From Nitrospirota bacterium (GTDB taxonomy: Bacteria > Nitrospirota > Nitrospiria > Nitrospirales > Nitrospiraceae): 64,000 bases of DNA. The notes under the pieces were generated by a model, which saw only the letters and a program-made list of their open reading frames with translations, had not been told where the DNA came from and searched no databases. The translations under genes were made by a program, and so were the position numbers. Positions within the stretch are counted from its first letter, which is position 1. Each line of letters opens with the position of its first letter. Shown here in pieces: positions 1-64,000 of this stretch. The stretch lies in the NCBI GenBank assembly GCA_016219645.1, contig JACRLR010000018.1:124001-188000 (forward strand), in the 5' to 3' direction.

Positions 1-2
1 GG

Positions 3-383
3 GGCAACAAGATTGAAGCCTGTATCTTTGTCGGGGTGCATTGCCACTACGCCAATTTGACCTTGAAGATGATTCGTGCAGGGACCAACTGCCTGACGAT
101 GGCGATCTGTGCGGAGCAGGGGCATGAAGATGCGATGCTGACGATCAGAGATTCGGACGTGGTCAAGTTGAAAAAGACCGCGCAGGTCTTCAAGCGGGTG
201 CGTGAAGAAATGGGCATCAAATTGCCCGATAACGGGGAGAACGTGCGATTTACCGGCACGCAATCACGAGTTCACGGCGGGAAAACTCACACGAGTCCCC
301 TCACCTTTGCGCCGGTGACAGTCGGCGCCGGCAGCGCGGGAGCCTTTGGCCATTCCGCTGAACAGATGAAGCGCGAAGGTTAA
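3..383 (+). CDS. 3' part of a small gene upstream of the oxidoreductase alpha subunit (partial)
   Basis: The reading frame is open from the window edge (first full codon at 3), so the start is missing; a GTG at 36 is internal and should not be taken as the start. At least 126 residues are seen, with no obvious cofactor motif. The C-terminal ~45 residues are Gly/Ala/Thr rich. The stop lies 45 bp before the 2-oxoacid:ferredoxin oxidoreductase alpha gene on the same strand, so it is probably in that operon. Five-subunit enzymes of this class in other reductive-TCA bacteria carry extra small subunits, and this could be one; that is inference from position. I do not recognise a domain. Confidence 0.55.
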   Translation, partial: GNKIEACIFVGVHCHYANLTLKMIRAGTNCLTMAICAEQGHEDAMLTIRDSDVVKLKKTAQVFKRVREEMGIKLPDNGENVRFTGTQSRVHGGKTHTSPLTFAPVTVGAGSAGAFGHSAEQMKREG

Positions 384-428
384 GACTACGGTTGAACAGC
401 CCGGGCCATATAGCCAAGAGGTGTCATC

Positions 429-1781
429 ATGAGTGAAGCGCTCGAAGCAGAACAAAAGACAAATCCCCAGGGCGATCCCATCACGAGTGTCGCCGCGCCA
501 AAAGTGGAGGTGGGCACAGCAAGGAAGGACCCCCATGCCGAAGCGAAACGGCAGAAGGTGGTCACGCCGGAATACATGTTTCTCGAAGCCCCGCGCACGA
601 AGGAGTTCATCACTGGGAGCGAAGCGGCCAAAGAGGCGGTTCGGCGCTCCAGCGTGGATCTGGCTATCGCCTATCCGATCACCCCGCAGAGCGAAACGAT
701 GCAGCTGATCGGCGTGCTCTACGGCGAAGGATACGTAAAGGAATACTACCGTGGTGAAGAAGAAGTCGGTGTGATGGCGGCGATTGCCGGTGGGTCACGG
801 GCGGGTGTGAGGTGTTTTACGGCAACGGCCGGCCCGGGAACCTTGCGTGGCATGGAAGGGATCGCATCATGGCCGGGCCATCGTTTACCGGCCGTGGCAA
901 TGTTTACCTGCCGAGTGGTGAATGCTCCCTTGGCGATTCAGCCGGACAATATCGAAGTTGCTTATTTGTTGAACTGCGGCATGCTTGTCTTTCACGCCGA
1001 AAACCAGCAGGACATGTTCGATTTCATCATGGCCGGGTTTACGATCAGCGAGAAAAATGATGTGACGCTGCCGGTCGGTGTCTGCTGCGACGGGTTTTTT
1101 GTGACCCATGCCCGTGGGTATGTCCGGATGCAGGATCGCGGCATCAGGCTTCCTCCGCGTGAAGCCTGGCGCGGAGCGGTTCCGGTGCTTGACGCGGAGA
1201 ATCCTCCCGCCCGCCTGTCACGCGACGCTCCGGTGCAGAAGTCGAATTTCATGGCCTACAATATCCACGCAGTCTGGCAGCAGGAAGTCTGGGCTGCCGT
1301 GGAGCGGTCGCGCAAGTACATCAATAAGTATATGGGTGGCTTGCTGACAGCTGAGAACGTAGACGATGCCGAGGCAGTCATTATCGCCTCGGGCAGTGCT
1401 GCGGCCCAGTCACGGGAGGCCGTTCGCATCTGTGCAGAAAAAGGTATCAAGATCGGCTTGATCAAGGTCCGATCGCTGCGTCCGTTTCCAACACAGGAGT
1501 TACGGCAACTTCTTGCCAAGACGAAGCTCATCGTCGTTCCAGAATTCAATTATGTCGGTTGGCTGGCAAAAGAAGTGGCGACAGCGATCTACGGGTACTC
1601 TCATGCCAAGATTATCGGTGGGCCGAGGGTATACGGTGGTCAGTCGATGCCGGTTGAATTGATTGTGGACGAAGTCGAGTCCGGTCTAACCGGGAAGAAG
1701 TCGACCAATGTGGCAATGTCCTCAATCATGGGTGGAGCCGTCAGTCAGGATGACGTGGCGCACTTCATGCGCAGCATCTAA
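429..1781 (+). CDS. 2-oxoacid:ferredoxin oxidoreductase, alpha subunit (pyruvate or 2-oxoglutarate type)
   Basis: A 450-residue protein with the N-terminal PFOR/KOR domain from about residue 58 (YPITPQ at 82-87, then the EEEVGVMAA segment and the TATAGPG loop) and the C-terminal domain II at about 320-420. This subunit builds the thiamine-diphosphate site together with a beta subunit. The complex either makes acetyl-CoA from pyruvate or carboxylates succinyl-CoA to 2-oxoglutarate; substrate choice cannot be read from this subunit. The first ~57 residues are a Lys/Glu-rich extension not typical of the core fold. The start is ATG at 429 with GAGGTG 7 nt upstream. It is the last gene of its operon, followed by a strong terminator. 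It fits the reductive TCA genes that follow. Confidence 0.9.
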   Translation: MSEALEAEQKTNPQGDPITSVAAPKVEVGTARKDPHAEAKRQKVVTPEYMFLEAPRTKEFITGSEAAKEAVRRSSVDLAIAYPITPQSETMQLIGVLYGEGYVKEYYRGEEEVGVMAAIAGGSRAGVRCFTATAGPGTLRGMEGIASWPGHRLPAVAMFTCRVVNAPLAIQPDNIEVAYLLNCGMLVFHAENQQDMFDFIMAGFTISEKNDVTLPVGVCCDGFFVTHARGYVRMQDRGIRLPPREAWRGAVPVLDAENPPARLSRDAPVQKSNFMAYNIHAVWQQEVWAAVERSRKYINKYMGGLLTAENVDDAEAVIIASGSAAAQSREAVRICAEKGIKIGLIKVRSLRPFPTQELRQLLAKTKLIVVPEFNYVGWLAKEVATAIYGYSHAKIIGGPRVYGGQSMPVELIVDEVESGLTGKKSTNVAMSSIMGGAVSQDDVAHFMRSI

Positions 1782-1805
1782 ACGGTAGGTTTGGGAAAAA
1801 CACAA

Positions 1806-1843
1806 GGGCCCGATCCCTTCTGGGATCGGGCTCTTTGTTTTTT
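1806..1843 (+). terminator. Rho-independent terminator after the oxidoreductase alpha gene
   Basis: A 10-bp perfect stem (GCCCGATCCC 1808-1817 with GGGATCGGGC 1822-1831), a 4-nt loop, then TCTTTGTTTTTT. It lies 25 bp after the stop codon of the alpha-subunit gene. Confidence 0.9.
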
Positions 1844-1845
1844 GG

Positions 1846-1915
1846 TTTATTTCGTTTGTTTGGTCTATTTGGTTGAACAAAACAAACTAAATGAACCAAA
1901 CAAACCAATCGACCG
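1846..1915. repeat. Word-repeat hairpin D1 (GTTTGGTT words)
   Basis: The left arm consists of repeated GTTTGTTTGG/TATTTGGTT words. The right arm is AACAAACTAAATGAACC-like and matches the left arm's complement at about 18 of 21 positions. It lies between the terminator at 1843 and the convergent gene ending at 1921. A similar-word hairpin is at 57886-57972. Confidence 0.7.
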
Positions 1916-1920
1916 TTTCT

Positions 1921-2169
1921 CTACCCCTGCAGCTCGTCCTGCACCATCTCTTCACTCTCCGGCATGCCATAGGCTACGTACTTGGCGTAGGAGAGATAGA
2001 TCATCGCACTGTCCCTCATCGCCTTGGAACCTTGAGACAAACGGAACACTTTATCCGCGTCTGGGGATGGGGCCGCCCCCATCGTTTCTACATGGCTTTG
2101 AAGCAGTTGGGTGAATCGTTCCATTGAGCGTTCCACATCTTTGTAGGCCAAGAGAATTGCATCTGTCAT
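1921..2169 (-). CDS. Conserved small hypothetical protein, 82 aa
   Basis: A soluble, probably all-helical protein with no Cys clusters or membrane segment. I do not recognise its family. The ATG at 2169 is preferred because AGGAGG sits 6 nt upstream; a longer frame to 2190 lacks this. It is divergent from the Rsm22-like gene, with only 32 bp between the two starts, so their promoters must overlap. Function unknown. Confidence 0.75.
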   Translation of the reverse strand: MTDAILLAYKDVERSMERFTQLLQSHVETMGAAPSPDADKVFRLSQGSKAMRDSAMIYLSYAKYVAYGMPESEEMVQDELQG

Positions 2170-2201
2170 GGTTGTCCTCCTAATCGACATCAGCTTACAC
2201 T

Positions 2202-3425
2202 ATGCCCATGCAACCCTTCAACGAGAAGAAACCTGCCGGTCTGTCGTCAGAGGTCCTCAAGGTTCTGGAAAAGACCTCGCCAGAGCGGGGCCTTCATGGT
2301 AGCCATTTGGCACGAGCGGTCATGAGCCTTTCACGTCTGTTTACGACAGCACGAGCCACGTTGCCTCCCCATTACCTGGATGATCCAGCCCACGCTTCTG
2401 CCTATCTCTCGTACTTTCTCCCTGTGAACCTTTCCAAAGCCCAAGTCCTATTGGACGAGCTACCCTGGGATAGAGACGTGGGGGCGTCGGATCGCCCAAT
2501 GGCTGTCCTTGATCTTGGCAGTGGACCAGGGACCGGGGCCTTAGCCCTGCTGGATTGGCTGTGGCATCGTAGCCCGGATCAGGCAAAGTCTTTATCAGTC
2601 TTGGCTGCTGATGCTTCTTCCGCACCATTGCAGGATGCGAAGAAACTATGGGAGGCCTATTGCCGGGAGGTGGGAATCGCAACATCAAGACTTCGCTGTG
2701 TCGAAGGCAATCTGGAGCATCCGCTCAAAGGCGATCTTGGCAAGCAGATTGTACGGGGAGGGCCGTACGATCTGATTATCATGGCGAACTGTCTGAATGA
2801 ATTGTTCCATACAGCGTCCGATCCTCCCGCAGAGCGGGCCGGGGTTGTCGGCCAACTCCTGCCGTTCCTCGCACCGCATGGCACCATCATGATCCTCGAG
2901 CCTGCTTTGCGGCAGACGGCGAGAGCGCTGCATCAGATGCGTAATCATCTGCTCAAGCAGGGCATTTGCACCGTCTATAGTCCTTGCCTGCATGAAGGAA
3001 CCTGTCCCGCCTTAGACCACCCGGACGACTGGTGTCATGAGGAGCGACCCTGGCAGACGCCTCCTGCGATTGCCGCTCTTGACCGAGAGGTGGGGTTCAT
3101 CAAGGATGCGTTGAAATTTTCTTATCTGCTGTTGCGTACAGACGGTCGCACTATTGTGCCGCGCAGCCCCCAGACCTTCCGGGTTGTAAGCGAGCTACGA
3201 GAATTGAAGGGAGAGAAGCGAGCCTGGCTGTGCAATGAAACAGGACGGCCTGAAGTCGGGCGGCTGGATCGGAAGGCCTCCCCTCAAAATGCGGCTGTCG
3301 ATAGCTGGCACAGAGGCGCCATCGTGCAGATCGAGAAGATTGTGCGCAAGGAACGAGTGGGGAAGGTCTCGCCGGTTGGACGGATTGAGAGTGATGTGGC
3401 GGTGCAGATCGTCCGTTCCGTCTGA
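2202..3425 (+). CDS. Rsm22-family SAM-dependent methyltransferase-like protein
   Basis: A 407-residue protein with a class I SAM-binding fold: motif I DLGSGPGTG at 104-112, then an acidic strand-2 region, an N-E-L-like motif after MANCLN, and an ILEP strand. After residue ~255 a Cys-rich segment (PCLHEGTCP ... DWCHEERPW) matches the metal-binding signature of the mitochondrial/bacterial Rsm22 family, whose members act in small ribosomal subunit biogenesis. Whether this one methylates rRNA is not known from sequence. No clear Shine-Dalgarno is seen before ATG 2202; ATG 2208 is an in-frame alternative. The GC-rich codon use matches core genes. Confidence 0.8.
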   Translation: MPMQPFNEKKPAGLSSEVLKVLEKTSPERGLHGSHLARAVMSLSRLFTTARATLPPHYLDDPAHASAYLSYFLPVNLSKAQVLLDELPWDRDVGASDRPMAVLDLGSGPGTGALALLDWLWHRSPDQAKSLSVLAADASSAPLQDAKKLWEAYCREVGIATSRLRCVEGNLEHPLKGDLGKQIVRGGPYDLIIMANCLNELFHTASDPPAERAGVVGQLLPFLAPHGTIMILEPALRQTARALHQMRNHLLKQGICTVYSPCLHEGTCPALDHPDDWCHEERPWQTPPAIAALDREVGFIKDALKFSYLLLRTDGRTIVPRSPQTFRVVSELRELKGEKRAWLCNETGRPEVGRLDRKASPQNAAVDSWHRGAIVQIEKIVRKERVGKVSPVGRIESDVAVQIVRSV

Positions 3426-3445
3426 AATTTACCAATCAGGGCAGA

Positions 3446-3718
3446 GGCAGCGTGCGCCCTCTCGCTTCCGCGCCTCCCGCGGTACCCCATCCACGGCGCT
3501 CTGAAGCAGAAGGATGGGGAAGGAGCGGCCAGGTGCCCTTCTTGCTCGCAGAACGCGCGCCCTCGGAAGGGCCTCGTTCGACGCGCGCAATAAAGGGCAG
3601 CCTCGGCCACTCCCTCTAAGAACAAGTAAAAAGGGTCGGAAGCCCCCTCGTTGGACGTGCCCACATACGAGATAAGCCCCGCCGCTCCGGCGCAAGTCGC
3701 TCGATGCCGCACGCTTCC
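3446..3718. repeat. Palindromic element B1, left of brnTA
   Basis: The outer arms are GGCAGCGTGCG (3446-3456) and CGCACGCTTCC (3708-3718), pairing at 10 of 11 positions. A nested arm pair is present (GGAGCGGCC..TGCCCTT against AAAGGGCA..GGCCACTCC). The core, around 3545-3590, contains GCTCGC.GAACGCGCGCCCTC and CCTCGTT.GACGCGCGC and is shared with B2 and B3. Just outside, 3731-3767 is a further hairpin (GAAACGAGACCGG/CCGGTCCCGTTTC) that is also next to B2. No coding frame here is credible. Confidence 0.8.
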
Positions 3719-3839
3719 TTATAGAGTGTGGAAACGAGACCGGTCGCTCATAGTCCGGTCCCGTTTCTCGGATAAGATTGCGCACTGAGAACAGACTGCT
3801 AGCGACCTGTCACCGTTCGGAGGAAAGCCGATGGTAGAA

Positions 3840-3870
3840 TTGGCAGATGTCTGATTTACGCCCATATAAT
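3840..3870 (+). promoter_or_regulatory. Candidate sigma-70 promoter for brnTA
   Basis: TTGGCA (3840-3845), a 19-bp spacer and a perfect TATAAT (3865-3870), about 38 bp before the brnT ATG. The long spacer lowers confidence. Confidence 0.45.
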
Positions 3871-3908
3871 CATATGGCCATTCTGCTGGCTTCGTGGTAG
3901 CCTGTGCG

Positions 3909-4229
3909 ATGGCAGAGGTCAGGTTCGAGTGGGATCCCAAAAAGGATGAGGAAAATCAGGAGAAGCACGGCGTCTCTTTCGCAATGGCCCAATTCGCCTT
4001 TGCTGACTCGCGCCGCGTCATCGCGGAAGATCTCTCCCATAGCTCGAGCGAAAAGCGGCATTACTGTTTCGGTTGGATCAACGGCGGAATCCTGACCGTA
4101 CGGTTCACGTTTCGCGACAACGCGATTCGGATTTTCGGAGCCGGTTACTGGCGGAAAGGCAGGCGAATCTATGAGCGGGAAAATAAGATACACCGACGAA
4201 CCTCTCGGAGACCTAAGAGTCGTTCCTGA
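3909..4229 (+). CDS. brnT: BrnT-family toxin
   Basis: About 106 residues. It begins with the BrnT hallmark FEWDPKKDEENQEKHGVSF and continues with a FADSRR segment, an E-K-R-H strand and the RFTFRDNAIRIFGA core. BrnT is a RelE-fold ribonuclease that inhibits translation and is neutralised by BrnA. ATG 3909 is chosen over GTG 3894, because the family begins just before the FEWDP motif. Its end overlaps brnA by 59 bp, typical for this pair. The C-terminus after the core is an unusually basic tail (KIHRRTSRRPKSRS) read from the overlap. The pair lies between two repeats of family B. Confidence 0.88.
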   Translation: MAEVRFEWDPKKDEENQEKHGVSFAMAQFAFADSRRVIAEDLSHSSSEKRHYCFGWINGGILTVRFTFRDNAIRIFGAGYWRKGRRIYERENKIHRRTSRRPKSRS

Positions 4230-4455
4230 TTTCTTGCCTCGCCCCGAGGAACTCATCTTTCGGGAGGAAGGAATCAAAGTGACCATCGCGCTGAGCAAGA
4301 GAAGCGTCGATTTTTTCAAGGGGGAAGCCCGCAAGCATCATACGCAGTACCAGCGCATGATCCGGCGACTACTCGACGCCTATGCCCAGCATCATTCACG
4401 ACCGTCGAGTGCGCGGTCAACTCGGACACGCGCAAAGTTAGCGCGTGCCGGTTAG
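4171..4455 (+). CDS. brnA: BrnA-family antitoxin
   Basis: A 94-residue protein with the BrnA signature: YTDEPLGDLRVVPDFLP, then VTIALSKRSVDFFK and HHTQYQRMIRRLLDAYA, a ribbon-helix-helix DNA-binding part. It should bind and neutralise BrnT and repress the operon. The start overlaps brnT, so translational coupling is likely. The last ~20 residues (Ser/Arg/Ala rich) run toward the B2 repeat, which begins at 4471, and may be recent additions. Confidence 0.88.
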   Translation: MSGKIRYTDEPLGDLRVVPDFLPRPEELIFREEGIKVTIALSKRSVDFFKGEARKHHTQYQRMIRRLLDAYAQHHSRPSSARSTRTRAKLARAG

Positions 4456-4470
4456 CCCGGCAATGCGGAC

Positions 4471-4788
4471 GGAAGCATGCGCCTTCTCGCTTCAGCGCCT
4501 CCCGAGGCACCCCTTCCACGGCGCTCTGAAGGGGAAAGTGGAGGCGGCCTGGTCGTCCTCCTGCTCGCGGAACGCGCGCCCTCGGAAGGATGCGAAGGAG
4601 CAGGCAGACCGTTCTTCTTGCTCGCAGAGCCCCCACGATAATGCGGTGGTCGCTCGATGCGCGCAGTGAAGAACAATCTGCCTACTCCTTCTGGAGAAGT
4701 CGAGGAATCAGAAAGCCCTCGTTGGACGCGCGCGCGTAGATATAAGCACCGCCGCTCCGGCGCAAGTTGCTCGATGCCGCATGCTTCC
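4471..4788. repeat. Palindromic element B2, right of brnTA, with a nested copy
   Basis: Perfect 11-bp outer arms (GGAAGCATGCG 4471-4481, CGCATGCTTCC 4778-4788). The B core is split by an inner unit with its own arms (AAGGAGCAGGCAGA.. at ~4597 pairing with ..TCTGCCTACTCCTT at ~4678), which looks like a B element inside a B element. It is followed by the perfect 14-bp hairpin GAAACGGGACCGGT/ACCGGTCCCGTTTC at 4799-4835. No credible gene lies between 4456 and 4954. Confidence 0.8.
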
Positions 4789-4954
4789 TGAGAGTGTGGA
4801 AACGGGACCGGTCGCTCCCAAACCGGTCCCGTTTCTCGGATGGGAGCGCTACAACATTCTTGCTCTGTGTGGAGAAAGCGCCTAGGATTTGTCTCAGGCA
4901 ATCAAAGGGGTTTGACCTCTAGAATTGACCCATCGTTGTCATGTTCACTAATCC

Positions 4955-5776
4955 ATGAACATCAAGCTAAGCGCCGTTATCCCAATTAGCAACTTGACCG
5001 AATACAAGATGCATCTGGCATGCTGGAATAGTAGGAATCAACCGCTAGACGTCTTCGTTAGAAGTCGAGAGGAATGGGAACAATGGAATACGTGGAAAGG
5101 CCAGAAAGACGAATTTAACCGCGAGCACATTCTTGCACTAATTGATTTCTACCCGGAGCAGGATACCTGGCTTTTTGGTGGAATCTACAAAGTCATTTCG
5201 CGTGGGTCACAGAACTATGCCCACAGCTATATAGTAAAACTCGTCGAGAGTTCGCAGGGTTTCGTTGGCCGACTAAAGATTCGATTTAAGAGACCGGCTC
5301 GGGCAAAAGCGGTACGGCTCGAAAATTATTACGACCATCTGGTCGTTTCTGAAATTCTGAAAGAATGCTACACCGGTGAGACTTTTAGTGGATACGAAAA
5401 TATCAATATCGATTTCCGTAGGCTTGAGGCGATCGTAAGGAACGGGAAGCAGGATTGGAAGGCAGCGTTGGAGAGCGTCAAGGGCGTCTACCTCATTACG
5501 GACAAGAGCAACGGAAAGAGGTATGTCGGCTCTGCTTATGGAGAATCAGGCATTTGGTCTCGATGGGCATGCTACGTGGGCACAGGTCACGGCTGGAATG
5601 ATGAGCTAACAAAACTCATCAAAGAAGAAGGCATCGACTACGCCCGAAAGAACTTCCTAATATCCCTCCTCGAGTACCGCTCAATGAAAACCGATGACGA
5701 TACAATTATCGAGCGAGAGGGCTATTGGAAAGGCGTGCTTTTGTCGCGAGGCCAGTTTGGATACAACAAGAACTAA
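4955..5776 (+). CDS. GIY-YIG nuclease domain protein
   Basis: A 273-residue protein. The N-terminal ~165 residues form a domain I do not recognise. The C-terminal part has a GIY-YIG-like core: GVYLITD, then RYVGSA, a G-SRW helix, and a late Glu in IIEREGYWKGVLLSR followed by GYN. Such domains cut DNA, but in stand-alone proteins the role is often unknown. The lower GC and freer codon use than neighbours suggest acquired DNA. It starts about 120 bp after the hairpin that follows B2, so it belongs to the same accessory patch as brnTA. No strong Shine-Dalgarno is seen. Confidence 0.8.
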   Translation: MNIKLSAVIPISNLTEYKMHLACWNSRNQPLDVFVRSREEWEQWNTWKGQKDEFNREHILALIDFYPEQDTWLFGGIYKVISRGSQNYAHSYIVKLVESSQGFVGRLKIRFKRPARAKAVRLENYYDHLVVSEILKECYTGETFSGYENINIDFRRLEAIVRNGKQDWKAALESVKGVYLITDKSNGKRYVGSAYGESGIWSRWACYVGTGHGWNDELTKLIKEEGIDYARKNFLISLLEYRSMKTDDDTIIEREGYWKGVLLSRGQFGYNKN

Positions 5777-5935
5777 TAGAAGATTCATGAACATAACACG
5801 TCGTTCCACCGGACGCGCAGATGTGGCGTGCCGAGCATTTTTCATTCCCCGACAAGGCCGCATTCTTTAGTAAGGAGACGGGTCAGTGAGCGACTCGTCG
5901 CCTTTCTGTTTTTTAGGACCTACAGCGCGGGGGCA

Positions 5936-6127
5936 GCAAGTGGGTTGCCTCCTGCCGACCTCACCGGAGGCGCGGGGACCCACTGAGGTTCCGGCGAGAA
6001 GGAAAGCTGGAACTGACCACGTGCCACGGTCGCAGACCGTGGCCGCGGGAATTCCAGAAGGCTTCCACTCGCTGGAACCCAGAAGGGTCGCGCCGGGAGG
6101 TGCGGAGGCGGGAGGCTCCCCACTTGC
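5936..6127 (+). repeat. Palindromic element A1
   Basis: 21-nt arms at 5936-5956 and 6107-6127 pair at 18 positions (GCAAGTGGG.. with ..CCCACTTGC). Core words shared with A2-A4 are GGAGGCGCGGGGACCCAC, GAAAGCTGGAACTGAC and GGAATTCCAGAAGG. An internal hairpin CCACGGTC-gca-GACCGTGG lies at 6024-6042. The frame open at 5886-6200 across it is not regarded as a gene. The region 5777-5935 shows nothing I can identify. Confidence 0.85.
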
Positions 6128-6159
6128 TGATGTCTGTGTTGAATCTAGGGAATGCTGGA

Positions 6160-6348
6160 CTAGTCGGCTTCGGGTTCAGATGACCCGTGCTGGTGGCTGA
6201 CCCGGTCTTCGTCGAACAGTTCGGCCATTTCTTCGGCGATCATGTCGCGGTCGTTCGGGACGGAAATCAGCGGGATTTCTTTCCGGACTCTGGGGGGCTC
6301 CTCGGGCGAGGGAGTTACAGACTCAGGTTGTTTCGGCTTGTCAGTCAT
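6160..6348 (-). CDS. Small hypothetical acidic protein, 62 aa
   Basis: A hydrophilic protein with a Pro/Glu-rich first half and an acidic C-terminus (EEMAELFDEDR). I do not recognise a family. ATG 6348 is preferred. TATACT lies only 6 nt upstream, so a leaderless mRNA is possible; there is no good Shine-Dalgarno. A TTG start 30 nt earlier is the alternative. It lies 39 bp downstream of the zinc-ribbon gene on the same strand. Confidence 0.5.
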   Translation of the reverse strand: MTDKPKQPESVTPSPEEPPRVRKEIPLISVPNDRDMIAEEMAELFDEDRVSHQHGSSEPEAD

Positions 6349-6387
6349 GCCAGCAGTATACACCACAGCAACCGTCAAAAGGGGGAA

Positions 6388-6747
6388 CTATTCAAACGCT
6401 TCCAGTGAGGATTGTTGAGGGAAGGTTTTCTTGCAGCTGTTGCAGGTCAGGAAATAAATGGCTTCGCGGACTGACATGGTGGCGCGAAAATCTAGGCTCA
6501 GGCCCTGGTGATTACAGGTCGGGCAGGACATCTCTTTGAGGCGGTAGGGGACATCCGGCTGTGTGCGCAGGTAGAACTCCATATCTGTGTAGATTGGGAA
6601 GGTGTAGTAGCATTTCCTACAGATCCCGCGCCATTCACCATCTGCCTGCATAGAACGTTCATCGATTCCAAAGCTTGAGCCCTTACAAATGGCACAGTGA
6701 ACAGTTCCAAGCCTGGTTTCCACTTCTTTTACGGTCGGGTTCGGCAC
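6388..6747 (-). CDS. Zinc-ribbon protein, 119 aa
   Basis: Four CxxC pairs (CAIC, CRKC, CPTC, CNSC) can form two zinc ribbons, one in each half. No catalytic domain is visible. Such proteins often bind nucleic acid or act as accessory factors; function is unknown here. The start is GTG 6747 with AGGAG 8 nt upstream. It is divergent from the phosphatase gene. Confidence 0.75.
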   Translation of the reverse strand: MPNPTVKEVETRLGTVHCAICKGSSFGIDERSMQADGEWRGICRKCYYTFPIYTDMEFYLRTQPDVPYRLKEMSCPTCNHQGLSLDFRATMSVREAIYFLTCNSCKKTFPQQSSLEAFE

Positions 6748-6829
6748 TTGGGAGGCTCCTTATGTGAAGTCTGCCTAGTATAGCGGTCACATGGAAGCGA
6801 CTGCAACGGGCTGGGATCGAGATTTCTCC

Positions 6830-6857
6830 TTGACCTAACAAGCGCGCTGCCTATACT
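6830..6857 (+). promoter_or_regulatory. Sigma-70 promoter for the phosphatase gene, near-leaderless
   Basis: TTGACC (6830-6835), a 16-bp spacer and TATACT (6852-6857). The expected transcript start is about 6864, only ~3 nt before ATG 6867. Confidence 0.6.
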
Positions 6858-6866
6858 GAGGGCACG

Positions 6867-7322
6867 ATGCATTTTATTACCGATAACCTGTTGGTCGGAA
6901 ATATCAGTGATGCGACCGAACCGCCCCCGCAGATTAGTGCGGTGCTACTAGTTGCGGCGGAATTTGCCGTACAGCCGCCCAGTTGGTTCCTGTTCGGAAG
7001 GATACCATTTTCTGAGTATGCGGAAGCCGAACCGGCTTTGTTAGATCGGGCCGTGAGCTGGATTGAACAGCATCTTTCGGGCAATCGGGTGATGATCTGT
7101 TGCCGCGCCGGTATGGGTCGCTCCGTGTCGGTCGCGATGGCCTATCTCTGTTGTGTTCAAGGGATGACATATACCGAGGTTCTGAAGTTGGTTATGAGGC
7201 GCCGTCCCGGTGCCATGCCCCTTCCAAAGCTCGAGGAAGCCATTGCCCAGGTTCGCCTTCTTCGCGAGGCTCGCGTGGCGAAAAATGACAGCCCCGCGTC
7301 ACGCCCAGTGCCTGGTATCTGA
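6867..7322 (+). CDS. Dual-specificity phosphatase-like protein
   Basis: A 151-residue protein with the CX5R cysteine-phosphatase loop, C79-RAGMG-R85-S, followed by the helix SVAMAYL and the AGMG-type phosphate loop of the DSP/atypical PTP family. Most family members have His before the nucleophile; here it is Cys (C78), which may alter thiol pKa or redox behaviour. An N-terminal ITDNLLVGNISDA strand-turn is typical of DSPs. The substrate is unknown. The promoter at 6830-6857 would give a nearly leaderless transcript. Confidence 0.8.
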   Translation: MHFITDNLLVGNISDATEPPPQISAVLLVAAEFAVQPPSWFLFGRIPFSEYAEAEPALLDRAVSWIEQHLSGNRVMICCRAGMGRSVSVAMAYLCCVQGMTYTEVLKLVMRRRPGAMPLPKLEEAIAQVRLLREARVAKNDSPASRPVPGI

Positions 7323-7441
7323 TTACGGCATCGCACCCGAGCCCTTGCACAGACCTTTACACAGGTTGCCTTTCCTATTCTGTCCATGGCCTAATCCACC
7401 GGATTGGGGATAGGGGTGACAGGCTACAGAGGGCTTTCTCA

Positions 7442-8281
7442 GTGCCGGAATTACCGGAAGCAGAAGTCGTAGCCAGACAATTGCGGGCGCAATTACTCGG
7501 CGCGCAACTCAACGAGTGTCTGATTGGACGAACGGATATTGTTCGGGAAGGGCTACTCACGCTCTCGTGGTATCACGGTGCGGTGCTGGAAGATGTGGAG
7601 CGATACGGCAAGAGCGTCGTGTTGGGGCTAAAAAAAGAGAATGAGACCAGATATGTGGTGGCGGAGCTTGGTATGACGGGACTGCTTCTTTTTCGCGCGA
7701 CGCAGACGAAATATCCGCAGCATGTGCATGTCCGCATGTCGTTCATGGGGGGGCGTGAACCGGAGCTGCGCTATTGGAACCCCCGCCGTTTCGGACGGAT
7801 GTCTTTGCTTGATCGGGCGGGGCTTGATCGTTATCGTGCTCGTCGCTTCGGGGTCGACCCCCTCACGGTGCCGCGAGATGCGTTCGTCCGTCTCCTGCAA
7901 GCGAGGCGTGGACGCTTGAAGCCGCTCTTGATGCACCAGCAAGTGATTGCCGGCATTGGGAATATTTACGCGAACGAAATTCTCTTTCGCGCCAGGCTCC
8001 ATCCGAACCGTGATGTGAATCGACTGCGTGAGGCCACGATCGTGACGCTCTATGACACGATGCAGACGGTGCTTCGAGAAGCAATTTCTTGTGGTGGGTC
8101 AAGCGTCAAGGATTTCTATGCGCCGGATGGCACGGAAGGTCGATACAAGCTTCGCCATCTCGTTTATGGCAAAGAAGGCCAACCCTGTCCTAATCGCTGC
8201 GGACAGATGATCCGCCGTCTTCAAAGTGAACGTAGCTCATTTTTTTGCCCTGCCTGCCAGTCCAACCGCCTTCCAGGATAA
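7442..8281 (+). CDS. mutM: Formamidopyrimidine-DNA glycosylase (MutM/Fpg)
   Basis: A 279-residue protein that excises oxidised purines such as 8-oxoguanine and nicks the abasic site. The N-terminus MPELPEAEVV gives the catalytic Pro2 and Glu3; Lys57 in YGKSVV is the conserved lysine. The helix-two-turn-helix region contains AGIGNIYANEILF, and the C-terminal zinc finger has CPNRC and CPAC. The length is usual. The start is GTG 7442, forced by the need for Pro at position 2, with AGAGGG 8 nt upstream. The downstream spacer 8282-8330 can fold into a TTTCTC..CCGAG/CTCGG..GAGAAA hairpin. Confidence 0.97.
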   Translation: MPELPEAEVVARQLRAQLLGAQLNECLIGRTDIVREGLLTLSWYHGAVLEDVERYGKSVVLGLKKENETRYVVAELGMTGLLLFRATQTKYPQHVHVRMSFMGGREPELRYWNPRRFGRMSLLDRAGLDRYRARRFGVDPLTVPRDAFVRLLQARRGRLKPLLMHQQVIAGIGNIYANEILFRARLHPNRDVNRLREATIVTLYDTMQTVLREAISCGGSSVKDFYAPDGTEGRYKLRHLVYGKEGQPCPNRCGQMIRRLQSERSSFFCPACQSNRLPG

Positions 8282-8422
8282 TTTCTCACCGAGTGTCTGC
8301 GAAGGGGTCTCGGACGAGAAATGGTTAATACCAAACATTTTCATGCGCTTAGGTTCTATTTCTCATGCCATTCCCGCCCATTAGGCCTTTTGTACCATGT
8401 TTCAATTAGTCCCTCTGACAAC

Positions 8423-8451
8423 TTGAGTCGTCCGGCAGATTTCGTTAGAAT
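8423..8451 (+). promoter_or_regulatory. Promoter of the reductive TCA cluster
   Basis: TTGAGT (8423-8428), a 17-bp spacer and TAGAAT (8446-8451). The predicted leader before aclB ATG 8498 is about 40 nt. No other equally good promoter was noticed inside the eight-gene run. Confidence 0.65.
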
Positions 8452-8497
8452 CCTCCTCCTTTCCGATTGTTTTTCACCATTCTGAAGGAGTGAGGTC

Positions 8498-9694
8498 ATG
8501 GCAAAGGTGCTCGAAGGTCCCGGGATGGGCCTGATGAAGAAATGGGGTATCACAGTCCCCCACTATGTCGTCGTCACCTCGGTTGACGAATTGACGAAGC
8601 TCGGCCAAGCCAATGAATGGCTGAAGAAATCCAAGCTGGTCGTCAAGGCCCATGAAGCGCTCGGTTCACGATTCAAACTCGGATTGGTAAAAGTCGATCT
8701 GAACCTTCCGTCCGCAGAAGCGGCGGCCAAGGAGATGATCGGTCGCCAGGTGGGCAGCATCACCGTCTCGCAAGTGATCGTGTCTGAAATGATTCCGCAC
8801 AAGGAGGAATATTATTGTGCGGTGAAATCGACTCGAGAAGGAACGGACGTCCTGGTCGCCAACTGCGGCGGCATCGAGGTCGAATCGAATTGGGATCGTG
8901 TGAAGCGCCTGTCGGTGGAAGTCGGGCAGGAGCCTTCGGTGGAGGCGTTCGAGAAGTTAGCGAAAGATGCCGGCTTTACCGGTTTGCTCGTCAAGAAGAT
9001 GGCCGATTTTGCGGGTAAGATGTTTGCCTGTTTTGACAACGAGGATGCGCAGTATCTGGAAGTGAATCCTGTGGTTCTCCGCGAGCAGGATGGCGAGTTG
9101 ATCGCATTGGATGCAGTGACGCTGCTCGATGGCGACGCCAAGTTCCGGCACCCCGACTGGAATTTTGCCTTTGCAGCAGAATTCGGCCGTGCCTATTCCA
9201 GGCACGAGACGGAAGTCATGGCGGTCGATTCGAAAATTAAAGGCTCGGTCAAATTTATCGAGATACCGGGCGGGGACACAGCGATGCTTCCGGCCGGCGG
9301 TGGCGCCAGCGTCTATTATTCAGACGCGGTCGTCGCGCGAGGCGGCAAGTTGGCCAATTATGCAGAATATTCCGGTGATCCACCGGACTGGGCGGTTGAA
9401 GTGTTGACGGATAAGGTCTGCTCGTTGCCCGGGATCAAAAACATCATCGTCGGCGGGGCGATTGCGAATTTCACCGACGTGAAGAAGACATTCGGCGGCA
9501 TCATTAACGGGTTCCGCAAGGCGCAGTCCGAAGGAAAGCTCAAGGGCGTCAAGATTTGGGTGCGGCGCGGTGGACCGCGTGAAAAAGAAGGGCTCGATGC
9601 GATGCGCGCGCTCAAGAACGAAGGGTTCGACATCAACGTCTTTGACCGCAATACTCCGCTCACCGATATCGTGGATATGGCGCTGCAAAAATAA
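8498..9694 (+). CDS. aclB: ATP-citrate lyase, beta (small) subunit
   Basis: A 398-residue protein, the usual length of the small subunit in green sulfur bacteria. It has an N-terminal ATP-grasp domain (lysines around LVVKAHEALGSRFK; metal site region YLEVNPVV) and a C-terminal SucC-like flavodoxin domain (AGGGASVYYSD, GGAIANFTDVKKTFGG). With AclA it cleaves citrate with ATP and CoA to acetyl-CoA and oxaloacetate, the diagnostic step of the reductive TCA cycle. GAAGGAG precedes ATG 8498. It is first in the cluster, 67 bp before aclA. Confidence 0.95.
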   Translation: MAKVLEGPGMGLMKKWGITVPHYVVVTSVDELTKLGQANEWLKKSKLVVKAHEALGSRFKLGLVKVDLNLPSAEAAAKEMIGRQVGSITVSQVIVSEMIPHKEEYYCAVKSTREGTDVLVANCGGIEVESNWDRVKRLSVEVGQEPSVEAFEKLAKDAGFTGLLVKKMADFAGKMFACFDNEDAQYLEVNPVVLREQDGELIALDAVTLLDGDAKFRHPDWNFAFAAEFGRAYSRHETEVMAVDSKIKGSVKFIEIPGGDTAMLPAGGGASVYYSDAVVARGGKLANYAEYSGDPPDWAVEVLTDKVCSLPGIKNIIVGGAIANFTDVKKTFGGIINGFRKAQSEGKLKGVKIWVRRGGPREKEGLDAMRALKNEGFDINVFDRNTPLTDIVDMALQK

Positions 9695-9695
9695 G

Positions 9696-9745
9696 CGATC
9701 AGCTCCCAGCTGTCAGCGTTAGGTTCGCTGAAGGCTGACAGCTTC
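9696..9745. repeat. Word-repeat hairpin D2 (CAGCTGTCAGC words)
   Basis: AGCTGTCAGC (9708-9717) pairs perfectly with GCTGACAGCT (9734-9743). It fills the aclB-aclA spacer, and similar words recur in the next spacer (11585-11641). Confidence 0.7.
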
Positions 9746-9761
9746 ACAGCCGGAGGAATTC

Positions 9762-11582
9762 ATGAGCATCCTGGCAAATAAAGATACCTATGTGGTGATC
9801 CAGGGCGGCGTGGCAGGGGTGAATGCCGCGCGCCGGATGGCGGAATTTTGCTATCTGATTAAACGGTCACTGAACGTCCTGGCGTTCGTCTACCCTCCTG
9901 ACGCCGGCAAGACGAATGAGATTCCCTACGGCAGCGGCCTAGTGGCCGTTCCCATTTATAAGACGATCGCAGAAGCCACCCACAGTCACCCCCAAATCAA
10001 TACCAGCCTTGTATACATCGGGGCCGATCGTGCAATGAAGGGCGGCATGGAAGCGCTCGACGACTCCCATATCAAAGTCGTTTCAATGATTACCGAGGGT
10101 GTGCCTGAAAAGGACGCCAAGATTCTCGGGGCCCATGCGCGCAAACTCGGGAAGGTCTTCAATGGCCCTTCCTCGATCGGCATTGTGTCAGCCGGCTCCT
10201 GCCGGTTGGGCGTCATCGGAGGAGCCTTCGATAATCTTGTTCTCTCCAAGCTCTATCGCGAAGGTTCATTCGGCGTCATTACCAAGTCAGGCGGCCTGTC
10301 CAACGAAATTATCTGGATCTGTTCCCAGTTTGCCGACGGCATCACCACGGCAATCGGGATCGGCGGAGATGCCTATCCGGGAACAGACTATGTCAGCTAC
10401 CTCGAAATGTTCGAGAACGATCCGCAAACAAAGGCCGTCGTCATCGTCGGAGAAATGGGCGGCGATCTCGAAGAGCGGGCAGCCGAGTGGTATGGGGCCA
10501 GGAAGCGGCGTGTGAAGTTGATTGCCGTCGTTTCCGGTTTCTGCCAGGAGAGTTTGCCGAAGGGTATGAAGTTCGGCCATGCCGGGGCCAAGGAGGGTCT
10601 GAAAGGCGAGGGATCGGCCCGTTCCAAGTCTGACGCCCTCAAGAAGGCCGGCGCGATCGTACCGGCGACGTTCGGCGCCTTAGGTCCTGCAATCAAGGAA
10701 GCCTATCAGGAGTTGTTGAAATCGGGCCAGGTCAAGGTGCCGGTTGAGCCGGCGGTCTTGCCGAAGCTGCCGAAGAGCATTGAAGAGGCGATGAAGGCGG
10801 ACGAAGTCATGGTGGCCCCGCTGATCCGCACGACAATCAGCGACGACCGCGGCGATGAGCCCTGTTATGACGGATACCCCGCGTCCGAACTGATCAATAA
10901 GGGCTATGAGATTCCCCACGTCGTTGGACTGCTCTGGGACAAGCGGCTGATCTCCAAACAGGAAGCTGAAATCATCAAGCGTATCATGATGCTGTCAGCC
11001 GACCATGGCCCCTGCGTCAGTGGAGCATTGGGGACGATCCTCGCGGCCTGCGCAGGGATCGGGATGTCTCAGTCTGTTGCAGCAGGGCTCATCATGATCG
11101 GCCCCCGCTTCGGTGGCGCCGTGACTGATGCAGGCCGCTACTTCAAATATGCGGTGGATAACAAGCTCTCGGTCGATGAATTCCTCGCCTATATGAAGAA
11201 AAACGTCGGGCCGGTGCCGGGGATCGGTCATCGCGTCAAGAGCCTGCGCAATCCGGACAAGCGCGTCAAGGAATTGGTCGGATACGTGAAAAGTTTGAAT
11301 ATCAAGACTCCCTGCCTGGACTTTGCGCTCGACGTGGAAAAGGTTACGTCGGTGAAGAAGGATAACCTGATTTTGAACGTAGACGGTACGATGGCGGCGG
11401 TTCTTGTCGATATCGGATTCCCGGTCGATAGCTTGAATGGCTTCTTCATTCTCTCACGCACGATCGGATTGATCGGGCATTGGGTGGATCAGAAGCGCCA
11501 GGATAGTCGCTTGATCCGGCTGTTCGACTACCTGGTGAATTATGCGGCGCCCAAGCGGCGCGAGGTGCCGCCATTGAAGTGA
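9762..11582 (+). CDS. aclA: ATP-citrate lyase, alpha (large) subunit
   Basis: A 606-residue protein. The N-terminal part is SucD-like, with a CoA-binding start and the phosphohistidine loop GHAGA at 272-276 (His273). The C-terminal ~250 residues are the citrate-synthase-like domain (SADHGPCVSGALG, GPRFGGAVTDAGRYF, VPGIGHRVKS). It forms the active enzyme with AclB. Domain order and length match bacterial AclA. A GGAGG-type site precedes ATG 9762. Confidence 0.96.
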   Translation: MSILANKDTYVVIQGGVAGVNAARRMAEFCYLIKRSLNVLAFVYPPDAGKTNEIPYGSGLVAVPIYKTIAEATHSHPQINTSLVYIGADRAMKGGMEALDDSHIKVVSMITEGVPEKDAKILGAHARKLGKVFNGPSSIGIVSAGSCRLGVIGGAFDNLVLSKLYREGSFGVITKSGGLSNEIIWICSQFADGITTAIGIGGDAYPGTDYVSYLEMFENDPQTKAVVIVGEMGGDLEERAAEWYGARKRRVKLIAVVSGFCQESLPKGMKFGHAGAKEGLKGEGSARSKSDALKKAGAIVPATFGALGPAIKEAYQELLKSGQVKVPVEPAVLPKLPKSIEEAMKADEVMVAPLIRTTISDDRGDEPCYDGYPASELINKGYEIPHVVGLLWDKRLISKQEAEIIKRIMMLSADHGPCVSGALGTILAACAGIGMSQSVAAGLIMIGPRFGGAVTDAGRYFKYAVDNKLSVDEFLAYMKKNVGPVPGIGHRVKSLRNPDKRVKELVGYVKSLNIKTPCLDFALDVEKVTSVKKDNLILNVDGTMAAVLVDIGFPVDSLNGFFILSRTIGLIGHWVDQKRQDSRLIRLFDYLVNYAAPKRREVPPLK

Positions 11583-11583
11583 A

Positions 11584-11650
11584 AAGCTATCAGCTTACAG
11601 CCGTCAGTCTTCAGCCAACTGTGAGCTGAAAGCTGATCGCTGACAGCGCT
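11584..11650. repeat. Word-repeat hairpin D3 (CAGCTTTCAGC words)
   Basis: AGCTATCAGCT (11585-11595) pairs with AGCTGATCGCT (11631-11641) at 10 of 11 positions, with further GTCAG/CTGA words between. It lies between aclA and the aconitase gene. Confidence 0.65.
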
Positions 11651-11664
11651 TTGAGGAGAAAATC

Positions 11665-13911
11665 ATGTCGATGGATCTTGCCAAGAATCTATATGCAAAG
11701 ATGCCGGACGTATTCGCCAAGGCTAGAAAGAAGTTCGGGCGTGGTCTCACATTGTCGGAAAAGGTGCTGGTGTCACATGCCGACAATTTCGAGACCCAGA
11801 CCTGGGAGCGCGGCAAGGCGATGTTGGCTCTGCGCCCGGATCGTGTGGCGATGCAGGATGCGACGGCTCAGATGGCGATGTTGCAGTTCATGCAAGCCAA
11901 CAAGCAAAAAGCGGCTGTGCCGAGCACGATCCATTGCGACCACTTGATTCGTGCCGAGATGGGTTCTGAGAAAGATCTGTTGCGTGCGGTGGACGAGAAC
12001 AAGGAGGTCTATAACTTTCTGGCCTCGGCGGCCAAGAAGTACGGGATCGGATTCTGGAAGCCCGGTGCCGGAATTATTCACCAAGTTGTGTTGGAAAACT
12101 ACGCGTTCCCCGGCAGCCTGATCATCGGGACCGACTCACATACGCCGAACGGCGGCGGTCTGGGTGGCTTGGCGATCGGTGTCGGCGGCGCTGATGCCGG
12201 CGAAGTGATGGCCGGTCTGCCATGGGAAGTGCTCCATCCAAAACTGATCGGCGTTCGCTTGACCGGCAAGTTGAGCGGATGGGCCTCGCCGAAGGACGTG
12301 ATTCTCTATCTCTGCGGTTTGCTCACGGTAAAGGGCGGGACGAACAAGATCGTGGAATACTTCGGGCCCGGTGCGGAAACCATCAGCGCGACCGGTAAGG
12401 GAACGATCTGCAACATGGGCGCAGAACTGGGGGCGACGACTTCAGTGTTTCCCTTCGACCAGAAGATGGTCGCCTATTTGAACATTACGGATCGGGCGGA
12501 TCTGGCGAACCTTGCGATCGCCAACAACTCATTGCTTGTCGCGGACCCTGAGGTCCTTCAGTCGCCGGAGAAATATTACGGCCAGATCGTCGAGGTCGAT
12601 TTGTCCACCCTCGAGCCCCATGTTGTCGGGCCTCATACGCCGGATCTTGCGCGCCCCATTTCCAAGATGGCGGCGGAAGCCAAAGAGAAGGGGTACCCGG
12701 TCGAACTCAAGGCGGCGCTTATCGGAAGCTGCACCAATTCATCCTATGAAGACATCAGCCGTTCAGCCCACATTGCCCAACAGGGGCTGAAGGCCGGGCT
12801 CAAAGCGAAGACCTCGTTCCTCGTGTCGCCCGGTTCCGAGCGTATTTACCATACGATGAGGCGGGACGGGTTCTTGGGCACATTTGAGCAATTGGGCGGC
12901 ACGGTCCTGTCCAATTCTTGTGGCCCCTGCATCGGGCAGTGGAAACGGGCCGATGGTGTAAAGGGAAAAGCCGATTCGATCGTCAGTTCCTTTAACCGTA
13001 ATTTCCCAGGACGCAACGACGGCATCAACGAAACCCTGTCATTTCTTGCGAGCCCGGAAGTTGTGACCGCCTACGCCATCGCGGGCGATCTTGGGTTCAA
13101 TCCTCTGACCCAGACACTCAAGGGAGCGGACGGCAAGGAATTCAAATTCATGCCGCCGGTGGGGGAAGAGCTTCCGGCCAAGGGTTTTGCGAAGGGAGAA
13201 GAAGGATTTGTTGCGCCGGCAGCCAGCGGCGAAGGCTTGACCGTCGAAGTCCCTCCGACCAGCGAGCGGCTGCAATTGTTGCAACCCTTTCCACGCTGGG
13301 ACGGCAAAGACTTCGAGAAGCTGCCGCTGTTGATCAAGACGAAAGGTAAGACCACGACGGACCATATTTCTCCGGCCGGACCCTGGTTGAAGTTTCGCGG
13401 TCATCTCGACAAGATCAGCGACAATATGTTCCTCGGGGCCAACAATGCGTTTTCATCCGAGCCGGGTAAGGGTACGGATGTGCTGACGGGAGAAACGGGG
13501 CTGACCATCGCGCAGATTGCCCGCCGTTATAAAGCGAAGGGCATCGGGTCGGTTGTCGTCGGCGATGAGAACTACGGGGAGGGCAGCAGTCGTGAGCATG
13601 CGGCCATGTCGCCCAGGTTCCTCAACGTGCGGGTTGTCATCACGAAGAGTTTTGCGCGCATTCACGAGACTAATTTGAAGAAGCAGGGGATCTTGGCGTT
13701 GACCTTTGCTGACACGAAGGATTACGAGAAGATCGAACAGCAGGACCGCATCAGCGTGACAGGGCTAAACAGTCTGGCTCCTGGCAAACCGGTGCAAGTG
13801 ACCATCCATAAGGCGGATGGTACGTCACTCACCATTCAGGCGAACCATAGCATTACCGAACAACAGGTTGCGTGGTTCAAGGCCGGTTCAGCGTTGAACG
13901 CGTTGAACTAA
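11665..13911 (+). CDS. acn: Aconitate hydratase
   Basis: A 748-residue protein in the mitochondrial/AcnA-like length range. The iron-sulfur ligands are visible in the GSCTNSSYEDISR segment and in CGPCIGQW, with GTDSHTPN upstream. The swivel domain near the C-terminus contains GEGSSREHAA and RSFARIHETNLKKQG-like sequence. It interconverts citrate and isocitrate; here it would work toward citrate for the lyase. GAGGAG is 8 nt before the ATG. It sits between aclA and the isocitrate dehydrogenase gene. Confidence 0.97.
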   Translation: MSMDLAKNLYAKMPDVFAKARKKFGRGLTLSEKVLVSHADNFETQTWERGKAMLALRPDRVAMQDATAQMAMLQFMQANKQKAAVPSTIHCDHLIRAEMGSEKDLLRAVDENKEVYNFLASAAKKYGIGFWKPGAGIIHQVVLENYAFPGSLIIGTDSHTPNGGGLGGLAIGVGGADAGEVMAGLPWEVLHPKLIGVRLTGKLSGWASPKDVILYLCGLLTVKGGTNKIVEYFGPGAETISATGKGTICNMGAELGATTSVFPFDQKMVAYLNITDRADLANLAIANNSLLVADPEVLQSPEKYYGQIVEVDLSTLEPHVVGPHTPDLARPISKMAAEAKEKGYPVELKAALIGSCTNSSYEDISRSAHIAQQGLKAGLKAKTSFLVSPGSERIYHTMRRDGFLGTFEQLGGTVLSNSCGPCIGQWKRADGVKGKADSIVSSFNRNFPGRNDGINETLSFLASPEVVTAYAIAGDLGFNPLTQTLKGADGKEFKFMPPVGEELPAKGFAKGEEGFVAPAASGEGLTVEVPPTSERLQLLQPFPRWDGKDFEKLPLLIKTKGKTTTDHISPAGPWLKFRGHLDKISDNMFLGANNAFSSEPGKGTDVLTGETGLTIAQIARRYKAKGIGSVVVGDENYGEGSSREHAAMSPRFLNVRVVITKSFARIHETNLKKQGILALTFADTKDYEKIEQQDRISVTGLNSLAPGKPVQVTIHKADGTSLTIQANHSITEQQVAWFKAGSALNALN

Positions 13912-13922
13912 CAAGGAGTTAG

Positions 13923-16165
<2,243 letters not shown>

Positions 16166-16166
<1 letters not shown>

Positions 16167-16220
16167 AGACCGTTAGGGGTAAGTGGGGAGTAGTAAGTAG
16201 TAAGTGGGGAGTGGTTGGTT
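16166..16220. repeat. Degenerate GGGGTAAGT/AGTAAGT word run
   Basis: The spacer after idh holds GGGGTAAGTGGGGAGTAGT-like repeats without a visible complementary arm. It resembles one half of the D hairpins. Confidence 0.5.
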
Positions 16221-16227
16221 GAAGAAA

Positions 16228-16941
16228 ATGGCACAGGAAGACAAAGAGAACGTCATCGATCAGCCGGAAGTCATCCGGCACAAGATGGTGACCATCGAGA
16301 TTGCCGGCAAGAAGTACGAGGTGCCGGAGGGAATCACGATCATAAAGGCTTTGTGGTACTCGGGACAGGAAGTTGTCCGCGGGGCCGGCTGTCTTGGGGG
16401 ATTCTGCGGGGCTTGCGCAGCCTATTATCGGACCAAGGACGATCCGAAAGTGCGAACCTGTCTGGCCTGCCAAATGGCGGTGCAAGACGGTATGTCGATC
16501 ACGATGATGCCCCCGTTTCCGGCTCGAAAGGCCACCTACGACATTCAGACGCTCGACAATCCGAAACAAGACCTCTTCAATCTTTACCCTGAGGCGCCGC
16601 TCTGCCGAAACTGCAATGCCTGCACCGAAGCTTGCCCGCAGCAGATCGATGTGCGGGAGGGAGTCTGGAAGGCAGTCTTCGGTGATTTTAAGAGTGTGTC
16701 TGAGATGTTCATGGATTGCGTGATGTGCGGGATGTGTACGCCGGTCTGCATTGCGGACATCGCCCCCAACCTTGTCGCTCTATACGTGAGCCGGGCAGAG
16801 GGGGCTCACTTTACCGAGAAGCCTCTGGGCCTGGATACACGTATCAAAGAAATCCAGGATGGCCGCTTCAACGACGAGTGGGCCAAAATTCTCACGATGA
16901 CGGAAAAAGAACTGGCCGATCACTGCGCGAAGGTTAAATAG
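16228..16941 (+). CDS. frdB: Fumarate reductase/succinate dehydrogenase-type iron-sulfur subunit
   Basis: 237 residues from ATG 16228; an upstream GTG at 16204 falls in repeat sequence and is less likely. A plant-type [2Fe-2S] domain has CLGGFCGAC followed by RTCLAC. Two Cys clusters follow, CRNCNACTEACP and CVMCGMCTPVC. The first is a standard [4Fe-4S] site; the second lacks the usual Pro. The protein passes electrons to FrdA for fumarate reduction in the reverse cycle. No membrane-anchor gene is adjacent, so a soluble complex, as in thiol-type or NADH-type fumarate reductases, is possible (inference). Confidence 0.85.
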   Translation: MAQEDKENVIDQPEVIRHKMVTIEIAGKKYEVPEGITIIKALWYSGQEVVRGAGCLGGFCGACAAYYRTKDDPKVRTCLACQMAVQDGMSITMMPPFPARKATYDIQTLDNPKQDLFNLYPEAPLCRNCNACTEACPQQIDVREGVWKAVFGDFKSVSEMFMDCVMCGMCTPVCIADIAPNLVALYVSRAEGAHFTEKPLGLDTRIKEIQDGRFNDEWAKILTMTEKELADHCAKVK

Positions 16942-17060
16942 CCCATGGTTAATGGACAATGGTTAATGGTCAAGGGGAAAGAAACCAGACCGACAGGATT
17001 TTTTGCAGGAACCTCTTGTCCATGAACCATTACCCATCAACCATTACCCGTTGACCTTAC
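16941..17060. repeat. Word-repeat hairpin D4 (GGTTAATGG words)
   Basis: ATGGTTAATGGACA (16945-16958) pairs with TGTCCATGAACCAT (17017-17030) at 13 of 14 positions. Further ATGGTTAATGG and CCATTACCC words follow on either side. It lies in the frdB-frdA spacer. Confidence 0.75.
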
Positions 17061-17064
17061 CTTT

Positions 17065-18645
17065 ATGGACGTTCACGCCCTTCAACAAATCGTTCATCGG
17101 ACCAGGGATGCCCGCCGAAAACAGACTATTCCAAAGCTTCCTCCCGCAGAGCGCGATCAACTGATCCACAAGTATCACCCCGACTACCGAGCCAGCGCCT
17201 ATCGCCCCATTCGATTCGGGCCCAATGCCGATGACAAGACGGTCGTCGAGTTGGCGACGTTGTTGGAGGGCGATAGCCCGATTGCCGACGGGTTCGACCT
17301 CACGCCGGACTACCAGACCGACGTGCTCGTGGTGGGTGGCGGGGGCGCCGGCTGCGCTGCTGCACTCCATGCGCATGGGGCTGGCGCCAAGGTCATTCTG
17401 GCGACGAAGCTCCGGCTCGGCGACTCCAACAGTGTGATGGCTCAAGGGGGCATGCAGATTTCTGTGGCCCCTGAAGACTCACCCGTCACCCATTTCGTGG
17501 ACACGCTGAAGGGTGGCCACATGCAGAACGACCATCAGCTGCTCAAGGTGATGGTCGAAGAGGGCCCCTCGATTGCGAAATGGTTGTTGAGCCTGGGCGT
17601 CTTGTTCGATCGCGACGGGGACGGCAACCTCCATGTGAAAAAAGGCGGCGGCAGTTCGAAGCCCCGACTCCTGACCTGTTCGGACTACACAGGTCTTGAA
17701 ATCATGCGGGTGCTCAAGGACGAAGTGTTGAATCAGAAGATCCAGTTACTCGAGTTCTGCTCCGCGGTCGAGCTGACGAGTGATGAGGAGGGGAACTGCA
17801 CCGGCGCCATTTTCAAAGATCTCGACAACCATCGCCACGTCGTCGTGGCAGCCAAGTCCGTCATTCTGGCAACCGGCGGGATCGGACGGCTCCATATTCA
17901 AGGGTTTCCGACCAGCAATCACTATGGTGCGACAGGCGACGGGCTCTGTCTGGCCTATCGGATGGGCGCCAAGCTCATGCACATCGATACCTTCCAATAT
18001 CATCCTTCCGGTGCGGTCTATCCCGAACAGCTCATCGGGGCATTGGTGACCGAGGGGATTCGGTCCGAAGGCGGGCATTTAGTGAACGCGAAGGGTGAAC
18101 GGTTCGTCAATGAATTGGATACCCGCGACGTCGTGTCCTCCTCAATTATTCGTGAATGTGAAGAAGGGCGCGGTATCCGCACGATGTCCGGGCGTATCGG
18201 CGTTTGGCTTGACACCCCGCTCCTCGATGCCGAGCAGGGTCCCGGCACGGTTGAGAAGCATTTCCCCGCCATGATGATGCAGTTCGAACGATTCGGCATC
18301 GACATCAGCAAAGATCCCGTCTTGATCTATCCGACACTGCACTATCAAAACGGCGGCGTGAAGATCAATACCGATTCAGAAACCAATGTAAAAAATCTCT
18401 TTGTCGCAGGCGAGGCTTCAGGCGGATTGCACGGGCGCAATCGATTGATGGGTAATTCGCTCCTGGATCTGATGGTGTATGGCAAACGTTCAGGTCTCAC
18501 TGCCGCTTCTCGGGCTGGGGCGATGAAACAGGGTAAACTGACGCTGATGCACCTGCAACGGTTCCGTACGGATGCCAAGATGCATGGAAATTTGAGCGGT
18601 GTCACTTCTCCGATGATTCTGCCGGCGTACACAAGAAAGGAGTAG
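17065..18645 (+). CDS. frdA: Fumarate reductase/succinate dehydrogenase-type flavoprotein subunit
   Basis: A 526-residue protein. After an 84-residue N-terminal extension comes the FAD Rossmann motif VVGGGGAGCAAA (90-101). Catalytic-site segments are QYHPSGAVYP, IRSEGG and the C-terminal GEASGGLHGRNRLMGNSLLD. The position of the covalent-FAD histidine of SdhA/FrdA is Asn122 (SNSVMAQGG), so FAD should be non-covalent, as in soluble fumarate reductases. In this cluster it should convert fumarate to succinate. No strong Shine-Dalgarno is seen before ATG 17065. Confidence 0.88.
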   Translation: MDVHALQQIVHRTRDARRKQTIPKLPPAERDQLIHKYHPDYRASAYRPIRFGPNADDKTVVELATLLEGDSPIADGFDLTPDYQTDVLVVGGGGAGCAAALHAHGAGAKVILATKLRLGDSNSVMAQGGMQISVAPEDSPVTHFVDTLKGGHMQNDHQLLKVMVEEGPSIAKWLLSLGVLFDRDGDGNLHVKKGGGSSKPRLLTCSDYTGLEIMRVLKDEVLNQKIQLLEFCSAVELTSDEEGNCTGAIFKDLDNHRHVVVAAKSVILATGGIGRLHIQGFPTSNHYGATGDGLCLAYRMGAKLMHIDTFQYHPSGAVYPEQLIGALVTEGIRSEGGHLVNAKGERFVNELDTRDVVSSSIIRECEEGRGIRTMSGRIGVWLDTPLLDAEQGPGTVEKHFPAMMMQFERFGIDISKDPVLIYPTLHYQNGGVKINTDSETNVKNLFVAGEASGGLHGRNRLMGNSLLDLMVYGKRSGLTAASRAGAMKQGKLTLMHLQRFRTDAKMHGNLSGVTSPMILPAYTRKE

Positions 18646-18731
18646 CGGGACAGGCGCGAAGTGCGAGAAAAGCGAGACGTGGAAGATTCATCACCTCGTC
18701 CCGCCTTTCGCGCAAGTCCCGCTCGTCCCGC
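18645..18731. repeat. Word-repeat hairpin D5 (GCGGGACGAGCG words)
   Basis: Arms of about 38 nt (18645-18682 and 18694-18731) pair at roughly 30 positions (GCGGGACAGGCGCGAAG.. with ..TCGCGCAAGTCCCGC). It begins at the frdA stop codon and ends 12 nt before sucC. Confidence 0.8.
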
Positions 18732-18743
18732 GGAAGCAAAAAC

Positions 18744-19922
18744 ATGAACGTTCATGAATTTCAGGCTAAGCAGTTGTTCTCGCAGTTCGGAGTTCCGATC
18801 CCCCGTGGGAAAGAGATTACTTCGCCGGAGGCAGGAGCGGCATGGGCCGCCGAGCTCAATACCCCTGTATTCGTCGTAAAGGCCCAGATCCACGCAGGCG
18901 GCCGTGGCAAGGCCGGCGGCGTCAAAATTACGAAGGACAAGGCAGCTGTACCCGGTTTGGTCAAGGAATTGATCGGCAAGACCCTCGTGACTCACCAAAC
19001 AGGCCCGAAGGGGCGGGAAGTGCGTCGGCTACTGATTGAGGAAGGAGCTGGGATTGCCAAGGAATTGTATGTGAGCCTCCTCATCGATCGGGATAGCGGA
19101 TGGCCTGTGTTTATCGCCAGCACCGAAGGAGGGATGGAGATCGAGGTCGTGGCAGCCCAGACGCCGGAGAAGATTATCCGGGAAGCGATCGATCCGGCCG
19201 TCGGTTTTCAGGGATACAACGGCCGAAACATTGCCTTCGCGCTCGGGCTTCCTGCCATGGAACCGGCCGTCGTGAACCCTTTCATCCAGATGCTGGGGAA
19301 TCTCTATCGTCTGTTCATGGAGAAGAATGCGGCGATGGTCGAGATCAATCCGCTGGTTATTACCGGCGACAAGAAACTGATTGCGCTGGACGGCAAGGTT
19401 TCATTTGACGATAACGCCTTGTTCCGGCATGCCGATGTGCAGGCAATGCGCGACCTCAACGAAGAAGATCCGCTTGAGATCGAAGCGGGGGAGAGTAATC
19501 TGAACTACATCAAGCTCGACGGGAACATTGCCTGCATGGTGAACGGCGCGGGTCTCGCCATGGCGACGATGGATGTTATCAAGCTGGCAGGCAGCGAACC
19601 GGCGAATTTCCTGGATGTGGGTGGCGGCGCAACGAAAGAAACGGTAGCAGCCGGCTTCCGTATCCTGCTGAAAGATCCAAACGTCAAGGGCATCTTCATC
19701 AACATCTTCGGCGGCATTGTTCGCTGTGAGCGGATCGCCCATGGCGTCATCGAAGCAGCGAAAGAAGTGAAGATCGATGTGCCGTTGGTCGTCAGGCTAC
19801 AAGGGACCAATGCGGACGAAGGCCGCAAGTTGTTGGCCGAGTCCGGCATGAAGTTGGAAGTCGCGAACGATTTGTGGGAAGCGGCGCAAAAAATTGTAAA
19901 GTTGACTGGAAAGGCGGCGTAA
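18744..19922 (+). CDS. sucC: Succinyl-CoA synthetase, beta subunit
   Basis: A 392-residue protein of usual length. It has an N-terminal ATP-grasp domain beginning [12 protein letters not shown], the nucleotide-site lysine region [17 protein letters not shown], metal-site EINPLV, and the C-terminal [13 protein letters not shown] and [13 protein letters not shown] segments. With SucD it makes succinyl-CoA from succinate in the reverse cycle. GGAAG precedes the ATG. Element B3 lies between it and sucD. Confidence 0.97.
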
Positions 19923-19933
19923 GAAGAAGAGTG

Positions 19934-20027
19934 GAGGCACAGGGTTGATCCCCTGTGCTCGCGCAACGCGCGCCCTCAGAAGGGCCTCGTTGGACGCGCG
20001 CAGTGGGGGCTCAACCCTGCGCCTCCT
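19934..20027. repeat. Palindromic element B3 between sucC and sucD
   Basis: Arms GGAGGCACAGGGTTGA (19934-19949) and TCAACCCTGCGCCTCC (20012-20027) pair at 15 of 16 positions. The core GCTCGCGCAACGCGCGCCC..GGGCCTCGTTGGACGCGCGC is shared with B1 and B2, but the arms are unrelated to theirs. The total is 94 bp. Confidence 0.85.
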
Positions 20028-20079
20028 AAAAACCGTTTCCCGGTCTAAGGGGAAGTGGAAAAAAAGAAATGAGGATATT

Positions 20080-20952
20080 GTGAGCATTCTTGTTAATAAG
20101 AATACGCGGGTGGTGGTGCAGGGGATAACCGGTAAGGAAGGCTCGTTCCATGCTACGCAGTGCAAGGCTTATGGGACGCAGGTCGTTGCGGGTGTGACGC
20201 CTGGCAAGGCGGGGCAAGAGGTCGAGGGTATTCCGGTCTTCAATACGGTGCGGGATGCGGTCAAGAAGACCCAGTGCGATACTTCGCTGATCTTTGTGCC
20301 TCCGCCCTTTTGCGCCGATGCGATTCTGGAAGCTGCCGATGCCGGCGTGAAGCTGATTATCTGCATTACCGAAGGCATTCCGGTGAACGATATGGTCAAG
20401 GTCAAGCGCGCGCTTCGTGGCAAGGACGTCCGCTTGATCGGACCCAACTGTCCCGGCGTTATCACCGTCGATGAAGCGAAGATCGGCATCATGCCTGGGT
20501 TTATCCATAAGAAGGGGGTTGTGGGAGTCGTATCGCGAAGCGGGACCCTCACCTACGAAGCGGTGCATCAGCTCACGACAATGGGATTGGGTGAAACGAC
20601 GTGCGTTGGCATCGGCGGCGATCCGGTCAATGGCACAGGGTTCGTCGATGTGCTGGCCCTGTTCGAGAAAGATCCCGAGACTCAGGCAATTGTGATGATC
20701 GGCGAGATCGGCGGCGATGCGGAAGAGAAAGCCGCGGAGTTCATCAAGAAGAATGTGAAGAAGCCGGTTGTCAGTTTCATTGCTGGAATCACGGCTCCTC
20801 CGGGCCGGCGCATGGGCCATGCTGGAGCCATCATCTCAGGCGGGAAGGGCACGGCAGCCGAGAAGATGAAGGCTCTCGAAGCAGCCGGCGTTCGTGTGGT
20901 AAAGAACCCTGCTGAGATTGGCAATGCGGTCAAGCAAGCTTTGGGGCGCTAG
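20080..20952 (+). CDS. sucD: Succinyl-CoA synthetase, alpha subunit
   Basis: 290 residues from GTG 20080, the normal length. A frame open further upstream runs through repeat B3 and is rejected. It has a CoA-binding Rossmann part ([11 protein letters not shown]), the GPNCPGVI segment and the phosphohistidine loop GHAGAI (His247). AGGAT gives a weak ribosome site. It is the last gene of the reductive TCA run. The downstream spacer 20953-21128 shows no terminator I can support. Confidence 0.96.
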
Positions 20953-21152
20953 CCGTCATCCATCCACCAATCTAGCCATGCCATGAGAGAGGGAGCGTCG
21001 GCTTTCTGAACTATTTCCTTCCCCCCCATTCCGGCATCGTGGTATGGTGACGATAGTGTATTCCCTCTAGCAGGGCTCCCTCCGCTCTTTTAACCGCGTC
21101 TTTCCGTTATCGCCGCACGCAATAGTAGTTGAAGCCTAGTCAAGGAGTCTGT

Positions 21153-22787
21153 CTGCGAGTCTTTCTCATCCACGTGCGCGACCCCCAGTTCTACGCGCTC
21201 CCAGCAAAGACCCGCGCAAAGAATGGCCGTATCAGGGTAATGGGTTTCCCCCCCATCGGCATTATGTCTCTCTCGTCGGTCCTCAAGCAGGCAGGCCATG
21301 ACTGTGTGATGTTCGATCAGGCGAATCCGGATACGCCGAACGAGGTCATCCTCGATGAAATCAATCGGCAACAGCCGGCCCTGGTCGGTCTCAGTTTTCT
21401 CAGCACCACCAGCTATCCCTATGCGAAGATCCTGGCCCGTCAGATCCGCGCCGCCAACTCGACGGTCAAGCTGGCTTTCGGTGGCGTCTTTGCAAGCTTG
21501 AATGCCGCATTGGTCAAACTGCAGTGTCCTGAAGTGGATTTCATCTGCAAGGGAGACGGCGAACAATTGCTCCTCGATCTCCTTGATCGGCTCGATGATC
21601 CCGCTGATGTCGCTGGGCTGACCTGGGCCAAGGACGGCCGTGTCATACATAACTCCGGTCGGCCGATGGAGCGCCATCTCGATCAGTGGCCTTTTCCAGA
21701 TCGCGAAGGCCTTCCGCTCGACTTTATCGAGTCGATGCCGCTTGACGTGCCGGCCGTGCTCTCGATGGAGCGGTTTACGACGATGCAAACTTCACGCGGC
21801 TGTCCGTGGCCCTGTGTGTTCTGCGACATTCCGATCTTCAATGAAGGCAAATGGCGCGCGCGGAGCGCGCAACACGTCGTGAGCGAATTGAAATACCTCG
21901 AAGAATGCGGCTACGGGTCCGTCTATTTTGTCGATGACCACTTTTTACTGCAACCCAAGCGGATCGAGGCGATTTGCCAAGGCGTGATGGACGAAAAGCT
22001 TTCGATCCAATGGGGCATCGAAGGGCGTGTGGATTCGGTTGCCCAGCACTTGTTTCCTGCGATGGCCAAGGCCCAATGCCGGACGGTGATGTTCGGGATT
22101 GAAAGCGGGAGTCAGAAGATTCTCGATCGCCTCAAGAAAGAACAGACATTAGATGAGGTGGCCACCGCCGTCAAGAATGCCAAACAGGCCGGCATCGAGA
22201 TCGTGCACGGCTTCTTCACCGTGGGCAACCCGGATGAAACGGTCGAAGACATGAACGCGACGTTCGACCTGGCCTCCAAGTTGCCGCTGGACACGTTCGG
22301 CTTTAATCGGCTCTGTGTCTATCGGGGGACCCCGCTCTGGCAGGAATATGTGAAGCGTGGCTTGGTCAGCGAAACCACCGATTGGTACAAGTACTTTAAG
22401 TGTTCGACGATCGATCCCACCTGCCTACCCGGTGAAGTGATCAATGAGGTTCGCCGTCAAGGGCTCAAGCGACTTTTTGTCTATAAGCTCCTACACTATC
22501 CCATTCAGACGTTCCGGTTACTGCGGCGGTTTCTCCGCTTCATGCCGGCGCGGGATGTGGCTTACCTCATCATTAAGCCATTCCTGGGCCAGACGAAAGG
22601 CGCCACGAAGGCCGAAGTGCTGTCTCGCGCCGTCGAACATGCCGATATGAAAGATGTGGCGGCACAGCTGACCCAGATGTCTGATGAGTTACTCCACAAT
22701 GTTATGGAAGAGTCGCGATTGGAACGGTTACGCATTCAGCAGGAAGCGGAAAGTTCACGCGAGCTACCCATGTTCCAAGCCCGCTAG
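21153..22787 (+). CDS. B12-binding-domain radical SAM protein
   Basis: About 544-552 residues. The N-terminal ~130 residues resemble a cobalamin-binding Rossmann domain (no DxHxxG motif seen). The radical SAM core carries SRGCPWPCVFC, the CX3CX2C cluster that binds [4Fe-4S] and SAM. The C-terminal ~130 residues are helical and basic. Substrate unknown; hopanoid, lipid and cofactor methylases share this layout. Start: AAGGAG is 5 nt before a CTG at 21153, while TTG 21129 lies upstream of that site and GTG 21174 is the next normal codon. I chose the CTG from spacing; this is uncertain. Confidence 0.85.
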   Translation: MRVFLIHVRDPQFYALPAKTRAKNGRIRVMGFPPIGIMSLSSVLKQAGHDCVMFDQANPDTPNEVILDEINRQQPALVGLSFLSTTSYPYAKILARQIRAANSTVKLAFGGVFASLNAALVKLQCPEVDFICKGDGEQLLLDLLDRLDDPADVAGLTWAKDGRVIHNSGRPMERHLDQWPFPDREGLPLDFIESMPLDVPAVLSMERFTTMQTSRGCPWPCVFCDIPIFNEGKWRARSAQHVVSELKYLEECGYGSVYFVDDHFLLQPKRIEAICQGVMDEKLSIQWGIEGRVDSVAQHLFPAMAKAQCRTVMFGIESGSQKILDRLKKEQTLDEVATAVKNAKQAGIEIVHGFFTVGNPDETVEDMNATFDLASKLPLDTFGFNRLCVYRGTPLWQEYVKRGLVSETTDWYKYFKCSTIDPTCLPGEVINEVRRQGLKRLFVYKLLHYPIQTFRLLRRFLRFMPARDVAYLIIKPFLGQTKGATKAEVLSRAVEHADMKDVAAQLTQMSDELLHNVMEESRLERLRIQQEAESSRELPMFQAR

Positions 22788-22799
22788 CGCAGGTTCTTG

Positions 22800-23044
22800 G
22801 CAGGTTGCTCAAAAAGGCCAGACTTCTCACCCACCCAACCCTGGCTGGTATTTCACCCGCCCGCCCTGAGTCTGCCAAGACAGACTCTTTGCCCTGGGAC
22901 GCGCCATTCCACCGGCAAGGCCGCAGCGTCTGAATAAGGCTGAGGTTGAGGTCAAGGTTGAGTAAAGGTGACGTCTCTCATCTCAACCTTAGCCTTAGCC
23001 TCAACCTTCCCCAATACCTCTGGCGGACTTTTTCAGCAACCTGC
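22800..23044. repeat. Palindromic element C1, between convergent genes
   Basis: Arms GCAGGTTGCTCAAAAAGGCC (22800-22819) and GGCGGACTTTTTCAGCAACCTGC (23022-23044, 23 nt) pair almost fully. The CCGGCAAGGCCGCAG core word is shared with C2 and C3. Inside is a GAGGTTGAGG/CCTCAACC word hairpin (about 22940-23007). It has A-tract/T-tract arms on both strands, as in a bidirectional terminator. It ends 1 nt before the stop codon of the minus-strand gene. Confidence 0.8.
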
Positions 23045-23170
23045 TCAGCTGATCAGGAAGTAGGCCCCAAAGCCGATTGCTGCGAGGGCGGCAACGCTCA
23101 GCATCACCTTTTCATGCCCGCACATCCCCACCTGTGCCTTGCAGACTGCCAGGGAACACATGACTGACAT
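23045..23170 (-). CDS. Small membrane protein, 41 aa
   Basis: A short Cys-containing N-terminus (CSLAVCKAQVGMCGHEKVM) is followed by one hydrophobic helix (about 23-40, SVAALAAIGFGAYFLIS). ATG 23170 has GGAGG 7 nt upstream and a good promoter at 23201-23229, which together argue that it is real. The longer frame to 23236 includes this promoter region and is rejected. Function unknown. Confidence 0.7.
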   Translation of the reverse strand: MSVMCSLAVCKAQVGMCGHEKVMLSVAALAAIGFGAYFLIS

Positions 23171-23200
23171 TGTGTGACCTCCATCTAGAAGTTGGAGGAA

Positions 23201-23229
23201 ACGATACGCCACTGGGGAAACGTAGTCAA
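23201..23229 (-). promoter_or_regulatory. Promoter of the 41-aa membrane protein
   Basis: On the minus strand TTGACT (23229-23224), a 17-bp spacer and TATCGT (23206-23201). The leader is about 25 nt with GGAGG before ATG. Confidence 0.6.
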
Positions 23230-23351
23230 CGCTCACTTCACCATGCGCGCATCGAGGATCAAACGGGACGCAACGAGAAGTCCTGCCATGAGGGAGACGA
23301 AGGGTGCTTGTTCAGCCGAATATGGCTGAGGTGAGGGGATAACGGAGAACG

Positions 23352-23723
23352 TTACCGACAGTTGGGAGGCGGGCTATTTCCGAAGACTTGCTTCAAGTTC
23401 GTCCACCGCTCAAACTCACCCGGTGAGAGATCCCGGGCTCCAATGCTGCTCGACTTGGTGGACAAGTTGACCCATTCTTCGTACATCTCACATTCCCGAG
23501 CTGATGCAGCAGGAAGGCGCGATTGCGTGGCGCCCGCCCTTCCTCCGGCATCGGCTGCTGGTGCCGGGAACTTTGAATCGAATTCAGGCGCCTCAGGAAC
23601 CTTACTAAACCCTTCTTTGTTAGAATCCTCCAGAGGGTGGCAGCCTTGACGGGGTTGGTCGGTATAGATGTCTCCTGGACAGACATACAGTGCGGCGGCG
23701 ACTAGGATTGCTCCGAGTAGCAT
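23352..23723 (-). CDS. Hypothetical exported or membrane-anchored protein, 123 aa
   Basis: The N-terminus MLLGAILVAAALYVCPG looks like a signal or anchor. Then comes a Pro/Ala-rich low-complexity stretch (about 35-70) and a helical C-terminus with one Cys near the end. ATG 23723 has GGAGG 6 nt upstream, which excludes the earlier TTG at 23729. I do not recognise a family. It lies 181 bp upstream of the 41-aa gene on the same strand. Confidence 0.65.
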   Translation of the reverse strand: MLLGAILVAAALYVCPGDIYTDQPRQGCHPLEDSNKEGFSKVPEAPEFDSKFPAPAADAGGRAGATQSRLPAASARECEMYEEWVNLSTKSSSIGARDLSPGEFERWTNLKQVFGNSPPPNCR

Positions 23724-23932
23724 AATCAACCTCCGTGGTTCTGATCCTTCTCAGCCAAGCTAACATGACATCATCTGATCAGAAACAAAATTATCGCTTT
23801 TTTTACAGCGTCGAACCATGCGATGAAGTCGTGTCCTTGAGAGAGTTTTTTGCACAACGCTGCTCACTTCCTCGCCCAGGTGCAGACCGCTCTGTTCCCT
23901 AGATCAAGGGATCACAATCTCTTGAATCTCGA

Positions 23933-23961
23933 TTGACAGGATGTAGGTACCAGCCTAAACT
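23933..23961 (+). promoter_or_regulatory. Strong sigma-70 promoter
   Basis: TTGACA (23933-23938), a 17-bp spacer and TAAACT (23956-23961). The expected leader is ~34 nt before ATG 24002. Confidence 0.65.
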
Positions 23962-24001
23962 TGGCCTCGCTGGTACGCCATTGATTACCCTGGAGACGAT
24001 C

Positions 24002-24409
24002 ATGGGCAAGCTGCTACGTGTCTCCCCATCTCATCTGCGATTCGCAGGGGCCTTTTTCGGCATTCTTTCAATCATGGCGCTTCAGAGCATGGCGCTTGCT
24101 CAAAGTAGCCTTGGTGGCCTTGCCATTGGGGAAAGGACCATCGCTGGCCCGGGAAATGTAAAGGTCACCGCTGGCTCAACGGTTGTCATCTTCAAGCGAA
24201 AAGTGGCGGACATACCACTCTGTGTGACCATTCAAAACCAAGGACCCACCGAACTAGTAATTGTTGTTGATGGCGAAAACTCTCACAAGGTGGGAGCAGG
24301 AAATACGGGATCGTATTGCGGGGGCAATGATGTCAATGAGATCGCATTAACTGCACCCTCTTCCAGAGAACCCTCCCTCGTGTTATGGCGAATCGATGAC
24401 GCTCGATAG
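24002..24409 (+). CDS. Hypothetical secreted protein, 135 aa
   Basis: A signal peptide (basic start, hydrophobic core FFGILSIMALQSMALAQ, cleavage near residue 33) is followed by an approximately 100-residue beta-rich domain with two Cys that could form a disulfide. ATG 24002 has GGAG 7 nt upstream and lies under a strong promoter; the frame upstream of it is read from the promoter and rejected. I do not recognise the domain. Confidence 0.75.
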   Translation: MGKLLRVSPSHLRFAGAFFGILSIMALQSMALAQSSLGGLAIGERTIAGPGNVKVTAGSTVVIFKRKVADIPLCVTIQNQGPTELVIVVDGENSHKVGAGNTGSYCGGNDVNEIALTAPSSREPSLVLWRIDDAR

Positions 24410-24538
24410 CACTCCATAGGACCTTCGATTTGCTCGGCCTGCTGGTCTATCTAACTCCATCCATTACTATGACTGTCGCACGCGAGTCGTTCGGCCCCTT
24501 TTTATAAGGCCCTGCCTATCCCGTGGTACGGAGGGGCT

Positions 24539-25741
24539 TCAGGCCGCGATTGCCTGTTTCGTTTCATCCAGATGTTTCTGGAGATAGGTCATAAAGGGTG
24601 TGCCCCCCGTTCCGACAGCGGTGGGGTTGCTCTCGTGGGCTTGATGTTGGCGATAAATGTAACTGTCGGCATAGCCGATATGGATTTGGCGAAATTGGGC
24701 TAAGAGATCGATGCAGGCACAATAGGCAGTCCAGAGATTGGGATTGTGAACTTTTCGATCGCGCACGTAGCCTGCGAGCACTGAACGGCCCCGACCATCG
24801 GTGGCCATTTCCAGGGCCTGCAGGAAAGCTCGGTGGCGCGGAGGCATGTAGTCGCGCATCTCTTGCAGATAGACGGTCAAGGGATCAGGGGCATGGGCGA
24901 TTCCAAGTCCAGCGTCGAGACAGGGGACAATCGAGCTTTGCGCGCCGGTCTCGCCTCGAAACTGTTGTGGTTGTCCGGCATAGGCTTCCACATCCTCGTA
25001 GGTGATTCCGTTCGGTAGGGTCGGGCTGTTCTTCCAACCGTGGATATAGGGCCGCACTCGGTTGTAGTAGACATAGGGATCGCAACGTTCTTTCATCCTG
25101 AGTAGCGAGTCTCGCATTGTCGTTTGGGCCGCTGACAGGGAGTTGAGCCCAACCAAGACTTCGTCCTCCTTGCCCTCAGCCGCACCATTCATTGCTCGAA
25201 GAAGTCCAGCCAGCCCTGGTCCCGCTTCCCGCTCGATCTGGATGTGGACCACGACAAACCACTCTTCATCCAAACCGCCGAGAAAATTTTGAAGCAGCAC
25301 AATGTTGTCGAGACGAATTGGTTGCGTCCGGTCGAGTCTCCGCCAGTTGTCGAGCGCATAGGACGCATAGGACAGGACAGGCGGGCGGCCAAGCTTCTGT
25401 GCCACTTCATGCCAGGGTCTCGCCAGTTGGGGCGGTAGGGTTGCAACCGGTTGGTCTGGCACTTCCCACACATAGGCATGCCCGGCAAACGAAAGGATCC
25501 GCATTGCGGCCCGATAGTCTTCTGTGCGCCATGAGGAAGGAATGGAAGGGAGCAGTTCTCGTTGCTCGCCGATGTACCGCCGGACCGTCCGAGCACTCAA
25601 TAGCTTCGGCAATTCATGCCCAAGGTGGTTGAGCGCAGCATAGTCCGGCAGGTTCTCACAGGGGTCTTCAGGGAGAAATCCCTGTTCGGCTGAAATCTCG
25701 TAATCGGAAAGCGAAAGAGGAAGGAAGGGGGGCGATTTCAT
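24539..25741 (-). CDS. Indoleamine 2,3-dioxygenase
   Basis: A 400-residue haem enzyme that opens the indole ring of tryptophan to give N-formylkynurenine. Family signatures in order: RPYIHGW, GETGAQSSIVPCLDAGLGI, YMPPRHRAFL, then FRQIH354, with His354 as the expected proximal haem ligand, and the C-terminal GTGGTPFM substrate-site loop. Length matches IDO rather than the shorter TDO. GGAGG precedes the ATG. It is divergent from an exported cyclase that resembles kynurenine formamidase, the next step. Substrate could differ from tryptophan; the family assignment is firm. Confidence 0.9.
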   Translation of the reverse strand: MKSPPFLPLSLSDYEISAEQGFLPEDPCENLPDYAALNHLGHELPKLLSARTVRRYIGEQRELLPSIPSSWRTEDYRAAMRILSFAGHAYVWEVPDQPVATLPPQLARPWHEVAQKLGRPPVLSYASYALDNWRRLDRTQPIRLDNIVLLQNFLGGLDEEWFVVVHIQIEREAGPGLAGLLRAMNGAAEGKEDEVLVGLNSLSAAQTTMRDSLLRMKERCDPYVYYNRVRPYIHGWKNSPTLPNGITYEDVEAYAGQPQQFRGETGAQSSIVPCLDAGLGIAHAPDPLTVYLQEMRDYMPPRHRAFLQALEMATDGRGRSVLAGYVRDRKVHNPNLWTAYCACIDLLAQFRQIHIGYADSYIYRQHQAHESNPTAVGTGGTPFMTYLQKHLDETKQAIAA

Positions 25742-25903
25742 AGAGGCCTCCGGTACTCAACCTCAGCGTCCGCTCACACTTTACCACACCGGAAACGAAT
25801 TCTGATCGATTCCCTGGTTAGAGAAACAACAGACTACCGTTTGCTTTCCTGCCTGGTGGACTGACAATATTTACCGGAGATTTGTGGAATGGAGGGGCAT
25901 GTT

Positions 25904-26773
25904 ATGTGTAAGCAGGTATCGAATCACTCAGGGATCTACTTGGGGCAACAGCTACTCGGCTTGGTTGTTGTGCTGTGCTTCCTGGCCGGCGCGGGGTGCA
26001 CTGCCGGTCATACCCGGCACGATCACCTTGCCTGGGAGCAGTCGCGGCTCATCGATCTCACCCATTCTTTCGGGGAAGCCACGATTGTCTGGCCGACTGA
26101 ACAGGACTTCCAGCTTGTCCTTCAGCAGGCGGGGGAAACAGCGGGAGGGTACTACTATGCTTCGAATCGATTGGAAATGGCCGAACATGGAGGCACCCAT
26201 ATCGATGCGCCCATTCACTTCTCCAAGGGTGGGCAGACGCTGGACCAGGTGCCGATCGAACGCTTGGTTGGAACCGCTGTCAAAATTGACGTCACAGCCC
26301 AATGTGCCGGTGATCGGGATTATCTCGTGACCATTCAGGATATTGAACGGTGGGAGGCAGTACATGGGCTGATACCGACTCGCGCAATCGTGCTGGTCGA
26401 TACGGGCTATGCCCGATACTGGCCGTCCCGGCAACAGTATCTCGGAACAGAACTGAGAGGGCCCGAAGGCGTCAGGGCGCTTCATTTCCCTGGCCTGCAT
26501 CCCGAAGCGGCAGCCTGGCTTGTGCGTGAACGGCAGGTCAAAGCAGTGGGAATCGACACAGCCTCGATCGACTATGGCCAGTCCACAAAGTTTGAAACCC
26601 ACGTCACGCTCCTCTCGCAGAACGTGCCGGTGTTCGAGAATCTGAGCGATCTACGAAATCTTCCTGATCAGGGATTCGACGTGATCGCACTGCCGATGAA
26701 AATTGCCCGCGGAACCGGCGGCCCGCTGCGAATCATTGCGGTGCTTCCAATATCCGTGAAGCGTCAATCGTGA
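25904..26773 (+). CDS. Cyclase-family metal hydrolase, kynurenine-formamidase-like, exported lipoprotein
   Basis: A 289-residue protein. The N-terminus has a hydrophobic stretch ending in LAGAGC, a lipobox, so it is probably anchored outside the inner membrane. The mature part has the cyclase/KynB metal motif HGGTHIDAPIHF, a second IDTASIDYGQS segment and a late EN strand. KynB hydrolyses N-formylkynurenine. GGAGGGG is 6 nt before ATG 25904, so the ATG at 25889, which contains that site, is rejected. The gene is divergent from the IDO gene. The export signal is odd for a partner of a cytoplasmic haem enzyme. Confidence 0.8.
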   Translation: MCKQVSNHSGIYLGQQLLGLVVVLCFLAGAGCTAGHTRHDHLAWEQSRLIDLTHSFGEATIVWPTEQDFQLVLQQAGETAGGYYYASNRLEMAEHGGTHIDAPIHFSKGGQTLDQVPIERLVGTAVKIDVTAQCAGDRDYLVTIQDIERWEAVHGLIPTRAIVLVDTGYARYWPSRQQYLGTELRGPEGVRALHFPGLHPEAAAWLVRERQVKAVGIDTASIDYGQSTKFETHVTLLSQNVPVFENLSDLRNLPDQGFDVIALPMKIARGTGGPLRIIAVLPISVKRQS

Positions 26774-26892
26774 AGCGTATCTCGCAGGGACGTTTCAGGT
26801 TGCAGATTGTGGCGTGTGAGAGTGGAAGTGGGATGTTTCACGCCTCTTCCCGCCACCGTCGGGGGGTCAGTTCCTGCGGGTGATTAAGTGAG

Positions 26893-28350
26893 TTAGAGGA
26901 TGGTCTTACTCACTTCACTTGAGGAGCAGCCTTCTGCCACGGAGTTATAGGCAGTCACCGAGAAATAATAGGTCGTCCCACTCTTGAGGGTCGAAAACGA
27001 ATAATTGGTGCTCAGACCCACATCGGTTGCCTGCTGATAGGAGTTCGGCGCCGCTCCATAGTACACTTTGTATCCCTTCACTGAAGGATCTGTGGCTGAG
27101 TTCCAGGTTAGCCTGACCTGGATCCCATTTGAAGGTGTCATGATTTCGGCGGACGTGAGTGCCCCTGTGCTTCCGCGTCCCCCTGCCGCAAGAACGGTCC
27201 CATCCGGCAGTAATGTGGCAGTATGGCTGGTCCGTGCGACAGTCAGGTCTCCTGCGGTGGTCCATTGTCCCGTCGTCGGATTATAGAGTTCGGCGGACGT
27301 GAGTGGCCCTGTGCTTCCGTGGCCCCCTGCGATCCAAACCGTTCCATTTGGCAGTGGCGTCGGCAGCAACGTGGCGGCATGCCCGGTCCGGGCGACAGTC
27401 AGGTCGCCGGTGACGGTCCATTGCCCTGTCGTCGGGTTGTAGAGTTCGGCGGAGGTGAGCAGCCCGGTGCTCCCGTGCCCTCCTACGACCAGTACGGTTC
27501 CATTGGGTAGTGGTGTCAGCAGAGGCGTGGCAGTATGCCCGGTCCGGGCAATAGTGATGTCGCCCGTGGTGGTCCATTGCCCCGTCGCTGGATTGTAGAG
27601 TTCGGTAGACGTGAGCAGCCCGGCGCTCCCAGACCCTCCCGTAACCAGTACAGTGCCATTCGACAGCAGCGTGGCAGTATGGCCAGTCCGCGCGCTGGTC
27701 AGGTCGCCTGTGGCGGTCCATTGCCCTGTCGCTGGATTGTAGAGCTCGGCGGAGGTGAGGAGCGCGGCGCTCTCAGAGCCTCCCGTAACCAACACCGTGC
27801 CGTTCGGCAACAGAGTGGCAGTATGGCCGGTCCTGGCGACAGTCAGGTTACCGGTGGCGGTCCATTGCCCTGTCGTCGGATTGTAGAGCTCGGCGGAGGT
27901 AAGGAGCCCGGTGCTCCCGGAGCCTCCCGTAACCAACACCGAACCGTTCGGCAGCAGGGTAGCAGTGTGGCTGGCCCGCGCGACGGTCAGGTTGTCAGTG
28001 GCGGCCCATTGTCCTGTCGTCGGATTGTAGAGCTCGGCGGAAGTGAGGGGCGTGGCGTTCCCAGACCCTCCGGTAACCAGTACGGTGCCATTCGACAGCA
28101 GCGTGGCAGTATGGTTGGCCCGCGCAGAGTTGAGTGTATTCGCCAAGGGCGAGCCACTAACGGTTGGGGAACTACAAGTTGAGGCCAGCGCCGGATCATG
28201 AGAAGAGCTAGAAGAACCTCCCCCCGAACAGGCCAGGAGATTTGTGAGAATCAAGGAGACAAGTCCCGCTACCATGGGCAGCCGTGCGGTCTCGTGCTTC
28301 CGTTGGTGGAGACTTTGATGTCCGCCCGCTTGAATGGTTGCCCTCAACAT
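26893..28350 (-). CDS. Kelch-repeat lipoprotein with C-terminal fibronectin type III domain
   Basis: A 485-residue protein. A hydrophobic segment ending LLACSGGGSSSSS is a lipobox with a Ser linker. About seven near-identical Kelch units of ~49-52 residues follow (each with HTATLL..GTVLVTGG and SAELYNPTTGQW), enough for a seven-blade beta-propeller. The last ~90 residues form an FN3 domain (VRLTWNSATDPSVKGYKVYYG). The DNA repeats are highly similar, suggesting recent duplication or gene conversion. The start is uncertain: the lipobox is ~40 residues into the longest frame and no Shine-Dalgarno is clear. Open frames on the plus strand here are antisense shadows. Confidence 0.85.
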   Translation of the reverse strand: MLRATIQAGGHQSLHQRKHETARLPMVAGLVSLILTNLLACSGGGSSSSSHDPALASTCSSPTVSGSPLANTLNSARANHTATLLSNGTVLVTGGSGNATPLTSAELYNPTTGQWAATDNLTVARASHTATLLPNGSVLVTGGSGSTGLLTSAELYNPTTGQWTATGNLTVARTGHTATLLPNGTVLVTGGSESAALLTSAELYNPATGQWTATGDLTSARTGHTATLLSNGTVLVTGGSGSAGLLTSTELYNPATGQWTTTGDITIARTGHTATPLLTPLPNGTVLVVGGHGSTGLLTSAELYNPTTGQWTVTGDLTVARTGHAATLLPTPLPNGTVWIAGGHGSTGPLTSAELYNPTTGQWTTAGDLTVARTSHTATLLPDGTVLAAGGRGSTGALTSAEIMTPSNGIQVRLTWNSATDPSVKGYKVYYGAAPNSYQQATDVGLSTNYSFSTLKSGTTYYFSVTAYNSVAEGCSSSEVSKTIL

Positions 28351-28758
28351 CAGAATGCTCTTAAGCGAGGCGGGTTTCTAGGGGGGAAGGGTAATCTAGG
28401 AAGGAGTTTAGGCGAGTGGCAGACGCACCACACAATTTTCCCACTGAACAACGCAAGAGGGGACCAAATAAAGTGGCCAGTAGTAACACTTACCAACATG
28501 CTGTATTAAGCGACAGAACTGATGGTGGGGCAATTCCCCGGAGGAGGAGGAACCCTCCCCACATGGGGGGGCGTGACGGTTTCCGGGCGGGAGTTTCAGA
28601 TGCTGTCGAGACCGTCTACACCTTGGAGGTCGGAGCAGGAGGCATTGGCGGGATTTCTGAATCCTGTATGAATGAAGTGGGTCCAGCCTCTTCCCGCGAT
28701 GTGCGAGAGCAGGGAGTAAGATTGTGAGCGGGTCATTCGTCTAAACGTGCACCCAGGA

Positions 28759-29211
28759 TTACATCGCTTGCCAATCAGCAAAGGGTGACTTGTTACCACG
28801 GTTTTCGATGAATAATTTGAATCGCTCGAGGTCTCCCTGGACGCGCGAAGACATCACTTCCGACCCATCTCCTCCATTTTCCACGAAACCCTGAGGATCA
28901 TACTCGACTTGCAGCGTGACCCTTGACCAGTCCTTCGAAACTTCATGAAATGTCGCGACCCATCCTTTGATGGCGCCGCTTCGATAGCTCATCCCGAGCC
29001 GCTGGTGCTCCGTCCGTTCTGTGATCACCGCATCCCACTCCGGGGCCTGGCCTGGGACCTTTGCTTTCCAGTGATAACATGAGCCATCCACTGCCCGGTC
29101 GACGTCTTTCACCCCTTCCATGAACCGGGGATATTCATCAAAGCTTGTCCATTGATTGTAAGCGGCAGACCGCGGCACGTTGACTTCAATGGATTTTTCA
29201 ATGGTCGCCAT
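28759..29211 (-). CDS. SRPBCC-family (polyketide cyclase/dehydrase-like) protein
   Basis: 150 residues starting MATIEKSIEVNVPRSAAYNQWTSFDEYPRFM, the START-like lipid/ligand-binding fold opening. The central strands WDAVITERTEHQRLGM and the C-terminal helix (DLERFKLFIE) fit. Such proteins bind hydrophobic ligands; the ligand here is unknown. AGGAGG is 5 nt before the ATG. The spacer 28351-28758 upstream of the Kelch gene holds no gene or hairpin I can support. Confidence 0.85.
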   Translation of the reverse strand: MATIEKSIEVNVPRSAAYNQWTSFDEYPRFMEGVKDVDRAVDGSCYHWKAKVPGQAPEWDAVITERTEHQRLGMSYRSGAIKGWVATFHEVSKDWSRVTLQVEYDPQGFVENGGDGSEVMSSRVQGDLERFKLFIENRGNKSPFADWQAM

Positions 29212-29447
29212 GGGATCCTCCTGTCGCTATTTGGGTGCCGCGCTATGTATAGCTCAATGATTCCCTGTCAGAGGCTCAGTGGCTAGATCGCCAGTTCATT
29301 GTCAATCTCTTTAGTGCGCCGGACAGCGTATCACAATCTGCTCCCATAACTCACGATCCGATCGCGTTTTCAGGATGCAGTCACTCCCGACCCACCCCGT
29401 TGCAGGTAGGACATTCAGAATGACCCCGTTTTCTTGCTGAAATGCTG

Positions 29448-29820
29448 AGGTGGTGGGGCCTGGCAGGTGCTCCGGCACCTCCCGGCGCGCCCCTCCCGGG
29501 CTCGGCCAGGCGGAACGCCTTCGGAAATTCCCTCCTCGCCCGCATTATTCATGAGCGCTTCTGCTGCAATCGCCGATCTGCTGCTACGACGAGCCTTCGG
29601 CCGGTGGGCTCGCCCCTCGGACGCTCACCGTACTGCACGAGTACGCATCGAGTCCTCGGGACTCCGCGCGCCGGTCTCGCGACGCGGCTCAGCGATTTCG
29701 CGACGAACCGTCATGAACAATGCGGGCTAGACTCGGTCAGTTTCCGTCTTCCTTCCTGGCCAAGCCTCGGTGGGTCCCCGCGCCTCCGGTGACCTCCGCT
29801 CCTACCAGGCCCCACCACCT
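29448..29820 (-). repeat. Palindromic element A2, enlarged
   Basis: Perfect 16-bp outer arms (AGGTGGTGGGGCCTGG 29448-29463; CCAGGCCCCACCACCT 29805-29820). Read on the minus strand it has the A core words in the same order as A1. The internal hairpin arms are at 29538-29554 and 29711-29727 (GCCCGCATTATTCATGA, 16 of 17 paired) and enclose ~155 bp of extra GC-rich palindromic sequence absent from A1 and A4. No credible gene is inside. Confidence 0.85.
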
Positions 29821-29876
29821 GCAACATCAGGAAATTGAGAATGTTCCTGTCTCTCCCCTGCTTTTACGTCATCCCC

Positions 29877-31178
29877 TTACGGCACCAAGGTCAAGGTAAA
29901 ATCCTGGGGTGTACTCACCGTGGAAACGTCCGGGATGTTGATCGACTGAGGTTGGTAAGCAGCCGCAGCGGCCTGGATCGTATAGTGAACTCCAACCGCT
30001 GCAGATTGCGGGGTAAACACGATTGGGAGGCTTGTGCTGTACAAGCCGAGCGAAGGCGTGCCGATGGGCAGGGTCAAGTTGTAGCCGAAATCGCCGGTCG
30101 GATCTAATGGATTGACGGTTAAGAGGGTGGCAGGCAGCGATTTCACGGTCACGGTTGGCCCGCTGTCGAGTGTTTGCTTCGCTGCAACAAAGACGGTTGG
30201 TTCGTCAGTGGGTGGGCTCAATGTTACTGTGCCGCTGATGCTATGGGTCGCGGAGGAGCTCAAGGCAATTGGCGAAGTAGGGGTATCGTTGGTGCTGACC
30301 GTGGTAATGCTGGTATTGGTCGGAACCGGGACTTCGGTAATCACTGCTGTCGCATGGCTGTCTGCGGTGATCACAACATCGTAGGTTACCCCTGGAGTAA
30401 GGCGGGCCAGGAAAAATTTCCCTCTATTGGGGTTGGGGGCTGGGTTTGTGTTCGGCACTGTCGCGCGAACGATTTCACCGTTCACCTGGGCCGACACGAC
30501 GACATTGTTGCCAAGCAGGCTTGTATCGACGAAGCCGTCTATGCCGTTCAAGACAAATGGGACGACCTTAATCACAGGTTTGAGTAGGTACTTACCGTTG
30601 CCGGTCCGCACAATAGAGCGGCAGGCATCAAAGTCCAGCACCAGATCGACCCGCTGTCCGGACCCCACGTCGAACTGATGGATCAACTTGATTCCGCTTT
30701 GGACGGCACTGGGCGTTACGAGCGGAATCCTATTGCCAATGATTCCAGGATCTTGACCTTCCAGGACAACCCAATTGGCAGTGGGTGAATTACCATTGTT
30801 GTCGACCAAGACCAGACGCACTTGCGTGTAATGGCCTGCCGCTAACGGCGTCTCGCCAAGACTGTCAAGCGCGAGATTGTGTTGCGTTGGATCATTGAGG
30901 TTGAGCAGGTTGATTGTACGCACGGGGTTGAGAGTGATATCGGTCCAGCCGGCGGCCTTGTCATCTGCCGAGTTGCTCTGATGCACGCGGACCTTGCTGA
31001 CAGTGACATTCACTTCTTCGAAGCCGCAGGCTGGTGCATCGGTCAACGACACACCGAGCACACCGGCTTGTGGGCTACCGCCGTCGTTACCGCTACTACC
31101 GCATCCGGCGAGCAACAGCGTGACTACTAATCCCAGGGACCAGACCAGCTGGTTAGAACAACTCCCGAACCTCTTCAT
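29877..31178 (-). CDS. DUF4382-domain lipoprotein
   Basis: 433 residues from ATG 31178. The signal ends in LLLAGCGSSG, a clear lipobox. The DUF4382 domain begins GVLGVSLTDAPACGFEEVNVTVSKVRVHQS and runs to about residue 190. The remaining ~240 residues are Thr/Ser/Pro-rich beta-type repeats (CNA-B/FN3-like in feel) that I cannot name. GGGGGC upstream of ATG gives a weak ribosome site. It is probably at the cell surface or in the periplasm. The spacer 31179-31669 to the divergent FGE-like gene shows no other gene. Confidence 0.8.
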   Translation of the reverse strand: MKRFGSCSNQLVWSLGLVVTLLLAGCGSSGNDGGSPQAGVLGVSLTDAPACGFEEVNVTVSKVRVHQSNSADDKAAGWTDITLNPVRTINLLNLNDPTQHNLALDSLGETPLAAGHYTQVRLVLVDNNGNSPTANWVVLEGQDPGIIGNRIPLVTPSAVQSGIKLIHQFDVGSGQRVDLVLDFDACRSIVRTGNGKYLLKPVIKVVPFVLNGIDGFVDTSLLGNNVVVSAQVNGEIVRATVPNTNPAPNPNRGKFFLARLTPGVTYDVVITADSHATAVITEVPVPTNTSITTVSTNDTPTSPIALSSSATHSISGTVTLSPPTDEPTVFVAAKQTLDSGPTVTVKSLPATLLTVNPLDPTGDFGYNLTLPIGTPSLGLYSTSLPIVFTPQSAAVGVHYTIQAAAAAYQPQSINIPDVSTVSTPQDFTLTLVP

Positions 31179-31669
31179 ATTATTAGCCCCCTGCTTTCTT
31201 GATACGTTTGGAGCCCATCTGTCTTCAGACCACCCATGACTCAACATTCTAGAATGAGCGAGCCAGATCAGGACTATCCCCCGCAGTCTGAGCAAATATC
31301 ATACTGCTCAGTCTGTGGGCTGCAACGGAATCTCTACGGCCAACATGCAGCATCGTGAGTGCAATCCACCCCTGGTACAAATGCGCAATAAATCAAACGG
31401 ATCTGAGCATGTTCCTTTTCCGGCGAACACTCCTGTGCTGAGCTTCTCAGGACGCATTCCTTTCGTGCAATTCCCCATTCGTAGGTTCAGCTCTGTAGGC
31501 ATCCTGATACAGCGGTGGCCACAAGTATGTGGGGTGGGGTCGAGCCTCTGAGAGACTGCCCGCCCATACCATGGAGAGGGAACGGACCCCATTTCTTCGA
31601 ACGATTGAGGATAACAGCAAGCAAGGTTACCATGGGTAAACCGATCGCCTAACGGAAAGGTGCAGAGGT

Positions 31670-32476
31670 ATGGGGGTGAGGCAGAAGGGTCAGGCTTGGC
31701 TGTCTGTTCTCTGGTTGCTGATGGCTGTGACGTTGGTCGCTTGCGTCGCAGGGCCGCCGCAGACACCATTACCGGAAATCACAGGCAAAGACGGGGCACC
31801 GATGATGCTGGTTCCAAGGGGGGAGTTTACCATGGGGAGCAATACAAGCTTTGCCCATGAACAGCCTTTGCATCGGGTTACCCTTGATACCTTTTACATG
31901 GACAAGTACGAAGTGACCGTGGGGCAGTATACGAAGTTTTTGGAGGCCACGAGTTTAGCTGCGCCGCCAGACTGGAACGTGATGAATCAGCCACCCCATC
32001 AGAATCGACCAGTCGTCAACGTCAATTGGTGGGATGCGAATTCCTACTGCCGGTGGGCTGGGAAACGGCTGCCGACGGAAGCGGAATGGGAGAAGGCGGC
32101 GCGGGGAACTGATGGGCGGATGTATCCCTGGGGCAACGAGCCGTTGGATCGGCTCCGCGCGAACTATGGGAAAGAGGCCTGGGACGATCATGCGGCGTTG
32201 GCGCCGGTGGGATCGTTTGAAGCAGGCCAGAGTCTCTATGGGATACACGATTTGGCCGGGAATGTCTGGGAATGGGTGAGCAACTGGTATGACAAAGACT
32301 ATTACGAGAAGAGTCCGTCGCAGAACCCGAATGGCCCGGAACAGGGCGCGACAAAAGTGTTGCGGGGTGGTTCATGGTACGCCAATCTGGGGTACTTAAA
32401 ATCCACCTACCGGTTCAGCCTCCCTCCGTCTAGCCGGGACAGCGATTTCGGGTTCCGGTGCGCCAAGACTCCGTAG
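31670..32476 (+). CDS. Formylglycine-generating-enzyme-family (SUMF1-like) lipoprotein
   Basis: A 268-residue protein. The signal ends LVACVAG (lipobox). The FGE-sulfatase fold is clear: MMLVPRGEFTMGS, YEVTVGQYTKFL, RLPTEAEWEKAARG, YPWGNE, DLAGNVWEWVSNWYD, VLRGGSW and the terminal GFRCAK. The paired copper-site cysteines of true formylglycine-generating enzymes are not both evident, so a catalytic sulfatase-activating role is doubtful. Family members also serve as binding or accessory proteins. ATG 31670 or GTG 31676 could be the start. Confidence 0.85.
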   Translation: MGVRQKGQAWLSVLWLLMAVTLVACVAGPPQTPLPEITGKDGAPMMLVPRGEFTMGSNTSFAHEQPLHRVTLDTFYMDKYEVTVGQYTKFLEATSLAAPPDWNVMNQPPHQNRPVVNVNWWDANSYCRWAGKRLPTEAEWEKAARGTDGRMYPWGNEPLDRLRANYGKEAWDDHAALAPVGSFEAGQSLYGIHDLAGNVWEWVSNWYDKDYYEKSPSQNPNGPEQGATKVLRGGSWYANLGYLKSTYRFSLPPSSRDSDFGFRCAKTP

Positions 32477-32528
32477 GTGCATGCCGTAAGTCACTGGTCA
32501 CCATGTCAGATCCTATTTCCTCTCCTCA

Positions 32529-32556
32529 AACAGGAAATTCAGAACTCCCCTATTCT
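32529..32556. repeat. Left flank repeat of the RelBE-like pair
   Basis: AACAGGAAATTCAGAACTCC followed by CCTATTC. A near copy is at 33346-33373, directly after element A3, and a third, weaker copy follows A2 (29826-29852). Confidence 0.6.
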
Positions 32557-32574
32557 CAGACTTCCAAGCACGGA

Positions 32575-32603
32575 TTGCCAAAGGGGGCATAATTCTGTAC
32601 ACT
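32575..32603 (+). promoter_or_regulatory. Promoter of the RelBE-like toxin-antitoxin pair
   Basis: TTGCCA (32575-32580), a 17-bp spacer and TACACT (32598-32603). AAGGAG precedes ATG 32626. Confidence 0.55.
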
Positions 32604-32625
32604 CTTTACACGCAAGGAGATCGGC

Positions 32626-32892
32626 ATGACTAAGACACTTTCGTTAAAAGAAGCGCGGAGCCAATTCTCGGACATCGTCGACAGAGCGGGACGGCTTTCA
32701 GAACGGATTGTGGTGACGAAGAATGGACGGCCGGAGGCGGTGGTGATGGGAGCCGACGAATTCGAAAGTTGGGTGGAGACATTGGAACTGTTGTCCAACC
32801 CGAAGGCGGTCAAATCCCTCAAGCAGGGACTGAAAGAGGCCAAAGCTGGGAAATTTCACTCCTTCAAAAGTGCTTTCGGTGAGGAGCAGTGA
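32626..32892 (+). CDS. Phd/YefM-family antitoxin
   Basis: 88 residues. MTKTLSLKEARSQFSDIVDRA and the VVTKNGRPEAVVMGADEFESW segment are the DNA-binding Phd/YefM fold. The C-terminal ~25 residues are the flexible toxin-binding tail. It overlaps the next gene by 4 nt (GTGA), so translation is coupled. It should neutralise the RelE-like toxin and repress the operon. Confidence 0.88.
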   Translation: MTKTLSLKEARSQFSDIVDRAGRLSERIVVTKNGRPEAVVMGADEFESWVETLELLSNPKAVKSLKQGLKEAKAGKFHSFKSAFGEEQ

Positions 32893-33143
32893 GGCAAGTA
32901 CGTCTCACCCCGCAAGCTCTCAAAGACCTCAAGGATTATGACGACCCCACGCGAGAACGAGTGAAAGAGGCCCTCCGCCACCTCGCCGATCATCCTCTCG
33001 ACGGCAAACCGCTGAAAGGCCATTTTCAAAAGGACAAGGTTTGGTCCTACCGGGTCTGGCCCTATCGCATTCTCTACCGCCGTATCGGCTCTGAGTGGTT
33101 GGACGTGCTCTCCATCGAACACCGCAAAGACGTCTATCGGTAG
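32889..33143 (+). CDS. RelE/ParE-family toxin
   Basis: 84 residues beginning with GTG inside the antitoxin stop. RQVRLTPQALKDLKDYD, a HPLDGKPLKG turn, the strand VWSYRVWPYRILYRR and a C-terminal HRKDVYR are RelE-type, with basic residues and a terminal Tyr as in mRNA-cleaving members. Element A3 begins 70 bp downstream. Confidence 0.88.
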   Translation: MRQVRLTPQALKDLKDYDDPTRERVKEALRHLADHPLDGKPLKGHFQKDKVWSYRVWPYRILYRRIGSEWLDVLSIEHRKDVYR

Positions 33144-33212
33144 GCGGAATGGTCCGGCCTGTCCGTAACGAATAACCAATTTGAGTATTCTGAGTGACGA
33201 GGCAGTGAAATG

Positions 33213-33344
33213 CCGAGCTGGTGGAGGCCGGCAAGTGCTCCGGCACCTCTCGGCGCGACCCTCGCAGACTCGGTCAGTTTCCGCCTTCCTTCCTGGCCAA
33301 GCCTCGGTTGGCCCTCGCGCCTGCTCGCCCTCCCCCCACCTCGG
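33213..33344 (-). repeat. Palindromic element A3, internally deleted
   Basis: Arms CCGAGCTGGTGGAGGCC (33213-33229) and GCCCTCCCCCCACCTCGG (33327-33344) pair with one bulge and a few mismatches. The A core words on the minus strand include CTCGGTCAGTTTCCGCCTTC and CTTCCTGGCCAAGCCTCGG in + orientation. The internal hairpin and GGAATTCC word of A1/A4 are missing. Confidence 0.75.
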
Positions 33345-33345
33345 T

Positions 33346-33373
33346 AACAGGAAATTCAGAATGTCCCTATTCC
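33346..33373. repeat. Right flank repeat of the RelBE-like pair
   Basis: AACAGGAAATTCAGAATGTC followed by CCTATTCC, matching 32529-32556 at about 24 positions. It abuts A3. Confidence 0.6.
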
Positions 33374-33473
33374 TCCGTAATAAAGCAGAATGTCATCGTT
33401 ATTGGTTCCTCGATCGTCGATCCCTTGTTACGAGGGATTGACTTAGCATCTACTCCCGCGTTACAAGACTGCC

Positions 33474-34544
33474 ATGGGAAGATCGTCCACAACTTTTTCT
33501 GGGAAGTGGCTTAGCGGGAAGACGACCGTAGTCCGAGTACCGCAGATTCTTGCGAACCGTGTCATCGAATACGCTCGTGAGCTCGATACTCATGCGGATA
33601 TCGCAAAAGACCCTGAGGCCATTTATCGAACCGCGGCACATGTTGAGCTTAATCAACCGATCAATGTCGCCGCTGTTCCTCACCGATCTCCATTTCGCTA
33701 TCCAGGAGGAAAGACTTGGTTGGTCCCTTACGTGCGCAGCTGGCTTAGTAGCCTACGGCCTAGGCCACAATTGCTCATTGAACCATTTGCCGGTGGTGGA
33801 ATAATCGGACTAACCGCTGGTATCGAGCGCTTGGCCGATCATGTAATCCTAGTAGAAAAAGATGCAGATGTTGCCGCTGTCTGGAAGGTAATTCTCAGTG
33901 GGCAAGCTGAGTGGCTGGCCCAGAGAATCGAAGAGTTTTCACTTACTAAGGCGAATGTGTTGACCGTTCTCCGTAAAACGCCCAGAAACCCTCGTGAGCG
34001 TGCTTTTGCCACTATCATCAGAAATCGTGTCCAGCGAGGAGGGATTATGGCAGCTGGGGCTGGACTGGTGAAAAATGGAGAAAACGGACGCGGTCTGTCT
34101 TCTCGTTGGTACCCTCAAACGCTTGCGGAACGGATTCGCACAATTGCCGAGATGAGAGAGCGATTTAGTTTTATAGAGGGGGATGGGATAGAAGTCATCC
34201 AGTCCTATGCGCGTGAAAAGAATGCCGCTTTCTTCGTCGATCCACCATATACCGTTGCTGCACGTCGCCTCTACTCTCACTGGCAGGTTGATCAACGGAC
34301 CTTGTTTAACTTGCTTAGGCGAGTTGAGGGAAGTGTGCTGCTTACCTATGACAGTACTGTGGAGATTTCTGATCTAGCTGTTGAGTTCGGATTTGAAACG
34401 CAAGCAGTTGCTATGAAGAATACCCATCATGCCAGGATGACCGAACTCCTAGTAGGGAAGGATCTCACCTGGCTTCGCCTCGCTCAAGCTTCTCCCGGAT
34501 CGCGAGCTCGAACTGCTCAAGTGACACTGGTATTCCCCCAGTGA
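33474..34544 (+). CDS. D12-class DNA adenine-N6 methyltransferase
   Basis: A 356-residue protein. The first ~70 residues are a short basic region (TTVVRVPQILANRVIEYARELD) resembling a ribbon-helix-helix or AbrB-like DNA-binding part. Then the Dam-type core: SPFRYPGGKTWLVPYV (SAM site), EPFAGGGIIGL and the catalytic DPPY. It should methylate adenine in the site cut by the NotI-like enzyme encoded opposite. Its 3' end overlaps that gene by 80 bp, tail to tail. The lower GC and freer codon use than core genes suggest transfer. Confidence 0.85.
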   Translation: MGRSSTTFSGKWLSGKTTVVRVPQILANRVIEYARELDTHADIAKDPEAIYRTAAHVELNQPINVAAVPHRSPFRYPGGKTWLVPYVRSWLSSLRPRPQLLIEPFAGGGIIGLTAGIERLADHVILVEKDADVAAVWKVILSGQAEWLAQRIEEFSLTKANVLTVLRKTPRNPRERAFATIIRNRVQRGGIMAAGAGLVKNGENGRGLSSRWYPQTLAERIRTIAEMRERFSFIEGDGIEVIQSYAREKNAAFFVDPPYTVAARRLYSHWQVDQRTLFNLLRRVEGSVLLTYDSTVEISDLAVEFGFETQAVAMKNTHHARMTELLVGKDLTWLRLAQASPGSRARTAQVTLVFPQ

Positions 34545-35367
34545 GACCTTCGACCGCGTGCTCCAAAGTGGTGAGAACTGCTTCACGTGGTTTAAGTTTG
34601 TAACGGCCCTTTGTCGGCCCCTCGTAATCGACTACGAACCATACGATGTCAGCATTCGAAATGTGTGGTGTACGCCTCATCTCTCCCAAAGATTTCCAGA
34701 ACGCACGATCAACTACCACCGCCATTTTCTTTCCCCATCTGCGAAGTGTAGGGACTTTAATCTGGAGCTGAGGCATTAGTCGTTTGGGACCAGAGGAACG
34801 GAAATCTGGCCGTCGCTGCTTCGTAGGGAAAGGAAGGCCTGGGTCCGTCCACCTCCGCATGAGTGCAAAATCATCTTCCATTTTTCCGCCAGAGAAATAA
34901 ACAGCCTGCATTTCAAGCGCACACCAGTTGAGACGATTGTTATTTTGATGCACTAAGACACTGTCAATTCGACCAACTTCATCCTCCTCCGATTCCTGAT
35001 CTTGATTTGACATGAGAAACGAAACTTCATTGACGATTTTTGCCTCAGGCGTTTCGAGCAAAGTCTTACTCACCCACCTAAACACCACACTTCCTTCAAG
35101 GAAGCGACTTGGGCATGTTGTGACCGGAGAATTTGAAGCGGCAACGTTTCCATCCACTCCTCTCTCGTAAATGGCCAGCGAGCACACGCCTCCTTTCTTA
35201 TGGCATGTGGCGTGATCAGGTTTGAATGGACAATTAATGTTTCTGTTTTCAGTGGATGACAGAGTTCGTAATTCTTTTGGAGAGATGCCAATCAACGAAC
35301 GGCCAAAGAGTTCAGCCGCACCATAACGCTTGCTTGGCCGTTGGCGGTTCTGTTCTTGTCTTGGCAT
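34465..35367 (-). CDS. NotI-like type II restriction endonuclease
   Basis: About 300 residues from ATG 35367 (a TTG at 35409 is the alternative). The signature INCPFKPDHATCHKKGGVCSL contains the Cys set that binds metal in NotI-type enzymes (C-x8-C-x5-C plus another Cys). A later D..E-x-Q pattern (GRIDSVLVHQ ... ALEMQAV) fits a PD-(D/E)XK nuclease core. The specificity is unknown. A partner adenine methylase suggests a site containing A, unlike NotI itself. The start has no good ribosome site. Confidence 0.75.
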   Translation of the reverse strand: MPRQEQNRQRPSKRYGAAELFGRSLIGISPKELRTLSSTENRNINCPFKPDHATCHKKGGVCSLAIYERGVDGNVAASNSPVTTCPSRFLEGSVVFRWVSKTLLETPEAKIVNEVSFLMSNQDQESEEDEVGRIDSVLVHQNNNRLNWCALEMQAVYFSGGKMEDDFALMRRWTDPGLPFPTKQRRPDFRSSGPKRLMPQLQIKVPTLRRWGKKMAVVVDRAFWKSLGEMRRTPHISNADIVWFVVDYEGPTKGRYKLKPREAVLTTLEHAVEGLTGGIPVSLEQFELAIREKLERGEAR

Positions 35368-35587
35368 CGCGGGAGAATAACTTGCTTGATCTCTCGAGGT
35401 CAAATTCAAGAGGATGAGATGTAGATGCCGCGAGTGAGTAGGGAAGGGCCAGGCACCGGCTCCTTGAGTTCTGATTTCTGTGGGGCCCCTAAAATGACAT
35501 CGCGTTGCCGCGATGTTAGGATTGACCAGTTTTCCTTCTATGCAGCTGGTAAGTAGAAGCTACAACTTGAGTAGGAGCGATGGGAAA

Positions 35588-36541
35588 ATGAGTAATGAGG
35601 TAAGCTGCAAAATTTGCGGGCGAGTGAGCGTGCTTGCTAAGTCCATGGGCAATCGGGATGTAACGATCTATGAATGCCCGGTTTGTGGTGAATATGGTTT
35701 GAGCAGACAGGCCTTGATGGATCTGGGCACTATGTTCACTAAAGATAAAGCAAAGCTCTCTGCCTTCTTGAGGCAGCGCCATATAAGACAGGACATAATG
35801 ATCACATTAGTAAGCAAGCCGATGGAGCCCATTTCGACTAACATTCCGGTCACTTCAATTGACGAGATTGTGAACAACTGGTTCCCCTCTAGCGTGTCCG
35901 ATCGTCTTGATTATGCATTGAAGAATCTACACAAATTATCGTCGCACCCCGGTGCAGAGGTTCCCTTGTTTGCACACAGTGATTATTCGGTTCTTTTTGC
36001 AGAGAACCAGCAGGCATTTCAATTCATTTTGGGGACTCTGGAACAAGCGGGTTGGATAATCAGCCAGGGAGGTCCGGTTACTCCGTTGGTGATGCTCACA
36101 GCTAAGGGTTGGAACCGAATAGCAGAACTAGAGAGCAACAAACCAGGTGAGGGCTCTAAACAAGTATTCGTGGCGATGTCTTTCGAGGTGAGCCTTGATT
36201 CGGCTTATCGAACTGGGATTAAGAAGGCCATTGAGGCTGCTGGCTACAAAGCAATCCGCATTGACCTTAAGGAGCATAATGAGAAAATCTGTGACTCTAT
36301 CGTTGCAGAAATCAGAAAGAGCCGCTTCATGGTAGCTGATTTTACTGGTCATCGGGCAGGTGTCTATTTTGAAGCTGGTTACGCACTTGGCTTAGGGATT
36401 CCTGTCATCTGGACATGTCGAGAAGATGAACTAGCGAACACTCACTTTGACACCAGGCAGTACAATCACATTGACTGAAGGAACGAACTGGACTTGTCTG
36501 AAAGGCTCAAACGCCGGATAGAGGCCACAATTCCAGCCTAG
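35588..36541 (+). pseudogene. Zinc-ribbon plus nucleoside-deoxyribosyltransferase-like protein with in-frame TGA
   Basis: The frame from ATG 35588 stops at TGA 36476-36478 after ..TRQYNHID. The same frame then continues RNELDLSERLKRRIEATIPA to TAG 36539-36541, which looks like the natural C-terminus; the TGA probably replaces a Trp TGG. The N-terminus has a zinc ribbon (CKIC..CPVC). The C-terminal ~110 residues (VFVAMSFE, EHNEKICDSIVAEI, ADFTGHRAGVYFEAGYALGLG) resemble NDT/TIR-like nucleotide-processing folds found in prokaryotic defence genes. It could be a nonsense mutation, a sequencing error or readthrough. GGAG lies ~10 nt upstream. Next to a restriction-modification pair. Confidence 0.65.
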
Positions 36542-36648
36542 ACAAGAAGGTTGAAAAGGAGCCAAGAGGCTACCTGAGTAGGTGGCCTCTCCGTTTATTC
36601 TCGTTCTCTCCAGGTGAGGTAGGCGCGTCACTATGTTCTTCCCCAGGT

Positions 36649-36845
36649 GGGCCTGAGGCTCTCTGGAGCGACCTTGGCGGAGGAATGGGGACCCACCGAG
36701 CCTCGGGCGATGTGAAAGCTGGAACTGACTGAAGGACTGCGGTCGCCGAAGCGACCGCAGCTGAAGGAATTCCAGAAGGTTCGCGTCGCCGGAGGCCGGA
36801 AGGATCAATTCCGGGAGCCAGGGAGCGACAGCGAGCCTCAGGCCC
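36649..36845 (+). repeat. Palindromic element A4
   Basis: Perfect 13-bp arms (GGGCCTGAGGCTC 36649-36661; GAGCCTCAGGCCC 36833-36845). The internal hairpin CTGCGGTCGC-cgaa-GCGACCGCAG (36737-36760) sits where A1 has a different stem. Shared words GAAAGCTGGAACTGAC and GGAATTCCAGAAGG. It ends 4 bp from the ahcY stop codon. Confidence 0.85.
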
Positions 36846-36849
36846 GCCG

Positions 36850-38118
<1,269 letters not shown>

Positions 38119-38158
38119 TTAGGCGTGAAACGTTAGGCGTAAGGGGTAAGGGGTATTA

Positions 38159-38192
38159 GAAAAAGGGGGACGGTTCATCCACCGCCCCCCTT
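38159..38192 (-). terminator. Terminator or attenuator between metK and ahcY
   Basis: On the minus strand, GGGGGGCGGT, a short loop, ACCGTCCCCC and a T run. The 10-bp stem has one G-U pair. ahcY lies beyond it, so ahcY is either read through or has its own promoter. A GGCGTAAGGGGT word run lies at 38117-38157. Confidence 0.75.
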
Positions 38193-38216
38193 CGGCTAGT
38201 TCGCACACAGTAGTGA

Positions 38217-39365
38217 TTACAGCCCTGCGTCTTTCCGCAAGAGTTTAGCCTTATCGGTCTTTTCCCAGGTAAACTCCGGTTCGTTCCGGCCAAAGTGCCC
38301 GTAGGAGGCGGTCTTTCTGAAGATCGGCCGGCGGAGCTTGAGGTAGTCGATGATGCCGCGCGGGGTCATGGGGAAGTGTTTCCGCACGAGCTTATCCAGA
38401 GTCTCGACCGCCACCTTCTCCGTTCCTTTTGTATCGACCAGCACTGAAACGGGATCTGCCACGCCGATCGCATAGGCGAGCTGGACTTCACATTTTTGCG
38501 CTAACCCGGCGGCGACGATGTTCTTTGCGATGTAGCGGGCCATGTACGACGCCGACCGGTCCACCTTTGTCGGATCCTTGCCGGAGAACGCGCCGCCTCC
38601 ATGGCTGCCGTGGCCTCCATAGGTATCGACGATGATCTTGCGGCCTGTCAACCCTGTGTCCCCCATCGGACCGCCGACCACGAAGCGGCCGGTGGGATTG
38701 ATGTGGTGTTTCACACTCGTTGGGTCGTAGAGCCCTTTCGGCATCACGGGCTTGATGACCTTCTCCATGATGTCGCGTTCGATCTGCTTGTTCGTCACGT
38801 CGGGGCTATGCTGCGTCGAGACAACGATCGTGTCGATCCGCACCGGTTTGCTGTCCTTGTACTCCACGGTCACTTGGGATTTTCCATCGGGACGGACCCA
38901 GGGCAGGATGTTCTTTTTCCGGACTTCTGCCAGCCGCCTGGTGAGTCGATGTGCGAGCACGATCGGCATCGGCATGAGCTCAGTCGTTTCATTGGTGGCA
39001 TAGCCGAACATCAACCCCTGGTCGCCGGCGCCGCCGGAATCCACGCCCATGGAGATATCGCCTGACTGCTGGTGAATCGCGGTCAGGACGGAACAGGTGT
39101 GGTAGTCGAATCCCCAGGCGGCGTCGCAATAGCCGACATCTTTGATGACCTCACGAATGATATCGGGAATCTCGACGTAGGCTTTGGTGGAGATTTCACC
39201 TGCCACGAAGGCGATTCCGGTGGTGAGAATCGTCTCGCAGGCCACCCGGGAATACTTGTCTTTGGCAATGATTGCGTCGAGGATTCCGTCGGAGATCTGG
39301 TCGGCGATTTTATCCGGATGTCCTTCTGTGACAGATTCAGATGTAAACAGATAGTTATGTCGCAT
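38217..39365 (-). CDS. metK: S-adenosylmethionine synthetase
   Basis: 382 residues from ATG 39365. It makes SAM from methionine and ATP. Signatures are [21 protein letters not shown], the [12 protein letters not shown] hexapeptide region and the [17 protein letters not shown] loop. A frame upstream to 39443 crosses the promoter and is rejected; AGAGGGG precedes the chosen ATG. SAM-cycle partner ahcY follows. Confidence 0.97.
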
Positions 39366-39421
39366 TGGCCCCTCTGGGTTCAGGTGATCGGTAAGCGGAC
39401 AAAAGGCCGAATCCGTGCGAT

Positions 39422-39449
39422 AGTATATGAATAGGTCCTCCATTGTCTA
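39422..39449 (-). promoter_or_regulatory. Promoter of metK
   Basis: On the minus strand TAGACA (39449-39444), a 16-bp spacer and TATACT (39427-39422). The leader is about 50 nt. No SAM or SAH riboswitch consensus was recognised in it. Confidence 0.6.
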
Positions 39450-39469
39450 TTGCCGATTCCTCCGGTTCC

Positions 39470-39499
39470 TTGACAGTTGTTTTGGGCCACTTGTAAGAT
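39470..39499 (+). promoter_or_regulatory. Candidate promoter for tlpA-ccdA
   Basis: TTGACA (39470-39475), an 18-bp spacer and TAAGAT (39494-39499). It would give a ~175-nt leader to ATG 39683; nothing structured was recognised in that leader. Confidence 0.4.
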
Positions 39500-39682
39500 G
39501 CCTGCATTAGCTTGCACTGACCCAGATGTTCCCAGTCCCCGTGGGATCGACTATCGCCTTCCCCCTACAAAAGTTTCTCACACCACGGCCCTCTGTTCGA
39601 AGGTTCGAGGGGTCATCTTTGTGATGCGAAGAGGGGGAGAGGCGATCGTGGCTCAGCGATCGAATCGCGGAGCGAGGAAGGG

Positions 39683-40222
39683 ATGATGAGGCTGGCAATT
39701 GCCGGAATGGCAATGTTTTTGATGGTTGCAGGCTCAGGCATGGGTAGTGCCGCGGCGTCGGATGCTCTGCCGGTTGCCGACCGCGCCTTCGTCAAGCTGG
39801 GTGAGCCGGCGCCGAACTTCCAGCTGCGGGATTTGAACGGTCATCTGATCACACTTTCGGATTTGCGTGGCAAAGTGGTGCTGCTGAATTTTTGGGCCAC
39901 CTGGTGCGGCCCCTGCCGGGTAGAGATGCCGGCGATGGAACAGCTCTATCGGATGTTTCAACGGAAGGATTTTGAGATTCTCGCTGTATCCACTGACGCA
40001 CAGGGTGCGGCGATCACCAGACCGTTTCAGCAAGAGAACCGTTTGACGTTTCCCATTCTCCATGACCCTGACTACCGTGTAGGATTGACCTATGGCGCAC
40101 GAAGCCTTCCGATGACCTTCCTGATCGATCGACAGGGGATTATCCGCCACCAGGTCTTCGGCGCGCGTGATTGGGAAGCTCCTGAAGCGCAGCAGCTTAT
40201 ACAGATGTTGATGAAATCCTAG
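39683..40222 (+). CDS. TlpA/ResA-type thioredoxin, exported
   Basis: A 179-residue protein. The signal peptide covers about 1-26. The thioredoxin fold carries FWATWCGPC (C75, C78) and the cis-Pro segment SLPMTFLID. It reduces disulfides outside the membrane, often in apocytochrome c for haem attachment. ccdA begins 3 bp after the stop, so CcdA probably feeds it electrons. The start is ATG 39683 (a second ATG follows at once), with GGAAGG upstream. Confidence 0.9.
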
Positions 40223-40225
40223 CCC

Positions 40226-40972
40226 ATGTCGCAATCGATCACGAATATTTCTCTTGTGGCAGCCTTTTCGGCCGGGTTGCTATCGTTCGTTTCGCCCTGC
40301 GTGCTGCCGCTGGTTCCTTCCTATATTTCGTATATCACCGGGCTGTCCATCGAACAGCTGACCGACTCGACTGTGCGGTCGAAGTTCAAGAAAGCCATCG
40401 TGGTCAATGCCCTATTGTTTATCGGCGGATTCTCAGCCGTATTCGTGTCCTTCGGGGCGTCGGCCAGCTTCATCGGACAGGTGTTTATTACCTATCAGGA
40501 TTACATCAGACGGATCGGTGGGGTACTGATCGTCATCTTTGGCCTCTACTTACTGGGGATCTTGAATATCAACTTTCTCAAGATGGAGCATCGATTTCAA
40601 TTCAGAAGCAGGCCGGTCGGCTATGTGGGATCGTTCTTGATTGGCGTGGCGTTTGCAGCTGGCTGGACCCCTTGCGTCGGGCCGGTGCTCGGGACCATCT
40701 TGTTGTATGCCAGCACCACCGACTCGATGTTGAACGGCGTGCTGTTGCTCATGAGCTATTCGTTGGGATTGGGGTTGCCCTTGTTTCTCACGGCTTTGGG
40801 AGTGGATCGATTCCTCAGTTATTTCAAGAAAGCGCGTCTGTACTTATGGGGAGTCTCCACAGTCAGCGGGGTGTTGCTGATCGCCGTGGGCGTCATGATT
40901 TACGCCAATAGCCTTACCATGATTACGGGGTTTTTGGAGCGGTATGGTATCGGCTGGTACCTGGGGCAGTGA
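40226..40972 (+). CDS. ccdA: CcdA-type cytochrome c biogenesis membrane protein
   Basis: A 248-residue protein with six predicted membrane segments. The two redox cysteines are in SPCVLP (helix 1) and TPCVGP (helix 4), the DsbD/CcdA signature that carries electrons from cytoplasmic thioredoxin across the membrane. It is coupled to the TlpA-like gene by a 3-bp gap. In a nitrite oxidiser-like cell this fits the need for many c-type cytochromes (inference). Confidence 0.93.
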   Translation: MSQSITNISLVAAFSAGLLSFVSPCVLPLVPSYISYITGLSIEQLTDSTVRSKFKKAIVVNALLFIGGFSAVFVSFGASASFIGQVFITYQDYIRRIGGVLIVIFGLYLLGILNINFLKMEHRFQFRSRPVGYVGSFLIGVAFAAGWTPCVGPVLGTILLYASTTDSMLNGVLLLMSYSLGLGLPLFLTALGVDRFLSYFKKARLYLWGVSTVSGVLLIAVGVMIYANSLTMITGFLERYGIGWYLGQ

Positions 40973-41072
40973 CGCAGGGCGGCACTGCCCCAGGTGTGAG
41001 TTCTGAGCTAGAAACATTTCACTCCATCTTTCGGGCCTAATTTACAACTCAGGACTAAAGCGTCTTTCTCCT

Positions 41073-42278
41073 ATGCCCGCTCCGCCTGACGTAAAAGCGT
41101 ACGATGTCTTGGTGGTGGGCATGGGGCCGGCCGGCGCGACCGCCGCCTATGAACTGAGCCGTGCCGGCCTGTCGGTTCTCGCCATCGATAAACAACCACA
41201 TCCTCGCTACAAGGTCTGCGGCGGGGGCTTGTCGGTCCGGATCGAGCAACTTCTCGATCCAGGGTTCAAGTCCGTTGTCGAAGAGACCATCTTCGGATTT
41301 CAGTTTTTGTACCGGGGTGAGAAATCCATCACGATCGAATCGCCCAGTCCGATCGCCTATATGGTCATGCGTGATCGGTTCGATCATCATCTGGTTCAAC
41401 AGGCACGATACGTTGGTACGGAGATTCATGAAGGGGAGCAATCGCAGTCATTCCGTCACCTGCCGGATGGTGTTGAGATGACCACCGATCGTGGATGCTA
41501 TCATGCGAAGGTATTGATCGGCGCCGACGGCGCGAATAGCCAAGTCGCGAAGCATCTCTTCCCCGACCGGCGACAACGTTGCATCGCGACATTAGAAAGC
41601 GAGATTGAAATTGGACAGGGGGCACAATATCCGGACGTAGGAAAAGCCGTGATCGACATCGGCGCCTGCTCGATGGGATATGCCTGGATCTTTCCCAAGC
41701 AGGGGCGGTTGTCTGTTGGTGTGGGGGAGTTTCAGAGCAAACCGGCGAGCCTCAAGAAAACATTCGACCGATTCGTGTGGGGGGAAAAAGGCTTGGCGGG
41801 TTTGGAAGTGCCCAAGCCGGTCGGCCATCCACTGCCCCTGTTTAGTAGGACTGAACTGAGTTCGGAACCGGGGCCGGACGACCTTGTGAATGGTCAAGCG
41901 ATGTTGGTCGGCGATGCCGGGCACCTTGTCGATCCATTATTTGGCGAGGGTATCTATTACGCCGTTCGATCAGGCAAGATGGCCGCGATGGCTGTCCTCA
42001 ATCAACGGCGCGATCGAAGCAAAAGTTTATGGGACTATGAGTTGGCGGTCAGGGAGCAATTGTATTCTGAGTTTCGAATTGCTTCGCGTCTCGCCGACAT
42101 TGTCTATACGTTCCCGCGCCTCTGTCACCGGTTGTTGAATCCCTACCAAGCGGTCGTTCAAGTATACTGCGAAGTGCTACAGGGGAAGGAAACCTACCAG
42201 TCCTTCATCCGGCGAGCCAAGGGAATCATAAAGTCCTCCACGAGTGAGCTCCTGCTCGAAGCGCTGCAGCTGCGTTGA
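41073..42278 (+). CDS. Geranylgeranyl-reductase-family FAD oxidoreductase
   Basis: A 401-residue protein. FAD Rossmann motif DVLVVGMGPAGATAAYELSRAG, then CGGGLS, the GADGANS segment and GDAGHLVDPLFGEGIYYAVRSG, which together mark the geranylgeranyl reductase family. Such enzymes saturate isoprenoid chains of lipids, quinones or chlorophyll; the substrate here is not clear. No strong ribosome site before ATG 41073. Convergent with bamD across element C2. Confidence 0.85.
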   Translation: MPAPPDVKAYDVLVVGMGPAGATAAYELSRAGLSVLAIDKQPHPRYKVCGGGLSVRIEQLLDPGFKSVVEETIFGFQFLYRGEKSITIESPSPIAYMVMRDRFDHHLVQQARYVGTEIHEGEQSQSFRHLPDGVEMTTDRGCYHAKVLIGADGANSQVAKHLFPDRRQRCIATLESEIEIGQGAQYPDVGKAVIDIGACSMGYAWIFPKQGRLSVGVGEFQSKPASLKKTFDRFVWGEKGLAGLEVPKPVGHPLPLFSRTELSSEPGPDDLVNGQAMLVGDAGHLVDPLFGEGIYYAVRSGKMAAMAVLNQRRDRSKSLWDYELAVREQLYSEFRIASRLADIVYTFPRLCHRLLNPYQAVVQVYCEVLQGKETYQSFIRRAKGIIKSSTSELLLEALQLR

Positions 42279-42467
42279 GTCCACCAATAAATTTCAGTGA
42301 TCAGCTTTCGGCCTGAAGAGATAACAAAGAAGTTGTTTCGGCGTGAGTGCTTGCTGGCTGCTGAATGCTGCTAGCTTCGAAACGGCTCTAGCAGGCGGTG
42401 GAAAAACTCTTGTGACACGGTGGAAATTGAATTACCATCACAACTAGGGTAACAGCAGAACTTCACA

Positions 42468-42592
42468 TAGGATGCTCAAAAAGGCCGTCCGGCAAGGCCG
42501 CAGGCGAGTCGAAACCGGAGGCGTACCCTCTGGGGTACGTTGAGGATTTCGATAAGCCGAGAACGAAGCTGGCGGGCTTTTTCAGCATCCTA
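42468..42592. repeat. Palindromic element C2, between convergent genes
   Basis: Arms TAGGATGCTCAAAAAGGCC and GGGCTTTTTCAGCATCCTA pair at nearly all positions. The core has GGCAAGGCCGCAGG, CCGGAGGCGTAC..GTACGTTGAGGATTT and CGAGAACGA. It has A-tract and T-tract arms on both strands. It lies 4 bp from the bamD stop and may end transcription from both sides. The rest of the spacer (42279-42467) has diffuse AGCTTTC/GAAAGC words only. Confidence 0.85.
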
Positions 42593-42596
42593 CTGA

Positions 42597-43505
42597 TTAG
42601 CACCAGGCGCCTAGGCGGCACTGTACAAAAGCCTGGCTCAATGATGTGGCGGAAGGGAGACGGAACGATGCAGCTGGGACAGAGGGGATGAGTCCATCGG
42701 CAAGGCTCGGTTGATTCCCCGATGGGGGGCCAGGCGGTGAGGCTGAGGAAGCTGCCGGTTCTGCCTTGGCCAGCAAGGTTTGGGGGGGTGGACCTCCGAT
42801 CTTTGCGAGCAGGCTCTTCCCTTCGCTGGAATAGGCGCTGCCGGGATATTTTTCCGCCAGCAACGTGAGCTTTTCGCTTGCCCAATCGTCCGCACCCAGG
42901 TCGTGGTAGCTGAGTGCCAGAAAGTACAGGGCATCAGGCGCAGCCGACTTATCAGGGTATAGTTTCATGATTTGTTCGAAACGATGGGCGGCGGCCAGAT
43001 AGGAGCCCCGTCGATAATAGAATTCCCCCACGAAAAGATGCGTCTGCGCCAAGAGGTCGTGGCATTCTTGTATCTTCTGGAGCGCTGAGCTGTCATACCG
43101 GCTTCCCGGAAAATTCTTCCGCAGCCGTTCAAAGGATTCGAGAGCTTTCTGAATGGGGCCAGGATCGCGCTGGATCCCCTTGGTCAGTTTCATCTGACTC
43201 TCTCCGACTCGGAATTCCGCGTAGGGAGCAAGGATATGGGTGCGATGGAGATCGAGGAAATGGGTATACTCGACGATCGCCTCCGCATACTCCTCTTTCT
43301 CGAAGAACGCTTCCCCTCGCTTCATGATGACATGGGGGTCGTAGTTCTTCTTGATCGAATCGCCCAGAAAAATCTGTTCATCCGTGCCGCTCAGGGCCTT
43401 CTTTGCTGTTGCCTGAGGTTTGGGAGTGCTGGAGCAGGCGGTGGTGAGGCAAAACATTGCCATGCAGAGGCCGAGGGCCACTGAAATCCGTGCTGGAGTA
43501 GTCAT
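42597..43505 (-). CDS. bamD: Outer membrane assembly lipoprotein BamD
   Basis: 302 residues from ATG 43505. The signal ends LTTACSSTP (lipobox). Tetratricopeptide-like repeats follow: GEAFFEKEEYAEAIVEYTHFL, RVGESQMKL, FPGSRYDSSALQKI, GEFYYRRGSYLAAAHRF, FLALSYHDLG. It helps BamA insert beta-barrel proteins. The last ~60 residues are Pro/Ser/Ala rich. In-frame ATG 43526 is an alternative start; neither has a good ribosome site. Confidence 0.88.
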   Translation of the reverse strand: MTTPARISVALGLCMAMFCLTTACSSTPKPQATAKKALSGTDEQIFLGDSIKKNYDPHVIMKRGEAFFEKEEYAEAIVEYTHFLDLHRTHILAPYAEFRVGESQMKLTKGIQRDPGPIQKALESFERLRKNFPGSRYDSSALQKIQECHDLLAQTHLFVGEFYYRRGSYLAAAHRFEQIMKLYPDKSAAPDALYFLALSYHDLGADDWASEKLTLLAEKYPGSAYSSEGKSLLAKIGGPPPQTLLAKAEPAASSASPPGPPSGNQPSLADGLIPSVPAASFRLPSATSLSQAFVQCRLGAWC

Positions 43506-43645
43506 GAGAGGGAACGAGCGTGCCATTACTGTGTGAAAATGTAGCAGGAGCCCCGGCTGAATGCAAGGATTCCCCTCCATTGACCCCTCTGCCACTGAGT
43601 CCTATAATCCCGCCGGCACTCCCGCGAACCGTGCTATTCGTTATT

Positions 43646-44638
43646 ATGATCCGAACGAGAATTATTGGGACTGGTTCATACCTGCCTGAGCGAGTACTGT
43701 CGAATCGCGAGGTTGGGGCTTCGTTGGGCATTGACCCGGAGGCCGTCACTCGCTTGACGGGAATTCAAGAACGACGCAGGGCTAGCCTGTCTCAAGCCTC
43801 TTCAGATCTTGCGGCTGAGGCGGCGAGACAGGCGCTCGAAGCTGCCGGACTCCCGGTCCAAGAGCTGGGGGCCATTGTACTGTCAACCACCTCCCCCGAT
43901 ACGGTCTTTCCCTCTACCGCCTGCCATGTTCAACGAATGCTCGGTTGCTCTACGATACCGGCATTCGATGTGGCGGCTTCCTGTTCGGGCTTCCTCTACG
44001 GGCTTTCGATGGCCGATGCAATGATCCGGAGCGGGCAGGTCAAGACCTGTTTGGTGGTGGCGGCGGAAGTGAAGTCCCGTTCTCTCGATCCTGCCGATAG
44101 CGATACGGCTCTCTTGTTCGGCGATGGGGCCGGTGCGGTCCTGTTGCGGGGGGAGCCAAAGGCAGGCCAGCTAAGCTCCGGCCTCTGGGGGATCCGTCTC
44201 CACGCGGACGGAACCCAGCACGGCCTGATTATGATTCCCGCCGGCGGCTCGCGCCAGCCGACGACGTCGGGGACGGTCGGCGCGAAGAGCCATACGCTAC
44301 GGATGCGAGGAGCCCCGCTGTTTCGCTTGGCGGTTAAGCGATTGGAACAGGCCGTCCGTGAAATCGTGAAGGAGTTTGGGGTCGATATACAGGACATCGC
44401 ACAGTTGGTCGTGCATCAAGCCAACGGGCGGATTCTTGACCAGCTCACGAAGCGGCTTGGAATCTCACCGGAGCGGGTCTGTTCCGTGATCGGCTGCTAC
44501 GGTAATACATCGTCAGCGTCATTGCCGATCGCACTCGACCACGCGGTCCGTTCGGGAAGAATTCGGCCTCACGACATCGTTGTGTTGGGCAGTTTTGGCG
44601 GTGGCGTAACCTGGGCGGCAGGACTGGTTCGATGGTGA
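43646..44638 (+). CDS. fabH: 3-oxoacyl-ACP synthase III (FabH)
   Basis: 330 residues from ATG 43646; the longer frame from 43520 starts inside the bamD promoter area and is rejected. It condenses acetyl-CoA with malonyl-ACP to start fatty acid synthesis. The catalytic triad is visible: Cys113 (AASCSGF), His257 (VVHQANGR) and Asn287 (GCYGNTSS). The GSFGGG end is typical. Stand-alone here, not in a fab cluster. Convergent with the histidine kinase gene. Confidence 0.95.
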   Translation: MIRTRIIGTGSYLPERVLSNREVGASLGIDPEAVTRLTGIQERRRASLSQASSDLAAEAARQALEAAGLPVQELGAIVLSTTSPDTVFPSTACHVQRMLGCSTIPAFDVAASCSGFLYGLSMADAMIRSGQVKTCLVVAAEVKSRSLDPADSDTALLFGDGAGAVLLRGEPKAGQLSSGLWGIRLHADGTQHGLIMIPAGGSRQPTTSGTVGAKSHTLRMRGAPLFRLAVKRLEQAVREIVKEFGVDIQDIAQLVVHQANGRILDQLTKRLGISPERVCSVIGCYGNTSSASLPIALDHAVRSGRIRPHDIVVLGSFGGGVTWAAGLVRW

Positions 44639-44643
44639 GATAC

Positions 44644-44739
44644 GCGAGACGAGCGAGCGGAGCGCGACTCGCGTGACGTGCAGGAGGGATGAGGGTTCGA
44701 GGTCCGAACTTCGTCTCGCGCTTTTCCCGCTAGTCTCGC
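44644..44739. repeat. Word-repeat hairpin D6 (GCGAGACGAGCG words)
   Basis: A left arm of about 28 nt (GCGAGACGAGCGAGCGGAGC..) pairs at about 22 positions with a right arm ending CCCGCTAGTCTCGC at 44739. It exactly fills the gap between the fabH stop (44638) and the kinase stop (44740). Confidence 0.8.
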
Positions 44740-46560
44740 CTATTGTTGGACCGGTAGCCGGACAACAAAGCGGCTCCCGGTCGGAGCATTCCCTTCGACC
44801 CACACCCGTCCGCCTAGCCCCTCGACAATATGCCTGACAATTGCCAGCCCGAGCCCCGTGCCACCTAGTTCACGCGAACGGGCCTTATCCACCCGATAGA
44901 ATCGTTCGAAAACGCGTGGGCGATCTTGATCGGGAATGCCGATGCCGGTATCAGTCACGCTCAGTTCCACAGCCGTGGCCATCCCGGGTTGCGCGGGATC
45001 GCCCGAAACCGGGTGAGCGGCAACGGTGATGGTCCCTTTCCCAGGAGTATATTTGACCGCGTTATCGAGCAAGTTGGACAGGACCTGTGTGAGCCGGTCT
45101 TCGTCACCGAGCACGGCAGGCAGATCGTCCGCCACGTAGGAGAGGAGCCGATGCCCATTCTTGTCTGCCAACGGCTTGATCATGGCCAATGTTCGCTCGA
45201 CTATGCCCTGGATATGCAGTGGCTCCCGCTTGAACAGGATCTGGCCTGATTCGATCCTTGCCAGCTGGAGGAGATCTTCGAGGATCAGGTTCAGCCGGTC
45301 ACTTTGTTTGAGAATAATGTTGAGGAACTTTGTGCTGGTTTCAGGGTCGTCTTTGGCACCATCGAGCAAGGCCTCGATATACCCCTTGATCGATGTGAGT
45401 GGGGTTCGCAGTTCGTGGGACACATTGGCGACGAAGTCTTTCCGGATAATTTCCAGCCGGCGTAATTCCGTCATGTCGTGAAAGACCAGGACCGCGCACG
45501 CGTCATTCTCTCGCTCATTTTCCATGACCGATGCCTCGATATGGAGGCGGCGGCCGCTCGGATGCAGGAGAATTTCATCTTCTTCGTTCATACGTTTCGT
45601 CAGGACAGTCGAGACTAACGTATCCAACTTCGGATGCCGGAAGACATCCGAGCAGGGGTGCCCCCGCACTTCCATCCTGGTGACGTCGAACATCCGTTCC
45701 AACGCAGGATTGATTTGGAGCACGCGACCTCGGCTGTCCAGGACCATTACGCCTTCGACCATTGAGGTCAGCATGGCCAAGAGCTGGGCCCGATCTTCCG
45801 AGAGCTCATCAAGCTTGGCTTTGAGTTGGTCTGTCATGTGGCTGAGCTCGTCGGCTAGAAGGCCGACTTCATCTTGTGATCCGGTCCGAATGCGGACATC
45901 ATGGTCACCCTTCGCCAGCTGCCGTGCAGCGGTCGCAATTTCGGACAAGGGTTTCGTGATGCCGTGAGCGAGCCATACACTGAGCGTGATGGCGATTAAG
46001 AATGTAACTCCGAAAGCGACGGCCAAGTTACGGTGCAGCCTATCCGTCTGACGATCAAGCGCAGCCATCGGCAATCCCAGCCTCAAGAAGACGGGAGGCA
46101 TCGCTTGATTTGGACTACTCAGGCTGACAGCCGAATACAACGTCCGTTCACCGGTGGTGTGATTCGTCCGGAGATCCGTTCCATGACCGTTGGCAGCGGC
46201 TTGCTGGATTTCCGGTCGCGCCAGCTGGTTCTCCACCGCAGTCAGGTTGCTGTCCGATACAGCGCTGTCGGCCAATACCCGCCCATCGGAGGCAATGACG
46301 GTCACGCGCGCGAGGGCTCGCGCGCTGAGATCTCTTAGGACTGCCTGTAATTGGTGGGTTGAAGACAACGACTCGGGCTGCGTCAGAAACGGCTGCAGCC
46401 CATAGGCGACGAGACTGGATTGAGTCTCCAGTAGGCGGCCCGATTGAGTGATCTCCTGTTGCTCAAGAGAGCGAAGCGTCAAGGTACGGGCGATGAGCAG
46501 CCCACAGACGAGCACCAACAGGGTTATGATCGTGACCTTCCATCGGATGGAGAGTGCCAT
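44740..46560 (-). CDS. Sensor histidine kinase, PhoR-like
   Basis: A 606-residue protein. Membrane segment 1 at about 7-27, an extracytoplasmic sensor domain to ~178, membrane segment 2 at ~179-199, HAMP ~200-252, PAS ~258-365, HisKA with the phosphoacceptor His382 (VSHELRTPLTS), and the ATPase domain with NLLDNAVKYT, DTGIGIP and GGTGLGLAI. The signal is unknown. The response regulator gene ends 15 bp before its start, so they form one operon; that partner's C-terminus is altered by element C3. Confidence 0.94.
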   Translation of the reverse strand: MALSIRWKVTIITLLVLVCGLLIARTLTLRSLEQQEITQSGRLLETQSSLVAYGLQPFLTQPESLSSTHQLQAVLRDLSARALARVTVIASDGRVLADSAVSDSNLTAVENQLARPEIQQAAANGHGTDLRTNHTTGERTLYSAVSLSSPNQAMPPVFLRLGLPMAALDRQTDRLHRNLAVAFGVTFLIAITLSVWLAHGITKPLSEIATAARQLAKGDHDVRIRTGSQDEVGLLADELSHMTDQLKAKLDELSEDRAQLLAMLTSMVEGVMVLDSRGRVLQINPALERMFDVTRMEVRGHPCSDVFRHPKLDTLVSTVLTKRMNEEDEILLHPSGRRLHIEASVMENERENDACAVLVFHDMTELRRLEIIRKDFVANVSHELRTPLTSIKGYIEALLDGAKDDPETSTKFLNIILKQSDRLNLILEDLLQLARIESGQILFKREPLHIQGIVERTLAMIKPLADKNGHRLLSYVADDLPAVLGDEDRLTQVLSNLLDNAVKYTPGKGTITVAAHPVSGDPAQPGMATAVELSVTDTGIGIPDQDRPRVFERFYRVDKARSRELGGTGLGLAIVRHIVEGLGGRVWVEGNAPTGSRFVVRLPVQQ

Positions 46561-46575
46561 AAGGGACGTGTTTCG

Positions 46576-47466
46576 TTAACGGTTCATCGTGAATCGCTGA
46601 AAGATGTCCGCACATTTCTTGTGTCTAGGAGCCTGTCCGACATTGCCAGTTCTACTGCGGCGAACGAGCTGCAACCATCTGCGTCGTTCTCGGCCCTGAA
46701 AAATCCTCAACGTATTCCAGTGAATACGCCTCCGGTTTTTCCGAGCCTGCGGCCTTGCATCTGGTTGTATCTCCTTCGCCTCGTCACGAAGGCAATGTCT
46801 GACCGAAATAATCGCCTCGTTCAGGGAGGGGAGTTTCTGCTTGAGTCTTCGGATGTGGACGTCGACGGTCCTCGTCGTTCCGTAGTAATCGTATCCCCAG
46901 ACGGTATTGAGAAGGATGTCTCGTGTCAGGACTCTACCGGGATTGCTCAAAAGATGTTCGAGCAGGCCGAACTCTTTTGCAGTGAGGGGGACTTCAACTT
47001 TCTTGACGGTGACTTCGTGTCGCGCGAGATCCATGACGAGATCGCCATAGCGATAGTGAGCCAGGCTGCCGTCCGGTTTCCGTTCAAGACGTCGAAAGAG
47101 GGCCTTGATGCGGGCGACCAGAGTCTTAGGGCTGAAGGGTTTAGTGATATAGTCGTCGGCTCCCAATTCCAGGCCTACGACGGTGTCTGCTTCCTCGGCT
47201 TTGGCGGTCAGCATGATGATGGGAAGCAGTGCGGTCTCCGGAGCCGCTCGAAGGCGTTTGCACACTTCGAGGCCGTCGATGCCTGGCAACATCAGGTCGA
47301 GAACGACCAAGTCAGGCTTCTCTTGTTTCACTTGTCGGAGGCCTTCCGTGCCGCTCGTCGCCGATACGGTCCGAAAGCCCTCTTTTTCCACGTACAGTTT
47401 GACCAGCTGGAGAATGTCGTGCTCATCCTCAACGATGAGGATTTTCTTGTGCGCGGGGGGTGACAT
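46576..47466 (-). CDS. OmpR/PhoB-family response regulator with replaced C-terminus
   Basis: 296 residues from ATG 47466 (an in-frame upstream extension is rejected). Receiver domain with Asp57 as phosphoacceptor and ITKPFSP, then the winged-helix domain (LTAKEFGLLEHLLSNPGRVLTRDILLNTVWGYDY, TVDVHIRRLKQKL). After residue 223 (..EAIISVR) the expected G-x-GY wing and stop are absent. A basic 73-residue tail (HCLRDEAKEIQPDARP..) is read from repeat C3 instead. DNA binding may be impaired or changed. It is probably cotranscribed with the kinase. Confidence 0.85.
   Translation of the reverse strand: MSPPAHKKILIVEDEHDILQLVKLYVEKEGFRTVSATSGTEGLRQVKQEKPDLVVLDLMLPGIDGLEVCKRLRAAPETALLPIIMLTAKAEEADTVVGLELGADDYITKPFSPKTLVARIKALFRRLERKPDGSLAHYRYGDLVMDLARHEVTVKKVEVPLTAKEFGLLEHLLSNPGRVLTRDILLNTVWGYDYYGTTRTVDVHIRRLKQKLPSLNEAIISVRHCLRDEAKEIQPDARPQARKNRRRIHWNTLRIFQGRERRRWLQLVRRSRTGNVGQAPRHKKCADIFQRFTMNR
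46635..46803 (-). repeat. Palindromic element C3, inside the response regulator gene
   Basis: Arms GTCCGACATTGCC (46635-46647) and GGCAATGTCTGAC (46791-46803) pair at 12 of 13 positions. Between them on the minus strand are GCAAGGCCGCAGG, CCGGAGGCGTA, TACGTTGAGGATTT and CGAGAACGA, in the same order as C2. Its right end coincides with the point where the regulator departs from its family. Confidence 0.85.
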
Positions 47467-47691
47467 AGCTAGTGGTCTGAGCCTACGGGGGCAGGATAAC
47501 TCTGTCAAGCGGGGAAGCGGAGTTATCTGACGTTGCTCGCTGCTTCCGGAACGTATTCGTTGAAAAGGGGAATGAGGTGCGGGCCAATTGTGTTGACGGA
47601 GCCCGCTGCTCTGACGTAAGGTTGCAGCAGTGATCAGTGAGGATGTGGCGCACGAGGGTGGCCTGTACTCAGTCAAGGAGAGGTGGCAGCT

Positions 47692-48645
47692 ATGAAGATC
47701 TATCTCGCCAATCCGCGAGGTTTTTGCGCCGGAGTCGACCGGGCAATCGACATCGTCGATCTTTCGCTCAAGAAATATGGCGCGCCGATCTACGTGCGGC
47801 ATGAAATCGTCCATAGCCGGCATGTTGTGAACTCCCTCCGCACCAAGGGCGCCGTGTTCGTGGAAGAGTTGTCAGAAGTGCCGGAAGGTTCGGTCGTGAT
47901 TTTCAGCGCACATGGAGTAGCCAAGTCGGTCTGGGACGAAGCCAATCGGCGGCGGTTGCATGTGATCGACGCCACTTGTCCGTTGGTGATCAAAGTGCAT
48001 AATGAGGTCAACCGCGACTATACGCAGGGGTATGACCTTATTCTGATCGGGCATGCAGGCCATCCTGAAGTGATCGGGACACTCGGACAGATTCCGGACA
48101 AGTTCCATCTGGTCTCCTCAGTAGCTGATGTCGAGAGATTGCATGTCGACAATGTCCACGACCTGTCGTACGTCACGCAAACGACGCTGAGCGTCGACGA
48201 ATGTCGGGATATTGTCGGCGCGCTCCATCAACGGTTTCCGCATATCAAGGGCCCCCACCAGGAGGATATCTGTTACGCGACGCAGAACCGCCAGAACGCC
48301 GTGAAAGAACTCTCCAAGCTCGTCGACGTCATTCTCGTCATCGGCTCTCCGAACAGCTCGAACTCCAACCGGCTGCGCGAGTTGGGGGAACAGTGTGGGA
48401 TTGCGTCCTACTTGATCGATGCCGCGTCGGACATCGATCCAACGTGGCTGACGAACGTGCAAGCGGTTGGGATTACTGCCGGCGCTTCAGCGCCAGAAGT
48501 TCTGGTCGAAGAGGTCGTAACATACCTCAAGACATTTGGGACCGCAGAGGTTCAAGATCTGACCGTCATCGAAGAAGACGTTGAATTTCTTCTTCCGAAG
48601 GAACTCATTGCCATTGAATCTTTCAAAAAGCCAGTCGGGGCTTAG
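47692..48645 (+). CDS. ispH: 4-hydroxy-3-methylbut-2-enyl diphosphate reductase (IspH)
   Basis: 317 residues from ATG 47692; GTG 47683 overlaps the AAGGAGAGG ribosome site. It is the last step of the MEP pathway and makes IPP and DMAPP. [4Fe-4S] ligands are in [18 protein letters not shown] and the later ICYATQNRQ segment; [10 protein letters not shown] binds diphosphate. The length is usual. The pathway genes dxs and ispG lie at the window end. Confidence 0.96.
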
Positions 48646-48815
48646 GCGAGACATCCACACCTCTCGCTGATGCCCCTCCCTAAATGTTGTAGGTCTTCTC
48701 CCTCCTTTCTACCATAGGCAGTATTTTTCTTTGATTTTTCTCTGGCGTCTGTGCTACAGAACCAACGATCTATCCGGCTTTGTCCGCTCGAAACATGCTA
48801 TCGAAGGAGTCGCCG

Positions 48816-51800
48816 ATGTATTTGAAATCCATCGAGATGGCGGGATTTAAGTCGTTCGCAGAAGCCCGCATCCAATTCCCCGAAGGCGTGACCGCAATTG
48901 TCGGTCCAAACGGAAGCGGGAAAAGCAATGTCGTCGATGCCATTCTTTGGGTACTCGGCGAGCAGAGCACGAAGGCCCTGCGGAGCGAGAAAATGGAAGA
49001 TGTCATCTTTAACGGAACCGAAATGCGGAAACCTCTCGGCCTAGCCGAAGTGTCCCTTGTGATTAGCGGGCTGGATCGGGTTCATGTGGACCCCCTGTCC
49101 GGTCTGTCGAATCAGCTGTCTGAATACCAAGAACTCATGATTACGCGCCGCCTGTACCGTAATGGCGAAAGCGAATATCTCATCAATAAGACCATCTGCC
49201 GATTGAAAGATGTCCGGAGCATCCTGCTGGACACCAGGGCTGGCACGAAAGGACACACCGTCATTGCGCAAGGACAGATCGATCAAATCCTGAACGCATC
49301 ACCGCAAGATAGGCGTGAGTTGATTGAAGAAACTGCCGGCATCGTTCGTTACAAAAAACAGAAGGCCGAAACGCTGCGCAAGTTGGATGCGACGCAGCAA
49401 AATCTTCTGCGGGTACGAGACATCATTGCAGAGGTAAAAAAGCAGTTGAATTCCCTCGATCGCCAGGCGCGGCAGGCGCGGTCCTATCAGACGTTGCAGC
49501 AAGAGGCCAAGGTGCTGGAGATCCGGTTGTTGACCAACGAATACCGTGCTCTTCGCGCGACGCTCGAGGAGGTGGAGTTGGAACTGCAGACGTTGGGAGA
49601 CCGCGAGTCGGGGCAGTCCGCAGAGCTGGCGCGTGTGAATACGGAACTCGAGCGAATCAAGCTCGCAATGGCCATGGCAACCGAGGCGGTCGGACAGCGG
49701 CGCGAGGAGCTGTCGAAGGTTGAACAGCAACTGGCGCTGGCGCTGACGGCCGCAGAAGTCGAGCGTAATCGTGAAGAACTCTATGCGCAGCAGCAGAGTC
49801 AAGGCAGACAGGAACTCGAGCGCCTGACCCAGGAGCAGAAGCAAGGCGCGGACGAGGTTGCGACCCTTGAGGAGGCGTTGGCATCGCTCGAGCGTGAATG
49901 TGCGGAGCGGGAGCAGGTATTCGCGACGCTCGACCGGGAAATGAAAGAGCTGGGGCACCAACGATCAGCCGTGTTGGCCGAAGAGGAACGAGGGCGTCAA
50001 GACGTACTCAATCTGGCGATATTGGCCGCGAATACTGAGCAGACTCTGGTGCAATTGGCCGCTCGCATTCAAGAGGCAGCGGATCGTGAAGGTCGGTTGG
50101 CCTCCGAACGGGAAGACTTTCGCCTGCAGCACGAGACGGCAACGGACAAGCGTCAGGCACTCCGGCAGGCCTCGCATGACGCCGAGCAATTGGTTTCAAG
50201 CCTGCGTCTGCAACGGCAAGCAGTTGAGGAAGAGAACGAGCGCCTGTCGGGCGAATTGGCAGAAGTCGACCGGTTTATATCTCAACAGTCTGAAGAGTTG
50301 GCCGCAGTGGATTCTCACCTACGAGCGCTGCAGGGGGTGCTCCAAGAGGACATGGGTTATGGGCGGCGCGGTGACGAAGAATCGACGGCACTCAAGGCCT
50401 GTACCGGGGTTCGTGATGCAGTTGCCGAATGGTTGGTTGTACCTCCTGGATGGGACCGGGCGGTGGAAGCGATTTTGGGCGAGCGGGTCAGGGGGTGGTT
50501 TGTCGACAATCCCGGCGCAGCTTGTGAAGCGATTGAGTTTCTCAAGGGAAAGGATCTCGGTCGTGGTACGTTTATCCCGCAGCAACCTCGCTGGGCAGCT
50601 CGGGACAGGGCATCCGACCAGTGGTGGCCTACAATTGAGGGCCAGCCCGGTGTGGTTGGACGTGCGATTGACCTGATCAGGGTGGAGGGTCAACGTGAAG
50701 CGGCTCGGGATTATCTCTTCGACCGGGTCGTGTTCGTCGAGACCCTTAACGACGCGACGGTCTTATGGGAACAACAGCCCAGCGCTGCTCCCGATGGCCC
50801 CATCCTCGTGACGCGCGCAGGCGAGGTTCTGGATGCAGCAGGGGTGATTTCCGGTGGGCAGGCTGGTGCAACGGGAGGGCTGCTGCAGCGTCGGCGAGAG
50901 GTACTTCGTTTAGAGGCACAAGGCGTCTCCCTGACGGGGTCTGTGGAAGAAGGGAAGCAGCGACGGGAACGATTGCTGGAGCAGGGACAGGAGTTGCGTG
51001 AACAGAGTCGGCAACTCGCGGAGTCGCTGCGTGACGCTGAAATGCAAGAGCTTTCACTGCGGAAAGACGAAGCAGGACTCCAGCATATGCTGGGAGACCT
51101 GACCCAGCGGATCGATACATTGACGGGAGATGCGCAACGAGGCTTGGCGGAAGCGCAGCGGCTCAATCAAGAAATCCGTTCCGGCGAGGCGCAGCTTGCA
51201 CAATGGATGGCGGAGAAGGCCGGGCAGGAAGCCGAACTCACCCGTGTGCGCGAACGGGTACGGCAGATTGATCAAGATATGCAGGGGATTCAGCAGCGAT
51301 GTACAGAGGCACAATTGGCGGCGCAGGACATCCGGACAACCAGGGAGCATCGCCATCAGGACCTCCTACGGATTCGGCAGGAGCAGCAGGACGCGACCGC
51401 GCGTATTGAGACCTTGACGCGCCATGTCGAAGGGCTCGCAGCCTCAATTGAGCAGAGCCGGGCTGAACGTGAGCGACAGGAAGGGCGTTGTCGCGAATTC
51501 GGCGAGTCGGCAGCTCAGGGCAAGGCACGGCTGGTCGAGATGCAGGAGCAACAGGCTCAGGACATGGCGGAGGTGCAGCGGCTCGAGGCCGGGCTGGAAG
51601 ATATCCGGCGCGTGGTCTCGTCTCTCCGCGAATCCCGCATGGCGGTGGAGGTCAAGAAGGCGGAAATTCGAGTGCAATTGGGGACTGTCGAATCGACGCT
51701 CCTGGGGACATACCAGGTCGATCCGGCAACGCTGCTCGATCAGCCGGTCGTCGAGCTGGCGCCCGACCGACTGGCCGTTGGGGAAGAGCCGATTCCGGAA

Positions 51801-52502
51801 GGCCGACCGGCAGTCGATGAGGCAACGCTCCGTGAGCAATTGCAGAAGATTCGCGAGAAGCTGGATCGCTTGGGGCCGATCAATTTGGCAGCCATTCAAG
51901 AACACCAAGAGTTAGACGAGCGGCATCGATTCCTGACGACGCAGGAACTAGACCTCTCCACCTCCATCGGCTCGCTCAAAGAAATCATCCAGCGCATCAA
52001 CCGTACGACGAAAGACATGTTCGCCAGCACGTTTGCCGAGCTCCAACAGAAGTTCAGCGAGGTATTCGTAAAGTTTTTCCCGGGTGGTCGAGCCGAACTG
52101 CAGCTGGTCGAGGTGCCGGCGGACGAGACAGGAGAAGGGCGCGGCCCGCAGGAACCGGGTGTCGATATCGTGGTGCAACCACCGGGCAAACGATTGAAGA
52201 GCATCACGATGCTCTCGGGTGGTGAAAAAACCTTGACGGCAATGGCGTTGCTGTTTGCGAGCTTCTTAATCAGACCGACGCCGTTCTGTATTCTGGACGA
52301 AATCGACGCCCCGTTGGATGAAGAGAACATCGGACGTTTTACCGGCGTATTGCGTGAACTGTCCCGGGACGCACAGTTCATGGTCATCACCCACAGTAAG
52401 CAGACGATGGCCATTGCAGACTCGCTGTTCGGGGTCACCATGGAAGAGCCTGGGATCTCAAAAATTGTCTCGGTAAGGCTCAGCAATTTGCAGCCAGTTT
52501 GA
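48816..52502 (+). CDS. smc: Chromosome segregation ATPase SMC
   Basis: 1228 residues from ATG 48816 with GGAG 7 nt upstream; the upstream ATG at 48780 gives 12 extra residues and is less likely. Walker A GPNGSGKSN near residue 32, coiled coils to ~510 and ~680-1020, a hinge with GVRDAVAEWLVVP and GERVRGWFVDN, then LSGGEKTLTA (ABC signature) and FCILDEIDAPLD (Walker B). It compacts and segregates the chromosome. No scpA/scpB is adjacent. Confidence 0.97.
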   Translation: MYLKSIEMAGFKSFAEARIQFPEGVTAIVGPNGSGKSNVVDAILWVLGEQSTKALRSEKMEDVIFNGTEMRKPLGLAEVSLVISGLDRVHVDPLSGLSNQLSEYQELMITRRLYRNGESEYLINKTICRLKDVRSILLDTRAGTKGHTVIAQGQIDQILNASPQDRRELIEETAGIVRYKKQKAETLRKLDATQQNLLRVRDIIAEVKKQLNSLDRQARQARSYQTLQQEAKVLEIRLLTNEYRALRATLEEVELELQTLGDRESGQSAELARVNTELERIKLAMAMATEAVGQRREELSKVEQQLALALTAAEVERNREELYAQQQSQGRQELERLTQEQKQGADEVATLEEALASLERECAEREQVFATLDREMKELGHQRSAVLAEEERGRQDVLNLAILAANTEQTLVQLAARIQEAADREGRLASEREDFRLQHETATDKRQALRQASHDAEQLVSSLRLQRQAVEEENERLSGELAEVDRFISQQSEELAAVDSHLRALQGVLQEDMGYGRRGDEESTALKACTGVRDAVAEWLVVPPGWDRAVEAILGERVRGWFVDNPGAACEAIEFLKGKDLGRGTFIPQQPRWAARDRASDQWWPTIEGQPGVVGRAIDLIRVEGQREAARDYLFDRVVFVETLNDATVLWEQQPSAAPDGPILVTRAGEVLDAAGVISGGQAGATGGLLQRRREVLRLEAQGVSLTGSVEEGKQRRERLLEQGQELREQSRQLAESLRDAEMQELSLRKDEAGLQHMLGDLTQRIDTLTGDAQRGLAEAQRLNQEIRSGEAQLAQWMAEKAGQEAELTRVRERVRQIDQDMQGIQQRCTEAQLAAQDIRTTREHRHQDLLRIRQEQQDATARIETLTRHVEGLAASIEQSRAERERQEGRCREFGESAAQGKARLVEMQEQQAQDMAEVQRLEAGLEDIRRVVSSLRESRMAVEVKKAEIRVQLGTVESTLLGTYQVDPATLLDQPVVELAPDRLAVGEEPIPEGRPAVDEATLREQLQKIREKLDRLGPINLAAIQEHQELDERHRFLTTQELDLSTSIGSLKEIIQRINRTTKDMFASTFAELQQKFSEVFVKFFPGGRAELQLVEVPADETGEGRGPQEPGVDIVVQPPGKRLKSITMLSGGEKTLTAMALLFASFLIRPTPFCILDEIDAPLDEENIGRFTGVLRELSRDAQFMVITHSKQTMAIADSLFGVTMEEPGISKIVSVRLSNLQPV

Positions 52503-52589
52503 AAAGAGCAGGTCGGCTAAAACATCCATACTTCAGAGGACTTCCGTACCTCTGTTTCTTGACGTCAGAGTAGGGGCTCTGTTATATAC

Positions 52590-52642
52590 CCCCACAGAGC
52601 CCGACCTATGGGCGGGCCGCTCGTCGCGTGAGCTTTGTGGGG
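52590..52642 (+). terminator. Hairpin downstream of smc
   Basis: CCCCACAGAGC (52590-52600) pairs with GCTTTGTGGGG (52632-52642) with one G-U pair. No T tract follows, so function as a terminator is uncertain. Confidence 0.4.
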
Positions 52643-52701
52643 CCAAGCGAGTCACGCGAAGGGTCCAATTCATCATCTACAATTTTCAATAGACCGATAG
52701 A

Positions 52702-54876
52702 ATGAAGCTGATTCGAACACTCCTCGATCGTCTATCCGATAGCCTCTCCCTCTCCGTTCCGGAGATGCGCGGGCTGGCGACCGAGTTATCCAACGTTCCG
52801 CCGTTGCGGCTGGTGTCGGACAAGTCCGTGCTGTCTGCACCCATCGATTCTGCGACACGTCGCCAGGCCAACCCGATCAGCCAAGTGGATACGCTCGACG
52901 ACGCGATCCGGCGCAGTCAAGCCTGGTTTCTATCCAGGCAACATCCAGCAGAGGGGTACTGGGTTGCGGAGCTTGAAGCCGATACGACGTTGACAGCTGA
53001 GTATCTCATGCTGCGGCGGTTTCTCGATCGGGTCGATCCAGAACGAGAGCGCCGAGCCGTGCACTATCTCCGTGCCATGCAATTGCCCGATGGCGGATGG
53101 CCGATTTTCTACGGAGGGCCTTCCGAGATCAGCGCCTCTGTGAAGGCCTATTTTGCCTTGAAGTTGAGCGGCACTTCCGCAGACGAGCCGTTCATGGTTC
53201 GGGCCCGTGACCGAATTCTGGCCATGGGTGGAGTGGTTCAAGCGAATGTGTTTACCAAGATCGCGCTGGCGCAGTTCGATCAATATGACTGGGAAGGCAT
53301 CCCCCACATGCCGGTTGAGCTGATGCTGCTCCCAAAGGGGTTCTACTTTAACATCTATGCCATTTCCTATTGGTCCCGCTGCGTCTTAACTCCACTGCTG
53401 ATCATCTTCGCGCACCGACCGGTGTGTCAGATCCCGCGGGAGCAGGGGATTGAGGAGTTGTATCATATTCCGCGGAAGGAGATCCGCTATTGGAAGTTCC
53501 CGCCGTTCAACAAAGATCAGAAGTGGTTCACCCTGCATAATTTCTTTGTCGCGCTGGACGCGATGCTGAAACTCTACGACCGGGTGCCTCTCATGTGGTT
53601 GCGCGAGAAAGCGCTGCATCGTGCCACGACCTGGATGTTGGAGCACATGAAGGGCAGCGGCGGGTCGGGGGCGATTTATCCGGCCATGGCAAATTCAATC
53701 GTCGCCCTTCGCTGCCTCGCCTATCAGGTCGATGATCCATTGGTTCAGAAGGCGCTCCACGAAATCGAATCGCTGGAAGTGTACGACACCGTATCGATCG
53801 GTGATCAGCGCGTCGAGGCACTGCATCTTCAGCCCTGCCACTCGCCGATTTGGGACACGGCGTTGCTCATGAACGCCTTGAGCGAGACCGGGATGCCGGA
53901 GGACCACCCATCGCTTCAAAAGGCGGCGGCGTACATGGTGTCGCGCCAAACGAAAACGGTGGGAGATTGGAAAATCTCGTCTCCCGATGCGGAGCCGGGA
54001 GGGTGGTACTTCCAGTTTGAGAATGAATTCTATCCCGACGTCGATGACTCGGCGGTGGTGTTGATGGCGCTGTCGAAAGTCCGGATGGATCAGACCGTCG
54101 AGTTACAAGATTCCATCCAGCGGGGAATGAATTGGGTGCTCGCCATGCAAGGATCCGATGGCGGGTGGGGTGCATACGACAAGGACAACAATCGTGTCGT
54201 GTTCAATTATATCCCCTTTGCCGATCACCATGCCTTGCTTGATCCGAGCACATCCGATTTGACCGGACGCTGTCTCGAGATGCTTGCGGCGTTGGGCTAC
54301 GATCAGACGCACCCAGCTGTGGCACCGGCCCTCCGGTTCCTCAAGCGAGAGCAGGAGGCCGACGGCAGCTGGTACGGTCGGTGGGGCGTCAACTATATCT
54401 ACGGCACCTGGTCCGTCCTCGCCGGTCTCCGTGCGATTGGGGAGGATCTTTCGCAGCCCTATATTCGCCGCGCGGTTACCTGGCTTGAGTCGAAGCAGAA
54501 TCCCGATGGCGGGTGGGGTGAATCTTGTCTGTCTTACGGCGACCCTGCATGGAGCGGGAAGGGGGACAGCACGCCTTCTCAAACGGCCTGGGCCATCATG
54601 GGACTCATGTCAGCCGGCATGAGCGACGCCTTCAGTGTCGCTCGCGGCGTCCAATACCTGCTGCGCCACCAAATGAAAGATGGTTCATGGGAAGAGGTCC
54701 GTCATACAGGGACCGGATTCCCTCGAGTATTTTATCTACGCTACCATTGGTACTGTCGGTACTTTCCCTTGTGGGCCTTGGCGATGTATCGGAATCTGCG
54801 GACGCGCGGGAAGATGCGGGCTGACGAAGTACGGCAGCAGGTCCTCGCGTCCCGGTGTCATCGAGCCGGTCGTTGA
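52702..54876 (+). CDS. shc: Squalene-hopene cyclase
   Basis: A 724-residue protein that folds squalene into hopene in one step at the membrane. The catalytic motif is DVDD (446-449) in YPDVDDSAVV. QW-type repeats recur (for example QLPDGGWP, GSDGGWGAYD, ADGSWYGRWG, NPDGGWGE, KDGSWEE). The first ~60 residues are an extension. No clear Shine-Dalgarno before ATG 52702. The next gene, an hpnG homologue, starts 54 bp downstream. Confidence 0.95.
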   Translation: MKLIRTLLDRLSDSLSLSVPEMRGLATELSNVPPLRLVSDKSVLSAPIDSATRRQANPISQVDTLDDAIRRSQAWFLSRQHPAEGYWVAELEADTTLTAEYLMLRRFLDRVDPERERRAVHYLRAMQLPDGGWPIFYGGPSEISASVKAYFALKLSGTSADEPFMVRARDRILAMGGVVQANVFTKIALAQFDQYDWEGIPHMPVELMLLPKGFYFNIYAISYWSRCVLTPLLIIFAHRPVCQIPREQGIEELYHIPRKEIRYWKFPPFNKDQKWFTLHNFFVALDAMLKLYDRVPLMWLREKALHRATTWMLEHMKGSGGSGAIYPAMANSIVALRCLAYQVDDPLVQKALHEIESLEVYDTVSIGDQRVEALHLQPCHSPIWDTALLMNALSETGMPEDHPSLQKAAAYMVSRQTKTVGDWKISSPDAEPGGWYFQFENEFYPDVDDSAVVLMALSKVRMDQTVELQDSIQRGMNWVLAMQGSDGGWGAYDKDNNRVVFNYIPFADHHALLDPSTSDLTGRCLEMLAALGYDQTHPAVAPALRFLKREQEADGSWYGRWGVNYIYGTWSVLAGLRAIGEDLSQPYIRRAVTWLESKQNPDGGWGESCLSYGDPAWSGKGDSTPSQTAWAIMGLMSAGMSDAFSVARGVQYLLRHQMKDGSWEEVRHTGTGFPRVFYLRYHWYCRYFPLWALAMYRNLRTRGKMRADEVRQQVLASRCHRAGR

Positions 54877-54929
54877 GCCGCCCGCCGACGTCTTCCGTTG
54901 GCGCGGACCACTCCCACTCAGGATCTGCA

Positions 54930-55682
54930 GTGAATCCCATCGCCATCTTTGCTGCGACTCGTTGGGAACTTCAGGCCGTTCGCCGTGCCCTCACGACGGA
55001 TCGTGTCGAGGTCGTTGCCGGTGTCCGCTGCCATATAGGGCAGCGAGGGAATCGCGCCTATTGGCTCATGCAAACCGGCGTCGGTCCTGTTGCGGCCCGT
55101 GCAGTGGCGGGAGGGGTGTTGACGGCCCAGGCGATGTCGCTGGTCATGTCCACGGGTTTTGCCTGCGCGCTCGTGCCGGCTCAGGTGGGGGACCTCATCG
55201 TCGGCACAGGGGTCTCCTCGGTGCAGGGGGAAGGAACCTGGACAATCGGGAACGATCCTGTGTTTTGCGATGAGACCGTATGTGAAGGCCTTCTGGCCGT
55301 GGCGAAAGACGCAGGGTTAGTCGCGCGGGTTGGAACAGTCGTGTCATCGGACACCGTGGTGTGGCAGGCGTTGGAGAAACGCCGGTTGCAACGTCTGACC
55401 GATGCAGTCGGACTCGATATGGAGAGTGCGGCACTGGCGGCGGTCGCTCAGGAGCGGGATCTTCCGCTGGCGATCGTGCGGACGGTTTCTGATTTAGTGG
55501 ACGAAGATCTTCCTCTTGACTTCAATCTTTTTCTCAGGCCCACTGGTTGGTTCAATGGCATGCAGGCGCTGATGAGTCGGCCTTCCAGCCTCGGGGGGCT
55601 GAATCGGTTGCGAAAGCAGAGTCGGGTGGCGGCGGATCGATTGACGGAATGGTTTCAGCGTTATGCCGAGACAGACAGATAG
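54930..55682 (+). CDS. hpnG: Hopanoid-associated nucleoside phosphorylase (HpnG-like)
   Basis: 250 residues from GTG 54930 with AGGA 7 nt upstream; an ATG at 54855 inside shc is the alternative. Phosphorylase-superfamily features are QTGVGPVAARAVAGG, STGFACALVPAQVGDLIVG and DMESAALAAVA (ribose-site Glu). HpnG removes adenine from adenosylhopane; methylthioadenosine nucleosidases are close relatives, so context decides the call. Confidence 0.82.
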   Translation: MNPIAIFAATRWELQAVRRALTTDRVEVVAGVRCHIGQRGNRAYWLMQTGVGPVAARAVAGGVLTAQAMSLVMSTGFACALVPAQVGDLIVGTGVSSVQGEGTWTIGNDPVFCDETVCEGLLAVAKDAGLVARVGTVVSSDTVVWQALEKRRLQRLTDAVGLDMESAALAAVAQERDLPLAIVRTVSDLVDEDLPLDFNLFLRPTGWFNGMQALMSRPSSLGGLNRLRKQSRVAADRLTEWFQRYAETDR

Positions 55683-55701
55683 TGAATCGCTTCGACGGTC
55701 A

Positions 55702-55787
55702 AGGAGTCTGTCCGAATAATCCGAAAACGATGCAGATGCCGGTAGATTATACGCCGCAGCAGAATGGCAGAACTTGGACAGGCTCCT
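55702..55787. repeat. Palindromic element C4, short
   Basis: AGGAGTCTGTCC (55702-55713) pairs with GGACAGGCTCCT (55776-55787) at 11 of 12 positions. The outer words match the sequence outside C3 (AGGAGCCTGTCC at 46628-46639). It lies between hpnG and mlaE and ends 10 nt before mlaE. Confidence 0.65.
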
Positions 55788-55797
55788 GAGGTAATCG

Positions 55798-56568
55798 ATG
55801 ACGAATGTGCTCGGACAGCTGGGGGCGTGGACGGTACACCGTGTACGGGAAATGGGCCGCATGTGGATGTTTATGCTGTCGTCTTTCGCCTGGCTCGCAA
55901 GACCCCCCTTTCGATTCCATCAAACGATGAAACAGCTTCACTTTGTCGGGTACAAGTCCACATTTGTCGTCGTACTGACGGCGGCGTTCACGGGGATGGT
56001 GTTGGCGCTGCAAGGGTATTACACCTTACGGAAGTTTGGCTCCGAGGGGTTGCTGGGTTCCGCGGTGGCGTTGAGTATGATTCGGGAGTTGGGGCCTGTG
56101 CTGGCTGCGCTGATGGTGACTGCTCGGGCTGGATCAGCCATGACTGCTGAGATCGGTATCATGAGGATCACGGAGCAGATCGATGCACTTGATACCATGG
56201 CGATCAATCCGCTGCAATACTTGATCGCGCCGAAACTGGTAGCCGGCCTGATCGGGGTGCCGTTGCTCGTGGCCATATTCGATGTGGTCGGTATTTATGG
56301 TGGTTCCCTCGTCGGTGTTGATTTATTGGGCGTGAGCGAAGGGGCCTACTGGAACTCGATCCAATCAGCCGTGGAATGGAAAGATGTCTACGGCGGCATT
56401 CTCAAGTCGATCAGCTTCGGGCTGATCATCAGTTGGGTCTGTTGTTATAAAGGGTTCTACACGAGACAGAGTGCCGAGGGGCTCGGGCGTGCGACGACGG
56501 AAGCGGTGGTCCTCTCGTCGGTACTGATCCTCGTAAGCGACTATTTCCTGACCTCGGTGCTGCTCTAG
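55798..56568 (+). CDS. mlaE: Mla-type ABC transporter permease (MlaE)
   Basis: A 256-residue permease with five to six membrane segments. The family core LALQGYYTLRKFG, SMIRELGPVLAALMVTARAGSAMTAEIG and RITEQIDALDTMAINP is complete. With MlaF it drives lipid transport between the membranes. GAGG precedes the ATG. Immediate neighbours are hopanoid genes upstream and mlaF downstream. Confidence 0.95.
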   Translation: MTNVLGQLGAWTVHRVREMGRMWMFMLSSFAWLARPPFRFHQTMKQLHFVGYKSTFVVVLTAAFTGMVLALQGYYTLRKFGSEGLLGSAVALSMIRELGPVLAALMVTARAGSAMTAEIGIMRITEQIDALDTMAINPLQYLIAPKLVAGLIGVPLLVAIFDVVGIYGGSLVGVDLLGVSEGAYWNSIQSAVEWKDVYGGILKSISFGLIISWVCCYKGFYTRQSAEGLGRATTEAVVLSSVLILVSDYFLTSVLL

Positions 56569-56570
56569 AA

Positions 56571-56656
56571 CCGTAAGGGGTGAGGCGTGAGGGGTGAGGC
56601 GATTTCAAAGAAGCGAAGTTCTGCGCCCCTTACGCCTGACGCCTTACGCCTCACGG
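56571..56656. repeat. Word-repeat hairpin D7 (GGCGTAAGGGGTGAGG words)
   Basis: CCGTAAGGGGTGAGGCGTGAGG-type left arm (56571-56600) faces CGCCCCTTACGCCTGACGCC..CCTCACGG (to 56656), pairing over about 30 nt. It fills the mlaE-mlaF spacer. Confidence 0.75.
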
Positions 56657-56663
56657 AACACGC

Positions 56664-57419
56664 ATGATCAGGCTGCTCGGGGTCGAAAAACAACTCGGTG
56701 GGCAGCCGGTGCTGCAGGGCATCGATCTCTCGATCCCTGTCGGCAAGCTTACGACCATTATCGGTGGCAGTGGATCGGGGAAGAGCGTGCTTCTCAAGCA
56801 CATGATCGGGCTCATGCAGCCGGATCGCGGTGAGGTGTGGGTTGGAGATGTGGAAATCTCCCGTCTGTCTGGCACACGTTTGAACGATGTGAGAAAACAG
56901 TTCGCAATGCTCTTTCAAGGAGCTGCGCTGTTCGACTCCCTCTCGGTGTTCGAAAATGTGGCATTCCCGTTGCGGGAGAAGTTGCGCATGAAAGGCCCGG
57001 ACGTGGCGCGGCGGGTCGAAGAGAAGTTGGAAGAGGTCGGATTGGCAGGGATGGGACATAAGTTTCCCGCCGAGTTGAGCGGGGGCATGCGGAAGCGGGC
57101 TGGTCTGGCACGGGCCTTGGTCATGGAGCCGGGGATTATCCTCTTTGATGAACCGACGACAGGGTTGGATCCTCTGATGGCGAAATCAATTCACGATCTG
57201 ATCGTCACCATGCAGCGGCGGTTCGGTTTTACTGCAGTCATGGTCAGCCATGAAATCCCGGAGATCTTCGGGATTTCCGATTGGGTGGCGATGCTTCGAA
57301 AAGGGAAAATTGTGTTGATGGCCACGGCTGCAGAATTCCCGCGGACCACAGATCCGGAGATTCGGGAATTCATTTCAGTCGGTGGCACTGTGATGCTGCC
57401 CAATTCGCTCGCTGAGTAA
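56664..57419 (+). CDS. mlaF: Mla-type ABC transporter ATPase (MlaF)
   Basis: A 251-residue ATPase: Walker A GGSGSGKS near residue 36, Q-loop QGAALFDSLSVFENVAFPLRE, signature LSGGMRKRAGLARAL, Walker B ILFDEPTTGLDP and the switch His in VSHEIPE. It powers MlaE. No ribosome site stands out, as the D7 hairpin is immediately upstream. Confidence 0.95.
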   Translation: MIRLLGVEKQLGGQPVLQGIDLSIPVGKLTTIIGGSGSGKSVLLKHMIGLMQPDRGEVWVGDVEISRLSGTRLNDVRKQFAMLFQGAALFDSLSVFENVAFPLREKLRMKGPDVARRVEEKLEEVGLAGMGHKFPAELSGGMRKRAGLARALVMEPGIILFDEPTTGLDPLMAKSIHDLIVTMQRRFGFTAVMVSHEIPEIFGISDWVAMLRKGKIVLMATAAEFPRTTDPEIREFISVGGTVMLPNSLAE

Positions 57420-57435
57420 AGGAGGACTACCGGGG

Positions 57436-57879
57436 ATGGAAAAAACCAAGCTGGAAATCGTGGTCGGCGTCTTCGTGCTCGTCGGCGTATTGTGCCTCGG
57501 GTATCTCTCCATCAAGCTCGGGAAACTCGAGATGATCGGCGGCGATGTCTATGAGGTCGAAGCCCAGTTCAACAGCGCCTCGGGGCTCAAACCTGGTTCG
57601 ACGATTGAGATCGCCGGGGTCGAGGTCGGCAGGGTCCGGGGGATTACGCTCGTCGAGGATCGGGCGAAGGTGAAACTGGCAGTCAATAAGACCGTGAAAC
57701 TCTATACGGACACCATTGCGTCCATCAAGACGCGGGGGATCATCGGGGAAAAATTTTTGGCCCTGAATCCGGGAGGGGGGGGCGACCCGCTCAAGCCGGG
57801 GGATATCATACGCGATACCGAATCGGGGCTCGATCTCGAGGAGCTGGTGAGCCAATTTGTGCATGGGAAAGTGAACTGA
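57436..57879 (+). CDS. mlaD: MCE-domain substrate-binding protein (MlaD)
   Basis: 147 residues, at the short end for MlaD. One N-terminal membrane anchor (about 7-25, VVGVFVLVGVLCLGYLSIKLG) and the MCE domain (FNSASGLKPGSTIEIAGVEVGRV, IKTRGIIGEKFLALNPGG). It rings the permease and hands lipids between MlaC and MlaFE. AGGAGG is 10 nt before ATG. Confidence 0.93.
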   Translation: MEKTKLEIVVGVFVLVGVLCLGYLSIKLGKLEMIGGDVYEVEAQFNSASGLKPGSTIEIAGVEVGRVRGITLVEDRAKVKLAVNKTVKLYTDTIASIKTRGIIGEKFLALNPGGGGDPLKPGDIIRDTESGLDLEELVSQFVHGKVN

Positions 57880-57885
57880 GCTAAC

Positions 57886-57972
57886 TGGTTTGGCTGGTTG
57901 ATTTGGTTTCTTTGGTTCATCTGGTTAGTTTCGTTTGACTACCTAACGAGACAAACTAAATAAACCAAACAA
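57886..57972. repeat. Word-repeat hairpin D8 (GTTTGGTT words)
   Basis: A left arm of GGTTGATTTGGTTTC/TTTGGTTCATCTGG words faces CTAACGAGACAAACTAAAT/AAACCAAACAA. It uses the same vocabulary as D1, 56 kb away. It lies between mlaD and mlaC. Confidence 0.7.
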
Positions 57973-57996
57973 CATTCTGATGCTGGAGGAGGGCAC

Positions 57997-58647
57997 ATGG
58001 AGATCAAGGGATCCGCTGCGACACAGGCGCAGCGATGGAGTTCGAAGTGGTTGCTCAGCGGTCTAGCCGGTCTGTTGTTGTTCGGCGGAGTTGCCGTCCA
58101 GCCGGCAGCGGCCGGCGGTGCGACGGAGGCCATGAAGCACACCATCGATCAGGTCCTCACAACCATTCAGGACAAAGAACTCAAACAACCGGGGAAAGCT
58201 GAAGAACGCCGGCACCGATTGGAACAGATTGTCGGAGACCGGTTCGATTATCAAGAAATGTCGAGGCGGTCGCTGGGCGCTCCCTGGAATACGTTATCCG
58301 ACAAAGACAAACAAGAATTTGTCGGACTATTTCAGACCCTCTTGACCAACTCTTACGCCGACAAGATCGAATCCTACTCTGGAGAAGGTGTGAAGTATAT
58401 CAATGAACGGACTGAGAACGACTATGCCGAAGTCAGGACAAAGGTATTGACTGGTAAGGTCGAAATTCCGCTCGACTACCGTTTGCTCAACAAGGGTGGT
58501 GATTGGCGGGTGTATGACGTGGTGGTGGACGGTGTGAGTTTGGTGAATAATTACCGGGGACAGTTCTCGAAGATCCTCCGGTCTTCAACCTACGCTGACC
58601 TCGTGGACCAGCTTCGCAAGAAGTCCGACAAGATCAAAGCCCAGTAA
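57997..58647 (+). CDS. mlaC: Periplasmic phospholipid-binding protein MlaC
   Basis: 216 residues. The signal peptide is about 1-46 with a hydrophobic core LLSGLAGLLLFGGVAV and AAAGG cleavage. The Tgt2/MlaC fold shows DRFDYQEMSRRSLG, LSDKDKQEFVGLFQTLL, YRLLNKGGDWRVYDVVVDGVSLVNNYRGQF. It shuttles lipid across the periplasm. GGAGGAGG precedes the ATG. Confidence 0.94.
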   Translation: MEIKGSAATQAQRWSSKWLLSGLAGLLLFGGVAVQPAAAGGATEAMKHTIDQVLTTIQDKELKQPGKAEERRHRLEQIVGDRFDYQEMSRRSLGAPWNTLSDKDKQEFVGLFQTLLTNSYADKIESYSGEGVKYINERTENDYAEVRTKVLTGKVEIPLDYRLLNKGGDWRVYDVVVDGVSLVNNYRGQFSKILRSSTYADLVDQLRKKSDKIKAQ

Positions 58648-58663
58648 CCCAATTCAAGAAGTC

Positions 58664-59869
58664 ATGACGATCCTGCACGGCCTCCTTGCCGTTGTCATCC
58701 TGTTCCTTGTGGTGAACGGCGGCATGCTGCCGGACTGTGCCCGGGCTGATGTCCAATACTTTCCGGTTCCCGCTGTGTCCAGCAGCAAGAATGACGGGAA
58801 TGACGCCGGCTTGATCCTTCCGATTCTGGTCACTGAGCCTGATGGAGAGCTCAAATACATTATCGCTCCGATGCTCATTCAAAATTCTATCGTGGGGACT
58901 CGCGGGACGATCAATCTGTTTCGATACGAGCCAGGGGGACGGGAAATGCGGCTCATCGGATCCTATACGGAGGAGATCGAGCGGAAACTGTTATTCAGTT
59001 ACACCGATCCGGCCTTCAGTCAAGGGCGCTACTCGTTGAACTTCGGTGCCTCGTTTTTCAAGAACGCCACGGCTCGGTTTTTCGGTTTAGGGCAAGCGAC
59101 CTCAGAGTCAGCGGAGACGAATTACACCGCGCGCGAAGGGCGGGCGAACTGGCGTTTCGGGGTCCATGCGAATGAAGTCACTCAGATTGCCATTGGTCAG
59201 CGATTCCGTCAAGTGACTCTGCAGGGGGGTGGGGCAACGGATCTTCCCTATACGGGCAACCAGTTCCCTTCCGTCGACGGCGTTCAAGGCGAAACCCTCA
59301 TTCTTGGACACCGGGCGACGTTCTTTTACGATACGCGCGACAATCTTATCTCGCCGACCGATGGGATGGCCGTGACGGCCTATGCAGAACTGAACCAAAA
59401 TATCCGCAACGGCGATCATCCCGTCTACTCCCGTTATGAGCTCGAGATCAAGAAGCTGCTACCGAGTGAGTCGAAACACGCGATTCTCATCATGCGGGCG
59501 GATCTTCAGGCTACGATTGGGGACCAAGTACCGTTCTTCGAGCAAAGCTCCTTGGGAGGGCAAAACAATTTGCGAGGCTATGGTGTCGATCGCTTCATCG
59601 ACAAGAATCTTGTCGCGCTGAGTATCGAAGAGCGTATTCATCTGGCACGAGCGAAGGTGGCGGGGGTGATGGCGGACTTTGAGATTGCGCCGTTTCTGGA
59701 TACGGGACAGGTGTTCAATGATTTCAAAGACGTGAGTTTTAAGGATTACCGTTTGACACCCGGTGTAGGGTTCCGCGGAATTGTTAGGCCCAACGTCGTC
59801 GGACGCGTTGACTACGGCTATAGTCAGGAGGGTGGAGCGGTCTTTGCCGGACTCGACTTCCCATACTGA
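58664..59869 (+). CDS. Omp85/BamA-type surface antigen, barrel only
   Basis: A 401-residue protein with a signal peptide (~1-28) and no POTRA repeats visible. The C-terminal barrel has the family motif GGQNNLRGYGVDRF and GVGFRG, and ends in an aromatic residue (LDFPY). Such short D15-domain proteins are outer-membrane barrels of unknown job. Its start is 16 bp after mlaC, so it may belong to the lipid-transport operon. Confidence 0.82.
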   Translation: MTILHGLLAVVILFLVVNGGMLPDCARADVQYFPVPAVSSSKNDGNDAGLILPILVTEPDGELKYIIAPMLIQNSIVGTRGTINLFRYEPGGREMRLIGSYTEEIERKLLFSYTDPAFSQGRYSLNFGASFFKNATARFFGLGQATSESAETNYTAREGRANWRFGVHANEVTQIAIGQRFRQVTLQGGGATDLPYTGNQFPSVDGVQGETLILGHRATFFYDTRDNLISPTDGMAVTAYAELNQNIRNGDHPVYSRYELEIKKLLPSESKHAILIMRADLQATIGDQVPFFEQSSLGGQNNLRGYGVDRFIDKNLVALSIEERIHLARAKVAGVMADFEIAPFLDTGQVFNDFKDVSFKDYRLTPGVGFRGIVRPNVVGRVDYGYSQEGGAVFAGLDFPY

Positions 59870-60899
59870 TCCATCGTCGCGAGGTATCATTGGTCGCGCG
59901 ATATTTGGTCTGGCGCTGCTCGTCTGGCTCCTCTCCTTCGTCTGTGCCCAGCCATCGCCGGTCAAGGCGGAGGGGTTCGGTCCGTTTCCTGTCAGAAATT
60001 TCCAGCCCTTTCAGCAGCTGGTGTTGACTGTTCCAGGCGACCGCGCCGCCGTCGTGAAACAGGGTACTCTGGACGTACGGTTGGAACTTGCGGAGACGGC
60101 CAGTATCTACGACGATAATTCGCCGCCGATGAACGTGACTGTCAAATTTGAAACTCTCAGGTCCGGCCTCTTTCTTCGTTATGGTGCCACGGACAGATTG
60201 GAACTCGGGCTAGAGGTGCCGGTTCTCTATCGGTACGATGGATTTATGAATGGAGCCATTAAGGGGGTCGAGCGGGCCACGACTGGCTTGAATCCGGACC
60301 AAGCTGCGCTTGAGAACACCAGCTACGTGTTCAATGTCACTCGGAACGGTCAAACAATTATGAGCGGAGGTCCTGGTGCGACAGGGTTGGGGGATACGAC
60401 GCTGATGAGCAAATATCAGTTCCTGAAGGAGGGGGCGGCGATGCCGGCTGTTTCCCTCCGTGGCGCGGTGAAGTTGCCGACGGGTGATCAATCGGCTTTT
60501 TTCGGAAGCGGAAGTCCTGATTTCGGATTGGGTCTCGCGGCTGAAAAACTTGTGGCTGGCCGATGGATACTCTATGGTAACGTGACCGGAGTTGTCCCGA
60601 CCGGAACCATAGCAGGTTTTGGCCTGCACCCTACCCTGTCCGGGCTTGCGGCCATCGAATATCTCTGGTCAGAGAATCTGTCGGTCACAGCCCATTTTAA
60701 CTACTATTCATCGCCATTTTCCGGGACCGGCTCGAATGTATTCGACAAGGATGTGACAGAATCAGTCCTAGGGTTCAGCTATCGCGTAGCCCAGCCTCTG
60801 TTGTGGCAAGTCTATGCAGTCGAAAATCTCGACTTCATTAGGGGGAGCGCAGCCGACTTCACGCTCTCGACGGTGTTGACCTATCGATTTGAGTCATGA
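59844..60899 (+). CDS. DUF3187-family outer membrane protein
   Basis: About 351 residues from TTG 59844, chosen because GGAG lies 6 nt upstream and a signal peptide (IFGLALLVWLLSFVCA) follows about 20 residues later. Longer starts (GTG 59832, 59781) run inside the previous gene. The mature part alternates beta strands with Gly/aromatic ends and finishes TVLTYRFES, an outer-membrane barrel pattern. The FGPFPVRNFQPFQQLVL opening is family-like. Function unknown. Confidence 0.75.
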   Translation: MPDSTSHTDPSSRGIIGRAIFGLALLVWLLSFVCAQPSPVKAEGFGPFPVRNFQPFQQLVLTVPGDRAAVVKQGTLDVRLELAETASIYDDNSPPMNVTVKFETLRSGLFLRYGATDRLELGLEVPVLYRYDGFMNGAIKGVERATTGLNPDQAALENTSYVFNVTRNGQTIMSGGPGATGLGDTTLMSKYQFLKEGAAMPAVSLRGAVKLPTGDQSAFFGSGSPDFGLGLAAEKLVAGRWILYGNVTGVVPTGTIAGFGLHPTLSGLAAIEYLWSENLSVTAHFNYYSSPFSGTGSNVFDKDVTESVLGFSYRVAQPLLWQVYAVENLDFIRGSAADFTLSTVLTYRFES

Positions 60900-61075
60900 G
60901 CGATACGGAAGATTCGGTGGTGAGAGAAGCTAACACCTTGACAACATGGGACTCTCATGTGAAACTCATCCCTGCGAGCGTCCAAACTGCCACACCGCTT
61001 TGCCAGTGATCATCAGGGCTTAGCTTGTTGTTACAGGGGTATGTGCGTACGCATTGACGCAAAGGAGCATCCGCT

Positions 61076-63025
61076 ATGTCGATTTTGAAGACCATTCACA
61101 GTCCGGCTGATCTGAAACGGCTATCGCCAACGCAGTTTCCAGCCTTGTGCCAGGAGCTGCGGGAACAGATTATCGGCGTGGTATCCAATGTTGGAGGTCA
61201 CCTGGCCTCGAACCTTGGAGTCATTGAACTGACTGTGGCCCTACATTCTCTGCTCAACACCCCCAAAGATAAGATCGTGTGGGACACGAGCAATCAAGCC
61301 TATGCACACAAGCTGCTGACGGGACGCCGCGAGGGGTTCCATACGCTCAGGCAATACGGAGGGTTGAGCGGTTTTTGTAAGCGTGAGGAAAGTGAATACG
61401 ATACGTTCAATGCAGGCCATGCGGGAACCGGCGTATCCGCTGCCTATGGCATGGTCGAGGCGCGTGACCAGTTGAAACAGCGACACAAGGTCGTCTGCAT
61501 TGTTGGTGACGGGGCGATGACGGCCGGGATGACGTTGGAAGGTTTGCAGCATGCCGGAGGGCTGGGAAAGGATTTCCTGGTCATTCTGAACGATAATCAA
61601 ATGTCCATTTCGAAGAACGTCGGAGCCATTTCCTCCTACTTAAACCGGACCATCACCGGAGACTTTTATGACAAGATGCGGGAGGAGACAGGGCAACTGC
61701 TGGGGAAAATCCCCCATATCGGTCAGGACGTGCAAAAGTGGGCCCGCCGGGCTGAAGAGCTGGCCAAGGGAGCAATCCTTCCAGGGCTGCTCTTCGAAGA
61801 GCTCGGGTTCAGGTATGCCGGGCCGATCGATGGACATAACTTCGAGCATCTGTTGCCCACCTTGGAAAATGTATTGAAGATGAAGGGGCCTGTATTGCTC
61901 CATGTCGTGACGAAAAAAGGGCTGGGCTATGAGCCCTCGGTGAAGAATCCTGTGTGGTTCCATGCCTGTCCGCCCTTTGTGCGGGAGACCGGGGTGCCGG
62001 CAAAGAAAGCTGCGCGGCCGTCCTATACGCAGATTGCCATCGAATCATTAGTCAAGCTGGCCCGAGCGGACAAGCGGATCGTCGCGATTACAGCTGCAAT
62101 GTGTGAAGGGACTGGCCTGAATATTTTCGAGAAAGAGTTTCCGGACCGGCTCTATGACGTCGGGATTGCCGAACAGCATGCAGTGACGTTTGCCGCAGGT
62201 CTTGCGACCCAAGGCCTCCGTCCGGTGGTGGCCTTGTATGCCACCTTCTTACAGCGTGCGTACGACCAGGTGGTGCACGATGTCGCGACACAAAACCTGC
62301 CAGTGACCTTCTGCATCGATCGCGGTGGACTGGTTGCGGAAGACGGGACGACACACCACGGGGCATTCGATTACGCATTTCTGCGACACATTCCAAACAT
62401 GGTCGTCATGGCGCCGAAGGATGAAAATGAGCTGCAGCATATGATGAAAACCTGCGTCCTGCACGATGGGCCTGCTTCGGTGCGCTACCCGCGTGGACTC
62501 AGCCTGGGCGTCGCGATGGATAAGGAGCCGGAGGCATTGCCGGTCGGAAAGGGTGAGTTGTTGCGCGATGGCACGGAGGTGGCGATTGTGGCCATCGGTG
62601 TGCCGGTCTCCCCTGCCGTGACAGCGGCGAAGCGGCTTGAAGAAGAAGGTATTTCTGCGGCAGTGATTAATGCCCGTTTTGTGAAGCCTCTGGACCAGGA
62701 CTTAATCGTCGAGGTAGCGAAGCGGGTTCGATACGTGGTGACGGTTGAAGAAGGCTGCAAAATGGGAGGGTTCGGCTCAGCCGTGCTTGAAGCCCTGTCC
62801 GATGGCGGCGTGACCGGTGTGACGACAAAGATTTTGGGGTTGCCGGATTGGTACATCGAGCAAGGGCCGCAGGATTTCCTGCGCGAACGATATGGGTTGA
62901 CGGCGGACGGGATCTATCAGAGCGTGAAAGAGTTAATCGACAAGACACCAGCTGTGCCACGAGAACAGTTCACCTTTGCGTCATCGCTCGACCGGCTTCC
63001 GCATGGAGATGAGCAGGGAAGCTGA
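61076..63025 (+). CDS. dxs: 1-deoxy-D-xylulose-5-phosphate synthase
   Basis: A 649-residue thiamine-diphosphate enzyme that condenses pyruvate and glyceraldehyde 3-phosphate, first step of the MEP pathway. GHASTGVSAAYG-like GHAGTGVSAAYG, GDGAMTAGM with the later NDNQMSI (ThDP/Mg), DVGIAEQHAVTFAAG (catalytic Glu) and the C-terminal transketolase domain are present. AAAGGAG precedes the ATG. ispG follows after 36 bp. Confidence 0.96.
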   Translation: MSILKTIHSPADLKRLSPTQFPALCQELREQIIGVVSNVGGHLASNLGVIELTVALHSLLNTPKDKIVWDTSNQAYAHKLLTGRREGFHTLRQYGGLSGFCKREESEYDTFNAGHAGTGVSAAYGMVEARDQLKQRHKVVCIVGDGAMTAGMTLEGLQHAGGLGKDFLVILNDNQMSISKNVGAISSYLNRTITGDFYDKMREETGQLLGKIPHIGQDVQKWARRAEELAKGAILPGLLFEELGFRYAGPIDGHNFEHLLPTLENVLKMKGPVLLHVVTKKGLGYEPSVKNPVWFHACPPFVRETGVPAKKAARPSYTQIAIESLVKLARADKRIVAITAAMCEGTGLNIFEKEFPDRLYDVGIAEQHAVTFAAGLATQGLRPVVALYATFLQRAYDQVVHDVATQNLPVTFCIDRGGLVAEDGTTHHGAFDYAFLRHIPNMVVMAPKDENELQHMMKTCVLHDGPASVRYPRGLSLGVAMDKEPEALPVGKGELLRDGTEVAIVAIGVPVSPAVTAAKRLEEEGISAAVINARFVKPLDQDLIVEVAKRVRYVVTVEEGCKMGGFGSAVLEALSDGGVTGVTTKILGLPDWYIEQGPQDFLRERYGLTADGIYQSVKELIDKTPAVPREQFTFASSLDRLPHGDEQGS

Positions 63026-63060
63026 CGGAAGGCGTGAGGGGGTAAGGCGAGAGTTAGGCG
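63025..63060. repeat. GGCGTGAGGGGGTAAGGCG word run
   Basis: The dxs-ispG spacer is one arm of the D7-type vocabulary without a partner arm. Confidence 0.45.
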
Positions 63061-63061
63061 A

Positions 63062-64000
63062 ATGCATATCACGAGACGGAAAACCAGGCAGATTCAAGTC
63101 GGCAAGGTCAAGATCGGCGGAGACGCCCCTGTGTCCGTTCAGTCGATGTGTTCGACGGATACGCGCGATACCGCTGCGACGATCGAGCAAATCCGCCAGC
63201 TGGAGGCAGCAGGGTGTGAAGTGATCCGTGTCGCCGTGCCGGACGATGAAGCGGCGGCTGCGCTGCCCAAGATCAAAGCAGCCATGACCGTCCCACTGAT
63301 TGCGGACATTCATTTCGATCATCGACTGGCATTGAAAGCCGCGAAGGTTGTGGACTGCGTCCGGATCAATCCTGGCAATATCGGGGCCTGGTGGAAAGTC
63401 GAAGAAGTCATCAAGGCTGTGAACGATCACAACATTCCAATCCGCGTGGGAGTCAATGGCGGCTCGCTGGAGCGGGATCTGTTGGACAAGTACGGGTGGC
63501 CCTCACCGGAAGCGCTGGCTGAGTCTGCGCTCAATGCCGTCCATGCCCTCGAGGATGTGGGCTTCACGAACATGAAGGTGTCCCTGAAGGCGTCGGATGT
63601 ACACCACGCAATCGATGCCTACTGGTTGTTCGCCCACCAGTCGGATTATCCGCTGCATATCGGAATTACAGAGGCAGGAACAGCGATGACCGGGGCAGTC
63701 AAATCCACCATGGGTCTCGGGTACTTGCTCTCGCAGGGGATCGGCGACACCTTGCGTGTATCGCTTGCGGCTGATCCGGTCGAGGAAGTGAAGGTGGGAT
63801 TCGAAATCTTGAAGTCGCTCGAACTGCGGCATCGAGGGATCAATGTCATTGCCTGTCCGACCTGTGGCCGTGTAGAGATCGATGTGGTCAGAATGGCCAA
63901 TGAACTGGAAAAGAAGCTCGGCCATATTAAGACCCCCCTCAACGTATCGGTCCTCGGCTGTGTCGTGAACGGGATCGGCGAAGGGAAGGAAGCGGATATC
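63062..64000 (+). CDS. ispG: 4-hydroxy-3-methylbut-2-en-1-yl diphosphate synthase (IspG), 5' part
   Basis: 313 residues from ATG 63062; the frame is still open at the window edge. [34 protein letters not shown] is the GcpE opening, followed by [15 protein letters not shown] and the ITEAGT segment. The iron-sulfur Cys appear as CPTCGR and SVLGCVVNG; the last conserved residues lie beyond the window. It converts MEcPP to HMBPP, feeding IspH. Confidence 0.95.

Follow-up and report, generated by a model that had tools for sequence, protein, structure and literature searches.

Indoleamine 2,3-dioxygenase (IDO) has mainly been studied as an immune enzyme of animals, and Nitrospira are globally important nitrite oxidizers. 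An IDO gene lying back to back with a gene for a kynurenine formamidase (KynB)-like protein in a Nitrospiraceae genome raises the question of what IDO does in this group and whether its neighbor takes part. The window is the whole stretch of DNA analyzed, 64,000 nucleotides of contig JACRLR010000018.1 (assembly GCA_016219645.1, forward-strand positions 124,001–188,000). The features discussed are as follows, with the support for each in brackets.

24539..25741, minus strand: IDO, 400 amino acids (PF01231, active-site table, AF2 model)
25742..25903, no strand: divergent intergenic region, 162 bases (alignment with five close relatives)
25904..26773, plus strand, listed open reading frame from 25889: PF04199 cyclase/KynB-type metallo-hydrolase, probable lipoprotein (PF04199, KynB residues, lipobox)
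36850..39443, minus strand: S-adenosylhomocysteine hydrolase (sahH) and S-adenosylmethionine synthetase (metK) genes, given as context (Pfam, synteny)

A preliminary description of this DNA had proposed an IDO and a divergent neighbor with the cyclase/KynB metal motif, and both open reading frames (ORFs) were confirmed. The IDO ORF matches PF01231 over profile positions 2–412 of 412 with 297.6 bits (cut-off 26; E 1.8e-88), and the protein matched human IDO1 and IDO2 structures by phmmer at E 1e-40 to 1e-56. No signal segment was seen in it. Structure prediction agreed with the assignment: the AF2 model (pLDDT 80, pTM 0.83) superimposes on human IDO2 with Z 37.9 over 365 residues and on IDO1 with Z 36.2 over 356 residues, within an overall range of 35–38. 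The protein was aligned with human IDO1 (6cxu, an S167H mutant) and IDO2, with 90 sequences from Nitrospirota, and with five IDOs encoded on plasmids: one from Sphingobium, two from Methylocystis, and two from haloarchaea. Its haem ligand His354, distal His166, Arg230, and Thr378 correspond to human positions 346, 167, 231, and 379; human numbering is used below. Tyr126, Phe163, Arg231, and His346 are invariant across the whole alignment. In the Thr379 loop, GTG is kept in every row but two, which have a gap there. Loss of haem-ligand or substrate residues, named beforehand as evidence against the proposal, was sought and not seen: among the 90 Nitrospirota IDOs, the haem ligand, Arg231, the Thr379/GTGG loop, Phe163, and Tyr126 are invariant, with one loop gap. 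The predicted fold, haem ligand, Arg231, Thr379, GTGG loop, and full-length match are shared with human IDO1 and IDO2 and with haloarchaeal IDO. Pairwise dN/dS values of 0.06–0.12 for IDO and 0.12–0.19 for the cyclase show that both genes are under purifying selection. Invariant catalytic residues in the 90 Nitrospirota IDOs and dN/dS near 0.1 argue for an active enzyme.

The pocket differs from that of human IDO1. Position 167 is His in 90/90 Nitrospirota IDOs and in 5/5 other prokaryotic IDOs compared; the distal Ser167 of human IDO1 is not kept, and this Ser does not define the family, as IDO2 has Thr. Human IDO1 Ser167 corresponds to His76 of tryptophan 2,3-dioxygenase (TDO) (PMC5758539), so the Nitrospirota distal His is equivalent to human TDO His76, although TDO (PF03301) is a separate family. 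In the Nitrospirota IDOs, Tyr occupies positions 129, 226, and 227 (with one exception at 227), and Glu occupies 262. As Glu262 and Tyr129/226/227 make the pocket unlike that of human IDO1, the enzyme may prefer a different indole. Some bacterial IDO branches were almost inactive on tryptophan in published assays (PMC4217691), so the Nitrospira IDO may likewise have a different substrate. Two haloarchaeal IDOs with a distal His adjoin kynU, an alpha/beta hydrolase gene, and trpB, so a distal His is compatible with a genuine kynurenine route. The IDO of a Methylocystis heyeri plasmid (locus L187, 6001–7077) has the same pocket set of His167, Glu262, and Tyr129/226/227; it neighbors epimerase, aminotransferase, and cystathionine gamma-synthase-like enzyme genes, which may form a biosynthetic set.

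We regard as quite improbable the reading that IDO has given up tryptophan or indole breakdown and, as a haem protein, serves some other purpose with another substrate or a small ligand, much like the IDO-derived myoglobins of abalone. It would fit the invariant or nearly invariant changes at 129, 226, 227, and 262 and the slow IDO branches known from bacteria, as well as the known myoglobins that resemble IDO (PMC4217691, PMC4191572). Six genomes that have a TDO–kynureninase pair and retain IDO (below) would fit it as well. However, the tryptophan-binding Arg231, Thr379, and GTGG loop are fully conserved, and the haloarchaeal IDOs that share the distal His sit in kynurenine clusters.

The cyclase ORF matches PF04199 with 150 bits (E 5e-44). 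Its start is probably five codons downstream of 25889, at ATG 25904, with GGAGGGG upstream. The metal motif HxGTHxDxPxH reads HGGTHIDAPIH. Active-site residues of KynB (PMC4243253, PMC6117287) were mapped by motif and spacing, using the residues from PMC4243253. All nine (Trp20, His50, His54, Asp56, His60, Ser149, Asp151, His161, and Glu173) are present, as Trp68, His100, His104, Asp106, His110, Ser226, Asp228, His238, and Glu250 in ORF numbering. They are invariant in 58 Nitrospiraceae homologs, with KynB spacing kept except for the Trp, which is off by two; the KynB-like active site proposed earlier thus holds across these homologs. In contrast, the score against the KynB equivalog TIGR03035 (EC 3.5.1.9) is 84.1 bits, well under the cut-off of 223.05. 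The protein is also longer than KynB (289 versus about 210 amino acids), with an N-terminal signal segment and predicted export.

Isatin hydrolase, also in PF04199, was considered as the identity of the cyclase and rejected. It is the closest characterized full-length PDB match (E 1e-28), yet isatin hydrolases have Gln or Ala in place of KynB Glu173, within the signature GLQC/GLAS (PMC6117287). That motif is absent: the site has Glu-Asn and reads VFEN, GLEN, or ALEN in 55/58 homologs and another xxEN in 3/58. Structure prediction of the cyclase gave pLDDT 52. A third cyclase type, with shorter ORFs of about 230–250 amino acids and 72–110 bits, lies far from the two clades described below. It is the second PF04199 match in G008, G021, G027, G031, G053, G055, G085, G087, G102, G104, G120, G121, and G132.

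The lipobox noted in the preliminary description was upheld as a sequence feature. LAGAGC follows a strongly hydrophobic stretch whose mean Kyte-Doolittle value across 11 residues is 3.3, its Gly-Cys is invariant in 19 aligned homologs, and the lipobox pattern occurs in nearly all clade A sequences. Cyclase homologs have a hydrophobic N-terminal stretch, with the lipobox Cys in the IDO-linked clade and a lipobox or a cleavable-looking signal in other clades. Judged by this signal, the cyclase is probably exported and lipid-anchored. The preliminary description had left a choice between separate compartments for the two proteins and a substrate other than formylkynurenine; we favor different compartments, as predicted from the N termini.

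Whether the two genes form a pair was assessed across relatives. A tree of 58 cyclases has two well-separated clades, assigned by identity to the window cyclase (A, 61% or more; B, 53% or less). Clade A occurs in 65 genomes, all of genera g1, g15, and g16, and clade B in 53. Of the genomes with both IDO and a clade A cyclase, 39/55 have the two no more than 6 kb apart, against 0/34 for clade B; contig breaks may conceal some links. Genomes of g1 and g15, and one of g16, have the two genes divergent. In 29 g16 genomes they are convergent, and the cyclase lies on the opposite flank of IDO, still within about 5 kb. Presence of IDO and clade A is also associated in the three genera (counts 55, 30, 10, and 23; Fisher p 0.0009, uncorrected for kinship). 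Exceptions are frequent: 30/85 IDO genomes of these genera have no clade A cyclase, and 10 genomes have clade A and no IDO. Fourteen g1 genomes, several of them nearly complete, have IDO and no cyclase of any kind, and three g15 genomes (G046, G048, and G051) have the cyclase and no IDO. In G136 a decayed cyclase lies next to an intact IDO, and the G101 cyclase contains stops. In Nitrospira defluvii (G017), about 1 Mb separates IDO from a cyclase that belongs to the other clade. The pair is thus conserved and not obligate. What the preliminary description called paired genes are frequent neighbors in three genera, but they are often apart, and one may decay while the other is intact. The clade A linkage and the association in presence hint at a partnership tighter than optional.

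A truncated kynurenine route over two compartments would give the pair a joint function. IDO would act inside the cell, N-formylkynurenine would exit, and the lipoprotein cyclase would deformylate it to kynurenine and formate. We consider this unlikely, and give no better chance to its corollary that kynurenine and formate are released for signaling, detoxification, or exchange, independently of the TDO–kynureninase route. The invariant KynB residues, including Glu173, with KynB spacing, the proximity of clade A to IDO in two gene arrangements, and the conserved stretches in the divergent 162-base region speak for such a route. Against it stand the 30 and 10 exceptions within the same three genera, the low TIGR03035 score, the distance in N. 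defluvii, and the fact that no exporter was identified.

The two genes may instead be functionally unrelated and near each other by history, since gene order in Nitrospiraceae would be slow to change; this is possible, if on balance doubtful, and is compatible with the reading of IDO itself that we prefer below. Unrelated neighbors (sahH, metK, a radical SAM gene, and succinyl-CoA synthetase-type genes) keep their order across the same genera, and the cyclases of G046 and G048 stand at the same locus without IDO. History alone accounts less well for a cyclase on opposite sides of IDO in g1 and g15 versus most g16 genomes, still close by, or for the association of clade A and IDO in presence.

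The surrounding DNA adds some context. The intergenic region has conserved stretches beside both starts in five close relatives. Promoter and terminator scans at the locus gave nothing above chance, with no sigma-70-type promoter match in 25742..25903. The sahH and metK genes are co-directional neighbors of IDO conserved in several genera. In eight loci (L070, L071, L072, L074, L076, L077, L082, and L092), the gene immediately upstream of the IDO ORF is sahH, 108–343 bases away, so co-transcription is possible. On its other side, the cyclase is adjoined by a Kelch-repeat protein (window 26893–28350) whose tandem repeats closely resemble one another and which ends in a fibronectin type III part. 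In N. defluvii-type genomes (g14), IDO stands in what we take, from reading the sequence, to be a housekeeping run with ispE-, prs-, rplY-, and pth-like genes; this neighborhood is no clue to function.

IDO had been called uncommon in bacteria, which does not apply to this group. PF01231 is matched in 118/175 genomes of the family, a few with fragments only. Short fragments in the otherwise good genomes G068, G069, G081, and G131 point to ongoing loss of the gene in some lineages. Among 395 genomes drawn from the phylum, IDO occurs in 11/169 genera, all of one order, Nitrospirales. Widespread in the family and, in this draw, confined to one order, IDO has been passed down within Nitrospirales and was not recently imported. 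The closest named records with IDO are Nitrospira metagenome-assembled genomes, and N. moscoviensis and N. defluvii also carry it. Among 22 genera, 21 have cyclases and nine have IDO. No paper on Nitrospira IDO was found in the literature searched. An exclusive tie of IDO to nitrite oxidoreductase was rejected, as a related beta-subunit model matches most genomes, including several that lack IDO (G133, G157, G161, G046, and G048).

Pathway genes were searched in the window's own 3.65-Mb Nitrospiraceae genome, which has one IDO and one PF04199 gene. The preliminary description saw no kynureninase gene nearby, and the same is true genome-wide: kynureninase had no match in this genome at E 0.001, so the usual pathway cannot pass kynurenine. 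Nor does the genome have TDO or a second PF04199 gene. The genome has trpB (638 bits) and nadA (308 bits), indicating standard routes to tryptophan and NAD. Kynureninase exceeds the family cut-off in 0/175 genomes, and TDO occurs in only 6/175 relatives. In these six (G132, at L202 5708–7908; G073; G105; G107; G108; and G109), the TDO gene is directly followed by a kynureninase-like gene of about 150 bits, below the cut-off. IDO is kept in 6/6. A review states that bacteria have TDO or IDO, exclusive of each other (PMC4191572), and these six genomes conflict with that statement. Retention of IDO in genomes with a TDO–kynureninase pair at another place suggests a separate role, in which the Nitrospira IDO is not simply tryptophan-catabolic.

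The reading preferred here, to which we give an even chance, is an indole-ring dioxygenase active in the cytoplasm, a route that breaks off early, and an optional exported KynB-type hydrolase. The pyrrole ring that IDO opens would be that of L-tryptophan or of a closely related indole, and the product N-formylkynurenine or its analog. With the pathway halted for want of kynureninase, the role of IDO would not be NAD synthesis or carbon supply; it may be the removal or tuning of tryptophan or indole, or the release of the ring-opened product. The divergent neighbor would be a lipid-anchored, exported KynB-type metallo-amidase that may act on product leaving the cell, with flux through this second step not obligatory. 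In these nitrite oxidizers, which make tryptophan themselves, IDO is inherited and conserved. The roles presumed for PF04199 would also broaden were the family to include an exported enzyme in which the KynB residues are complete.
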